From positions 1 to 48,372 of the forward strand of contig NZ_LOQI01000006.1 in the NCBI RefSeq assembly GCF_001517915.1: a stretch of 48,372 nucleotides of DNA. The letters run 5' to 3'. Shown here piece after piece: positions 1-48,372 of this stretch. The notes beneath the pieces were generated by a model. The model did not search any database, was not told the origin of the DNA, and saw only the letters and a list, made by a program, of their open reading frames with translations. The stretch is from Oceanivirga salmonicida. Lineage in GTDB: Bacteria; Fusobacteriota; Fusobacteriia; Fusobacteriales; Leptotrichiaceae. The stretch's first letter is position 1. Each line of letters begins with the position of its first letter. The translations under genes were made by a program, and so were the position numbers.

Positions 1-27
1 CTCTTTTTTACATTTCAACATATATAT

Positions 28-57
28 ATTATATCACGAAAAAGATGTTTTTGTCAA
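28..57 (-). promoter_or_regulatory. Leftward sigma70-type promoter for a gene outside the window
   Basis: Read on the minus strand there is a perfect TTGACA (57-52), an 18-base spacer and a perfect TATAAT (33-28). It points out of the window to the left, so the gene it serves is not visible. Confidence 0.7.
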
Positions 58-60
58 CTA

Positions 61-112
61 AAAAAGCTAGAATTTATCATTGTTTTTTGATGTTTTCTAG
101 CTTAAATTTTTT
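61..112. terminator. CTAG-type hairpin, possible bidirectional terminator
   Basis: AAGCTAGAA (64-72) pairs with TTCTAGCTT (95-103), with an inner ATCA/TGAT stem (76-79 with 88-91). On the minus strand the stem is followed at once by a run of T; on the plus strand a T-run follows after three A. No gene in the window clearly ends here. Confidence 0.5.
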
Positions 113-144
113 GCGAAACTTGGGTAATCAATAAAATAAAATTA

Positions 145-174
145 AGAGTATAGAAAAATCTATATTCTTTTTTT
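145..174 (+). terminator. Rho-independent terminator
   Basis: AGAGTATAG (145-153) and CTATATTCT (160-168) form a 9-bp stem with one G-T pair and a six-base loop, followed by a T-run to 174. It would isolate infA from rightward transcription entering the window. Confidence 0.55.
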
Positions 175-303
175 ATAATATTCTATTTTCTATTTTTTTT
201 ATAATTTTTAATAAAGACACACCAAAATAAATAGGTGTGAGAAATATATTTTTTCAAATTAGACCTAGCACTAGGATTTATTAGAAAAAAAATAAGTTTT
301 TTG

Positions 304-332
304 TTGTAATTTTTTTTTATTTGTGTTACAAT
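304..332 (+). promoter_or_regulatory. Promoter of the infA-rplQ ribosomal operon
   Basis: TTGTAA (304-309), 17-base spacer, TACAAT (327-332). The predicted start of transcription, about 339-340, falls at the hairpin GTTGCA-GGAAT-TGCAAC (340-356), so the mRNA would begin with a 6-bp stem-loop some 30 bases before the infA start codon. Confidence 0.65.
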
Positions 333-387
333 AATAAAAGTTGCAGGAATTGCAACAATTTTATATTATATGATTCGAGGTGATTTA

Positions 388-606
388 ATGGCAAAACAAG
401 ATGTACTAGAGCTTGAGGGAGAAATATTAGAAGCATTACCAAATGCAATGTTTCAAATCAAACTTGAAAATGGACATACAGTGTTAGGGCATATTTCTGG
501 TAAAATGAGAATGAACTACATCAAAATTTTACCGGGTGATAAAGTAACGGTAGAAATTTCTCCGTATGATTTATCTCGTGGTAGAATCGTATACAGAAAA
601 AAATAG
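388..606 (+). CDS. infA: Translation initiation factor IF-1
   Basis: 72-residue IF-1, an OB-fold protein that binds the 30S A site during initiation. The sequence runs [19 protein letters not shown] to GRIVYRKK, full family length (72 in E. coli). An upstream in-frame ATG at 370 exists, but GAGGTGA (376-382) is correctly spaced for the ATG at 388 and the protein begins with the conserved MAKQD there. It is the first gene of the infA-rpmJ-rpsM-rpsK-rpsD-rpoA-rplQ operon and has its own promoter at 304-332. Identification is secure. Confidence 0.95.
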
Positions 607-619
607 AAGGAGGGTTTTT

Positions 620-733
620 ATGAAAGTAAGAGCATCTGTAAAAAGTATTTGTGACAAATGCAAGATTATCAAAAGATCTGGCATTGTAAGAGTAATGTGC
701 GAAAACCCTAAACATAAACAAAAACAAGGATAG
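620..733 (+). CDS. rpmJ: Ribosomal protein bL36
   Basis: A 37-residue protein, [20 protein letters not shown] to the end KHKQKQG, on the 50S subunit. It carries the zinc-binding pattern of the C+ type of L36: C11-x2-C14, C27 and H32. A strong site (GAAGGAGG, 606-613) precedes the ATG, and it lies 13 bases after infA, the usual position between infA and rpsM. Length and sequence are typical. Confidence 0.95.
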
Positions 734-878
734 TTAAACGAAGAACATTAAATTAATTTTTATATATAACCTAATATAAAAATTGTAAAAATATGTTTGG
801 CTGTAGAGCTTATTCTTATCTTGTAAAGTTTAGGTAAGGCATATTGAGGAAGATTAATTTATTAAAGGAGGAGAAAAT

Positions 879-1244
879 TTGGCTAGAATAGCAGGAGTAG
901 ATATTCCAAAAAACAAAAGAGTTGAAATATCATTAACTTACATATTTGGTGTAGGTAAAAGTATTGCAAACGAAGTGTTAGCAAGAGCTGAAGTAAACAA
1001 AGACACAAAAGTAAAAGACTTAACAGAAGAAGAATTAGGGAAAATCAGAAAAATAGTTGATGAGTACAAAATTGAAGGAGAGTTAAGAAAAGACATTAGA
1101 CTTAATATCAAGAGATTAACTGATATTAAATGCTATAGAGGATTAAGACATAGAATGGGACTACCAGTAAGAGGACAAAAAACTAAGACTAACGCTAGAA
1201 CTAGAAAAGGTCCAGTAAGAATGGCAGTTGCTAAGAAAAAATAG
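879..1244 (+). CDS. rpsM: Ribosomal protein uS13
   Basis: 121-residue S13 of the 30S head, contacting the P-site tRNA and the 50S. It starts [19 protein letters not shown] and ends in the basic [15 protein letters not shown] tail; the [20 protein letters not shown] segment is conserved. The start is TTG, fixed by AAAGGAGGAG (864-873). A 145-base gap from rpmJ (734-878) precedes it, long for this operon and able to fold (CTTATC 815-820 with GGTAAG 833-838; ATATG 791-795 with CATAT 840-844), so a regulatory leader is possible. Confidence 0.95.
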
Positions 1245-1264
1245 TAGATAGGAGGAAACTATAA

Positions 1265-1651
1265 GTGGCAAAAAAGACAACAGTTTCAAAGAAAAAGAAA
1301 TTAAAAAATGTACCAAATGGTATAGCATATATACATTCAACATTTAATAATACAGTTGTTACTATAACAGATTCTGAAGGTAAAGTTATCGCTTGGAAAT
1401 CAGGTGGAACATCAGGATTTAAAGGAACTAAGAAGGGAACTCCTTTCGCAGCACAAATAGCAGCTGAACAAGCAGCACAAGTTGCAATAGACAATGGAAT
1501 GAAAAAAATAGAAATAAAAATAAAGGGTCCTGGATCAGGGAGAGAAGCTTCAATAAGATCAATACAGGCTACTGAATTAGAGGTTACTAGAATAATAGAT
1601 ATTACTCCAGTTCCTCATAATGGTGCAAGACCACCTAAGAAGAGAATGTAA
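1265..1651 (+). CDS. rpsK: Ribosomal protein uS11
   Basis: 128-residue S11 of the 30S platform. Recognised from the [13 protein letters not shown] segment, [20 protein letters not shown] and the C-terminal [12 protein letters not shown]. The start is GTG at 1265 behind ATAGGAGGAA (1248-1257). It lies 20 bases after rpsM in conserved alpha-operon order. Normal length, nothing odd. Confidence 0.95.
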
Positions 1652-1676
1652 TTTTGACGAAGGAGGGAAAAAATAA

Positions 1677-2264
1677 ATGGCAAGAAATTTAAAGCCTGTT
1701 TTAAAACAATGTAGAACACTTGGATTAGATCCAATCACATTAGGTGTTAATAAAAAATCAAAAAGAAATAAAAGACCAAACGCTGCTAAGAAAATGACAG
1801 AATATGGTACGCAATTAAGAGAAAAGCAAAAAGCAAAATTTGTATACGGAGTTCAAGAAAAACAATTTTATAAATTATATGAAGAAGCAACAAGAAAAGA
1901 TGGTGTAACTGGTGAGTTACTATTACAATACCTTGAAAGAAGATTAGATAATGTAGTATTTAGATTAGGTATAGGTACAACTAGAAAACAATCAAGACAA
2001 TTAGTTAATCATGGACATGTACTTGTTAACGGTAAGAGAGTAAACATAGTTTCTTTCAGAGTTAAACAAGGTGATGTAATAGAAGTAAGAGAACATTCTA
2101 AAGAATTAGATGTTATTAAAAATTCATTAGGTAAAAAATCTGTTCCAGGATGGCTTGAATTAGATGAAACTAAAAAAGTTGGGAAAGTATTAGAAAATCC
2201 AACGAGAGATGTTGTGGATTTTGAAGTTGATGAAGCGATGATAATAGAATTCTATTCTAGATAA
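1677..2264 (+). CDS. rpsD: Ribosomal protein uS4
   Basis: 195-residue S4, a primary 16S rRNA-binding protein that nucleates 30S body assembly and in other bacteria represses its own operon. The N-terminal domain MARNLKPVLKQCRTLGLDP keeps only one cysteine, so this is the zinc-free (C-) form. The S4 RNA-binding domain spans about residues 85-150 (LERRLDNVVFRLGIGTTRKQ, then LVNHGHVLVNGKRVN). ATG start, with GAAGGAGGG (1659-1667) upstream. Confidence 0.95.
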   Translation: MARNLKPVLKQCRTLGLDPITLGVNKKSKRNKRPNAAKKMTEYGTQLREKQKAKFVYGVQEKQFYKLYEEATRKDGVTGELLLQYLERRLDNVVFRLGIGTTRKQSRQLVNHGHVLVNGKRVNIVSFRVKQGDVIEVREHSKELDVIKNSLGKKSVPGWLELDETKKVGKVLENPTRDVVDFEVDEAMIIEFYSR

Positions 2265-2299
2265 TAATTATTAAAAATCAGACTAAGGAGTTGATTCGC

Positions 2300-3247
2300 T
2301 TGTTAAATATAGAAAAAATAGCAAAAAATATAAAGTTAACAGAGGAAAAGATTGATAAATATTCAGCAATATATACATTAGAACCTTTATATAGAGGTTA
2401 TGGTAATACCATAGGAAATGCATTAAGAAGAATATTATTATCTTCAATACCAGGTTCTGCCATAAAAGGTATGAGAATAGAAGGTGTATTGAATGAATTT
2501 ACAACATTAGATGGTGTAAAGGAAGCTGTTACCGATATAATTTTAAATGTTAAAGAAATAATAATTGAGCTTGATGAACCAGGAGAAAAAAGAATGTCTT
2601 TATCTGTTAAAGGACCAAAAGTGGTAACAGCAGCAGATATAAAAGCAGAAATGGGAATAAACATAATAAATCCTGATCAAGTAATAGCAACAGTTACTAC
2701 TGATAGAGAACTTATTATGGAGTTTTTAGTTGATTCTGGTGAAGGGTTCGTAGTATCAGATGAAATTTCAAAAGAAGGTTGGGAATTAGACTTCCTAGCT
2801 GTAGATGCTATATATACTCCAATAAAGAAAGTAAACTATACAGTTAAAGATACTATGGTTGGTCGTGTTACTAACTATGATAAACTTATGTTAGAAATAG
2901 TTACAGATGGAAGTGTAGAAATTCATGATGCATTATCTTATGCAGTAGAATTATTGCAAGTACATATTAAACCATTTACTAATATAGGTAGTTCTATGGC
3001 TAAGTATAGAGGAGATGCAGAAGAAGAAATTATTGAAGAAGAAGAAAATGACTATACAGATTTAAAAATTGAAGAATTACAATTAACTGTTAGATCATTT
3101 AATGCTTTGAAAAGAGCAAGTATAAATACATTAGGAGAATTATCTAAGTTGAGTTTATCCGAAGTAGAAAAGATTAAAAATTTAGGAAAAGTATCATTAA
3201 CTGAAATAATTGATAAATTAAAAGAGTATGGCTTTAACTTAGATTAA
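2300..3247 (+). CDS. rpoA: RNA polymerase alpha subunit
   Basis: 315-residue alpha subunit. The N-terminal dimerisation/assembly domain (about 15-225) contains [19 protein letters not shown]; an acidic linker ([13 protein letters not shown]) leads to the C-terminal domain (about 255-315) with [20 protein letters not shown], which binds UP elements and activators. The reading frame is open from a TTG at 2291, but AAGGAG (2285-2290) abuts that codon; the TTG at 2300 has correct spacing and gives the family-like MLNIEK start. Fits between rpsD and rplQ as expected. Confidence 0.95.
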
Positions 3248-3266
3248 AGATTGGGGGTTTAGTAAA

Positions 3267-3641
3267 TTGAATCATAATAAATCATATAGAAAGCTTGGGA
3301 GAAGAACAGATCATAGATTAGCAATGTTAAAAAATATGACTATATCTTTAATACAGGCTGAGAAAATAGAAACAACAGTTACAAGAGCAAAAGAATTAAG
3401 AAAATTTGCAGAAAAAGCAGTAACATTAGGAAAGAAATATAATCAAACTGATGATAAAGCTAGAAGAGTTCACTTAAGAAGACAAGCATTTGCTTTCTTA
3501 AGAAGTGAAGAAGCTGTAGCTAAGTTATTCAATGATATAGCACCAAAGTATTTAGAAAGAAATGGTGGGTATACTAGAATACTTAAAACTGCTGTTAGAC
3601 GTGGAGATTCAGCAGAAATGGCAATTATAATGTTTGTATAA
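3267..3641 (+). CDS. rplQ: Ribosomal protein bL17
   Basis: 124-residue L17 near the peptide exit tunnel. Recognised from the start [20 protein letters not shown], then [18 protein letters not shown] and the C-terminal [20 protein letters not shown]. The start is TTG at 3267, behind TTGGGGGTTT. Last gene of the ribosomal operon; a GC-rich hairpin (3661-3680) follows 19 bases after its stop. Confidence 0.95.
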
Positions 3642-3660
3642 TTGTAAATATGTAAGAAAG

Positions 3661-3688
3661 GAGTGGACAGTCGTCCACTCTTTAATTT
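3661..3688 (+). terminator. Terminator or attenuator after rplQ
   Basis: GAGTGGAC (3661-3668) pairs perfectly with GTCCACTC (3673-3680) over a four-base loop; TTTAATTT follows. The T-tract is interrupted, so some read-through into rimP, which begins 26 bases later with no clear promoter of its own, is likely. Confidence 0.7.
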
Positions 3689-3706
3689 AAAAAATAAGGA
3701 GAATTT

Positions 3707-4192
3707 GTGTTAGAAAAATTAGAAAAGAAATTTCAAAACGCTATAACTGATGAGAATATAGAAATACTTTATGTGGACTATGAAAGTGATGGTGGCTATA
3801 ACTACTTAAGAGTTTATCTAGAAAAAAAAGATGGGTCAAAAGTTAGTTTAGATGATTGTGAAAATGTAAGTAGGGTTATAAGCGATTTAGCAGATAATGA
3901 AATTAATGAAAAATTTATGTTGGAAGTATCAAGTCCAGGATTAGAAAGAAAATTAAAAAAAGAAAGAGATTTTCTTAAATTTATAGGTCATAATATTAAA
4001 GTAAAAACAATAAGTAATATTGAAGGAACTAAGAGTTTTGAAGGTAAACTTGAAAATTTTGAAGATGGTAATATACATTTATTTGATAATAAAATAGGAA
4101 AGGTAGCAATACCAATATCTAAAATAAAGAGTGCGAATAATATATTTGATTTTAATAAATTAAAAGAATTGGGGGAAGCAAATGAAGGCTAA
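3707..4192 (+). CDS. rimP: Ribosome maturation factor RimP
   Basis: 161-residue RimP (YlxS/DUF150), needed for late 30S maturation. Shows an alpha/beta N-terminal domain followed by the conserved EVSSPGLERKLKKERDF segment (about residues 83-99) and an SH3-like C-terminal domain. The start is GTG at 3707, set by TAAGGAG (3695-3701). It overlaps nusA by 11 bases, the classic rimP-nusA arrangement. Confidence 0.93.
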   Translation: MLEKLEKKFQNAITDENIEILYVDYESDGGYNYLRVYLEKKDGSKVSLDDCENVSRVISDLADNEINEKFMLEVSSPGLERKLKKERDFLKFIGHNIKVKTISNIEGTKSFEGKLENFEDGNIHLFDNKIGKVAIPISKIKSANNIFDFNKLKELGEANEG

Positions 4193-5270
4193 AGGGCAAG
4201 AAATATTTTTAGCTGCATTAGATCAACTTGAAAAAGAAAAAGGGTTAGACAAAGAAGAATTATTACAAGCGGTAGAAACAGCCTTATTAGCAGCATACAA
4301 AAAGAACTATAAAGATGCTGAGAATGCGAGAGTTGAAATTAATAGGATTACAGGATCAATTGACTTTAAAGCTGATAAAATAGTAGTTGAAGAAGTTACT
4401 AATAAAACTTTGGAAATAGGCTTAGAATTAGCAAAAAAATATTCAAAATCAGCAAAATTAGGAGATATAGTTTCTATTGATATAGATGCTGGTAATTTTA
4501 AAAGAAATGCTATACAAAACGCTAAACAAATAGTTATACAAAAAGTAAGAGAGCATGAAAAATTAAGTTTATATAATAAATTTAAAGCCTTAGAAAATAG
4601 TTTAGTAACAGTATTAGTAAAGAAAATGGATGAAAATAGAAATTTATATATAGAAATAAATGATATGGAAGCAATAATTCAAGCAAAAGATTTAAATCCA
4701 TTAGATGAATTTGTGCAAGGAGATAGAGTTTCTGTTTATGTTGGAACTGTTTTAGAAGGAACTAGATTTACTAAGGTAGAATTTTCAAGAAAAAATGAAG
4801 AATTTTTATTAAAGTTATTGGAAAGAGAAATACCAGAAATTGCTAATAAAGATATAGAAGTAAAAGCTATAACTAGAGAAGCAGGAAATAGAAGTAAGGT
4901 AGCAATTTATTCAAAAGACCCTAATTTAGATATTAAAGGTGCATGTATAGGTAAAAATAGTATAAGAATACAAACTATATTATCTGAATTAAATGGAGAA
5001 AAATTAGATATAGTATTATGGGATGAAGACCAAAGAATATTTGTGAAAAATGCGTTAAGTCCAGCCGAAATATTTGCTATTGAAATAGTTAAAGTGAATG
5101 AAGAATTAGTTGCTAATGTTGAGGTAGACCCTGAACAATTATCATTAGCAATAGGTAAAAAAGGTCAAAATTCAAGATTAGCTTCAAAATTATGTAAGAT
5201 AAAAATAAATATAAAGGTAGATGAAGTAGAAAATTATGAATATAGAAAAAATCTTGAAGAAGCCGATTAG
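4182..5270 (+). CDS. nusA: Transcription termination/antitermination factor NusA
   Basis: 362-residue NusA, which binds RNA polymerase and RNA to modulate pausing, termination and antitermination. The order is the NusA N-terminal domain (1-125), an S1 domain (about 135-200), then tandem KH domains with AKDPNLDIKGACIGKNSIR and the second KH loop LAIGKKGQNSRLASKL. It ends shortly after KH2, so the C-terminal acidic repeats of E. coli NusA are absent, as in most Gram-positives and Fusobacteria. Overlaps rimP upstream and ylxR downstream. Confidence 0.95.
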   Translation: MKAKGQEIFLAALDQLEKEKGLDKEELLQAVETALLAAYKKNYKDAENARVEINRITGSIDFKADKIVVEEVTNKTLEIGLELAKKYSKSAKLGDIVSIDIDAGNFKRNAIQNAKQIVIQKVREHEKLSLYNKFKALENSLVTVLVKKMDENRNLYIEINDMEAIIQAKDLNPLDEFVQGDRVSVYVGTVLEGTRFTKVEFSRKNEEFLLKLLEREIPEIANKDIEVKAITREAGNRSKVAIYSKDPNLDIKGACIGKNSIRIQTILSELNGEKLDIVLWDEDQRIFVKNALSPAEIFAIEIVKVNEELVANVEVDPEQLSLAIGKKGQNSRLASKLCKIKINIKVDEVENYEYRKNLEEAD

Positions 5271-5517
5271 GACTTGTGTATATACAAGAATAAAAGATGA
5301 AAAAGCTAATTTGTTAAGATTAGTTAAAAATGAAAATGGCACATATGTATTAGATATAAATCAAAAAATACAAAAAAGAGCTATATATATATCTGCTAGT
5401 GAGAAAACATTAAAGATATTAGAAAAAAATAAGAAATATGATATATCTGAGAAAGATATGAGTATAATAAAAGAAGAGATTCTTAAGAGAATAAAGGTAG
5501 GTGTAAGCAATGGGTAA
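5236..5517 (+). CDS. ylxR: YlxR family RNA-binding protein (DUF448)
   Basis: About 93 residues, or 87 if the TTG at 5254 (MKKPIRTCVYTRIKDEKANL) is used, which matches the usual family start better. The core RTCVYTR...LLRLV...LDINQ fits YlxR, encoded between nusA and infB in many bacteria. The normally conserved GRGAY motif is degenerate (QKRAIYI). The gene overlaps nusA by 35 bases (17 with the later start) and infB by 8. No L7Ae-type YlxQ gene accompanies it. Cellular role in this lineage is not established. Confidence 0.8.
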   Translation: MNIEKILKKPIRTCVYTRIKDEKANLLRLVKNENGTYVLDINQKIQKRAIYISASEKTLKILEKNKKYDISEKDMSIIKEEILKRIKVGVSNG

Positions 5518-8149
5518 TAGGATTTATGATGTAGCTAAAAAATTTGGAATGGATACTATAAAATTCGTTGAAAAAATAAGTAAGTTGGGAATAACAAAGA
5601 ATAATCCTTTAAACAAACTTGATGAAAATGAAATGAAAAAAATTGAAATGGAATTTCAAGGAAAAAATGACGATAATGTAGTAGTTAAAGAAAAAATGAT
5701 ATTTAGCAATACAAAAAAAGAAAAGAAAAATTACAATAAAGACAGTAATTGGAATAATAATAGAAATAAAGTAAATACTAATAAGACTACAACTAGTACA
5801 GAAGATAATGCTGAAAAACCTGTTCAAAAAGATTATAGAAGAAATAGAGGTGCTGCAAGTTATACAAATACTAATTCTGATTATGCCAATAGTAGAAAAA
5901 ACTTTGATAATAAAAAAGAAAATAATTGGAATAATAGAAATAGAAATAATAATACAGGCGGTAATAATAATTATAGAAATAATGCTGGGAATAATACAAG
6001 CGGTAATAGTGGTTATAGAAATAATGCTGGAAATAATACAGGAACTAATAATTATAGAAGCGATAATAGAAATTTTAAATCATTTGACAAAGATAAAGAG
6101 GATGATGATTCTACTAAGAAATTTGGTAGACCAAAGCCTAAAAAAAGAGATACAAAACCAGTTACAGATTCAGTTATACCTGAATCAGAGAACGGAGCAG
6201 TAAGTAAGAAATTTTCAAAAGCTTCTAACAAATCAAAATTTGATAAGAAAAAATATGAAAAAGAAAAGAAAGCAAAAGAAGAAGCAAGAAAATTAAAAGA
6301 ATTAAGAACAGATTTTAGAAAAGATGTTAATAAGAAAAAAGTTAAGAAAAAAGATAAAGAAATAAAAAGTGAAATTGTTCAAATAGATGAAGGTGCAGGA
6401 GTACTTAAAATAGTTGGAGAATTAACTGTTAAAGAATTAGGGAAAAAATTAGGAGTAAATAGTTCTGATATTATTAAAAAATTCTTTATGGAAGGTAAAA
6501 TATTAACAGCTAATGCTATATTATCTTTAGAAGAAATAGAAGAATTAGCATTAGAATATGATGTTTTAATAGAACATGAGGAACCAGAAGAAATTTCTTA
6601 TGGTGAAAAATATGAATTAGAAGAAGAAGATAAAGAAGAAGATTTAGAATTAAGAGCTCCAGTTATAACTATAATGGGACATGTAGATCACGGTAAAACT
6701 TCATTATTAGATGCATTAAGACATACTAATGTAATTGAAGGAGAAGCAGGTGGAATTACACAAAGTATAGGTGCATACCAAGTTAAATGGAAAAATCAAC
6801 TTATTACATTTATAGATACACCAGGTCATGAGGCATTTACTGAAATGAGAGTAAGGGGAGCAAACATAACTGATATAGCTATATTAATAGTAGCAGCAGA
6901 TGATGGAGTTAAACCACAGACAGTAGAAGCAATCTCTCACGCAAAAGAAGCAGGGGTACCTATAATTGTAGCAATAAATAAGATTGATAAGGTAGGAGCT
7001 AATCCTATGAGAGTTAAACAAGAACTTATGGAACATGGTTTAATTACACAAGAATGGGGTGGAGACATAGAATGTGTTGAAATTTCAGCAAAAGAAAAAT
7101 TAAATCTTGAAGAATTACTTGAAACTATAATTATAACTTCTGAATTACTTGAATTAAAAGCTAATTCTAAGAAGAGAGCTAGAGCAGTAATTATAGAATC
7201 TAAATTAGATCCACAAGTAGGAACAATAGCAGATATTTTAATACAAGAAGGTGAACTTAGAATAGGTGATATATTTGTTGCAGGAGAATCTTATGGTAAG
7301 ATAAGAACTATGATAGATGATAAGGGAAATAAAATAGAAATTGCAACTCCATCTATGCCAGTAGAAGTAACAGGATTTAATAATATACCAGAAGCTGGAG
7401 ATTTATTATACTGTGTAAAAAATGATAAACAAGCAAGAAAAATAATAGAAGATTATAGAAATACTAATAAATTAAATGAATTAAATGGTAAAAAACATAT
7501 ATCTCTTGAAAGTTTATCAAAAGAATTAGAGGATAAACAATTAAAAGAATTAAAATGTATAATAAGAGCAGATTCAAAAGGATCTGTTGAAGCCTTAAAA
7601 GAATCTTTAGCAAAATTATCTAATGATAAGGTAGCCATAACTGTTATACAAGCATCAGCAGGTGCAATAACAGAAGGAGACGTTAAGTTAGCAGAAGCAT
7701 CTGATGCAATAATTATAGGATTTGGAGTAAGACCTAATAATACTGCTAGAAATATTGCAGAAAAAATAGGTGTAGAAATAAGAAACTATAATGTAATATA
7801 CCATGTAACAGAAGATATAGAAAAAGCAATAAAAGGAATGCTAGACCCAGAATACAAAGAAATATATTATGGTCGTTTAGAAGTTAAAAAAGTATTTAAA
7901 GTTTCTAATGTAGGTAATATAGCAGGATCATTAGTTGTAGATGGTAAAGTTGTTAAAAAATCTAATATTAGATTACTTAGAAATGGTATTATTATACATG
8001 AAGGAGAAATTGATTCACTTAAAAGATATAAAGATGACGTTAAGGAAGCAAATCTTGGTCAAGAATGTGGTATAAGTATAAAAGATTATACAGACATTAA
8101 AGAAGGAGATATAATAGAATCATTTACTATGGAGGAAATTACTAGATAA
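5510..8149 (+). CDS. infB: Translation initiation factor IF-2
   Basis: 879-residue IF-2, the GTPase that delivers initiator tRNA to the 30S subunit. After a short IF2_N domain (1-50) comes a long low-complexity region (about 65-300) rich in Asn, Arg and Lys, including two near-identical 14-residue units starting YRNNAGNNT. A second IF2_N-like segment precedes the G domain, which starts near residue 390: GHVDHGKT (G1), GGITQSIG (G2), DTPGHEAF (G3), NKID (G4), SAK (G5). Domains II-IV follow to QECGISIKDYTDIKEGDIIE. ATG start overlapping ylxR. Confidence 0.96.
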   Translation: MGNRIYDVAKKFGMDTIKFVEKISKLGITKNNPLNKLDENEMKKIEMEFQGKNDDNVVVKEKMIFSNTKKEKKNYNKDSNWNNNRNKVNTNKTTTSTEDNAEKPVQKDYRRNRGAASYTNTNSDYANSRKNFDNKKENNWNNRNRNNNTGGNNNYRNNAGNNTSGNSGYRNNAGNNTGTNNYRSDNRNFKSFDKDKEDDDSTKKFGRPKPKKRDTKPVTDSVIPESENGAVSKKFSKASNKSKFDKKKYEKEKKAKEEARKLKELRTDFRKDVNKKKVKKKDKEIKSEIVQIDEGAGVLKIVGELTVKELGKKLGVNSSDIIKKFFMEGKILTANAILSLEEIEELALEYDVLIEHEEPEEISYGEKYELEEEDKEEDLELRAPVITIMGHVDHGKTSLLDALRHTNVIEGEAGGITQSIGAYQVKWKNQLITFIDTPGHEAFTEMRVRGANITDIAILIVAADDGVKPQTVEAISHAKEAGVPIIVAINKIDKVGANPMRVKQELMEHGLITQEWGGDIECVEISAKEKLNLEELLETIIITSELLELKANSKKRARAVIIESKLDPQVGTIADILIQEGELRIGDIFVAGESYGKIRTMIDDKGNKIEIATPSMPVEVTGFNNIPEAGDLLYCVKNDKQARKIIEDYRNTNKLNELNGKKHISLESLSKELEDKQLKELKCIIRADSKGSVEALKESLAKLSNDKVAITVIQASAGAITEGDVKLAEASDAIIIGFGVRPNNTARNIAEKIGVEIRNYNVIYHVTEDIEKAIKGMLDPEYKEIYYGRLEVKKVFKVSNVGNIAGSLVVDGKVVKKSNIRLLRNGIIIHEGEIDSLKRYKDDVKEANLGQECGISIKDYTDIKEGDIIESFTMEEITR

Positions 8150-8505
8150 TGAATGAAAGAAGAGTAAAAGGTTTAGAAAAAGAAATTTCAAGAAAGATTG
8201 GAAATATTTTACTTACTGAAATAAAAAATGAAAAACTAAAAAATTTAGTAACTGTATATGAAGTTAAATTATCAAAAGATGGAAGATATGCAGATATAAC
8301 ATTTTCAGTTTTAAATTATAAACAAAATATAAATAAAGAAAAAGTGTTAGAAGATTTAAATAAGGTCAAAGGTTATTTTAGAAAAAGATTAAGTGAAGAA
8401 TTAACTATAAGATATGTACCTGAAATAAGAGTACATTTAGATGATAGTGTAGAGTATGCTGTTAAAATTTCAAATCTTATAGATGAAGTTTTAGACAAAA
8501 AATAA
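8149..8505 (+). CDS. rbfA: Ribosome-binding factor A
   Basis: 118-residue RbfA, a KH-fold cold-shock protein that acts on 16S rRNA during late 30S maturation. Begins MNERRVKGLEKEISRKIGNI and contains the family segments VTVYEVKLSKDGRYADITFS and IRYVPEIRVHLDDSVEYAVK. Its ATG overlaps the infB stop (TAATGA), so it is translationally coupled. Last gene of the rimP-nusA-ylxR-infB-rbfA group; truB and ribF are not next to it. Confidence 0.93.
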   Translation: MNERRVKGLEKEISRKIGNILLTEIKNEKLKNLVTVYEVKLSKDGRYADITFSVLNYKQNINKEKVLEDLNKVKGYFRKRLSEELTIRYVPEIRVHLDDSVEYAVKISNLIDEVLDKK

Positions 8506-8520
8506 AATTCATGTTAAAAT
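8492..8520 (+). promoter_or_regulatory. Promoter of the tig-clpP-clpX-lon operon
   Basis: TAGACA (8492-8497), 17-base spacer, TAAAAT (8515-8520): each box is one base from consensus. It begins inside the last codons of rbfA and lies 31 bases before the tig start codon. No heat-shock inverted repeat (CIRCE) is seen. Confidence 0.6.
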
Positions 8521-8551
8521 AATATGATTAGAAAAAAATTAGGAGGTAAAA

Positions 8552-9832
8552 ATGTATAATTTAGAAATTAATGAAAACTTATTAGCAACAGTAAAAATAG
8601 TAGTAGAAGGTGAAGAATTTAAATCAGCAAAGGAAGAAATTTTAAATAAATTTAAAAATACACAAATAGATGGATTTAGAAAAGGTAAAGCACCATTAGA
8701 CGTTGTTGAAAAACATTTCGAAGGACAAATAAGAGAAGAAATTTTTACTAAATTAATAAATAAAGAATTTTCAAAAGCAATAGAAGAAAAGAATGTTGAA
8801 CCTGTTTCAAGATTAGAAGTAGTAAGTGATAATATAACAAAAGATAAGGTAGAAGCAGTAATAACGTTTGCAGTAAGACCTGAATTTGAATTACCAGAAT
8901 ATAAAGGTTTAGAAGTTGAAATTGATGATTTACCAGAAGTTGATGATGAAGCAGTTAATAAATCAGTAGAAAATGTAGCAGCTAGACTTAAAACTTATGA
9001 AAAAGTTGAAGGAAAAGATACTGCTGAAAAAGGAGATATAGTAAATATTAATTTTGAAGGATTTGTTGATGGTACTGCATTTGAAGGTGGAAAATCAGAA
9101 AACTTTGACTTAGAATTAGGATCTCATTCATTTATAGATACTTTTGAAGATCAAATAGTAGGACATAAATTAGATGAAGAATTTGAAGTAAATGTTAAAT
9201 TCCCAGAAGAATATCATGCAGAAAACTTAAAAGGAAAACCTGCTATGTTTAAGGTTAAGTTAAATTCTATAAAAGAAGTTAAAATGCCTGAAATAAATGA
9301 TGAATTAGCAAAAAAACAAGGTTATGATACATTAGAAGATTATAAGACTTTTGTTAAATCAAATTTAGAAGCTCAAAGATTAGAACAATTAAACAATATG
9401 AAGTATCAAAAAGTAATAGATAAAATAGTTAAAAGTGCAACTATAACTGTACCAGAAGTATTAATAACAGAAGAAAAAGATAGAGAAATAGAAGCTTTCA
9501 AAAAACAATTAGCACAGTATGGTCAAAATCTAGAAACTTTCTTGACAAGTTCTAAAAAAACTATGGAAGAATTTGAAAAAGATGCTTTAGGAAAAGCAGA
9601 AGAAGTAGTTAAATTTAGATTAATAGCATCTGAAATAATTAAAAAAGAAAACTTAGAAGTAACAAAAGATGATATAAATGAACAATTAAATAATATGGCA
9701 ACTGGCTATAATATGACTAGAGAACAATTAGTAGAAGAATTAAAGAAAATGAATATTCTAGAAAATTATACTAATGAAATAGCAAATAATATAATAGGTG
9801 GAAAATTAAAAGACTTATTATTAACAAAATAA
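8552..9832 (+). CDS. tig: Trigger factor (ribosome-associated chaperone)
   Basis: 426-residue trigger factor. The N-terminal ribosome-binding domain has the signature IDGFRKGKAPLDVVEKHFEG near residues 39-58 (family GFRxGKxP). The FKBP-type PPIase domain (about 150-245) includes GDIVNINFEGFVDGTAFEGG, and the C-terminal chaperone arms run to TNEIANNIIGGKLKDLLL. Strong AGGAGG site. It heads the tig-clpP-clpX-lon block, a common arrangement joining co-translational folding to protein turnover. Confidence 0.95.
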   Translation: MYNLEINENLLATVKIVVEGEEFKSAKEEILNKFKNTQIDGFRKGKAPLDVVEKHFEGQIREEIFTKLINKEFSKAIEEKNVEPVSRLEVVSDNITKDKVEAVITFAVRPEFELPEYKGLEVEIDDLPEVDDEAVNKSVENVAARLKTYEKVEGKDTAEKGDIVNINFEGFVDGTAFEGGKSENFDLELGSHSFIDTFEDQIVGHKLDEEFEVNVKFPEEYHAENLKGKPAMFKVKLNSIKEVKMPEINDELAKKQGYDTLEDYKTFVKSNLEAQRLEQLNNMKYQKVIDKIVKSATITVPEVLITEEKDREIEAFKKQLAQYGQNLETFLTSSKKTMEEFEKDALGKAEEVVKFRLIASEIIKKENLEVTKDDINEQLNNMATGYNMTREQLVEELKKMNILENYTNEIANNIIGGKLKDLLLTK

Positions 9833-9845
9833 TTGGAGGAAATAA

Positions 9846-10418
9846 ATGATATATCCATTTATACATGAAGAAGAAAGTGGAATTGAAAAGACATACAATA
9901 TTTTTTCAAGATTATTAAAAGATAGAATAATATTTTTAATGGGTGAGATAGATGATGAAATGGCTAATACCATAATAGCACAATTACTTTATTTAAATGC
10001 CCAAGATAAAAATAAAGATATAATAATGTATATAAATAGTCCTGGTGGTTCTGTAACCGCAGGGCTAGGTATATATGATACTATGAATCATATAGATTGT
10101 AAGGTATCAACTGTATGTATAGGACAAGCAGCAAGTATGGGAGCATTCTTATTAGCCGCTGGTGAAAAAGGCATGAGAAGATCACTTAAGAATTCAAGAA
10201 TAATGATACATCAAGTTTTAGGTGGTATAAATTATTCTCAGGCTTCTGACGTTCAAATTAGAGCAGAAGAAATGCTTAGGTTAAAAGAATTATTAAATGA
10301 AGAATTAGCCAAAAATACAAATAAAACAGTAAAAGTTATAGAAAAAGCAACAGATAGAGATAATTTTATGTCATCAGAAGAAGCCAAAAAATTTGGTCTG
10401 ATAGATGAAATTATTTAA
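9846..10418 (+). CDS. clpP: ATP-dependent Clp protease proteolytic subunit
   Basis: 190-residue serine protease that forms the tetradecameric chamber of ClpXP. Catalytic triad visible: S97 in GQAASMGA, H122 in IMIHQ, and Asp172 in [15 protein letters not shown] is the oxyanion-hole strand. Standard length, no long propeptide. Lies 13 bases after tig behind TTGGAGGA. Confidence 0.96.
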
Positions 10419-10432
10419 TGAAAGGAAAGACA

Positions 10433-11659
10433 ATGATAGAAGATAAATACTATGATTGTTCATTTTGTGGTGAAAATAGCCCTAACTTAGAATATATAGA
10501 AGGAGATGAACAAGCACAAATTTGTGAAAATTGTGTAAAAAGATGTGCTTTATTACTTGAAGAACAAAAAGTTTTGTCTAAAACATCAGAAAATAATTTT
10601 AATGTAAATCTTTTAAAACCTAAGGAAATTAAAGAAAAATTAGATGAGTATATAATAGGACAAGATAGAGCTAAAAAAGTTCTGTCAGTTGCTGTATACA
10701 ATCATTTTAAAAGGATTTCTTTAAAGTTAAAACAAGATTTAGACGTTGAAATTCAAAAATCTAATGTGTTATTAATAGGGCCTACTGGAAGTGGTAAAAC
10801 TTTATTAGCCCAAACATTAGCCAAAATATTAAATGTACCTATAGCAATAGCTGATGCTACTACTGTAACAGAAGCAGGTTATGTGGGAGATGACGTAGAA
10901 AATGTTTTATTAAAATTAATAAAAGCAGCGGATTATGATATTGAAGCAGCACAAAGAGGAATAATTTACATAGATGAAATAGATAAGATAGCAAGAAAAT
11001 CTGAAAACACTTCTATAACAAGAGATGTATCAGGTGAAGGAGTTCAACAAGCCCTACTTAAAATTGTAGAAGGGACAGTGTCATCTGTTCCACCACAAGG
11101 TGGCAGAAAACACCCTAATCAAGAATTGTTAGAAATAGATACAACTGATATATTATTTATAGTTGGTGGAGCATTTTCTGGATTAGAAAAGAAAATAAAG
11201 AGTAGATTTAATGTAAAACAAATAGGTTTTGGAAATAATAGTAAAAATATTGATTTAACAGAAGAAACTATATTTAAACATGTATTACCAGAAGATCTTA
11301 AAAAGTTTGGGCTTATTCCTGAATTAATAGGTAGATTTCCTGTAATAGCAGCACTTAATCAGTTAGATGAAGAAGCACTTATTAAGATACTAACTGAACC
11401 TAAAAATGCTTTGGTTAAACAATACCAAAAGTTTTTTGAAATGGAAGATATAGAATTATCTTTTGATAAAGGGGCATTAAAAGAAATTGCAAAATTAGCA
11501 TTTAAGAAAAAAATAGGAGCAAGAGGGCTTAGAAGTATAGTAGAAAATGCACTTCTTGATTTAATGTATGAAATTCCTAGTGAAAATAATATTAAAAAAT
11601 TAGTAATCACAAAGAAAATTATAGATGAAAAAAATAAAGTTAATACAGATAAGGAGTAA
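10433..11659 (+). CDS. clpX: ATP-dependent Clp protease ATPase subunit ClpX
   Basis: 408-residue AAA+ unfoldase that feeds ClpP. Zinc-binding domain with two CxxC pairs (C9/C12 and C31/C34), Walker A GPTGSGKT, Walker [12 protein letters not shown], and the family stretch [20 protein letters not shown]. An in-frame ATG at 10418 overlaps the clpP stop, but AAAGGAAAG (10421-10429) sits at proper distance for the ATG at 10433, and MIEDKYYDC is the natural N-terminus. Confidence 0.95.
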
Positions 11660-11662
11660 TAA

Positions 11663-13975
11663 ATGATACCAGTAATTCCTGTAAGACAAATTGTTTGTAT
11701 GCCAGGTATAGAGTCTAGTATTAGATTAGGTAGAAAATTTAGCATTAATGCAGCTAACTTAGCTATGGAGAATAAGCAAATAGTATTAGTTGTACAAAAA
11801 GATATAAAAGACCTAGATATAACAGTAGATGATATAGAACAATATGGTATACTAGCAGAAACAACGAATTTAACTAAAACAAAAAATGATAACTATAATT
11901 TATTTGTTAAAGGTATTAAGCGTGTAAAATTAAAAAAATTAAACTATGACAAAGAAAAAAATAGTTTTATGACTGAAGTAATAAATGTAAGAACTAAAAT
12001 GGATTTAATAGATGATGAAAATTATAAAAAAACTATCTATAATCCAGAATATTTAGTTGCTATGGCAACAGATCTATTTACTAATAAATCTTTTGTTAAA
12101 TCTGAGGAAGGAATGAATTTATTAACAGCAAGTTCATTAGAAGAATTACTTGATATATTAGTATATTTTGTAAGTTTTCCAGTAGAAGTAAAACAAAAAT
12201 ATATTAGAATTAGAAGCTTAGGAACGCGTATTAAAGAATTTTATAAAGATTTAAGTGTTGAAAAACAAAAAGCGCATATAGAAGAAAGTGTAAATATTAA
12301 AGTTAAAGAAATTATTGATGAGTCGCAAAGAAACTATTACTTAAAAGAAAAGATGAAAGTAATTAAAGAAGAATTAGGCGATGATACTGATGACTATATA
12401 GAAGGTCTATATGATAAATTAGAAGCAAGTGAGATGCCTAAAGACTTTAAGGAAAAAGTTTTAAAAGATTTGAAAAAATTAGAAAAAACACCTCAAATGT
12501 CAGCGGAATACAATGTGCTTTTAAACTATATAGAATTAGTTTTAGAATTGCCATTTAAAGCATCTGAGAAAAAAGCATTTGATTTGAAAAAAGCAAAACA
12601 AATATTAGATGAAGATCATTATGGTTTAAAAGAAGTAAAAGATGCGGTTTTAGAGTTCTTAGCAGTAATTGAACTTAAAAAGAAACTAGCAAAAAAGAAT
12701 ACTAAAAAAACAGCAAGTGTATTATGTTTAGTAGGACCTCCAGGTATAGGTAAAACTTCATTTGCAAATTCTATCGCAAGGGCTATGAATAGAGAATTTT
12801 CTAAGATTAGTTTGGGTGGAGTAGATGATGAAAGTGAAATAAGAGGACATAGAAGAACTTATGTAGCTGCTATGCCAGGTAGAATTATAGAAGCAGTAAA
12901 AAGAACGGGAGTAAATAACCCAGTTATATTATTAGATGAAATAGATAAATTAGATTCAAATTTTAGAGGAGATCCATCTTCTGCTTTATTAGAAGTATTA
13001 GATCCGGCTCAAAACTATAAGTTTGAAGATCATTTTATAGATTATCCTTATGATTTATCTAATGTATTCTTTATATGTACTGCTAATAATTATTCAACTA
13101 TACCTGAGCCATTATATGATAGATTAGAAGTTATATACATAGATTCATATACTGAATTAGAAAAATTAAACATAGCTATGAAATATTTAATATCTCAGGT
13201 AGCAGAAGAAACAGGTATAAAACTTAATCTTAAAGAAGATATAGTTTTAAAAATAATAAATTCATATACTAGAGAAGCAGGAGTTAGAAATCTTAAAAGG
13301 GAATTGGTTAAATTAGCGAGAAAAATGGCAAGAGAAACTCTTGAAGAATCTAAGAAAAAATTTATTATAGGAAAGAAAAATTTAGTTAAGTATTTAGGGC
13401 CTGAAAAATATAAGCCTGAAAAAATGGCTGAAAAAAAAGCGAAAAAAGGGAGTGTAACTGGACTTGCATGGACTAGTGTAGGGGGAACTACATTAGAAGT
13501 ACAAGCTTTAAAAATGCAAGGTGATGGAAAACTAATGTTAACTGGTAAATTAGGTGAGGTTATGCAAGAATCAGCAAAAGTTGCTTATTCTTTTGTAAGA
13601 AGTATAAAAGATAAGAAAAATAACTTTGAAAAAGATTCTGATATACATTTACATTTTCCAGAAGGAGCAGTACCAAAAGATGGACCATCTGCAGGTATAA
13701 CTATAACTACTGCAATATTATCAGTAGTATCTAATAAAAAGGTTAGACAAGATTTAGCTATGACAGGTGAAATAACATTGACAGGTGAAGTATTAGCCGT
13801 TGGTGGTATAAAAGAAAAGGTTATAGCAGCACATAGAATAGGTATAAGAGAAGTCATATTACCAAAAGAAAATGAAGTAGATACAAAAGAATTGCCAGCA
13901 GAAATATTAAAAGATATGAATTTTAATTTTGTTGCTAATTATAATGAAGTGATAAAAATAGCGTTAGTTAATTAA
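11663..13975 (+). CDS. lon: ATP-dependent protease La (Lon)
   Basis: 770-residue LonA. The N-terminal substrate-binding LAN domain starts PVIPVRQIVCMPG; the AAA+ module has GPPGIGKT and VILLDEIDKL; the protease domain has the Ser-Lys dyad S676 (KDGPSAG) and K719 (GGIKEKVIAAHR), spaced 43 residues as in E. coli Lon. Begins three bases after the clpX stop behind AAGGAG. It degrades misfolded and some regulatory proteins in the cytoplasm. Confidence 0.95.
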   Translation: MIPVIPVRQIVCMPGIESSIRLGRKFSINAANLAMENKQIVLVVQKDIKDLDITVDDIEQYGILAETTNLTKTKNDNYNLFVKGIKRVKLKKLNYDKEKNSFMTEVINVRTKMDLIDDENYKKTIYNPEYLVAMATDLFTNKSFVKSEEGMNLLTASSLEELLDILVYFVSFPVEVKQKYIRIRSLGTRIKEFYKDLSVEKQKAHIEESVNIKVKEIIDESQRNYYLKEKMKVIKEELGDDTDDYIEGLYDKLEASEMPKDFKEKVLKDLKKLEKTPQMSAEYNVLLNYIELVLELPFKASEKKAFDLKKAKQILDEDHYGLKEVKDAVLEFLAVIELKKKLAKKNTKKTASVLCLVGPPGIGKTSFANSIARAMNREFSKISLGGVDDESEIRGHRRTYVAAMPGRIIEAVKRTGVNNPVILLDEIDKLDSNFRGDPSSALLEVLDPAQNYKFEDHFIDYPYDLSNVFFICTANNYSTIPEPLYDRLEVIYIDSYTELEKLNIAMKYLISQVAEETGIKLNLKEDIVLKIINSYTREAGVRNLKRELVKLARKMARETLEESKKKFIIGKKNLVKYLGPEKYKPEKMAEKKAKKGSVTGLAWTSVGGTTLEVQALKMQGDGKLMLTGKLGEVMQESAKVAYSFVRSIKDKKNNFEKDSDIHLHFPEGAVPKDGPSAGITITTAILSVVSNKKVRQDLAMTGEITLTGEVLAVGGIKEKVIAAHRIGIREVILPKENEVDTKELPAEILKDMNFNFVANYNEVIKIALVN

Positions 13976-13994
13976 TTTAAAAAGGAGTAAATTT

Positions 13995-14255
13995 ATGAAT
14001 TCAAATGTAGTATTATTAGGGTCATATGCAATATTAATATTAGCATTGTTTTTACCATTATATTTAATGAATAAAAATAAAAAGAAAAAATATAATGAAA
14101 TGATTTCTACAATGAAAATAGGAGATCAAATAGTAACTATTGGAGGAATATACGGAAGTGTTACTAAAATTTTAGATAATAAAATAGAAATAAAAATAGA
14201 TAAAGGTGTATCTATGACTATATCAAAAGGGGCGATTTCAAGGATAGAAAGATGA
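13995..14255 (+). CDS. yajC: Preprotein translocase subunit YajC
   Basis: 86-residue inner-membrane accessory protein of the Sec holotranslocon. One N-terminal membrane segment (about 5-26, VVLLGSYAILILALFLPLYL), then a basic stretch (NKNKKKK) and the conserved MKIGDQIVTIGGIYGSV. secD and secF, its usual neighbours, are not here. Its stop overlaps the start of the following amidase gene by 4 bases (ATGA). Confidence 0.9.
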   Translation: MNSNVVLLGSYAILILALFLPLYLMNKNKKKKYNEMISTMKIGDQIVTIGGIYGSVTKILDNKIEIKIDKGVSMTISKGAISRIER

Positions 14256-15274
14256 TAAAAGAATTAAAAAAAATAATTTTCCTGCTATTTTGTATAATTC
14301 CAATAATAACATTTTCTAATGATTTAGAAAGCGTTTCATACAGAAACGGTCAAATATCATTAACATTTTCAGAAAGAGTACCAAGATATAAAGAGGTATT
14401 TGATTCTGAATTACCATCTTTAACTTTGCTTTTTGAAGATACTGATAAAAACAAAAGAATAGAGCAAGTTATAAGTGTAAATGATAGTTATTTAATGGAT
14501 GTTTTAACTGAAAACTATAATGGTGAAACAGATATAGTGATTTATTTACAATCAAGAGTTAAATATACAATAAGTAGTTCAGGAAAAAAACTAATTATTA
14601 AATTAAAAGAAGAAAGTGTTTTAGTTAAGAAGAAAAAAACTATTGTTTTAGATGCAGGACATGGTGGAAAAGACAGTGGTGCAGTTGGTAATGGGTATAG
14701 AGAAAAAGATATAGCACTTAAAGTTATTCTTGAATTGTATCGTGAGTTAAGTAAAGACTATAATGTAATACTTACAAGAAAAGATGATACTTTTATACCA
14801 CTTAATAGAAGAGCAGATATTGGGAATGAAAATAATGCAGATCTTTTTGTAAGTGTGCATTTAAATTCATCACATAATAGAAAAGCACATGGAGCAGAAG
14901 TATTTTATTTTTCTAAAAACCCATCATCTTATGCAAAACAATTAGCAAAATATGAAAATAGTTTTGATATAAAAGGAGCAAGAGCAATAGAAGCATCACA
15001 GTTTGTTATTGAAGATGTATTATATCATTTAAACCAACAGCAAAGTGCGATTGTTGCTAATTCTATTTTAGATGGAATAGTTAGAACTATGAATATGGAA
15101 AGAAGACGTGTAGCAGGGGCAAATTTTGCTGTACTAAGAGGATCAATTTCGCCATCTATATTAATAGAGTTAGGTTTTGTTTCAAATCATGATGATATTA
15201 AGAAATATTCAACATCATATGGACAAAGAAAGGTTGCAAAAACTATAGCAGAAGCTATAAGAAAGCATTATTGA
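14252..15274 (+). CDS. Exported N-acetylmuramoyl-L-alanine amidase with AMIN-like domain
   Basis: 340 residues. Signal peptide at the N-terminus (hydrophobic 8-22, cleavage near FSN), an AMIN-like beta domain (about 24-122) and an Amidase_3 domain (128-340). Zinc ligands and catalytic residues are recognisable: H137 in LDAGHGGKDSGA, E151 in YREKDIALK, the later VSVHLNSSHN, and the catalytic Glu in LIELGFVSN. It cleaves the lactyl-alanine bond of peptidoglycan in the periplasm, as AmiC does in daughter-cell separation. Coupled to yajC by ATGA overlap and followed 7 bases later by a GerMN protein. Confidence 0.9.
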   Translation: MIKELKKIIFLLFCIIPIITFSNDLESVSYRNGQISLTFSERVPRYKEVFDSELPSLTLLFEDTDKNKRIEQVISVNDSYLMDVLTENYNGETDIVIYLQSRVKYTISSSGKKLIIKLKEESVLVKKKKTIVLDAGHGGKDSGAVGNGYREKDIALKVILELYRELSKDYNVILTRKDDTFIPLNRRADIGNENNADLFVSVHLNSSHNRKAHGAEVFYFSKNPSSYAKQLAKYENSFDIKGARAIEASQFVIEDVLYHLNQQQSAIVANSILDGIVRTMNMERRRVAGANFAVLRGSISPSILIELGFVSNHDDIKKYSTSYGQRKVAKTIAEAIRKHY

Positions 15275-15281
15275 GGTTAAT

Positions 15282-15764
15282 ATGAAAAGAAAATCTATGA
15301 GAAAAAAATTTATTGAAAAAAATTTATGGACTATTGTATTATTAGTATGCATAGTATTTGCATATATATACAAAAGTCATTTAAATAAACAACAAGAAGC
15401 AGTTACTGTTTTAGTTGAAGAAGCTGAACAAATTGAAAGAGAATCAGAGATTGTAAAGTTAAAAATATATGATTCTTTTGAAAATAAGATTAAAGAAAAA
15501 GAAATTGAAGTCAACAATAAGCAATTTTTGACTATGGGAGATTACATTAAATTAATTCTTGAAAATTCGGAATTCTTAACTAATAAAATGGACCTTTTAT
15601 CAGTTTATGAATTAGATGATGAGCAAGTTTTAGTTATATTATCAGATGAATTTAGAAATCTTTCAAAATCTTCATTTGTGGCAGTAACTACAACTATAAA
15701 ACTTAATTTAAAGGAAGCTTTTCCAAATGTAAAAGTAGTTAATATAAAGTTAGATAGTGATTAA
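15282..15764 (+). CDS. Membrane-anchored GerMN domain protein
   Basis: 160 residues. A basic start (MKRKSMRKK) and one membrane segment (about 15-28, WTIVLLVCIVFAYIY) anchor an extracytoplasmic domain. Residues 85-158 fit the GerMN pattern (hydrophobic helix YIKLILEN, LSVYELDDEQVLVILSDEF, then VKVVNIKL). GerMN domains occur beside AMIN/Amidase_3 cell-wall hydrolases in bacteria that do not sporulate, so a link to the adjacent amidase is likely; the biochemical role is unknown. A bidirectional terminator follows at once. Confidence 0.75.
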   Translation: MKRKSMRKKFIEKNLWTIVLLVCIVFAYIYKSHLNKQQEAVTVLVEEAEQIERESEIVKLKIYDSFENKIKEKEIEVNNKQFLTMGDYIKLILENSEFLTNKMDLLSVYELDDEQVLVILSDEFRNLSKSSFVAVTTTIKLNLKEAFPNVKVVNIKLDSD

Positions 15765-15795
15765 AAAAATCTAGGCTTAATTGTCTAGATTTTTT
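15763..15795. terminator. Bidirectional terminator, copy 1 of a repeated hairpin
   Basis: AAAAAATCTAG (15764-15774) pairs with CTAGATTTTTT (15785-15795) over a 10-base loop. It ends the rightward GerMN gene and the leftward gene at 15797-15997. Nearly the same sequence, including part of the loop, recurs at 16643-16675. Confidence 0.8.
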
Positions 15796-15796
15796 G

Positions 15797-15997
15797 TTAT
15801 TTTTTAATTTTTATTGTAATTATTAATTGTAGTAAACAGTATAAAAATATTAAAAATAAATTTGTAAAGAATATTGTTTTTGCTATAATAGTTTTGTCTT
15901 TGAAAATTATTACTAGCATAGGTAATATTACAACAAACAAAAGAAAGCAAAAGATACTGAATTTAAAACTTCTTACGAATAAAATATCTTTTTTCAT
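15797..15997 (-). CDS. Small two-helix membrane protein of unknown function
   Basis: 66 residues (MKKDILFVRSFKFSIFCFLL to LIITIKIKK) with two predicted membrane helices (about 11-32 and 38-61) and a basic C-terminus. It is supported as a real gene by a consensus promoter on the same strand (TTGATT-17-TATAAT, 16070-16042), by GGAG nine bases before its ATG, and by ending beside the bidirectional terminator at 15763-15795. No family recognised. Confidence 0.6.
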   Translation of the reverse strand: MKKDILFVRSFKFSIFCFLLFVVILPMLVIIFKDKTIIAKTIFFTNLFLIFLYCLLQLIITIKIKK

Positions 15998-16041
15998 AGT
16001 TTAACTCCGTTCTAAAAAATTAATTGTTAATTTTTTAATTA

Positions 16042-16070
16042 ATTATATACCTAAAAACTAGATAAATCAA
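16042..16070 (-). promoter_or_regulatory. Promoter of the small membrane protein gene
   Basis: On the minus strand TTGATT (16070-16065), 17-base spacer, TATAAT (16047-16042). It lies back to back with the promoter at 16085-16111. Confidence 0.65.
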
Positions 16071-16084
16071 TAGAGAATTTATCA

Positions 16085-16111
16085 TTGACAAAAGTTTTTA
16101 AATAGTATAAT
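16085..16111 (+). promoter_or_regulatory. Promoter of the small outer-membrane protein gene
   Basis: Perfect TTGACA (16085-16090) and TATAAT (16106-16111) with a short 15-base spacer; using TAATAT (16108-16113) as the -10 gives a spacer of 17. Confidence 0.65.
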
Positions 16112-16136
16112 ATTCTTTTAGAAAGGAAGTGAATGT

Positions 16137-16643
16137 ATGAAAAAAAACATAATTTTAATGTTTTCAATACTAGTATTATCAGGCTTATCATATACTAAGA
16201 AACCAGATAATATTAATGTTATAGGTAATATTGGATTTAATTCATATATATTAGAACCAACATATGGTGCTACCTTAGGATTTAATATTCAACCTGAATG
16301 GATTTTTGAAAAAGAAAAAATTGATATAGGTGTAGGTCCAGTATTTGGGGTAGATACTTCGGCTTTTAAATTTAATAATGATTTTTCTGGTTCTGCTCAA
16401 ATAAATTTAGGTGTAAGATATGACATTTATTTAAAGAAAAATGATATATATATAGGAAGTGAATTAGGGCTTGCATTAGGAATTCAAAAAAGTAAAGATA
16501 AACGTGTAGAATTTAATCCTTTTGCAATAAATGCTAAATTACTTCATGTAGGTAAAAAATTTGATAATGGATTTAGAGTTGGTGGTTATCTAGGTTATGG
16601 TTCAAAGGGAATTGTAGGATTAGAAATAGGTAAATCATTCTAA
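16137..16643 (+). CDS. Small exported outer-membrane beta-barrel protein
   Basis: 168 residues. Sec signal peptide (MKKNIILMFSILVLSGLSYT) followed by alternating amphipathic strands (IGVGPVFGVD, AQINLGVRYDIYL, IYIGSELGLALGI, FRVGGYLGYG) and a C-terminal strand ending in phenylalanine (LEIGKSF), the pattern of an eight-stranded outer-membrane barrel assembled by BAM. It has its own promoter and terminator, so is monocistronic. Exact function unknown; resembles small porin-like proteins of Fusobacteria. Confidence 0.75.
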   Translation: MKKNIILMFSILVLSGLSYTKKPDNINVIGNIGFNSYILEPTYGATLGFNIQPEWIFEKEKIDIGVGPVFGVDTSAFKFNNDFSGSAQINLGVRYDIYLKKNDIYIGSELGLALGIQKSKDKRVEFNPFAINAKLLHVGKKFDNGFRVGGYLGYGSKGIVGLEIGKSF

Positions 16644-16675
16644 AAAAAATCTAGGTATTAATTGCCTAGATTTTT
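16643..16675. terminator. Bidirectional terminator, copy 2 of a repeated hairpin
   Basis: AAAAATCTAGG (16645-16655) pairs with CCTAGATTTTT (16665-16675). It serves the rightward outer-membrane gene and the leftward PadR operon, whose last stop codon is at 16679. It matches copy 1 at 15763-15795 in both arms and in the TTAATTG loop. Confidence 0.8.
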
Positions 16676-16678
16676 AAT

Positions 16679-17161
16679 TTATCTACCTGAAATTTTTATT
16701 TTACCTAATAAATTACTTATATAAATATTAATAGTTTTATCACTTTCTTTATTAATATTTTTCATAGATACACTACCAATTATATCATCTCTTTGTAATG
16801 AGACATTACTACTAGTTTTAATTTTTATATCTCCTATAAAATCATCAATATTAATTTTTGAATTATTTTCTAAATCAGATGTTATTTTCCCAATAGAATC
16901 TGAAATATCTATAAATATTTCATCTTTATATATTATTTTGATAGCATCTAAATTATGTTTTTTAATAGATGAGATATTTACTTTATCAGATATGGTTTCA
17001 ACTTCTACATTATTACTATATTTTATAATGTTTTGTTCTCTCTTTATTATTTTTATATCTCCTACATAATCATCTATTATAATTTCATTATTTTTGAAGT
17101 TTATTACACTACTGTAATTATTTTTATATGCATAAATTGAAAATATAAATCCTGTTATCAT
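16679..17161 (-). CDS. DUF4097-like protein, second copy, 5' end frameshifted
   Basis: 160 residues from the ATG at 17161; a paralog of the next gene (shared NLENNSKINI, FIGDIKI, KTSSNVS, SDKTINI). It resembles the beta-helical DUF4097 'putative adhesin' family usually encoded behind PadR and DUF1700. The natural start is the ATG at 17196, one base after the upstream stop and behind AAAGGGA, but there the frame reads ATG-AAT-AAA-AAA-TAA. One more A in that A6 run would give MNKKIIIIGIILMITGFIFS, matching the paralog's membrane anchor. As written it is a decayed gene or depends on slippage; starting at 17161 removes half of the anchor. Confidence 0.6.
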   Translation of the reverse strand: MITGFIFSIYAYKNNYSSVINFKNNEIIIDDYVGDIKIIKREQNIIKYSNNVEVETISDKVNISSIKKHNLDAIKIIYKDEIFIDISDSIGKITSDLENNSKINIDDFIGDIKIKTSSNVSLQRDDIIGSVSMKNINKESDKTINIYISNLLGKIKISGR

Positions 17162-17197
17162 TAAAATAATACCTATTATAATTATTTTTTATTCATA

Positions 17198-17782
17198 TTA
17201 TTTCCCTTTCAATTTACCCTTAATATTTATGTTTCCTAATGCATTAATTATAGAAATATTAATAGTTTTATCACTATTTTTATTAATATTTTCTATTGAT
17301 ATAGGAGCAAGAGTATTAGTTGTATCTATAGAAACATTACTACTAGTTTCAATATTTATATCTCCTACAAAATTTTCTATATTTATTTTAGAATTATTTT
17401 CTAAATTAGAGTTTAATAAGCCAACTGCATCTATAATATCTATATCTAGATTTTCTTTATATATTATCTTTACTTTATTATTTTTAGCTTTCTTTTTTGA
17501 ATATATTTCTATTTCATTAGAATTATTATTAATATTTAATGTTTCATCATATTTTATAAGGTTTTTATCTCCCTTTTCTATTTGAATAGTTCCAGCAAAG
17601 GTTTCTAATAAAATTTTTTCATTATTAAAAGGCATTTCATGTGTAAGTTTATTAAAAGTTTTTTCATATATAAATTCATTATTATAGTTAGTTTCTATTT
17701 TATTATATGCATAAATTGAAAATACAAGCCCTATCATCATTAAAATTATACCTATTATAATTATACTAAGTTTTTTATTCAT
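17198..17782 (-). CDS. DUF4097-like membrane-anchored protein, first copy
   Basis: 194 residues: N-terminal membrane anchor (MNKKLSIIIIGIILMMIGLVFSIYA), then a repetitive beta region (ILLETFAGTIQIEKGDKN, SNLENNSKINIENFVGDINI) typical of DUF4097. Third gene of the leftward padR operon, 20 bases after the DUF1700 gene. PadR-DUF1700-DUF4097 sets are widespread and are thought to sense or respond to envelope stress; the extracytoplasmic beta domain has no assigned ligand. Confidence 0.75.
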   Translation of the reverse strand: MNKKLSIIIIGIILMMIGLVFSIYAYNKIETNYNNEFIYEKTFNKLTHEMPFNNEKILLETFAGTIQIEKGDKNLIKYDETLNINNNSNEIEIYSKKKAKNNKVKIIYKENLDIDIIDAVGLLNSNLENNSKINIENFVGDINIETSSNVSIDTTNTLAPISIENINKNSDKTINISIINALGNINIKGKLKGK

Positions 17783-17802
17783 ATTATTTTCCTTTCTAAT
17801 TT

Positions 17803-18372
17803 TTATTTATTCGAAAAAAATGTATATATCTTAGCAAATAATCTAGCAAATAAATTTAAAATATATCTTGCAACTTCTATAAATAAAGGTGAAATTACCA
17901 ATAATAGACCTATTGAAAATATTGATACACCTAAGAATAAAAAGTTACTAGGGTATGGGAAAGTTATTGCCCAAAAAGTTGTTTTAAATGGTATTGCAAA
18001 TAATGAAATTATTAGAGCCATTATAACAACACCTATACTAAGAATTACTGCAAAGATTGCAAATATAATTCCAATAGCAGCAAGTGCTAGTGGTAATGCA
18101 ATAGGCAATCCCAATATGGCACTTATAGTTATTAAAATAAATTTAAGTGGATTATTCATTTTTTCTTTTTTATTGGCAACTTGTATACCTTGGTCTAATA
18201 GTATTTCATTTGCTATCTTATAAGGATCCATATTTTCAGGTACATTATCATCTTGTCCTATATTTAAATCTTCAAAATACTCTTCATAATATTTAAAAAT
18301 ATCTGCTTTTTCACTATAAGATATGTTTTTTAAATAATTATCTAGTTTTTGCATAAATTTTTTTCTAGTCAT
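17803..18372 (-). CDS. DUF1700 (HAAS-type) membrane protein
   Basis: 189 residues. The N-terminus is a HAAS-type helical domain (MTRKKFMQKLDNYLKNISYS, then DIFKYYEEYFEDL and PYKIANEIL), followed by three or four membrane helices (about 77-125 and 140-175). DUF1700 proteins are partners of PadR regulators; the HAAS domain is thought to contact the regulator. It begins four bases after padR, implying co-translation. Gene identity is clear, molecular role inferred. Confidence 0.82.
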   Translation of the reverse strand: MTRKKFMQKLDNYLKNISYSEKADIFKYYEEYFEDLNIGQDDNVPENMDPYKIANEILLDQGIQVANKKEKMNNPLKFILITISAILGLPIALPLALAAIGIIFAIFAVILSIGVVIMALIISLFAIPFKTTFWAITFPYPSNFLFLGVSIFSIGLLLVISPLFIEVARYILNLFARLFAKIYTFFSNK

Positions 18373-18376
18373 TTTT

Positions 18377-18679
18377 TTAACCCTCTTTTAAAAAATTGTC
18401 TATTGTATTTTTTAAATCTGTCCATTCTAATTTGATTTTTTCAAATTCTAGAAGTCCTTTTTTAGTTATTTTGTAATATCTCCTATTTCTGCCTTGATAA
18501 TTATTATCATATGTACTAAGCAAATCATTTTGTTTAAGCCTTCTTAATACTGGGTAGAGTGTTGATTCACTTATTTGTATTTTTTCTTGAATATTTTGAG
18601 TTAATGCATAACCATATAAATCCTCTTTTTTAAGACAAGATAGAACACAAAATTCTAATATATCACTTGTTATTTGCAC
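18377..18679 (-). CDS. PadR family transcriptional regulator
   Basis: 100-residue PadR-s1 type repressor: winged helix at 1-80 (ILEFCVLSCLKKEDLYGYAL, ESTLYPVLRRLKQNDLL, RRYYKITKKGLLEFE) plus a short C-terminal dimerisation helix. The start is GTG at 18679, six bases after GGAGGG; the in-frame alternative ATG one base away gives only three codons. It heads the operon, and a perfect 29-bp palindrome overlaps its promoter, so autorepression is likely. Confidence 0.88.
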   Translation of the reverse strand: MQITSDILEFCVLSCLKKEDLYGYALTQNIQEKIQISESTLYPVLRRLKQNDLLSTYDNNYQGRNRRYYKITKKGLLEFEKIKLEWTDLKNTIDNFLKEG

Positions 18680-18705
18680 ATATTACCCTCCTTTACTTTG
18701 CTTTC

Positions 18706-18740
18706 AACAATATTATATGACATATAATATTGTTTGTCAA
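18706..18740 (-). promoter_or_regulatory. padR operon promoter overlapped by a perfect palindromic operator
   Basis: On the minus strand: perfect TTGACA (18740-18735), 17-base spacer, perfect TATAAT (18717-18712). The palindrome spans 18706-18734: half-site AACAATATTATATG, one central base, and its exact complement. It covers the whole spacer and the -10 box, so a bound PadR dimer would block RNA polymerase. Confidence 0.8.
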
Positions 18741-18766
18741 TACATATAAAAAAATTCTTATTTTAG

Positions 18767-18799
18767 TTGAACATTATCAAAAACGGGGTATAATATACC
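18767..18799 (+). promoter_or_regulatory. Promoter with a GGTATA-A-TATACC palindrome
   Basis: TTGAAC (18767-18772), 16-base spacer, TATAAT (18789-18794). The perfect 13-bp palindrome GGTATAATATACC (18787-18799) covers the -10 box. It differs by one base from the palindrome over the -10 box of the GntR gene at 46529. Confidence 0.65.
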
Positions 18800-18830
18800 A
18801 GTAATGTAAATAATGTTTGGAGTGAGAAAT

Positions 18831-19202
18831 ATGAGATTTAATAGAAATATGAGACTATATTTAATTACTTTAATAATAAGCATACTTAATTTTATTTATG
18901 CGATTTTTATAAATTATATAAAATCAAATGATATTAATTCTCATAAAACAAACGTATATATTTTTGCTATTATTATAGGAATGATACCTTGTTATATATG
19001 TGCATTTAAAATTTTTTTAATAATACAAAGTGCATTATGTAAGTTAATAGAAAAATATACAGAAAATATTATAATAGATACTTTAATGTTCATATTTAGG
19101 AGATGGGTATTACATTTAATTATGGTGATTCCTATAGTTATATTAGGATTTGGACCAACAATTTTAGGTTTTATGGTTTCAAACCCAATTTTAAGAGTAT
19201 GA
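18831..19202 (+). CDS. Membrane protein of unknown function
   Basis: 123 residues with three predicted membrane helices (about 8-29, 42-64 and 92-117). An in-frame ATG at 18813 would add six residues, but GGAG (18819-18822) is eight bases before the ATG at 18831. No family recognised. The gene is divergent from padR, and its promoter carries a possible YtrA/GntR-type operator, which would tie it to the regulator at 46529. It is followed after 23 bases by a GNAT gene. Confidence 0.6.
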   Translation: MRFNRNMRLYLITLIISILNFIYAIFINYIKSNDINSHKTNVYIFAIIIGMIPCYICAFKIFLIIQSALCKLIEKYTENIIIDTLMFIFRRWVLHLIMVIPIVILGFGPTILGFMVSNPILRV

Positions 19203-19225
19203 TATTATAAAAAAGGAGACCAACT

Positions 19226-19723
19226 ATGATTTTAAATTTAAATAAGGACCATATCATAAAAATTAATGAAAACTTTATTAAACAGGGATGGGGTTCTAGA
19301 AAGGATATATTGAATAAATATCTAGATGAGCAACAATCTGGTAAAAGAATAGTTTTAGTGTATGAAGAAAATAATGAAATAAAGGGATATATTACTCTTA
19401 TAATAAGTCCAACAAAAGGTCCGTTTAGTTTAACAAATATTCCTGAAATTTCTGATTTCAATGTTTTTAAAGAATATCAAGGTAAGGGTATTGGACAAAA
19501 ATTATTAGATAATATTATTAATAGATCTAAAAAAATAAGTGATTTAGTTGGTATAGGAGTTGGACTACATGCAGGATATGGTACAGCTCAAAGGATGTAT
19601 ATTAGAAATGGATTCATACCAGATGGTAATGGGGTCTATTATAAAGGAGAAATACTAGAGCCATACACAGAGTGTATAAACGATGATGACCTAGTACTAT
19701 ATTTTATAAAAAAACAAACTTAG
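19226..19723 (+). CDS. GNAT family N-acetyltransferase
   Basis: 165 residues. The acetyl-CoA-binding motif A is clear: IPEISDFNVFKEYQGKGIGQ with the Q-G-K-G-I-G pyrophosphate loop, followed by LLDNII; then VGLHAGYGTAQRMYIRNGF as motif B. Preceded by AAAAGGAG. The substrate cannot be told: small GNATs of this kind modify antibiotics, polyamines, protein N-termini or metabolites. Confidence 0.85.
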   Translation: MILNLNKDHIIKINENFIKQGWGSRKDILNKYLDEQQSGKRIVLVYEENNEIKGYITLIISPTKGPFSLTNIPEISDFNVFKEYQGKGIGQKLLDNIINRSKKISDLVGIGVGLHAGYGTAQRMYIRNGFIPDGNGVYYKGEILEPYTECINDDDLVLYFIKKQT

Positions 19724-19818
19724 ATAATTAGAATGTGCATTTAAGATAAGTTTTATATTCACATTTAGAAAATGGATATAGGCTTATTATTTTAGGAGTA
19801 TAAGGAAGTGAGTTTAAT

Positions 19819-21132
19819 ATGAAAAAAATATTTAGTATATTTTGTCTACTAAGTGTAGTTATAGCATATGGGGAACCTAAATACATGCCACAAGATTACA
19901 GTGGTGTTATTAAAACAGTATTTCTTGAACCAAATACAAAGGAAGAAGTAAAAGTTATTAATGGTAGAAAAGAAGGGGAATCAAAAGAAATTTATCCAGA
20001 TGGTAGAATACTTTATTCAACATATAAAAATGGTGTAAGACAAGGGAAAGCAAAAATAGAATATCCTAATGGTAATATTGAAATAACTAATATTAAAAAT
20101 GATTATTTACATGGAGATACTATTACTACAAGTGCTAATGCAGAATACGAAGTAAAAGGTAAATACATATATAAATATAAAGATGGAGATTTTATAACTA
20201 GAAATAAAAGCGGTAAAATAGTTGAAAAAATAACATATATATTAGATGAAGCAACAAGAATGGAGACTAACTATGATAATGATATAGTAGAAGCAGTATT
20301 TAATCCATTTTTTGGTACATTTAAAATTAAAATTTTAAATGGAAATTCTGAATATGAGTTTAAATACTTTAATGAAAAATATGCTAATGAATTTGGTAAT
20401 AGATTTGGTCAATTAAAAATTACTCATTTAGGAAATGTATATACTCAAACAATAATAAAAAATAAACCTATTACTATGGCAAAGGTAGTATATAAAAATG
20501 GAGAGATTAAATATGCCAAAAAGATAAAAGATTTATTACCTGATGAAATTAAAGATAATTATAATTTTGATGCAGAGTATAAGGGTGAAGATAAAAAAAT
20601 GACAAAATCTTTTGAAATAGATGGATTAAAAGGTCAAATTAAAGATGGAAAGATTGACGGAATATTAGAATATCATGATAAAATGACTTCTAATAAAATT
20701 GTGATGAATTTTAAAGATGGAAAATTAGATGGAGAAGTGAGTGTTTACACTAGTGAAAAGGGAGTATACTCAAAAACAAATATAAAAAATGATAAATTAC
20801 ATGGGAAATATATAGAAAATTTTGATGAATTTAGAGTAGAAAAAATTTTTGAAAATGGAAGATTAGTAGAGTGTTTATTTTATGAAAACAATGTAGAAAC
20901 TAAAAAATATGAAGTTACTGATGAAGGAATCCTTATAATGTCTTCAAATCATTTTTCTATACATGAAGGAGACACTTTAAAAATTTATTATAAGCCAGTA
21001 CCATATGGTGAAGATGAAAAAATAATGGTAATTGTAACAAAGAAAAATGGACAAGTTAGAATGTATAAAAAACTTAGTGAATACCAAGGTGGTGGATCAT
21101 ATATTGAATTAAAAGAAGCGGATAAAAAATAA
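19819..21132 (+). CDS. Exported MORN-like repeat protein, copy 1
   Basis: 437 residues: signal peptide (MKKIFSIFCLLSVVIAYGE), then several MORN_2-type units (pattern G-x3-G-x5-YxNG, as in GRKEGESKEIYPDGRILYST and GVRQGKAKIEYPNG), a spacer domain, more such units (IKDGKIDGILEYHDK) and a C-terminal domain SNHFSIHEGDTLK...YQGGGSYIEL. Such proteins are secreted or periplasmic in Fusobacteria; function unknown. First of three tandem paralogs, 28 bases before the next. Confidence 0.75.
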   Translation: MKKIFSIFCLLSVVIAYGEPKYMPQDYSGVIKTVFLEPNTKEEVKVINGRKEGESKEIYPDGRILYSTYKNGVRQGKAKIEYPNGNIEITNIKNDYLHGDTITTSANAEYEVKGKYIYKYKDGDFITRNKSGKIVEKITYILDEATRMETNYDNDIVEAVFNPFFGTFKIKILNGNSEYEFKYFNEKYANEFGNRFGQLKITHLGNVYTQTIIKNKPITMAKVVYKNGEIKYAKKIKDLLPDEIKDNYNFDAEYKGEDKKMTKSFEIDGLKGQIKDGKIDGILEYHDKMTSNKIVMNFKDGKLDGEVSVYTSEKGVYSKTNIKNDKLHGKYIENFDEFRVEKIFENGRLVECLFYENNVETKKYEVTDEGILIMSSNHFSIHEGDTLKIYYKPVPYGEDEKIMVIVTKKNGQVRMYKKLSEYQGGGSYIELKEADKK

Positions 21133-21160
21133 GATTATTATAAAAAGGAGAAAAATTATT

Positions 21161-22480
21161 ATGAAAAAGATATTAAGCATATTTTGTCTATTTACTTTAA
21201 TAAATATTACTTATGGAGAAGCTAAATACATGCCACAAGATAATAATGGAAGATTTACTCTTTTATATAATGATATTTCTTATACTAAAGAGGAAGTAAG
21301 AGTCATTGGTGGTAGAAAAGAAGGAAAATCAAAAGAAATTTACCCTGATGGTAGAATATTTTATTCAACATATAAATATGGTGTAAGACAAGGTGAAGCT
21401 AAAATAGAATATCCTAATGGAAGTGTCGAAATAGTTAATATGAAAGATGATTTTATTCATGGCAAATCAATATTTAAAAGCCCTAATGGAGAATATATAA
21501 CAAAAGGGCAATATTTATATAATTTAAAAGATGGAGATTTTATAACTACTGATAAAAGTGGTAAAATAGTTGAAAAAAGAACATATATATTAGATGAAAT
21601 TACAAGAATAGAGAGTTATTATGATAATGAAATAGTAGAAAATGTATTTAACCCATTTTTTGTTACACTCAAATTTAAAATCTTAAAAGAAAATTTTGAA
21701 TATGAGTTTAAAATTTTTAATAATAAATATTCTGATGAATTTGGTAATGAATTTGGTCAATTAAAAATTACTCATTTAGGAAATGTATATACTCAAACAA
21801 TAATAAAAAATAAACCTATTACTATGGCAAAGGTAGTTTATAAAAATGGAAAGGTTAAATATGCTAAAAGTATGAAAGAATTATTGCCAGATGATATAAA
21901 AGAAAGTATTAGTTTTGATTTTGAATATGAAGGAAAAGATAAAAAAATGACAAAATCTTTTGAAATAGATGGATTAAAAGGTTAAATTAAAGATGGAAAA
22001 GTTGATGGAGTGTTAGAATATCATAATAAAATGACTTCTAACAAAACTGTGTTGAATTTTAAAAATGGAAAATTAGATGGAGAAGTTAATATTTATACTA
22101 ATGAAAAAGGAGTATATTTAAAATCAAACATAAAAAATGATAAATTAAATGGGAAATATACAGAAAATTTTGATGAACTTAGAATAGAAAAAATTTTTAA
22201 AGATGGGAGATTAGTAAAGCATTCAATTTATATAAATAATATACAAACTGAAAAATATGAAGTTACCAATGAAGGAATTCTTATAATGTCTTCAAATCAT
22301 TTTTCTGTACATGAAGGGGATAATTTAAAAACTTATTATAAGCTAGTACCATATAAAAAAGATCAGGAAATAATGACAATTGTTACAAAGAAAAATGGAC
22401 AAGTTAGAATGTATAAAAAACTTAACGAATATCAAGGTGGAGGTAGATATATTGAATTAAAAGCGGCAGATAAAAAATAA
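21161..22480 (+). pseudogene. Exported MORN-like repeat protein, copy 2, one internal stop
   Basis: Same architecture as its neighbours, but the frame is closed by TAA at 21983-21985, where copy 1 has CAA (Gln) in GLKGQIKDGK. The frame continues unbroken after the stop to 22480 (IKDGKVDGVLEYHNKM to GGGRYIELKAADKK), so a single C-to-T change splits a 439-residue product into 274 residues plus an unstarted remainder; an ATG at 22028 has no evident ribosome site. The 5' end matches copy 3 and the middle matches copy 1. A truncated product with signal peptide may still be made. Confidence 0.75.
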
Positions 22481-22539
22481 GATATTTAATTTAAAAGTTC
22501 AGAAAATTAAGATTTATTATAAAAAGGAGAAAAATTATT

Positions 22540-23838
22540 ATGAAAAAAATATTAAGCATATTTTGTCTATTTACTTTAATAAATATTACTTATGGGGAAG
22601 CGAAATACATGCCACAAGATAATAGTGGAACGAATATTATTGCATATTATAACGCAGATAATACAACAGAAGAAGTAAAAGTCATTGATGGTAGAAAAGA
22701 AGGGAAATCAAAAGAAATTTACCCAGACGGTAGAATATTTTATTCAACATATAAACATGGTGTAAGACAAGGAGAAGGGAAAATTGAATACCCTAATGGA
22801 GATATTGAAATAATTAATATTAAAGATGGCCTTATACAAGGGGAAACAATATTTAAAAGTAGTAATGGAGAATATATAATAAAAGGTCAGTATTTGAATG
22901 GTTTAATAGATGGAGATTTTATAACTACTGATAAAAATGGAAATTTACTTCAAAAAGAAACTTTTATCTTAGGTGAAAATTTGAAAACAATAGACTATGG
23001 TGATGGTTTTGAAACAGTTATTACAAATACACCAATGTATACAATTGTAGATTTAAAATCAGAAGATGATAATTTAGAAATGAGTTATAAAGTATTTAAA
23101 GGAAAACTTTTTGGACAATCAAAAATTGTTCATCAGGGAAATGTGTATACTCAAACTTTTATTAATTCAAAACCTATAACTATGGCAAAAGTAGTATATC
23201 AAAATGGAAAAATTAAATATGGTAAAAGTATAAAAGAATTACTTCCTAATGAGTTTAAAGAAGTTATAAGTTTTGATTTTAAGTATAATAAAAAAGATAA
23301 AAAAATGACTAAATCTTTTAATGAGGATGAAATCAAGGGTAAAATTAAAGATGGGAAAATTGAAGGTTTGCTAGAATATAAAGATGAAAAATATGATGTA
23401 AAAACGACTTCAATGTTTAAAAATGATGAATTAGATGGAGAAACAATTATTTATTTAAATGAAAAAACTACTTTAACTTTTAATATGAAAAACAATTTAT
23501 TGAATGGCGAACATGTTCAAAATTTTGGAGAATATAGTTTAATAGTTAATTTTAAAGATGGAAGAGTAGTAGGAGATTGCTATATAGTTGAAAAAAATGT
23601 TAAAAAAATTCATGGTAAGGCAGATGAAAGTGGTCTTCTTATAAGATATTTAGACCATTTCAAAGTACATGAAGGAGATACTATAAAAGGTTACTATAAA
23701 GTCATATTAAAAGGTGCAGATAAAGAAATGATGCAAATTGTAACTAAGGCTAATGGTCAAATAAGAAGATATGGAAGGTTAAACGAATATCAAGGTGGCG
23801 GAGAATATATTGAGTTAAAATCAGCAGATAAAAAATAA
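22540..23838 (+). CDS. Exported MORN-like repeat protein, copy 3
   Basis: 432 residues, intact. Signal peptide MKKILSIFCLFTLINITYGE is almost identical to copy 2, as are the upstream AAAAAGGAGAAAAATTATT and the first 90 bases. The centre (FETVITNTPMYTIVDLKSED) has diverged from copies 1 and 2. MORN-like units include KVIDGRKEGKSKEIYPDGR and GEGKIEYPNGD; the C-terminal domain DHFKVHEGDTIK...YQGGGEYIEL is retained. Ends the tandem array, followed by a strong terminator. Confidence 0.75.
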   Translation: MKKILSIFCLFTLINITYGEAKYMPQDNSGTNIIAYYNADNTTEEVKVIDGRKEGKSKEIYPDGRIFYSTYKHGVRQGEGKIEYPNGDIEIINIKDGLIQGETIFKSSNGEYIIKGQYLNGLIDGDFITTDKNGNLLQKETFILGENLKTIDYGDGFETVITNTPMYTIVDLKSEDDNLEMSYKVFKGKLFGQSKIVHQGNVYTQTFINSKPITMAKVVYQNGKIKYGKSIKELLPNEFKEVISFDFKYNKKDKKMTKSFNEDEIKGKIKDGKIEGLLEYKDEKYDVKTTSMFKNDELDGETIIYLNEKTTLTFNMKNNLLNGEHVQNFGEYSLIVNFKDGRVVGDCYIVEKNVKKIHGKADESGLLIRYLDHFKVHEGDTIKGYYKVILKGADKEMMQIVTKANGQIRRYGRLNEYQGGGEYIELKSADKK

Positions 23839-23848
23839 AATATTTTGT

Positions 23849-23885
23849 AAAAAGACATTTAGTTTAAAGACTTGTGTCTTTTTTT
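23849..23885 (+). terminator. Terminator of the MORN-like cluster
   Basis: AAAAAGACA (23849-23857) pairs with TGTCTTTTT (23875-23883), and the T-run continues to 23885. Confidence 0.75.
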
Positions 23886-23970
23886 ATTTAAAATAATAAA
23901 AAAAATATAAATATAAAAACATTTTTTAAGATAAATATACTAATAAAATATATTAATTAATTGTAAAATA

Positions 23971-23979
23971 TGATATAAT
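23971..23979 (+). promoter_or_regulatory. Extended -10 promoter of the yhbY operon
   Basis: TGATATAAT (23971-23979) is an extended -10 element (TGn-TATAAT) lying 27 bases before the yhbY start. The base composition around 23951-23956 (TATTAA) gives only a poor -35. Confidence 0.5.
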
Positions 23980-24006
23980 AATTAGATATGGACAGAAAGG
24001 AGAAAT

Positions 24007-24345
24007 ATGGAGTTAACAAGTAAAGAAAGAAACTTTTTGAGAAAAAAAGCAAGTAACTTAGAACCTGTTGTTAGAATAGGTAAATTAGGAATAAGCGATA
24101 CTGTGTTAGAAAATATAAAGCAAGTTATTGATAAGCAAGAATTAATAAAAGTTAAGATATTGAATAATTCAGAAGAAAGTGTTTCCTATGAACTAAGCAG
24201 TAAGATTGAAAAGTATACTGGTGCAGTTGGAGTCTATTTAATAGGAAATATTATGATATTTTTTAAGAAAAAAGTAGATGAAAAAAATCAAAAAGGACCT
24301 ATAACCCAAGAATTTTATGATTTTAGAAATAGGAGTAAAAAATGA
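24007..24345 (+). CDS. yhbY: YhbY/CRM-domain RNA-binding protein
   Basis: 112 residues. CRM domain LTSKERNFLRKKASNLEPVV, then the family motif RIGKLGISDTVLENI and the later GAVGVYLIGN. YhbY binds pre-50S ribosomal particles. It opens an operon devoted to RNA modification and ribosome assembly (tlyA, rsmI, rbgA, DEAD helicase), overlapping the next gene by 4 bases. The C-terminus is a short basic extension. Confidence 0.9.
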   Translation: MELTSKERNFLRKKASNLEPVVRIGKLGISDTVLENIKQVIDKQELIKVKILNNSEESVSYELSSKIEKYTGAVGVYLIGNIMIFFKKKVDEKNQKGPITQEFYDFRNRSKK

Positions 24346-24797
24346 GTGGCGGCATAATATTTGGTAATAAAATAATAGATATAGTGTTTTTGTCAATGAT
24401 GATTGCACAAATGATAAAAATATTTATACCAGTATTAAAAGGTAAAAAACCAGAATTTTCAAAGTTATTTGAAACAGGTGGTATGCCTAGTTCACATTCA
24501 GCAAGTGTAATAAGTCTTTGTACTTGCATCTCTATTATATATGGAACAACTAGCATATATTTTGCAATGACTATGGTTATAGCAACAATAGTTATGTATG
24601 ATGCTACAGGAATAAGAAGAGAAGCAGGTAGACATGCAAAAATACTAAATAAAATTATATTAAGTGATTTAAAATTATTCAAAACAAAAGAATTTAAAGA
24701 ATTTAAAGAGTTTTTAGGACATACACCTTTAGAAGTTTTAGGTGGAATGATTTTAGGAATATTAGTCCCATATATGTTTGGGTGGTATTTAGTATGA
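24342..24797 (+). CDS. Divergent PAP2 (YuiD-like, DUF212) membrane protein
   Basis: 151 residues, about four membrane helices. Carries GGMPSSHSA and DATGIRREAGRHAKILN, signatures of the divergent PAP2 family related to acid phosphatases and vanadium haloperoxidases, and the C-terminal LGHTPLEVLGG. A lipid- or isoprenoid-phosphate phosphatase role is inferred, not shown. Start and stop overlap both neighbours by 4 bases (ATGA), so it is translationally coupled inside the RNA-maturation operon. Confidence 0.87.
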   Translation: MSGGIIFGNKIIDIVFLSMMIAQMIKIFIPVLKGKKPEFSKLFETGGMPSSHSASVISLCTCISIIYGTTSIYFAMTMVIATIVMYDATGIRREAGRHAKILNKIILSDLKLFKTKEFKEFKEFLGHTPLEVLGGMILGILVPYMFGWYLV

Positions 24798-25537
24798 AAA
24801 AAAGATTAGACCATATATTACAAGAAAAAGGGTACTTTGATACAAGAGAGAAAGCTAAAAGAGCAATAATGGCTGGAGAAGTTATAGTCAATGAAATGGC
24901 AGTAACTAAAGCTGGTACAATGTTTAAAGAAGAAAACATTAAAAGTATCAGGGTAAAAACAAAAATAAATTATGTTAGTCGTGGCGGACTTAAATTAGAA
25001 GGAGCTATTAAAATTTGGGATATTGATTTTAAAGATTTAATAGTGTTAGATATAGGATCTTCAACTGGTGGATTTACGGATTGTAGTTTAAAAAATGGAG
25101 CTAAATTTGTATATGCAGTAGACGTGGGAACTAATCAATTAGATTATAGTTTAAGAATGAATGACAAAGTTAAAAGTATAGAAAACAGACATATTAATAA
25201 ATTGGGAGAAGAAGACCTAGATTTAGGTTTGGCAGATGCAGTAGTTGCGGATGTTTCCTTTATATCTTTAACAAAGATAATAGAATATGTTCATAAATTT
25301 TCAAAAGAAAATTCGTTTTGCGTACTTTTAATAAAACCACAGTTTGAAGTAGGAAAAGAAAACATTGCTAGAAATGGTATAGTAAAAGATGAAAATTGGA
25401 GAGATTTTGCTATAAAAAAAGTAGTTAAAGTAATGAAAGAATATGATTATGAAATTGTTGGTATAAATGAGTCTCCTATAAAAGGGACAAAAGGAAACAT
25501 TGAGTATTTAATGTACGCAAGAAAGAAGAGGAATTAA
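24794..25537 (+). CDS. tlyA: TlyA family rRNA 2'-O-methyltransferase/hemolysin
   Basis: 247 residues. N-terminal S4 RNA-binding domain (KRLDHILQEKGYFDTREKAK, IMAGEVIVNE) and an FtsJ-like SAM methyltransferase domain with LDIGSSTGGFTDC, DVSFISL and LIKPQFEVG. TlyA methylates riboses in 16S/23S rRNA and sets capreomycin sensitivity in mycobacteria; some members were described as hemolysins. The frame is open from a GTG at 24782, but the ATG at 24794 forms the ATGA overlap used throughout this operon. Confidence 0.88.
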   Translation: MKKRLDHILQEKGYFDTREKAKRAIMAGEVIVNEMAVTKAGTMFKEENIKSIRVKTKINYVSRGGLKLEGAIKIWDIDFKDLIVLDIGSSTGGFTDCSLKNGAKFVYAVDVGTNQLDYSLRMNDKVKSIENRHINKLGEEDLDLGLADAVVADVSFISLTKIIEYVHKFSKENSFCVLLIKPQFEVGKENIARNGIVKDENWRDFAIKKVVKVMKEYDYEIVGINESPIKGTKGNIEYLMYARKKRN

Positions 25538-26199
25538 TGTTATACATAGTAGCTACTCCTATTGGAAATTTAGAAGATATTAGCATGAGAGCATTAAGAA
25601 TATTGAAAGAAGTTGATTATATTTTTGCTGAAGATACAAGGGTAACAAGAAAATTATTGAGTGCTTATGAAATCAAAAATACTGTTTATCAGTATCATGA
25701 ACATAATAAAAGGCATCAAATAGATAATATATTGAGTTTATTGAAAAATGAAAAAAATGTGGCATTAGTTACAGATGCAGGAACTCCTTGTATATCAGAT
25801 CCGGGTTATGAATTAGTTGATGAAGTATTAAATGAAGGAATTAAGGTAGTAGGAATACCGGGAGCTTCTTCTATAATAACGGCAGCTAGTATATCGGGGT
25901 TAAGTATGAGAAGAATTGCCTATGAAGGTTTTTTACCTAAGAAAAAAGGCAGACAAACTCTTTTAAATAAATTAAAAGAAGAAGATAGAACTATAATAAT
26001 TTTAGAATCTCCAAATAGAATATTGAAGACATTAAAAGACATAAATACATATTTAGGAAATAGATATGTGGTAATAGCACGAGAAATAACAAAAATGTAT
26101 GAAGAAGTTATTCGTGGCTATGTAGAAGAACTAATAGAAAAATTAGAGACTAAACCTATAAAAGGAGAAATAGTCTTAATAATTAAGGAATTAGAGTAA
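25537..26199 (+). CDS. rsmI: 16S rRNA (cytidine1402-2'-O)-methyltransferase RsmI
   Basis: 220 residues of the tetrapyrrole-methylase fold. Motifs: VATPIGNLEDISMRALRILK at the N-terminus, AEDTRVTRKLL, and LVTDAGTPCISDPGYELVD, which form the SAM site, then IPGASSII and the FEGFLP-like YEGFLPKKKGRQ. It is somewhat short (E. coli 286), lacking the C-terminal helical domain, as is common in Gram-positives and Fusobacteria. ATG overlaps the tlyA stop by one base. Confidence 0.92.
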   Translation: MLYIVATPIGNLEDISMRALRILKEVDYIFAEDTRVTRKLLSAYEIKNTVYQYHEHNKRHQIDNILSLLKNEKNVALVTDAGTPCISDPGYELVDEVLNEGIKVVGIPGASSIITAASISGLSMRRIAYEGFLPKKKGRQTLLNKLKEEDRTIIILESPNRILKTLKDINTYLGNRYVVIAREITKMYEEVIRGYVEELIEKLETKPIKGEIVLIIKELE

Positions 26200-27098
26200 T
26201 GGATATACAAAAAACAAATATAAACTGGTATCCTGGACATATGAAAAAAACAATGGATATGTTCAAAGAGCAGTTAAAACAGGTTGACCTTATAATAGAA
26301 ATATTAGATGCGAGAATACCTTTATCAAGTAAGAACCCAGAAGTTGAAAAATTAGTAAAGCATAAAAAAAGAATAATAATTTTAAACAAAATGGATTTAG
26401 TTGATAAAAATGATTTTTTTAAGTGGGAAGAATATTTTTTGGCTAATAATTTAGCAGATAAAATAATACCTATGAGTGTTGAAAAAGGTTTTAATATAAA
26501 AGAATTAAGAACTGAAATAGACACTATGTACAAAGAAAAATTAGAAAAAAAGAAAAAAAGAGGTTTAATAAAAACTGAGATTAGAGCAATGGTAGTAGGA
26601 ATACCCAATGTTGGAAAGTCTAAGTTTATTAATAAAATATCATCAACAAGTAAAGCAGGGGTAGGAAACTTGCCTGGATTTACTAGGGGTAAACAATGGA
26701 TAACAGTAAATAATAAATTCTATTTACTAGATACACCAGGTGTATTATGGCCAAAATTTGATAGTCATGAAACGGCATTAAATTTAGCAATAACAGGCTC
26801 TATAAAAGATGATATATTATCGTTAGAACAAGTGTGTATATCACTTGTAAAAAAAATGAAAGAATATAATATAATAAATAATATTTTAAAAGCATATAAT
26901 ATTGAAAATTTAGAAAATATTGAAAATGCTGATGATTATGAACTATTAAAAGCAATAGAAAAAAGACTTTTAATTCATAATACTAAAGAACATGATTATG
27001 AAATCATATCACAAAAAATATTAAGAGATTATAGAACAGGAAAGTTAGGAAAATTCTTTTTAGAATTACCTAAATCGCCTAAGAAAGAAGGAAAATAA
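26199..27098 (+). CDS. rbgA: Ribosome biogenesis GTPase RbgA/YlqF
   Basis: 299 residues, circularly permuted GTPase: G4 NKMD (63-66) precedes G1 GIPNVGKS (134-141), followed by GFTRGKQW and G3 DTPG (178-181). The N-terminal INWYPGHMKKTMD is diagnostic. RbgA drives a late step of 50S assembly in Bacillus. ATG overlaps the rsmI stop; one base overlap with the helicase gene downstream. Confidence 0.92.
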   Translation: MDIQKTNINWYPGHMKKTMDMFKEQLKQVDLIIEILDARIPLSSKNPEVEKLVKHKKRIIILNKMDLVDKNDFFKWEEYFLANNLADKIIPMSVEKGFNIKELRTEIDTMYKEKLEKKKKRGLIKTEIRAMVVGIPNVGKSKFINKISSTSKAGVGNLPGFTRGKQWITVNNKFYLLDTPGVLWPKFDSHETALNLAITGSIKDDILSLEQVCISLVKKMKEYNIINNILKAYNIENLENIENADDYELLKAIEKRLLIHNTKEHDYEIISQKILRDYRTGKLGKFFLELPKSPKKEGK

Positions 27099-28798
27099 TG
27101 AGTAAAAAAACATTTGAAGAATTAGGATTAAGTAATGATACATTAAAAGCAGTTAAGGCAAAAGGATTTGAAGCACCATCAGAAATACAAGCAATGGTTA
27201 TACCAGAACTTTTAAAAGAGAGAACACATTTAATAGGACAAGCACAAACAGGAACAGGTAAAACTGCTGCATTTGCACTTCCTATATTAGAATTATTAGA
27301 GCCAACTAAAAAAGTTAAGGCTATGATATTAGCGCCAACTAGAGAATTAGCAGTACAAGTTGCAGAAGAAATTTATTCTTTAAAAGGTGATAAAGATATT
27401 AAAGTATTATCAGTTTATGGTGGAGCCTCTATTGAAACACAATTAAGAAGTTTAAAAAGAGGTGTAGATATAGTAGTAGGAACACCAGGTCGTATTATGG
27501 ATATGATGAGAAAAAGAGCATTAATATTAGATGATTTAGAATATTTTATTTTAGATGAAGCTGATGAAATGCTTAATATGGGATTCATTGATGATATTAA
27601 AGATATATTATCAAAAACAAATGATGAAAAGAAAATGTTATTCTTCTCAGCAACTATGCCAAAAGAAATATTAAACATAGCAAAAGAATTTATGCCAGGT
27701 CATAAAATAATGAAGGTTAAAAATAAAGAATTAACAACGGCTTTAACTGAACAAATATACTTTGAAGTAAGACCTAATGATAAATTTGAAGCTTTATGTA
27801 GAGTATTAGATTCTAGACCAGATTTTTATGGTATAGTATTTTGTAGAACTAAGCATGACGTTGATGAAATTACAAAAAAATTAAAGGCTAGAAGTTATGA
27901 TGCAGAATGTATACATGGAGACGTTACTCAAAATATGAGAGAAAAAACTTTAGACTTATTTAAAACTAAGATTTTAAACGTATTAGTTGCAACTGACGTG
28001 GCTGCTAGGGGAATAGACGTATCAGATTTAACACACGTAATAAATTATTCTATACCACAAGAAGCGGAAGCATATGTTCATAGAATAGGTAGAACAGGTC
28101 GTGCTGGTAAAAAAGGTATAGCAATTACTTTTGTAAGTTCAAGAGAAGCTAGTCAATTAGCAAAAATTAAAAAACATACTAAATCTGACATTAGAAAAGA
28201 AAAAGTACCTAATGTAAATGATATTTTAGAATCTAAAAAAGAATATTTACTGGCTAATATAGAAGAAATAATTAAAGAAAATGATTTCACTAAGTATTTA
28301 GATTTAGCAAGAAAAATGTTAAATGAAAAAAATGCTGAAACAGTTTTAGCAGCATTTTTAAGACATGTTTATGATGAAGAATTTTTAAAAGAAAAATATA
28401 CTGAAATTAAAGAAACAACTGTACATTTAGAAGATAATACAAGATTATTTATAGCATTAGGTGCAAGAGATAATATGAATGTTAAGAGTTTATTAGAATT
28501 AATAAATAAAAAGGCTAATGTACCAGGTCGTAAAGTAAGAGATATTAAAATTATGGACAAATTCTCTTTTGTAACTGTTCCTTTAAAAGAAGCGGAAGAT
28601 ATTATGAATGCATTTAATGGAGATAAATCTAAAAAACCATTAGTTGAAGTATCAAATAGTAGTGGATCATCTAAGAAATCTGGAAACAGAGATAGAGGAG
28701 ATAGAAGAGGAAATAGTAGAAGTAGAGATAATAAGGGAAGCAAAGGAAGTAGAGATAATAAAGGTAGCAGAGGTAGCAGAGGAAGTAAAAAATATTAA
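27098..28798 (+). CDS. DEAD-box RNA helicase (DeaD/CshA type)
   Basis: 566 residues. Q motif and TFEELGLSNDTLKAVKAKGF, motif I AQTGTGKT, Ia APTRELAVQ, II DEAD (LDEADEMLNMGF), III SAT, then motifs V-VI with ARGIDV and HRIGRTGRAGKKG. Residues about 470-540 fit the DbpA/CsdA RNA-binding domain, followed by a basic Gly-Ser-Arg-Asp repeat tail. Acts in ribosome assembly or mRNA unwinding and decay, consistent with its neighbours; whether it is closer to DeaD or CshA cannot be settled by eye. Confidence 0.9.
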   Translation: MSKKTFEELGLSNDTLKAVKAKGFEAPSEIQAMVIPELLKERTHLIGQAQTGTGKTAAFALPILELLEPTKKVKAMILAPTRELAVQVAEEIYSLKGDKDIKVLSVYGGASIETQLRSLKRGVDIVVGTPGRIMDMMRKRALILDDLEYFILDEADEMLNMGFIDDIKDILSKTNDEKKMLFFSATMPKEILNIAKEFMPGHKIMKVKNKELTTALTEQIYFEVRPNDKFEALCRVLDSRPDFYGIVFCRTKHDVDEITKKLKARSYDAECIHGDVTQNMREKTLDLFKTKILNVLVATDVAARGIDVSDLTHVINYSIPQEAEAYVHRIGRTGRAGKKGIAITFVSSREASQLAKIKKHTKSDIRKEKVPNVNDILESKKEYLLANIEEIIKENDFTKYLDLARKMLNEKNAETVLAAFLRHVYDEEFLKEKYTEIKETTVHLEDNTRLFIALGARDNMNVKSLLELINKKANVPGRKVRDIKIMDKFSFVTVPLKEAEDIMNAFNGDKSKKPLVEVSNSSGSSKKSGNRDRGDRRGNSRSRDNKGSKGSRDNKGSRGSRGSKKY

Positions 28799-28836
28799 TA
28801 GATAATCTCACATATATTGTAAAGGATAAGAAGCAA

Positions 28837-31401
28837 ATGAATAAAAAATATGAAGAAATCAATATTTTAGTTGAAATATTAATGAAATCTTTAAAAAGTA
28901 ACATAAGATTAGACATAGAAAATATAAAAAATGCAGCTATATTAAAAGATTATGATAAATTAAAGATATTAATTAGTGAAATAAAAGAAGAAAATGTTTA
29001 TGAAGTTTCAAGAATTTTGAGTTTATTTCCACTGCTTATAAACATAGCAGAAGATGCAATAGAATCACGTAGTATAAAAACTGATGATATTGCTACTCTT
29101 GATTATGCATTTAACAATATTAAAGATATTAATATATTAAAAAATATATCTGTTATGCCAGTATTAACTGCGCATCCAACACAAATACAAAGAAAAAGTG
29201 TACTAGATTTAATAAGTAAAATATATAAGTTGGTTAGGGAATATAATTATACAGAAGATAAAGAAAAATGGTTATTAGAAGTAGAAAGAACTATAAACAT
29301 ATTAATATATACTGCTATATTAAGAGATAGTAAATTAAGGGTAGATAATGAAATAACTAATATTAATAGTTACTATAAATCAAGTTTTTTAGAATCTATA
29401 CCTGATTTAATTGTTAAATATAATGAAAAATCAAAAAAATTAGGAATAAAAGAAGACTTAATACCTATAACTATTGGAACTTGGGTAGGTGGAGACAGAG
29501 ATGGAAATCCTTATGTAAGTGATAAAACATTAGAAAAAGCAGTATATAGTGCATCTACTTTAATTTTTGAAGAGTATATAGAAAAATTAGAACAACTTTA
29601 TAGAGATATTTCTTTAAGTACAGAACTTTCAAAAGTTAGCTTAGAAGTAATGGAAATGGCAGAAAAATCTTTTGATATTTCTATACATAGACAAAAAGAA
29701 CCATACAGGAGAGCAATAAAATACATAAAAGACAGGGTAATAAGCACTGCTTATTACTTAGGTCTTGATACTACAACTATGCCTAAAAAGGTTGATATAG
29801 AACCATATAAGGATTGTAATGCTTTTACTTGTGATTTAATAAAGATAAAAAAATCTATTGATGAAAATATAGATCCAATAATATCTAAGGGATTATTAGA
29901 AAAATTAATAGTATTAACGGAAGTATTTGGATTTAATATAGCTAGTATAGATTTAAGACAAGACTCAAGTAAACATGAAATATGTGTAGCGGAACTTCTT
30001 AAATCGGCTAATATAGAAAAAGACTATATTTCGTTATCAGAAGATAAAAAATGTGAGTTATTATTTAATTTAATAACTAATGACCCTAGAACATTATCTA
30101 GTCCGTATATAACTAAAAGTGAAATTTTGGAAAAAGAACTAGCAATTTATAAAATGGCTAAAAAGATGATAGATAAATTCGGTAAAAAAGTTATAGAGAG
30201 AAATATAATATCGCATTCTACTAGTGTTTCTGATTTATTAGAAAATAAGATATTATTGAAAGAAGCCAATCTTGATATAGATATAGTACCTTTATTTGAA
30301 ACTGTTGAAGATTTAGAAAATTCAATAGAAATAATGTCTAAATGGTTTGATTTAGGACTTATTAATAACAAAAAACAAGAAATAATGTTAGGGTACTCAG
30401 ATAGTAATAAAGATGGTGGTTATTTAAGTTCTAGTTTTGTATTATATGAAGCACAAAAGAAATTAAGTAAGTTGGCTATTAAAAAAGGTGTAAGTATAAG
30501 TTTTTTCCATGGTCGTGGCGGAACTGTAAGCCGTGGTGGTGGGCCTAGTTATGATGCAATATTAGCACAACCCAAAGATAGTATTAATGGTAGAATAAGA
30601 CTTACAGAACAAGGAGAAGTTATAGAAGCCAAATATGGTAATTATACTAATTCTCTGCGTAACCTTGAAGCATTAGTTGCTGCTAGTTTAGAAGCAACCA
30701 AAGAATTAAAAATATCATATAATGAAGAAGAATATGAAAAAATTGTAAGTAAATTATCTGAGATAAGTTTTAAAAAATATAGAAATTTAGTTTTTGAAAC
30801 TAAAGGTTTTGTAGATTTTTTCTATGATATAACTCCTATATCAGAAATATCTAAACTTAATTTAGGGTCTAGACCATCTTCAAGAAAGAAAACAAGAGAT
30901 ATTGAGAATTTAAGAGCAATACCTTGGGTATTTTCATGGTCTCAATGTAGAATAATGCTTGCTGGTTGGTATGGTTTAGGAACAGCACTTAAAAATGATA
31001 TAGAAAAATCCAAAGAAATGTATATGAATTGGCCATTTTTTAGAGCATTAATATCAAATATAGACATGGTTTTGGCTAAAACAGATTTAAGAATAGCAAA
31101 AGAATATGTTGGACTAGCCACAAATCAAGAAGTAGCTCAAAAAATATTTGAAGATATAAAGGTTGAATGGGAATTAACTAAACAAGTTATTTTAGAAATT
31201 TCTGATAAAAAAGAATTACTGGGAGATAATAAAAAACTAGCAACAAGTTTAGAAAATAGAGTACCATATTTTAATGCCTTAAACTATATGCAAATAGAAT
31301 TAATTAAAAGAGTTAGAGAAGGGAAATCTAGCGAAGAAATAATAAAGGCTATATATACTAGTATTAATGGTATAGCAACAGGACTTAGAAATTCAGGTTA
31401 A
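28837..31401 (+). CDS. ppc: Phosphoenolpyruvate carboxylase
   Basis: 854 residues. Carboxylates PEP to oxaloacetate, replenishing C4 acids. Recognised motifs: MPVLTAHPTQ (catalytic His113), TWVGGDRDGNPYV, IASIDLRQDSSKHE, the loop FFHGRGGTVSRGGGP, LTEQGEVI, RAIPWVFSWSQCR, and the C-terminal GIATGLRNSG, the conserved end of the enzyme. Length is close to the bacterial norm (about 880). It stands 38 bases after the helicase gene without a clear promoter or terminator between. Followed after 34 bases by an orphan EIIB gene. Confidence 0.95.
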   Translation: MNKKYEEINILVEILMKSLKSNIRLDIENIKNAAILKDYDKLKILISEIKEENVYEVSRILSLFPLLINIAEDAIESRSIKTDDIATLDYAFNNIKDINILKNISVMPVLTAHPTQIQRKSVLDLISKIYKLVREYNYTEDKEKWLLEVERTINILIYTAILRDSKLRVDNEITNINSYYKSSFLESIPDLIVKYNEKSKKLGIKEDLIPITIGTWVGGDRDGNPYVSDKTLEKAVYSASTLIFEEYIEKLEQLYRDISLSTELSKVSLEVMEMAEKSFDISIHRQKEPYRRAIKYIKDRVISTAYYLGLDTTTMPKKVDIEPYKDCNAFTCDLIKIKKSIDENIDPIISKGLLEKLIVLTEVFGFNIASIDLRQDSSKHEICVAELLKSANIEKDYISLSEDKKCELLFNLITNDPRTLSSPYITKSEILEKELAIYKMAKKMIDKFGKKVIERNIISHSTSVSDLLENKILLKEANLDIDIVPLFETVEDLENSIEIMSKWFDLGLINNKKQEIMLGYSDSNKDGGYLSSSFVLYEAQKKLSKLAIKKGVSISFFHGRGGTVSRGGGPSYDAILAQPKDSINGRIRLTEQGEVIEAKYGNYTNSLRNLEALVAASLEATKELKISYNEEEYEKIVSKLSEISFKKYRNLVFETKGFVDFFYDITPISEISKLNLGSRPSSRKKTRDIENLRAIPWVFSWSQCRIMLAGWYGLGTALKNDIEKSKEMYMNWPFFRALISNIDMVLAKTDLRIAKEYVGLATNQEVAQKIFEDIKVEWELTKQVILEISDKKELLGDNKKLATSLENRVPYFNALNYMQIELIKRVREGKSSEEIIKAIYTSINGIATGLRNSG

Positions 31402-31435
31402 AAAATTTAAATATAAATATTAGAGGGGAGAAATT

Positions 31436-31744
31436 ATGTTTAATTATTTAAAGAAAAATAAAAAAGGGAATGATAGTATTGATGCTAAATTTGATGCTAA
31501 TGTAGAAAATGAAAAGTTAGTAGATGATTTAATCAAATATTTAGGTGGTATTGATAATTTAGTAAAAATTGATAACTGTATAACTAGATTAAGATTAGAA
31601 GTTAAAGATACTTCAATAATAGATGATGAAGCTATTGAAAAAATAACACTAGGTATAACAAAATCATCAAATACAGATGTTCAAATTGTTATAGGAACTC
31701 GTATTGATTTTATAGCAAATACAATGAAAAATAAAAAGAAATAA
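31436..31744 (+). CDS. Orphan PTS EIIB domain, glucose/GlcNAc type
   Basis: 102 residues. Residues 29-95 match the EIIB fold of the glucose family: LVDDLIKYLGGIDNLVKIDN followed by CITRLRLEVKD, where the Cys is the phosphorylation site, and VQIVIGTRIDFIANTM. No EIIA or EIIC is encoded nearby and the N-terminus has no membrane segment, so this is a free-standing soluble EIIB that must work with a permease elsewhere or act as a regulator. Preceded by AGAGGGGAG and followed by a terminator. Confidence 0.85.
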   Translation: MFNYLKKNKKGNDSIDAKFDANVENEKLVDDLIKYLGGIDNLVKIDNCITRLRLEVKDTSIIDDEAIEKITLGITKSSNTDVQIVIGTRIDFIANTMKNKKK

Positions 31745-31754
31745 TATTAATAAA

Positions 31755-31786
31755 GGGGAATGATTTTTATCATTTCTTTTTTTTTA
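31755..31786 (+). terminator. Terminator after the EIIB gene
   Basis: GAATGAT-type arm (AATGAT 31759-31764, extended by G-rich bases from 31755) pairs with ATCATT (31769-31774) and the following TCT; a run of about ten T follows to 31786. Confidence 0.7.
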
Positions 31787-31791
31787 TTTAT

Positions 31792-31829
31792 AAAAAATGA
31801 GATAAATTTTAAAATTACTTATCTCATTT
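31792..31829 (-). terminator. Terminator of the ABC-F/Abi operon
   Basis: AAATGAGATAA (31795-31805) and TTATCTCATTT (31819-31829) are exact complements; on the minus strand a T-run follows the stem (31797-31792). It lies five bases beyond the stop codon at 31835. Confidence 0.75.
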
Positions 31830-31834
31830 ATATT

Positions 31835-32977
31835 CTAATATTTTATTTGTTTTAAAAGTGTTTTGCAGTTTTCTAGTTGATTTTTTTCAATTTCAAAAAT
31901 TTCATCTTTATTTATTATATTAAATAAATATTCTATATATTTTACAACTGTTTCAAGTTTATGCTTGTCATCATATAAAAAGTCTAATATATTATTATTG
32001 TGTGCAGCCCTATTTCTAAGTTCTTTTATAGATGATAGGTAATTTTGAAAATCTTTTTTACTTAAACTATATATTTTAGAAATTTCTTCTAATATATTAT
32101 CATGACTAGCATCTATTAAATCATTTAAACTACCCAAAGTAAATTTCTCCATTAAAATTAAAATGGGTATATCATCAGTAAAGTATTTTTGCTTATATAA
32201 ATTAACAAAATAGTTATTATCATCATTTTTAAGTAAATCTTTTGCTCTTTCTATACTATTATGAACACCCCTTATACTAGTTTTATGGCACCATTCGAAT
32301 TTTAAATAATCAAGTGGACCATTTTTACTTAATATTTTAGCAAAATTAGTTTTTATAGAAATTTCTATTATTTCTATAAGGGCAAGTAAATTAAAACGAA
32401 GTTTTTTGTCTAAATCTATTCTATTTCGTATTTCATCAAAAGATATATTATCTTTATATTTATTATTATTCATAAATACATAAGCAAAGTCTTTAAGTTC
32501 ATAGTAACTTGTATGTTTTAAATATGATTTAGCCTTTTCTTCATTTTCAAATGTTAAGTTTTTATTTTTTAATAATTCAATTAACCCATATTCATTTAAA
32601 AGATTTTTATTGTATTTTTTTCTTATTTTAGAAAATGCCCTAGCAATTGATTTGTATTCATCTACATTTATTTCTTTATTTGAGTATAAATACAGTAAGA
32701 ATACTATATGATTATCTAGAGTGAAAGGAATACAGACTTTTTTATAATCTAAACTTATATTTTCTTTATTAGTATTTAAAGAACTTTTTACAAAATCTAT
32801 ATCTTCTAAGTCTATATCTCCATGTACAGATGCTAATAATAGTTGTCTATTATCTATAATATATGCACAAATTAACTTTAAATTAGGATTATCCTTATTT
32901 AAAACATTAGTTAATTTAGATATTTTACTTATTAGCTGAGTATCTTGATAGATTATATCAAAAGCTTCATTATTCAT
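31835..32977 (-). CDS. Abi_2 (AbiD/F-like) HEPN protein with N-terminal GAF-like domain
   Basis: 380 residues. Residues 1-130 follow a GAF-like pattern (helix ISKISKLTNVLN, strand LICAYIIDNRQLLLASVHGD, then KKVCIPFTLDNHIVFLLYLY and helix IARAFSKI). Residues about 130-345 match Abi_2: LKNKNLTFENEEKAKSYLKH, then LDKKLRFNLLALIEIIEISI and ILMEKFTLGSLNDLI. It closes with ELRNRAAHNNN, the RNxxxH signature of HEPN ribonucleases. Its ATG lies inside the end of the ABC-F gene (8-base overlap) behind TTGGAGGA, so the two are translationally coupled. Role inferred: RNA-cleaving defence or stress effector with a sensor domain. Confidence 0.75.
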   Translation of the reverse strand: MNNEAFDIIYQDTQLISKISKLTNVLNKDNPNLKLICAYIIDNRQLLLASVHGDIDLEDIDFVKSSLNTNKENISLDYKKVCIPFTLDNHIVFLLYLYSNKEINVDEYKSIARAFSKIRKKYNKNLLNEYGLIELLKNKNLTFENEEKAKSYLKHTSYYELKDFAYVFMNNNKYKDNISFDEIRNRIDLDKKLRFNLLALIEIIEISIKTNFAKILSKNGPLDYLKFEWCHKTSIRGVHNSIERAKDLLKNDDNNYFVNLYKQKYFTDDIPILILMEKFTLGSLNDLIDASHDNILEEISKIYSLSKKDFQNYLSSIKELRNRAAHNNNILDFLYDDKHKLETVVKYIEYLFNIINKDEIFEIEKNQLENCKTLLKQIKY

Positions 32978-34850
32978 TTATTTCCTCCAATTCATTTTGT
33001 AATTGTTCCCATTTTTCAAGTAAGTTTAGTTCGCGGTCATTTAGTGAATTTAATTTTTCTTGTATTTCTACAAGTTTTCCAGCATTAGTTGCTATACTAG
33101 AGATAAACATTTTTTTGTTAAGTTCATCTTTTTCTAATTCAATTTCTTTGCTTCGTTTCTCAATATTTTCAATCTCTTTTTTTATTTTATTAATTCTTTT
33201 TAATTTTTCTTTTTGAGCAGTATAATTTAATTTTCCGCTATAAGATTTTGTATTATCATTTTTAGATATTAAACTTTTCTTATACTCCTCATAATTCCCT
33301 TTAAATTTAGTAAGTCCATTTTCATCTAATATGTATATTATATTACAAACACTGTCTATAAAATGTCTATTGTGCGAAACTAGTAATATACTTCCTTCAA
33401 AATCCTCTAAAGCATTTTCCAATATTTCTATAGAGTAAATATCTAAGTGGTTAGTAGGCTCATCTAATATTAAAAAATTCGCTTGTTTTTGTAACATTTT
33501 AATAAAAGATACTCTTACTTTTTCTCCACCAGATAAAGATGAAATCCTTTTTTCTATATCATCTTTTGTAAATAGAAAACCACCTGCCATACTTCTTAAA
33601 TATTCCTCTGTATAATTAATAGAAGTATTTATTTCTTGTAGTATAGTATTATCAGGACCTAAATCTTCATTGTTTTGGTCATAACTTGCCACATTAACTC
33701 TACTACCTAAAGTAATTTCTCCATTATCTGCTTTAATTTTGTTAGTTATAATTTTAAGTAAAGTAGATTTCCCAGAACCATTTTTACCTATAATTCCTAC
33801 TCTTTCTCCTTTATAAAGATTAAATGATATGTCATTTAGTACATTTTTATCATCAAAATTCTTGCATATATTTTTAACTATTAATACATTTTGTGCTGTA
33901 GGACTTTTAGGTATAAATTTTAACTTCATTCTTTTGATATTAAATATAGGGTCATCTATTCTGTCTATTCTGTTTAGGATTTTTTCACGACCTTTGGCTT
34001 GTTTAGCCATTCTACCAGCACGATTTCTTTCTATATACTCCTCTAATTTTTTTATTCTATCTTGTTCTTTTTCAAAGGCTTTTAATTTTCCCTTTATTAT
34101 CATTTCTTTTTGAATAATAAAGTCTGAAAAGTTACCGTTATACTTATATAGTTCCTTATTTTCTAATTCAAAAATACGATTACAAACATTATCTAAAAAT
34201 ACTCTATCATGTGATACTAATAAGAAAGCTTTATTGTATTTTAATAAAAAGTTTTCTAACCATTCTATAGATGCTAAATCTAAATGGTTAGTTGGCTCAT
34301 CTAATATTAAAAGTTCAGGTTCTTTTAAAAGTAGTTTAGCAAGAGAAACTCTAGTTTTTTCTCCTCCACTTAAATTAGAAATAATATTTTCTTGCATATC
34401 ATCTAATTCTAAACCATTTAAAACTTGCTTTATCCTATAATCTAAATTATATCCATCAAACGATAAAAAGATATTATTTAACTTTTCTAATTCACTAAGT
34501 AAATTTAAATCCTCATTTATCTGTATTTTAGCATTGATTTTTTCAATCTGACTTAAAATACCAAACTCATAAGCAAATGCAGATTTTAATTCTTCTAAAA
34601 CTGTATTATTTTCATCTGAAAAATTATGTTCTTGTGAAAGATAAGAAATATTTACATTTGGATTTACAAAAACATCTCCATTATCTATTCTCTCTGTCCC
34701 TTTTATTATATTTATTATTGTTGATTTACCAGCACCATTTAAGCCTATTAATCCTATTTTATCTTTGTCATTTATATTAAAAGTAACATTTTTTAAAATT
34801 GGTTTATCTAAAAATGATTTATTTACTTTATTAAATTGTATTATGTCCAT
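32970..34850 (-). CDS. ABC-F family ATPase
   Basis: 626 residues, two ABC domains without membrane segments. First: GLIGLNGAGKST, LSGGEKTRVSLAKLL, LLILDEPTNHLD; second: GIIGKNGSGKST, LSGGEKVRVSFIKML, LILDEPTNHLD. Between them is the charged helical linker (about 240-310, FEKEQDRIKKLEEYIERNRA) that reaches the peptidyl-transferase centre in ABC-F proteins, and a C-terminal coiled coil (about 555-626). The coiled coil suggests the Uup/YdiF group rather than a dedicated resistance factor, but by eye this is uncertain. Own promoter; overlaps the downstream Abi_2 gene. Confidence 0.9.
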   Translation of the reverse strand: MDIIQFNKVNKSFLDKPILKNVTFNINDKDKIGLIGLNGAGKSTIINIIKGTERIDNGDVFVNPNVNISYLSQEHNFSDENNTVLEELKSAFAYEFGILSQIEKINAKIQINEDLNLLSELEKLNNIFLSFDGYNLDYRIKQVLNGLELDDMQENIISNLSGGEKTRVSLAKLLLKEPELLILDEPTNHLDLASIEWLENFLLKYNKAFLLVSHDRVFLDNVCNRIFELENKELYKYNGNFSDFIIQKEMIIKGKLKAFEKEQDRIKKLEEYIERNRAGRMAKQAKGREKILNRIDRIDDPIFNIKRMKLKFIPKSPTAQNVLIVKNICKNFDDKNVLNDISFNLYKGERVGIIGKNGSGKSTLLKIITNKIKADNGEITLGSRVNVASYDQNNEDLGPDNTILQEINTSINYTEEYLRSMAGGFLFTKDDIEKRISSLSGGEKVRVSFIKMLQKQANFLILDEPTNHLDIYSIEILENALEDFEGSILLVSHNRHFIDSVCNIIYILDENGLTKFKGNYEEYKKSLISKNDNTKSYSGKLNYTAQKEKLKRINKIKKEIENIEKRSKEIELEKDELNKKMFISSIATNAGKLVEIQEKLNSLNDRELNLLEKWEQLQNELEEINE

Positions 34851-34874
34851 CTTTATCTCCTTTTATTTAACTAA

Positions 34875-34903
34875 ATACTATCATATATGTTTTAAATCTT
34901 CAA
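34875..34903 (-). promoter_or_regulatory. Promoter of the ABC-F/Abi_2 operon
   Basis: On the minus strand TTGAAG (34903-34898), 17-base spacer ending in TGA, then TAGTAT (34880-34875), i.e. an extended -10. AAAGGAGAT follows before the ATG at 34850. Confidence 0.55.
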
Positions 34904-34989
34904 TCTATTTATTATTAATTTCGGAATGCGGTCTAAATTAAAAAAGAAATTCTATAAGCTAACATTTATAGCTAAATAAATATTATTAT

Positions 34990-35019
34990 TTGACATTCAT
35001 GGGGGAGGGGGGGTATAAT
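34990..35019 (+). promoter_or_regulatory. Adhesin promoter with a poly-G spacer
   Basis: Perfect TTGACA (34990-34995) and perfect TATAAT (35014-35019) separated by 18 bases, 13 of which are G5-A-G7 (35001-35013). This is the longest G-rich run in a window that is about three-quarters A+T. Loss or gain of one G changes the spacer to 17 or 19. The start codon of the adhesin is 31 bases after the -10 box. Confidence 0.8.
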
Positions 35020-35050
35020 GTAATTGAGAAAAAATATAAGGGAGAAAAAT

Positions 35051-38000
35051 ATGGGAATTAAGGAAAAGATGAAATGGCTTAAAAAGTCATTAAAGAATAA
35101 AAAAAGTGTAACACTAGGATTAATGATATCATTTTTGATTAGTGGTAATTTATCAGTAGCAGCACCAGGTGAAAAAATTGGTGGACAAAACAATACTGCT
35201 ACAGGAGAAAATTCAGGTGTAGTAGCAGGGAATTCAAATACTGCTAGTGGTGTTTCTACTTCAGTAGTAGGTGGAGCATCAAATAAAGCTAATGGAGAAA
35301 GTTCATCTATAGTGGGTGGATTCAAAAATACTGCTGATGGTGAAAAATCAGGAATAATTGGCGGGTCTACAAACGCTACAACAGGTAGATATTCAGGTGT
35401 TTTAGGTGGAGCATCAAATAAAGCTAATGGAGAAAGTTCATCTGTAGTGAGTGGATTCAAAAATACTGCTGATGGCGAAAAATCAGGAATAATTGGAGGG
35501 TCTACAAATATTACAAAAGGTAGATATTCAGGTGTTTTAGGTGGAGTATTAAATAAAGCTAATGGAGAAGCTTCAACAGTAGTAGGTGGAGCAAAAAATA
35601 CTTCTGATGGGAAATTTTCATCAGTATTAGGTGGAGAAAATAATAAGGCTGAAGGAGTAGATTCAGCTGTAGTAGGTGGATCAACAAATACTGCCAAAGG
35701 AGTTAGATCAATAGTTTTAGGTGGTGGTTTAAATATAGCCGAAGGACAAGATTCAGCGGTACTTGCTGGAGGAAATGCTGGAGCTCCTAATATAGTTAAA
35801 GGGGAAAATTCAGTAATAGCAGGTGGAGCTGGTAATATTGTCGAAGCAGTGGGAAATTCTGGAATATTTGCTGGTTATAAAAATAAAGTTGAAAAAGCAG
35901 ATTCTGTAGTATTAGGAGGATATGATAATATTACTGCAGGAGATCGTACCGCAATAGTAGCTGGTATTCATAATAGAGTTTCAGGGACTTATTCAACAGC
36001 CTTAGGTGGAGTAAATAATGCAGTAACAGGATCACATTCAAGTGCGATAGCAGGAACTCAAAATAAGGTTTCAGGAATTACGTCAGTTGTGTTAGGAGGA
36101 CTGAAAAATGATGCTAGTGGAAACAGAACTGTAATATTAGGTGGAGATACTAATACAGCTTCAGGAACTCATTCTGTAGTAATGGGAGGATCAAAAAATA
36201 CTTCTAGTGGGAAATTTTCATCAGTAATAGGTGGTATAGGAAATCAAGCAATTGGGGCTTCGACTTCAGTAATAGGTGGTTATCAAAATAGAGCTGAAGG
36301 ACAAGATTCAGCAGTACTTGGTGGTGGAAATGGAAATAATCCAAATGTTACAAAGGGACATAATTCAGTAGTAGCTGGTGGAGCAGGTAATGTTGTTGAT
36401 ACGACTGGAGAAAACTCTGGAATATTTGGTGGTTATAAAAATAAAACTGAAAAAGTAGGTTCAGTAGTATTAGGTGGATTAACAAATACGGCTAGTGGAG
36501 AACGTTCATCAGTATTGGCTGGTTCAAGTAATAAAGCTTCAGGAAGCCATGCGTCAGTAGTAGGTGGTGCAGGTAACAAATCTGAAGGAGTATCATCAGT
36601 AGTAATAGGTGGAACAAAAAATACGGTTAGTGGTAATCATTCTGCTATAATTGGTGGTGTAAAAAGTACTGTTGCTGGAATTCAAAGTGTTTCAGTAGGT
36701 TCAGAAAATAAAATAGATAAAGATAAATCAATTGCTATAGGTCATAAAGCACATGCTAAAAATGAAAATTCATATGCATTTGGTAATGAAGTAGTATCAG
36801 AAGGAAAAAATTCATTTGCTATAGGACATAAAGCTAAATCAGTAGGAGAATATTCATTTGCAGTTGGTAATGAAGCAATATCAGAAGGTTTAGATTCATT
36901 TGCATTAGGTAAAAAAGCTACTTCAAAAGATGCAAATTCATTTGCACTTGGTACTGAATCAGAAGCTAAGAAGCAAAAATCATTTGCATTAGGGTATCAA
37001 GCTAAAACAGATGGAGATAGTGCATATGCATTAGGTGCTGAATCAAAAGCAACTGCACAAAACGCATTTGCTATAGGGTATAATGCACAAGCAAAAGGAG
37101 ATAGTTCTTATGCTTTAGGTAATGCTTCAATTGCAAGTAAAAAATATGCTTATGCTTTAGGTATAGGTGCGAATGCACAAGAAGAAGAGTCATATGCTAT
37201 AGGACATAATGCAGTAGCAACAAAGAAAAAAGCATTAGCAATAGGTAATGATTCACATGCTAAAGGAGAAAGTGCAGTAGCATTAGGAACTTCGGCAACA
37301 ACAGCATTAGATAATGCAGTAGCATTAGGTTCTGAAACAATTGCAGACGTTGATAAAGGTGTAGCAGGACATGATTTCTTAAAAGATGCAGCTAGTACAG
37401 AAACTGGCGGAGTTTGGAGTGCAACACATGCAGCAGTATCAGTAGGTAAGGCAGATGGAACTGTAACAAGACAAATAAATGGAGTGGCAGCTGGTACTAA
37501 AGATTCAGATGCAGTAAATGTGGCTCAAATTAAAGCATTAAAAATAGGAAAAGGTAAAATTGATGAAAACGACCCAGATAATGATAAAACTGTAACAGGT
37601 AAAACAGTATTTGACTATGTTAAAAATCAAGGATTAACATTTACAGGAAATGTAGGTTCAGAAGCAATAAAATTAGGAGAATCATTTGCAATAGAAGGAA
37701 CATTAGCAGCAGGAGAAGCAAGTTCATCTAAAAATGTAACAACAAAAGTAAATGGTAAAAAATTAGAAATACTAATAGCAGAAAAACCTAAATTTGAAGA
37801 AGTAGAAGCAGGAACTGGAGCAAATAAAGTTATTATAGGTGAAAATAAAATTTCATTAGGTGGTAATACATATATAACAAGTGATGGAGTAGATGCGAAT
37901 AATAAGAAAATTGCAAATGTTGCTGATGGTGTTGATGCTAAAGATGCAGTAAATAAGGGTCAATTAGATAAAATTAAGGATGAATTAGAAAAATCAGCTA

Positions 38001-39742
38001 AAGATTCAGTAGTAGTTAAACAAGTTGATGGAGAAACAAAAGTAACTAAGAATACTAATGGAAATGTTAATGAATATACTGTAGGATTAGCAGATTCTGT
38101 AAAAAGTGATATTGCTAAAATAGGTAAAGGTAAAGTAGAAGCTGGAGACCAAAATACAGTAACAGGAGATACAGTACATAAAGCTCTTAAAGATAATGTA
38201 GGTAAATTAGTAGACGTAACTTCAAAAGATGAAACAGTAAAAGTTGTAACAACTACTAAAGATGGTAAGAAAACATTTGATTTAGCAGTAAATAAAGAGA
38301 AGTTAGCAGAAGACTTTGCTAAAAAAGATGCAAGTAACTTAAATGATGACAATGTAAAACAATGGGCTGAAAAATTAAGTAAAGATGCTAATATTGCAAC
38401 ACTAGATGCAGCAAAACCAAGATTAGTAACTGACAAACAAGTTCATGATTATGTTAAAAAGACTGCAAGTGGTTTAGTTGACGTAAAAGAAAAACCAAAT
38501 TCAGGTATAGAAGTAATTGCTGATGGACCAGATGCAACTGGTAAGAAAACATTTACAGTAGGATTAGATGCACCAACTAAAGAAAAAGTTGATAAAATAG
38601 GAGATGGAGTAATTTCGGATACAGACCCTAAAAAAGATCATACAGTAACAGGAAAGGCAGTACATGATTATGTTAAAGATAATGCCATCAAAAAAGATGG
38701 AAGTAATCTTACAGTAAATGAAGTAACAAATCTTTCTAAAAAACTTGTAGGTGTAACTTCAGAGGATAAGTCATTAAATGTTGTTACAAAAACTAATGGA
38801 GCTGGAAAAGTAATATATGATTTAGCCGTAGATAAAGATGAATTAGCAAAAGATTTTGCTAAAAAAGATGCAAGCAATATAGATGATGCAGCAAAGGTTA
38901 AATGGAGAGAAAAATTAGGTGTTGGAACTGGTAAAATAGTAAAGGGAGATCAAAATACAGTAACAGGAGATACAGTACATAAACACTTGAAAGATAATTA
39001 TTATGATAGAAAAGATATTGATAATAAGTTAGGTAAAATAGGAGCAGAAACAGGAAAATTAAGTGGTGGAATAGCAACGTCAATGGCTATGGGTAATATA
39101 CCACAAGTAAGTGATAGACATTTATTCTCAATAGGAGCAGGTGGAGCTTATTATAATAAAACTGGTGGATTTGCTTTAGGTGTAAGTGGTACAATACCAT
39201 CAAGAAGATTTATATATAAAGTAAGTGCTGGTGTAGATACTAAAAAATCTTGGGGAGTAGCAGCAGGAGTAAATGTTAATTTATTCCCTGAAAAGAAAAA
39301 GAATATGGTTAAAACTACAATAGTTAAAGAAATACCAAAAGAAGAATTAGATAGATTAAAACAAGAAGTTAAAAATGAAATATTAAATGAAATGAAAAAA
39401 TCAATTAAATTTACTATAAAAGACTTCGATTTAGATAAATATAATTTAAAAGCAGAACAAATAGCAAAACTTGAAACTATAGTAGAAGTTATAAATGCAA
39501 ATTATGATGGAACAACAATAGAAATTATAGGGTATACAGATAGAGCATATACAGAACAATATAATTTAGATTTAGGATTAAGAAGAGCAGTTTCAGTTAG
39601 AAAGAAATTAATTGACTTAGGATTAAGCAAGAATGTAAACATAGAAATAAGATCAAGAGCATTTAATGAAATTAACGATGGTAATAGAAAAGATTTAAGA
39701 AGAGTAGAAGTATTAATCAATAATTTTGATATATACAATTAA
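35051..39742 (+). CDS. Giant trimeric autotransporter adhesin (YadA-like) with C-terminal OmpA domain
   Basis: 1563 residues. Long signal peptide (about 1-39, SVTLGLMISFLISGNLSVAA). Head 1 (about 50-545): 15-residue units with a GG-xxN-xAxGxxSxV pattern. Head 2 (about 545-770): 14-residue YadA units such as SFAIGHKAKSVGEY. Neck motifs DAVNVAQIKAL (near 820) and DAVNKGQLDKI lead to a coiled stalk with repeated GDQNTVTGDTVHK. The YadA anchor (about 1335-1413, GKLSGGIATSMAMGNIPQVS to GVAAGVNVNLF) is followed by a linker helix and an OmpA/MotB domain (about 1450-1563: IIGYTDRAYTEQYNLDLGLR then RAVSVRKKL). The ATG at 35051 follows AAGGGAG; a TTG at 35024 in frame is less likely. Confidence 0.9.
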   Translation: MGIKEKMKWLKKSLKNKKSVTLGLMISFLISGNLSVAAPGEKIGGQNNTATGENSGVVAGNSNTASGVSTSVVGGASNKANGESSSIVGGFKNTADGEKSGIIGGSTNATTGRYSGVLGGASNKANGESSSVVSGFKNTADGEKSGIIGGSTNITKGRYSGVLGGVLNKANGEASTVVGGAKNTSDGKFSSVLGGENNKAEGVDSAVVGGSTNTAKGVRSIVLGGGLNIAEGQDSAVLAGGNAGAPNIVKGENSVIAGGAGNIVEAVGNSGIFAGYKNKVEKADSVVLGGYDNITAGDRTAIVAGIHNRVSGTYSTALGGVNNAVTGSHSSAIAGTQNKVSGITSVVLGGLKNDASGNRTVILGGDTNTASGTHSVVMGGSKNTSSGKFSSVIGGIGNQAIGASTSVIGGYQNRAEGQDSAVLGGGNGNNPNVTKGHNSVVAGGAGNVVDTTGENSGIFGGYKNKTEKVGSVVLGGLTNTASGERSSVLAGSSNKASGSHASVVGGAGNKSEGVSSVVIGGTKNTVSGNHSAIIGGVKSTVAGIQSVSVGSENKIDKDKSIAIGHKAHAKNENSYAFGNEVVSEGKNSFAIGHKAKSVGEYSFAVGNEAISEGLDSFALGKKATSKDANSFALGTESEAKKQKSFALGYQAKTDGDSAYALGAESKATAQNAFAIGYNAQAKGDSSYALGNASIASKKYAYALGIGANAQEEESYAIGHNAVATKKKALAIGNDSHAKGESAVALGTSATTALDNAVALGSETIADVDKGVAGHDFLKDAASTETGGVWSATHAAVSVGKADGTVTRQINGVAAGTKDSDAVNVAQIKALKIGKGKIDENDPDNDKTVTGKTVFDYVKNQGLTFTGNVGSEAIKLGESFAIEGTLAAGEASSSKNVTTKVNGKKLEILIAEKPKFEEVEAGTGANKVIIGENKISLGGNTYITSDGVDANNKKIANVADGVDAKDAVNKGQLDKIKDELEKSAKDSVVVKQVDGETKVTKNTNGNVNEYTVGLADSVKSDIAKIGKGKVEAGDQNTVTGDTVHKALKDNVGKLVDVTSKDETVKVVTTTKDGKKTFDLAVNKEKLAEDFAKKDASNLNDDNVKQWAEKLSKDANIATLDAAKPRLVTDKQVHDYVKKTASGLVDVKEKPNSGIEVIADGPDATGKKTFTVGLDAPTKEKVDKIGDGVISDTDPKKDHTVTGKAVHDYVKDNAIKKDGSNLTVNEVTNLSKKLVGVTSEDKSLNVVTKTNGAGKVIYDLAVDKDELAKDFAKKDASNIDDAAKVKWREKLGVGTGKIVKGDQNTVTGDTVHKHLKDNYYDRKDIDNKLGKIGAETGKLSGGIATSMAMGNIPQVSDRHLFSIGAGGAYYNKTGGFALGVSGTIPSRRFIYKVSAGVDTKKSWGVAAGVNVNLFPEKKKNMVKTTIVKEIPKEELDRLKQEVKNEILNEMKKSIKFTIKDFDLDKYNLKAEQIAKLETIVEVINANYDGTTIEIIGYTDRAYTEQYNLDLGLRRAVSVRKKLIDLGLSKNVNIEIRSRAFNEINDGNRKDLRRVEVLINNFDIYN
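35271..35540 (+). repeat. Two 135-bp direct repeats in the adhesin head
   Basis: 35271-35405 and 35406-35540 are near-identical tandem copies, each coding three 15-residue head units (GGASNKANGESSS..., GFKNTADGEKSG..., GGSTN...TGRYSGVL). A third, more diverged start of the unit follows (GGVLNKANGE). Two longer related blocks recur further on (EGQDSAVL...GIFAGYKNK and EGQDSAVL...GIFGGYKNK, around 35745-35890 and 36295-36440). Confidence 0.8.
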
Positions 39743-39759
39743 AGTTTATTTTCATGGGG

Positions 39760-39798
39760 TTAGGGAATATGTTTAGGCATACTCCCTAATTCTTTTTT
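39760..39798 (+). terminator. Terminator of the adhesin gene
   Basis: TTAGGGA (39760-39766) pairs with TCCCTAA (39783-39789), and TATG (39768-39771) with CATA (39778-39781), leaving one mismatch and a six-base loop; TTCTTTTTTT follows. Confidence 0.8.
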
Positions 39799-39800
39799 TA

Positions 39801-39831
39801 TTTGGTAAAATTTTATGCCATTTTTACCAAA
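39801..39831. promoter_or_regulatory. Inverted repeat, likely operator of the GNB/LNB cluster
   Basis: TTTGGTAAAA (39801-39810) and its exact complement TTTTACCAAA (39822-39831) with an 11-base spacer, ending nine bases before the -35 box. A dimeric regulator contacting two turns of the helix could bind; the LacI gene at the end of the cluster is one candidate, a global sugar regulator another. Confidence 0.5.
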
Positions 39832-39840
39832 ATATAACTA

Positions 39841-39868
39841 TTGTTATTTATGATTATGGGGTTATAAT
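39841..39868 (+). promoter_or_regulatory. Promoter of the GNB/LNB utilisation cluster
   Basis: TTGTTA (39841-39846), 16-base spacer, TATAAT (39863-39868), 44 bases before the phosphorylase ATG. Confidence 0.6.
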
Positions 39869-39912
39869 AATAAAAACGAGAGAAATATGTAGAAAGAATA
39901 AGGAGACCAATT

Positions 39913-42090
39913 ATGTCAACAGGAAGAGTAACATTACCTATAGAAGAAGGTAGAGAAGAACTTGTGAAAGAACTTATAAGTTTATGGAAAACTGATGCTA
40001 TAAGAAATAGTGATGGTACAAAATTAAATGAATATTTTGAAAAGCTAAATCAAATGGTTTATGCTACATATTTTGTTGCTAGGGGAGACCAAGAATGGGT
40101 TACAAAAAATCCTAGTGAAATAATAAATGCTGCTCTTATGAGTGAGAGAAATATAGCGTATGATAAAGTTTTAAAAATTGATATTTTAAAGGGTTATTAC
40201 AAAGAACAATTAGAAATAAACGAAAGTAAAGAAGCCTTAGATTTACTTGAAGTTATAAATAGAACTGCGGGAGAATACTTACCAAAAAGTGATTATTATT
40301 ATGAAAATGGTTATGTAGTAATTACTAATGCTACTAAATTTAATGAATATACAGTAAATTTTTTAGCAAAGCAAGTTTGGGATATAACTCATATGTATAA
40401 TCATTTAACTAATAATTGGACTACAGGTAAAAGTACACCTTTTGATGCAGTTTATGAAAAGAGTAGTAAACATATGATAGAAAATTTAGAAAAATGGTTA
40501 AATGAAAAAGAAAATGTTGATATAGTAAGATTTACAACATTCTTTTATCATTTTATGGTTATGTATGATGATAAAAAAAGACAAAAATATGGAGATTGGT
40601 TTGGGTATAGTGGCACAGCAAGTGTTGCTATGTTTAAAAGATTTGAAAAAGAAAAGAAATATAAATTAAAATTAGAGGATATTATAGATGGTGGATTTTA
40701 TAACAATCAATTTAGAAATCCGACAAAGCAGTTTTTAGATTATATAGATATACTTACTAAATTTGTAAGTGAAAAAGCTAAAACATTGGTAAATTTAGTG
40801 CATAAATATAATAAAAAAGCAATAATGTTTGTAGGAGACAACTGGATAGGTATAGAACCATATTCTAAAACTTTTAAAAATATAGGCTTAGATGGTGTTG
40901 TAGGGTCTGCAGAATGTGGTGTAGATATTAGAATGGTGTCTGATATGCAAGATTTAAGTATTAAAGAAATTAGGTTTTTACCATATTTATTCCCAGATGT
41001 ATTTAATAAAACAGGGCAAGCTTTAAAAGAAATGAAATTTAATTGGCTTAGAATGAGACGGGCTATGTTAGTTAAAAATGTTGATAGAATAGGTTTTGGT
41101 GGTTATTTAAGTTTAGCAAATGAAGAAGAAGGTTTTACTAAATATGTAGAGAAAATTTGTAATGAATTTAGACAAATACATGATATTACTAATGGAACTG
41201 AGAGTAAAAAATTAAATAAAAAAGTAGGGATACTTAATAGTTGGGGTAAACTTAAAACTTGGCAGGCAAATAGAACAGGTCATGCTAGTGGAAATTATGA
41301 AAATTATATATATATAGGAGCATTAGAAGCTCTATCAGGTTTACCAATAGACATTGAATTTATTAATTTTGATGATGTTAGAAATAAGGAAAAATTAAAT
41401 GAATTTGGTCTAATAATAAATGTTGGTCGTGAGAATACAGCATTTATAGGAAATGAAAATTGGTTAGATGAAAAAGTTATAAGTAATTTAAGAGAATTTG
41501 TTTATAATGGGTCAAGTATAATTGGTATAGGAGATCCAAGTGCATGTCATAAATTTAGGGGGACACATTTTAGTTTAGCCGACATATTTGGTTTAGATAA
41601 AGAAGTGGGGAATACTCTACAATATTCTAAATATGAACAATCAAAAGAAAAGATATTAAATAAACATTATATATTCAATAATTTGTCTGAAACCGAGATA
41701 CTAGCTAGTAGTATTTATGATAAAAATGATGATTATATTTATAGAATAAATGATAATTTAAATATATTAGCTAGTTCTCATTACAGTATAAAAATTGCTT
41801 GTAATGAATATGGAAAAGGGAGAGCAGTTTACTTTAATTCAAGTAATTATAGTTTGTTGAATAATAAAATCTTATTTAATGCAATATTATGGGCAACAAA
41901 AAATGAAAATGCTAAAATTTATTTAAGTGATAATAAAAATGTTGAAGTATATGAATTTGAAAAGGTTAATAAGTTAGCGGTGATAAATAATAGTGAAGAA
42001 AAGCAAATAAGTAAAATTTTATTAAAAGGAGAAGTTAAATTTGAACTTAATTTAGGTTCTGGAGAAATAAGATGGGTAGATATAAATTAA
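39913..42090 (+). CDS. gnpA: 1,3-beta-galactosyl-N-acetylhexosamine phosphorylase (GH112)
   Basis: 725 residues. Phosphorolyses galacto-N-biose and lacto-N-biose, the core disaccharides of mucin O-glycans and milk oligosaccharides, to galactose-1-phosphate and GalNAc or GlcNAc, in the cytoplasm. The sequence opens GRVTLPIEEGREELVKELIS; the catalytic acid is D309 in MFVGDNWIGIEPYS, matching the position known in the bifidobacterial enzyme. Also GDWFGYSGTASVAMF and RMRRAMLVKNVDRIGFGGYL. Full family length. It heads an operon with two sugar permeases and a binding protein, implying import of the disaccharide by ABC transport. Confidence 0.93.
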   Translation: MSTGRVTLPIEEGREELVKELISLWKTDAIRNSDGTKLNEYFEKLNQMVYATYFVARGDQEWVTKNPSEIINAALMSERNIAYDKVLKIDILKGYYKEQLEINESKEALDLLEVINRTAGEYLPKSDYYYENGYVVITNATKFNEYTVNFLAKQVWDITHMYNHLTNNWTTGKSTPFDAVYEKSSKHMIENLEKWLNEKENVDIVRFTTFFYHFMVMYDDKKRQKYGDWFGYSGTASVAMFKRFEKEKKYKLKLEDIIDGGFYNNQFRNPTKQFLDYIDILTKFVSEKAKTLVNLVHKYNKKAIMFVGDNWIGIEPYSKTFKNIGLDGVVGSAECGVDIRMVSDMQDLSIKEIRFLPYLFPDVFNKTGQALKEMKFNWLRMRRAMLVKNVDRIGFGGYLSLANEEEGFTKYVEKICNEFRQIHDITNGTESKKLNKKVGILNSWGKLKTWQANRTGHASGNYENYIYIGALEALSGLPIDIEFINFDDVRNKEKLNEFGLIINVGRENTAFIGNENWLDEKVISNLREFVYNGSSIIGIGDPSACHKFRGTHFSLADIFGLDKEVGNTLQYSKYEQSKEKILNKHYIFNNLSETEILASSIYDKNDDYIYRINDNLNILASSHYSIKIACNEYGKGRAVYFNSSNYSLLNNKILFNAILWATKNENAKIYLSDNKNVEVYEFEKVNKLAVINNSEEKQISKILLKGEVKFELNLGSGEIRWVDIN

Positions 42091-42108
42091 ATAATATAGG
42101 AGAAATAA

Positions 42109-42999
42109 ATGAAAAGAAATAAATCAAATACAATTTTTATTGTTTTATCACTATTACCTTCTTTAATAATTTATACAATATTTAAGGTGTTTCCTGTATT
42201 TAAAGTTTTTAAACTTTCCTTATATAAGTTATCAATATTATCTTTTAAGGAACAATTTGTAGGATTACATAATTTTAAGATTTTATTTCAAGATATGAAT
42301 TTTATTAGAGCATTTCAAAATTCAGTATTATTAATAGTATATGTAACTATTATAACTATAACCATATCACTTATATTTGCAAGTTTACTTGTTAATGCAA
42401 AGATAAAAGGCTCTAGTTTTTATAGAATAATATTTTATATACCAAGTATATTATCTATAGTTGTTATAGGTGGAATATTTTCTGCAATCTATGATACAAA
42501 TTTAGGACTTTTAAATTCTGTATTAAATGTATTTGGTTTAAGTGGACCTAAACTAGGTTGGCTAGGAGACCAAAGTATAGTTATTTATTCAGTTTTAATA
42601 GTAATGGTTTGGCAAGCATTAGGTTATTATATGGTTATGTATATGGCAGCAATGGCTTCTATACCAACTAATTTATATGAAGCAGCAGAAATAGATGGAG
42701 CAGGTAGAATAGTTAAATTTTTTAATGTAACTATACCCCTTATTTGGAGTAGTATAAGAACGACATTATCATTTTTTATAATTAGTAATATAAATATGAG
42801 CTTTTTAATAGTAACCATATTAACTAATGGTGGTCCTGATGGGGCTTCACAAGTTTTCTTAACATATATGTATAATCAAGCATATACAAATCAAAGTTAT
42901 GGTTATGGTATGGCAATAGGAGTAGTAGTTTTTATGTTTTCATTTATAATTTCTGCTATAGTAAGCCTTATTACTAAAAGAGATATATTGCAATATTAG
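42109..42999 (+). CDS. Sugar ABC transporter permease (MalF-like)
   Basis: 296 residues with six predicted membrane helices. The cytoplasmic EAA loop is clear (YEAAEIDGAGRIVKFFNVTI), which docks the ATPase. It begins 18 bases after the GH112 gene and precedes the second permease by 9 bases. The substrate, galacto-N-biose/lacto-N-biose, is inferred from context. No cognate ATPase is encoded in the cluster, so a shared MsmX/UgpC-type ATPase elsewhere must power it. Confidence 0.9.
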   Translation: MKRNKSNTIFIVLSLLPSLIIYTIFKVFPVFKVFKLSLYKLSILSFKEQFVGLHNFKILFQDMNFIRAFQNSVLLIVYVTIITITISLIFASLLVNAKIKGSSFYRIIFYIPSILSIVVIGGIFSAIYDTNLGLLNSVLNVFGLSGPKLGWLGDQSIVIYSVLIVMVWQALGYYMVMYMAAMASIPTNLYEAAEIDGAGRIVKFFNVTIPLIWSSIRTTLSFFIISNINMSFLIVTILTNGGPDGASQVFLTYMYNQAYTNQSYGYGMAIGVVVFMFSFIISAIVSLITKRDILQY

Positions 43000-43008
43000 G
43001 GAGATATT

Positions 43009-43878
43009 ATGAAGGTAGAAAAATTATATAGATTATTTATTTATGTAGTATTATTAGTATTTACTTTGTCTATACTAGTTCCTATTTTATGGGTATTTGT
43101 TGCATCTTTAAAACAAAATTCTGAATTTGTAGGAAATCCTTGGACATTACCTAAAAGTTTTTATTATCAAAATTTTATAGATGCATTTATAAAGGCTAAA
43201 ATGGGTGTATACTTCATGAATTCTGTAATAGTAACGGCATTATCACTATTTATATTAGTTATCACTGCTGTTCCAGCAGCTTATGTATTAGCAAGATTTG
43301 AATTTAAGGGAGCAAAACTACTTAAAACTTTTGTAAAAGCAGGTATGTTTATAGATATAAGTTATATAGTTATACCAATATTTTTGATACTTCTTAAAGG
43401 AGATAGGGCTTTAAAAGGTTTACAAATTATAAAATCAACATTTTTTTTGAATAGTTTGGTAATGTTATCTATAGTTTATGTATCAATGGCACTTCCATTT
43501 ACTATATATATATTAACAGGTTTTTTTGAAACTCTATCTAAATCTTATGAAGAAGCAGCATATATAGATGGTGCAAGTTATTTTATAACTATGATAAAGA
43601 TTATGACTCCTATGGCAAAGCCAAGTATAATAACAGTAATATTATTTAATTTTTTAGCATTTTGGAATGATTATATAATAGCATTAACATTAATGACAGG
43701 AGATAAGAGAACTCTCCCAGTAGGATTATTATCTCTTATGGCTTCAAGTAGAGAAGCAGCCAATTATGGTGTTTTATATGCAGGTATGGTTATAGCAATG
43801 CTACCTATATTAATTTTATATATGTTATTACAAAGTAAAATTACTCAAGGAATGTCTTTGGGAGGTTCTAAAGAATGA
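43009..43878 (+). CDS. Sugar ABC transporter permease (MalG-like)
   Basis: 289 residues, six membrane helices. EAA loop YEEAAYIDGASYFITMIKIM; the segment LPWTLPKSFYYQNFIDAF-like near the N-terminus (WTLPKSFYYQNFIDAF) is typical of MalG-type permeases. Partner of the preceding permease. Its stop overlaps the start of a 53-residue membrane protein (ATGA). Confidence 0.9.
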   Translation: MKVEKLYRLFIYVVLLVFTLSILVPILWVFVASLKQNSEFVGNPWTLPKSFYYQNFIDAFIKAKMGVYFMNSVIVTALSLFILVITAVPAAYVLARFEFKGAKLLKTFVKAGMFIDISYIVIPIFLILLKGDRALKGLQIIKSTFFLNSLVMLSIVYVSMALPFTIYILTGFFETLSKSYEEAAYIDGASYFITMIKIMTPMAKPSIITVILFNFLAFWNDYIIALTLMTGDKRTLPVGLLSLMASSREAANYGVLYAGMVIAMLPILILYMLLQSKITQGMSLGGSKE

Positions 43879-44036
43879 GAAAAGTAGAAAATTTATTAAA
43901 TTTAGTAATATTTATAATCTCTATGTTTATAATCCATTATGGTAATAGAGAAACTAGCTTGAAAAATTTATTAGTTATGCTAATAGGTATGTTTGGTGTG
44001 TTATATGTTTTATATAGATATAATAAAAGGTATTAA
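43875..44036 (+). CDS. 53-residue two-helix membrane protein of the GNB/LNB operon
   Basis: A short gene starting MRKVENLLNLVIFIISMFII and ending YVLYRYNKRY, with two membrane helices (about 7-21 and 31-47) joined by HYGNRETSLKN. Its ATG overlaps the permease stop and the binding-protein gene starts 18 bases later, so it is co-translated with the transporter. It resembles the small DUF6903-type proteins found in such operons (from memory, not searched). Role unknown, possibly a transporter subunit or regulator. Confidence 0.65.
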   Translation: MRKVENLLNLVIFIISMFIIHYGNRETSLKNLLVMLIGMFGVLYVLYRYNKRY

Positions 44037-44054
44037 AAGAAGGGGATGATTAAT

Positions 44055-45374
44055 ATGAAAAAATTAAAAGTTTTATTAACTTTTGCATTAACAGTATTAG
44101 CTCTTTCATGCGGGGGTAATGAAGGTGCGAAAACTGATACAGGGGAAAAAATAGATTTAAAATTTTCGGCTTTTGAAGGTGGATATGGAGATAAGGTTTG
44201 GCCTGAAATAGTTGAAGCCTATGAAAAAGTTAATCCTAATGTAAAAGTTACATTAACTCAGTCTAAAACTATAGAAGATGAGTTAACAAGTAAAATTAAA
44301 GGTGGAGATTACCCAGATGTAGTTATGATAGCTATGGGTCGTAAAGCAGGATTTACAGAAAATTTTGTTAAGGAACAAGCATTAGAAGAATTGACAGATA
44401 TTTTAAACTTAACAATTCCTGGAGAAAACAAGAAAGTTTCAGAAAAAGTTGAAGAAGGCTTTATAAATAATGGTGTAACAAAACCTTATGGTGATGATAA
44501 ACTATATTTAATGCCAGTATTCTATTCAACTACTGGACTATTCTACAACAAAACTTTATTTGAAAAAGAAGGATTTGCAGTTCCTAATACTTGGGATGAA
44601 TTATTTGCTTTAGGAGAAAAAGCTAAAGAAAAAGGTATATCATTATTTACTTATCCTACAACAGGTTATTTAGATTCGTTTATACCATCAGTAGTAGCAT
44701 CAGTTAATGGTTATGAAGGTATAAATAAATTCTATAACTTTGATAGTAGTGTTTTCAAGGGAGAAAAGGGAGATAAATTATTTGAAATATTAGAAAAAGT
44801 ATTTGCTAATGCAGACCCTACAACAGTTTCAAATGCAAATGCACAAAACTATAGAAAAAATCAACAATTAATCATAGATGGTAAAGCATTATTTATGCCT
44901 AATGGATTCTGGGTTTTAGGAGAAATGAAAGATACAACTCCTGAAGGTACGGAATGGGGAATGATGGCAATTCCTAGTTTAGATGGTGGAAATAAATATG
45001 CATATAGTTTCTTTGAACAAATTTGGATACCAAAAGAAGCCGCTAATAAAGAAGCAGCTAAAGACTTTATTGCCTTCATATATTCAGATGCAGCAGCAGA
45101 AATTTTTGCTAAGTATAATGCAGTGCAACCAATAAATTCATATCCTTATGATAAATTGTCAGCTGAAAATCAAATATTTTTTAGTATATATAAAGATGGT
45201 GCTAAGGCAATAGTTGGTGGATTTGTTCCGACTACACCAATAGAAGGTTTAGTAATAGGAGATGAAGTATATGGTTCAGTGGATTCAGTAGTTAATAAGA
45301 CTAAGACTATAAAACAATATAGAGATAATTTAGTAGAAAAATTTGACAAGTTACAAAAAAATATCATCAAATAA
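44055..45374 (+). CDS. Sugar-binding lipoprotein of the ABC transporter
   Basis: 439 residues. Signal peptide with lipobox LALSC (MKKLKVLLTFALTVLALSC), so lipidated at C19. The mature part is a family 1 extracellular solute-binding protein: GDYPDVVMIAMGRKAGFTEN, MPVFYSTTGLFYNKTLFEKE, PNTWDELFALGEKAKEKG and NGFWVLGEM. An in-frame ATG at 44046 abuts the AAGGGG site, so the ATG at 44055 is preferred. It captures galacto-N-biose or related sugars for the two upstream permeases (by context). Confidence 0.9.
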   Translation: MKKLKVLLTFALTVLALSCGGNEGAKTDTGEKIDLKFSAFEGGYGDKVWPEIVEAYEKVNPNVKVTLTQSKTIEDELTSKIKGGDYPDVVMIAMGRKAGFTENFVKEQALEELTDILNLTIPGENKKVSEKVEEGFINNGVTKPYGDDKLYLMPVFYSTTGLFYNKTLFEKEGFAVPNTWDELFALGEKAKEKGISLFTYPTTGYLDSFIPSVVASVNGYEGINKFYNFDSSVFKGEKGDKLFEILEKVFANADPTTVSNANAQNYRKNQQLIIDGKALFMPNGFWVLGEMKDTTPEGTEWGMMAIPSLDGGNKYAYSFFEQIWIPKEAANKEAAKDFIAFIYSDAAAEIFAKYNAVQPINSYPYDKLSAENQIFFSIYKDGAKAIVGGFVPTTPIEGLVIGDEVYGSVDSVVNKTKTIKQYRDNLVEKFDKLQKNIIK

Positions 45375-45385
45375 TTTTAAAATTT

Positions 45386-45417
45386 AAGTGTTACTATTAA
45401 ATGGTAGCACTTTTTTT
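45386..45417 (+). terminator. Terminator after the binding-protein gene
   Basis: AAGTGTTAC (45386-45394) pairs with GTAGCACTT (45404-45412), one G-T pair, followed by T to 45417. It separates the transport genes from the LacI regulator. Confidence 0.8.
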
Positions 45418-45476
45418 GTAGTTAAAAATTAATTTTCATTGTATAATGTATTATAGGAATTTTGAAAGGAAATATT

Positions 45477-46460
45477 ATGACTATAAAAGAAATAGCAAAG
45501 GCTAGTGGAGTAAGTATTACTACAGTATCAAGAATAATAAATAATGATGAGGATTTTAGAGTTAGTGAGAAAACTAAAAATAGGGTAATAGATACTATTC
45601 ATAAACTAGGTTATGTTAAAAGAAATATAGGGAAAAATAAACTTAGATATAAGGTAGGAATAATAAAAATATTTGAAAATGAAATAGAAGATATTAATGC
45701 GTATTATTCTTCTTTTTATTTAAAAATAAAGACAAAATTTAAAGAAGAAAAAATTAAATATGAGATATATTCAAAAAATGACCTAGAAGATGAGAGTTTT
45801 GCCAAACTAAAATACCTAGATGCAATAATAGTTGTTGGTGAAGCCCCTAATAAGTTTATACTAAACATTTTAAGATATAATAAAAATATTATATGTTTAG
45901 ATACAGATATTAAAATAGATAGTGTGGATTCTGTTAGTTTTGACTATAAATTAAGTGTAAAAAAAGTTGTTGATTATTTAATTAAACAAGGTCATAGTAA
46001 GATTGCATTAATAACGGGGAAATATAATAAAAAAGATTTTAGAGAAAAATATTTTGAAGAAATAACAAAAGATAGGAAAATACTAAAAAAGACTATACTT
46101 AAAATAGGAGAATTTTCTGATGAAAGTGGTTATAAACTCATGTTGGAACTTTTAAAAAATAAAAAAAATCAGCCAACTGCTATTTTTTGTGGGAATGATA
46201 ATATAGCACTAGGCGTTTATAAGGCTATATATAAATATAATAAAAAAATACCTGATGATATATCTGTTATAGGGTTTAATGATAATAAGAATGCTAAATT
46301 TTTAAATCCACCTTTAACTACTATAAGTATTAATTTAGACAATATAATAAATGTTGCTATGAAGTTATTGAAAGAAAGAATATATGAAAATAGAACTTTT
46401 ACTTGTAAGGTTCAAATACAAACAGAATTAATTGTTAGAAAGAGTTGTAAAAAAATTTAA
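45477..46460 (+). CDS. LacI family transcriptional regulator
   Basis: 327 residues. N-terminal LacI helix-turn-helix and hinge (MTIKEIAKASGVSITTVSRI, RVIDTIHKLGYVKRN) and a periplasmic-binding-like sensor domain (INKQGHSKIALITG-like segment, AIFCGNDNIALGVYKAI, PDDISVIGFND, NPPLTTISI). Start at the ATG at 45477 with AAAGGA six bases upstream; the TTG at 45462 is less likely. A TATAAT at 45442-45447 is a probable -10. Placed just after the GNB/LNB transport operon, it is the natural candidate for its regulator. Confidence 0.88.
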   Translation: MTIKEIAKASGVSITTVSRIINNDEDFRVSEKTKNRVIDTIHKLGYVKRNIGKNKLRYKVGIIKIFENEIEDINAYYSSFYLKIKTKFKEEKIKYEIYSKNDLEDESFAKLKYLDAIIVVGEAPNKFILNILRYNKNIICLDTDIKIDSVDSVSFDYKLSVKKVVDYLIKQGHSKIALITGKYNKKDFREKYFEEITKDRKILKKTILKIGEFSDESGYKLMLELLKNKKNQPTAIFCGNDNIALGVYKAIYKYNKKIPDDISVIGFNDNKNAKFLNPPLTTISINLDNIINVAMKLLKERIYENRTFTCKVQIQTELIVRKSCKKI

Positions 46461-46470
46461 AATTTAATAC

Positions 46471-46504
46471 TTGACAAACCGCCTTTCTTGGTGTAATATA
46501 CCAA
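46471..46504 (+). promoter_or_regulatory. GntR operon promoter with overlapping palindrome
   Basis: Perfect TTGACA (46471-46476), 17-base spacer, TAATAT (46494-46499). The palindrome TTGGTGTA-A-TATACCAA (46488-46504, one imperfect pair) covers the -10 box. Its core GGTGTAATATACC differs by one base from the palindrome at 18787-18799. Confidence 0.75.
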
Positions 46505-46528
46505 TATAACACTAAGGAGGTGATTTTG

Positions 46529-46879
46529 TTGAAATTTGATAACAAAAAACCGATTTACATACAAATAATGGATAATATCATAGATGATATTATACAAGAA
46601 AAGTATGTATCAGGAGAAAGAATACCCTCTATTAGAGATTATGCAAAGGAGTGTACAGTTAATCAAAATACTATAATGAAATGTTACCAAGAATTAGAAC
46701 GCCAAGGTATAATTGAAACTAAAAGAGGAGTGGGTTATTCTATAGTTGACGATAAAAATATTGTAGAAAAACTAAAAAAAGAAAAAATAAAAGAAGCCTT
46801 AAAGATTTTCTTGAAAGATATGTATTTATCGGGATTTAGTAAAGAAGAGATTATGGAACTTATAGAAAGGGAAGGTTAA
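46529..46879 (+). CDS. GntR family (YtrA subfamily) transcriptional regulator
   Basis: 116 residues. Winged helix: KPIYIQIMDNIIDDIIQEKY, then GERIPSIRDYAKECTVNQNT and CYQELERQGIIETKRGVGYS; the C-terminus is only a short helical tail (about 40 residues), the YtrA type. The start is TTG at 46529, eight bases after AAGGAGG; a TTG at 46526 and a GTG at 46520 are alternatives. It is followed two bases later by an ABC ATPase and permease, the classic ytrA-type operon, and a palindrome over its own promoter suggests autorepression. Confidence 0.88.
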   Translation: MKFDNKKPIYIQIMDNIIDDIIQEKYVSGERIPSIRDYAKECTVNQNTIMKCYQELERQGIIETKRGVGYSIVDDKNIVEKLKKEKIKEALKIFLKDMYLSGFSKEEIMELIEREG

Positions 46880-46880
46880 A

Positions 46881-47582
46881 ATGTTAAGTATAAAAAATTT
46901 AAATAAAAGTTTTGGGAGTAACTTAATTTTAAATAATGTAAATTTAGAATTATCTAGCGGGAAAATACTAGGCTTATTAGGACCTAATGGAAGTGGAAAA
47001 ACAAGTCTTATGAAAATTTTAGTAAATATAGGAGCTTATGACAGTGGGGAAATAGAAATCATGGGAGAAAAACTTTGTAAAGAAACTAATAGATATATAA
47101 GTTATTTACCAGATGTTATATTCTTAGATGAGAACATGAGTATAGGTCAAGCTATATCAAATCATAAGCTTTTCTATAAAGATTTTAATGAAGAAAAATC
47201 TGAAAAGTTATTAAAAGAATTAAAATTAGACAAAAAGCAAAAAATAAAAAGATTGTCTAAGGGTATGAAAGAAAAATTAAATTTAATTTTAGTTTTATCA
47301 AGAGATGCTAAACTATTTATATTAGATGAACCAATTGCAGGAGTAGATATAGTAACTAGACAACAAATTTTAAAATTAATAATAGAAAATATAAATGAAG
47401 ATGCATCAGTTATAGTAACTACACATTTAATTAAAGATATAGAACAAATATTTGATGAAGTATGCTTCTTAAACGAAGGTAACATTTCTAAAATTTACAA
47501 TGTAGAAGAAGTTAGAGTTAATAATGAAAAATCAGTAGAAGAACTGTATTTAGAATTTTTTGGAGGTGTTATAAATGCTTAA
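46881..47582 (+). CDS. ABC transporter ATP-binding protein (YtrB-like)
   Basis: 233 residues. Walker A GPNGSGKT, signature region RLSKGMKEKLNLILVLSR (a variant LSKGM instead of LSGGQ, common in this subgroup), Walker B LFILDEPIAGVD, H-loop VTTHLI. Pairs with the permease encoded 8 bases inside its 3' end. Such YtrA-controlled ABC systems respond to envelope-active compounds or export unknown substrates; the substrate here is unknown. Confidence 0.9.
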   Translation: MLSIKNLNKSFGSNLILNNVNLELSSGKILGLLGPNGSGKTSLMKILVNIGAYDSGEIEIMGEKLCKETNRYISYLPDVIFLDENMSIGQAISNHKLFYKDFNEEKSEKLLKELKLDKKQKIKRLSKGMKEKLNLILVLSRDAKLFILDEPIAGVDIVTRQQILKLIIENINEDASVIVTTHLIKDIEQIFDEVCFLNEGNISKIYNVEEVRVNNEKSVEELYLEFFGGVINA

Positions 47583-48234
47583 ATATTTTATATATCAATT
47601 AAAGAATAATTATAAAATTCTTGTAGTAAATTTATTGGTGGTAGTTTCATTAACACAAATAATTACTGAATATGATAATGGGACAACAATAATTTCATTA
47701 GATGCTATTACATTGTTATTAATACCAGGAGCAATATTATTGGGTCTAAGTGTAATGTTTTCTTTTTATAAGGCATATGATATTATAGTTGGAGACTTAT
47801 TTAGAAATACAGGTTATTTCACATATACATTGCCTATAAAAAGTTATAAAATACTATTTTCAAAAATACTATTTGCTTTATTTTATATGAATACAATTTT
47901 GGTAGCTATTTCAATACAAACAGCGCTTAATTTTAGAGTAGATTTTTTAAATATTTTAAATTTGATAAAAGATGGAATATCACCAATGGTAATTATTAAT
48001 ATTAATGTATTTATGTTTTTATCATTTATAATTATTATGTTTGTATTTGTAAAAGTCTATATAAATTCTAGATTTTATGCTATATTGATAACTACTATAA
48101 CTGCTATAATCATGACTACTTTTATTGATATTATGATTTATAATTATGATGTTAAAAGTATTATAGCAATTGCGCTATCATGTATTTTTGTTTTAATATC
48201 AGGTAGATTGTTAGATAAAAAATTAGATATGTAA
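47575..48234 (+). CDS. ABC transporter permease of the GntR-linked system
   Basis: 219 residues with about six membrane helices (around 15-30, 45-65, 95-115, 135-155, 165-185 and 193-212). ABC-2-like architecture: LFRNTGYFTYTLPIKSYKIL links helices 2 and 3, as in many ABC-2 permeases. The ATG overlaps the ATPase gene by 8 bases. Last gene of the operon, followed by a terminator. Confidence 0.82.
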   Translation: MLKYFIYQLKNNYKILVVNLLVVVSLTQIITEYDNGTTIISLDAITLLLIPGAILLGLSVMFSFYKAYDIIVGDLFRNTGYFTYTLPIKSYKILFSKILFALFYMNTILVAISIQTALNFRVDFLNILNLIKDGISPMVIININVFMFLSFIIIMFVFVKVYINSRFYAILITTITAIIMTTFIDIMIYNYDVKSIIAIALSCIFVLISGRLLDKKLDM

Positions 48235-48264
48235 TATATTAGATTTATATGTTAATAAAAAAAT

Positions 48265-48294
48265 AAATATGGGTTTTATACTCATATTTTTTTT
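48265..48294 (+). terminator. Terminator of the GntR-ABC operon
   Basis: AAATATGGG (48265-48273) pairs with CTCATATTT (48281-48289), one G-T pair, followed by T to 48294. The remaining 78 bases of the window are AT-rich and show no clear feature. Confidence 0.75.
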
Positions 48295-48372
48295 GAGAAA
48301 TAAAATATAAAATTTCCTTTTATTTTAAAGTGTTTTTGATAAAATAAAAAACTTTTCAAAAAAAAGTAAAAA

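Follow-up and report, generated by a model that had tools for sequence, protein, structure and literature searches.

An A-interrupted poly-G promoter spacer before a large adhesin gene of Oceanivirga salmonicida, a likely stabilised relative of probably phase-variable promoters in the Leptotrichiaceae

In Neisseria meningitidis, the amount of an outer-membrane protein depends on how long a poly-G tract in the porA promoter spacer is (PMC3639595, PMC7864442), and in Treponema pallidum a spacer poly-G tract precedes tp0126, which encodes an OmpW homologue and is transcribed best when the spacer is 17 nt long (PMC7864442). The tract length taken to indicate switching differs among studies: work on Neisseria has used a cut-off of at least 9 G and cites the G7 tract of siaD as switching at <1e-5 (PMC5953494), a comparison of N. 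gonorrhoeae used a threshold of at least 7 (PMC1097732), and Campylobacter work likewise set the cut-off at 7 or more and counted G7 as mutable (PMC6321876). Interrupted tracts have been treated as non-phase-variable in both Neisseria (PMC1097732) and Campylobacter (PMC6321876), and base substitution or shortening of a tract goes with lost phase variability, for example in gonococcal hmbR and in non-phase-variable homologues (PMC1097732, PMC6321876). Oceanivirga salmonicida is a member of the Leptotrichiaceae (PMC5093955), and the window analysed here is a whole 48,372-nucleotide contig (C6) of its draft assembly (1,768,580 bases in 247 contigs). A sequence-only reading had proposed slippage-driven phase variation of an adhesin promoter in this window on the precedents of porA and opc; porA does carry poly-G in its spacer, but the opc tract is poly-C and extends over the -35 region (PMC7864442).

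Architecture of the adhesin promoter

Within 34700-35200 the only 12/12 promoter-like match is the TTGACA/TATAAT site listed in Table 1, and its perfect boxes, its 18-nt spacer and the 13 nt of that spacer occupied by G5-A-G7 are all present as first read. The spacer comprises TTCAT (34996-35000), GGGGG (35001-35005), a single A (35006) and GGGGGGG. Judged from sequence, a sigma-70-type promoter of the adhesin gene is the best explanation of 34990-35019. As in porA-type promoters, a homopolymer lies between the two boxes, and the gene presumably under its control encodes a surface-exposed antigen by its YadA head, stalk and anchor matches; the unbroken tract of about 8-9 G or more that characterises such promoters is absent, the A at 35006 splitting it so that G7 is the longest run, a length still within the more permissive limit of 7 or more (PMC6321876). 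Loss of one G had been expected to give an optimal 17-nt spacer, but 18 nt is not clearly suboptimal in this genome, where the 33 perfect non-poly-G promoters have spacers of 16 nt in 14 cases, 17 nt in 11 and 18 nt in 6. At 18-nt spacing the adhesin promoter should be active, with only rare slippage expected in its G7 run.

Table 1. Coordinates of the adhesin promoter and neighbouring features in the window
Feature	Position	Strand	Basis or remark
Divergent ABC-F ATPase gene, ribosomal protection-like	32970-34850	-	Syntenic marker for the sister-species locus
-35 box TTGACA	34990-34995	+	Sequence read, promoter-box scan
18-nt spacer TTCAT-GGGGG-A-GGGGGGG, containing GGGGGAGGG	34996-35013	+	Sequence; genome-wide motif count
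G7, longest unbroken run and sole part with appreciable slippage potential	35007-35013	+	Sequence; length thresholds of PMC5953494 and PMC6321876
-10 box TATAAT	35014-35019	+	Sequence read, promoter-box scan
Expected transcription start, about 7 nt past the -10 box	35025-35028	+	Predicted from the -10 position
Shine-Dalgarno site GGGAG	35040-35044	+	Sequence
Trimeric autotransporter adhesin (TAA) gene, 1563 aa from ATG 35051	35051-39742	+	ORF, profile matches

The claim that a large surface adhesin lies downstream was borne out. Its product begins with a long signal peptide, continues with YadA heads and a coiled stalk, and ends with a YadA anchor followed by a C-terminal OmpA-like domain, with PF03895, PF05658 and PF05662 above cut-off, and thus combines the anchor, head and stalk of type Vc proteins. 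With the OmpA-like domain (PF00691, residues 1468-1545 of P0001) placed after it, the anchor is not at the extreme C-terminus, a position that is typical of type Vc and not obligatory. This domain (window 39101-39658) probably binds peptidoglycan. TTG 35024 was rejected as the adhesin start codon in favour of ATG 35051 because transcription probably begins at that codon or downstream of it, and a 241-aa minus-strand ORF at 34972-35697 was set aside as a frame running antisense to the repeats. Beside the ABC-F gene, both species of the genus carry a gene for a 380-aa protein (window 31835-32977, minus strand; L255:6835-8094), for which no NCBIfam match was found.

The window contains 26.3% G+C, in agreement with the earlier figure of about three-quarters A+T. 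It had also been described as almost free of other G-runs, which holds for runs longer than five; five further GGGGG runs begin at 3253, 4171, 13481, 41558 and 44112, and the frequency of GGGGG is no higher than in shuffles. The longer pattern is far rarer: G5NG7 with up to 2 mismatches gave 3 overlapping matches in the window versus a shuffle mean of 0.13, and an order-3 Markov model predicts ~0.001 copies of G5AG7 per 1.77-Mb genome. It is accordingly very improbable that the tract arose by chance or through faulty assembly and has no functional meaning. An artefact would find some footing in the draft state of the 247-contig assembly, which poly-G tracts are able to break, and in one poly-G promoter locus represented by the overlapping contigs C47 and C72 (L065:6855-6963, L068:7300-7558), where substitutions in C47 cluster after the tract in a read-phasing-like pattern. 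The adhesin promoter, however, lies well within its 48-kb contig, and its interrupted tract is shared by four adhesin promoters whose boxes are good; chance was rejected on the shuffles, the Markov expectation and the class-wide enrichment in promoter frames described below. The G14 of C47 and the G13 of C72 were not accepted as natural alleles, given the ungapped overlap at one locus and the phasing-like errors of C47, and with such an overlap the poly-G lengths of this assembly need care.

A shared interruption in four adhesin promoters

The nonamer GGGGGAGGG occurs exactly 4 times in the 1.77-Mb genome, versus ~0.7 copies expected anywhere in it, and all four copies lie in -35/-10 spacers before TAA genes: in the window (C6; G5-A-G7, spacer 18 nt, TAA of 1563 aa), on C8 (TTGACTTTTATGCAGGGGGAGGGTATAAT, 17 nt, 1702 aa), on C25 (TTGACAAGTAGGGGGAGGGGTATGGTATAAT, 19 nt, 2345 aa) and on C93 (TTGACTTTTTAGGGGGAGGGGTGCTAAAAT, 18 nt, 1435 aa). 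A fifth TAA gene of the genome (C45) has no GGGGGAGGG element. In that order of contigs, the 5' run is G5 throughout and the 3' run is 7, 3, 4 and 4, which indicates that its length has changed over evolutionary time; the distance of the motif to the -35 box is 5, 8, 4 and 5 nt and that to the -10 box 0, 0, 5 and 3 nt, and total spacing has thus been kept more strictly than motif position. The coding starts of C6 and C8 are 75% identical over 152 nt, core included, and those of C8 and C93 87% over 62 nt, while the distal upstream flanks of the four promoters align poorly. Duplication of gene and promoter together would be the simplest origin of the four.

The nonamer might instead be a selected regulatory or structural element, either the site of a bound regulator or a stiff G-rich helix, that jointly sets the four giant-adhesin promoters. 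Its restriction to TAA spacers in the O. salmonicida genome, its 5' part of always exactly G5-A and its survival where distal flanks are poorly conserved would all fit such a role. We nevertheless regard it as quite improbable, because the motif is unfixed in position relative to either box, shared descent accounts for its recurrence and the regulator is only hypothetical. Moreover, none of the 32 related genomes has GGGGGAGGG in promoter frame, which leaves O. salmonicida alone among the 33 of the family; a search for the same interrupted motif in the other genera yielded only isolated shorter cases in Streptobacillus. Something other than stability could still account for the conservation of the A-interruption.

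Pure poly-G spacers across the family

The pattern TTGAC-N(2-9)-G8-N(0-8)-TATAAT matched in 12 of 98 Fusobacteriota genomes and gave zero control matches. In a survey of genome contigs, the poly-G promoter-spacer matches listed (L100-L179) also included many Clostridia and Bacilli metagenome genomes, and one Candidatus Ancillula genome had several of them. Streptobacillus was represented by G014 (loci L275-L306), which we take to be S. moniliformis DSM 12112, by S. notomytis (G096; L307-L330) and by G005 (L331-L347). Tracts of at least 9 G number 38, 26 and 18 in these genomes, respectively, and 33, 22 and 18 of them lie in a noncoding -35/-10 frame (73 of 82), most of these upstream of surface-protein genes, the last count possibly including one G8 tract. 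Of all 100 tracts with enough flanking sequence, 81 stood in such a frame on the G strand; the C strand gave 1 of 100, and random positions 0.7%. By a hydrophobicity threshold that is our own heuristic, 58 of 62 readable downstream ORFs had a hydrophobic N-terminus, compared with 9 of 26 ORFs of the window. In G014 the poly-G promoters had a median spacer of 19 nt, and the remaining perfect promoters one of 17 nt (Mann-Whitney p = 7e-5). The most frequent lengths there were likewise 19 and 17 nt; 19 nt may be a weak state, or poly-G may move the optimum.

With one genome compared per species, tract length differed in 12 of 17 Streptobacillus orthologous pairs, subject to the error that assembled homopolymer lengths carry, and several of the flanks were 95-100% identical with a few gaps at most. 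Length differences between near-identical orthologues are the signature of a hypermutable tract, as slippage predicts. Thus the Leptotrichiaceae poly-G spacer class is probably phase-variable, a reading based on its architecture and the orthologue comparison. Our search of the open-access literature found no description of a poly-G promoter class in Leptotrichiaceae or Streptobacillus. The adhesin promoter of the window shares with the class TTGAC(A/T) and TATAAT-like boxes 15-21 nt apart and a G tract in the spacer of the non-template strand; it lacks the pure tract of at least 8 G and falls instead into an interrupted subclass made up of the four GGGGGAGGG sites.

The O. salmonicida genome contains seven tracts of at least 9 G at six loci, C47 and C72 overlapping, and four of the seven have clear boxes. 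A G12 tract in an 18-nt spacer precedes a gene for a 356-aa protein with a signal-peptide-like start (C14), and a second G12 tract, also in an 18-nt spacer, precedes a gene that by inspection is CoA-transferase-like (C58, L067:6379-6408); C72, with its overlapping copy C47, has G13 in a 17-nt spacer before a gene for a 2324-aa autotransporter-looking protein, and C7 has G13 with a weaker -35 box. The target of the C58 promoter is thus a metabolic gene and not a surface one. O. salmonicida therefore carries tracts of phase-variation length, but not in the TAA promoters examined. In a core alignment, the interrupted C8 promoter and the pure C58 promoter were 86% identical over 42 nt.

Conservation of the promoter was not found in the sister species (G001): at the syntenic locus the ABC-F gene is followed by genes for two reduced proteins with anchor and OmpA domains (L255:10280-11119, 11157-12464), and a poly-G promoter is lacking. 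Pure poly-G promoters occur there at other genes, one of them before a TAA gene (TTGACAATTTAGGT-G11-TATAAT). Streptobacillus offers both forms in related sequences. The S. moniliformis locus L357 has TTGACAAAATATACGGGGGAGGATATAAT (G5AG2) in a 17-nt spacer, whereas its S. notomytis homologue L321 has a pure G10 in an 18-nt spacer (88% identity over 224 nt); within S. notomytis, L355 has GGGAGGG (G3AG3) in a 16-nt spacer and its paralogue L329 a pure G11 in an 18-nt spacer (83% identity over 321 nt). The homology of these two pairs shows common descent of pure and interrupted forms over short evolutionary scales. The interrupted Streptobacillus tracts stand at 16-17 nt, the ordinary promoter spacing, as expected if a favourable state had been fixed; at the 17-19 nt of the interrupted O. 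salmonicida spacers, fixation at an optimum is less clear.

A proposed change from switch to fixed promoter, and comparison with known systems

The reading that we favour, over an active switch and over a dedicated G-rich element, is that the adhesin promoter is a stabilised derivative of a phase-variable poly-G promoter, duplicated together with its adhesin gene, and we hold this to be likely, with some reserve. In uninterrupted members of the class, slipped-strand gain or loss of G would very probably shift the distance between the -35 and -10 boxes and hence promoter strength, as in porA. In the adhesin promoter and the three paralogous ones, the tract is broken by an A that follows five Gs, which would leave the spacer at 17-19 nt and the longest runs (G7 at C6, G5 in the other three) prone to slip only rarely. 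That 34990-35019 is active as a promoter, that its tract mutates little and that pure tracts gave rise to interrupted ones are our inferences.

Active phase variation of the porA type, in which slippage of G7 (and G5) would move the spacer among 17, 18 and 19 nt and so tune adhesin transcription, is what had been proposed at the outset. The sigma-70-type boxes, the G-rich spacer and the adhesin gene of that proposal stand, and porA-like spacers proved to be spread genome-wide in the family. Indeed, the architecture and the surface-antigen target suit a switch, the class is widespread with pure tracts that vary in length, the 3' run varies across the four paralogues, and G7, long enough by the more permissive threshold (7 or more) and counted mutable in the Campylobacter analysis (PMC6321876), makes slow switching possible. 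Yet the interrupting A leaves this run as the longest, below the usual length for efficient switching, so that the site is atypical within its probably phase-variable class; a G7 tract in Neisseria siaD is reported at <1e-5 (PMC5953494), and the pure switch-type promoters of the same genome carry G12-13. Furthermore, the G5-A interruption is kept in all four GGGGGAGGG TAA promoters, three of which have runs too short to slip appreciably, and the same interruption in four diverged promoters would not be expected of a freely slipping tract. Active switching at this promoter is therefore unlikely, in our view, and the stabilised derivative remains the preferred account.

Taken together, these observations allow a broader and more tentative proposal, for which we would claim something short of an even chance: that the Leptotrichiaceae, Streptobacillus above all, have a promoter-based phasome with dozens of surface-protein genes under porA-type poly-G spacers, and that O. 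salmonicida has tamed the switch for its largest adhesins by an A-interruption (GGGGGAGGG) that selection has maintained across four diverged promoters, so that what was a contingency locus became a fixed element. Accounts of poly-G spacer switching usually concern single genes (porA, tp0126), whereas here it looks like a genome-wide class of surface-protein promoters in a family to which the rat-bite fever agent and a salmon pathogen both belong. Should this be confirmed, these bacteria would express their antigens in combinations that comparisons of gene content do not reveal, and the interrupted adhesin promoters would provide a natural comparison for how a contingency locus is switched off.

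Among described systems, porA of N. meningitidis resembles the adhesin promoter in having poly-G between the -35 and -10 boxes; its tracts are G9-G11 and have been seen to vary, whereas the adhesin promoter has G5-A-G7 as read in one genome, and, unlike porA, the same interrupted tract stands before four paralogous genes of O. salmonicida. The tp0126 promoter has its poly-G in the same place, but it serves a single gene with a measured length effect, and both phylum and gene are unrelated. The degraded tracts of Neisseria and Campylobacter share with the adhesin promoter a base substitution within the tract, yet in O. salmonicida the interruption is common to four promoters with intact genes and near-normal spacing. 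The Streptobacillus promoters belong to the same family and have TTGACA-N-Gn-TATAAT or TATACT before surface-protein genes that include adhesins; they differ in being mostly pure G9-G12, at 18-33 per genome, with length differences between orthologues and only a few interrupted members at spacers of 16-17 nt.
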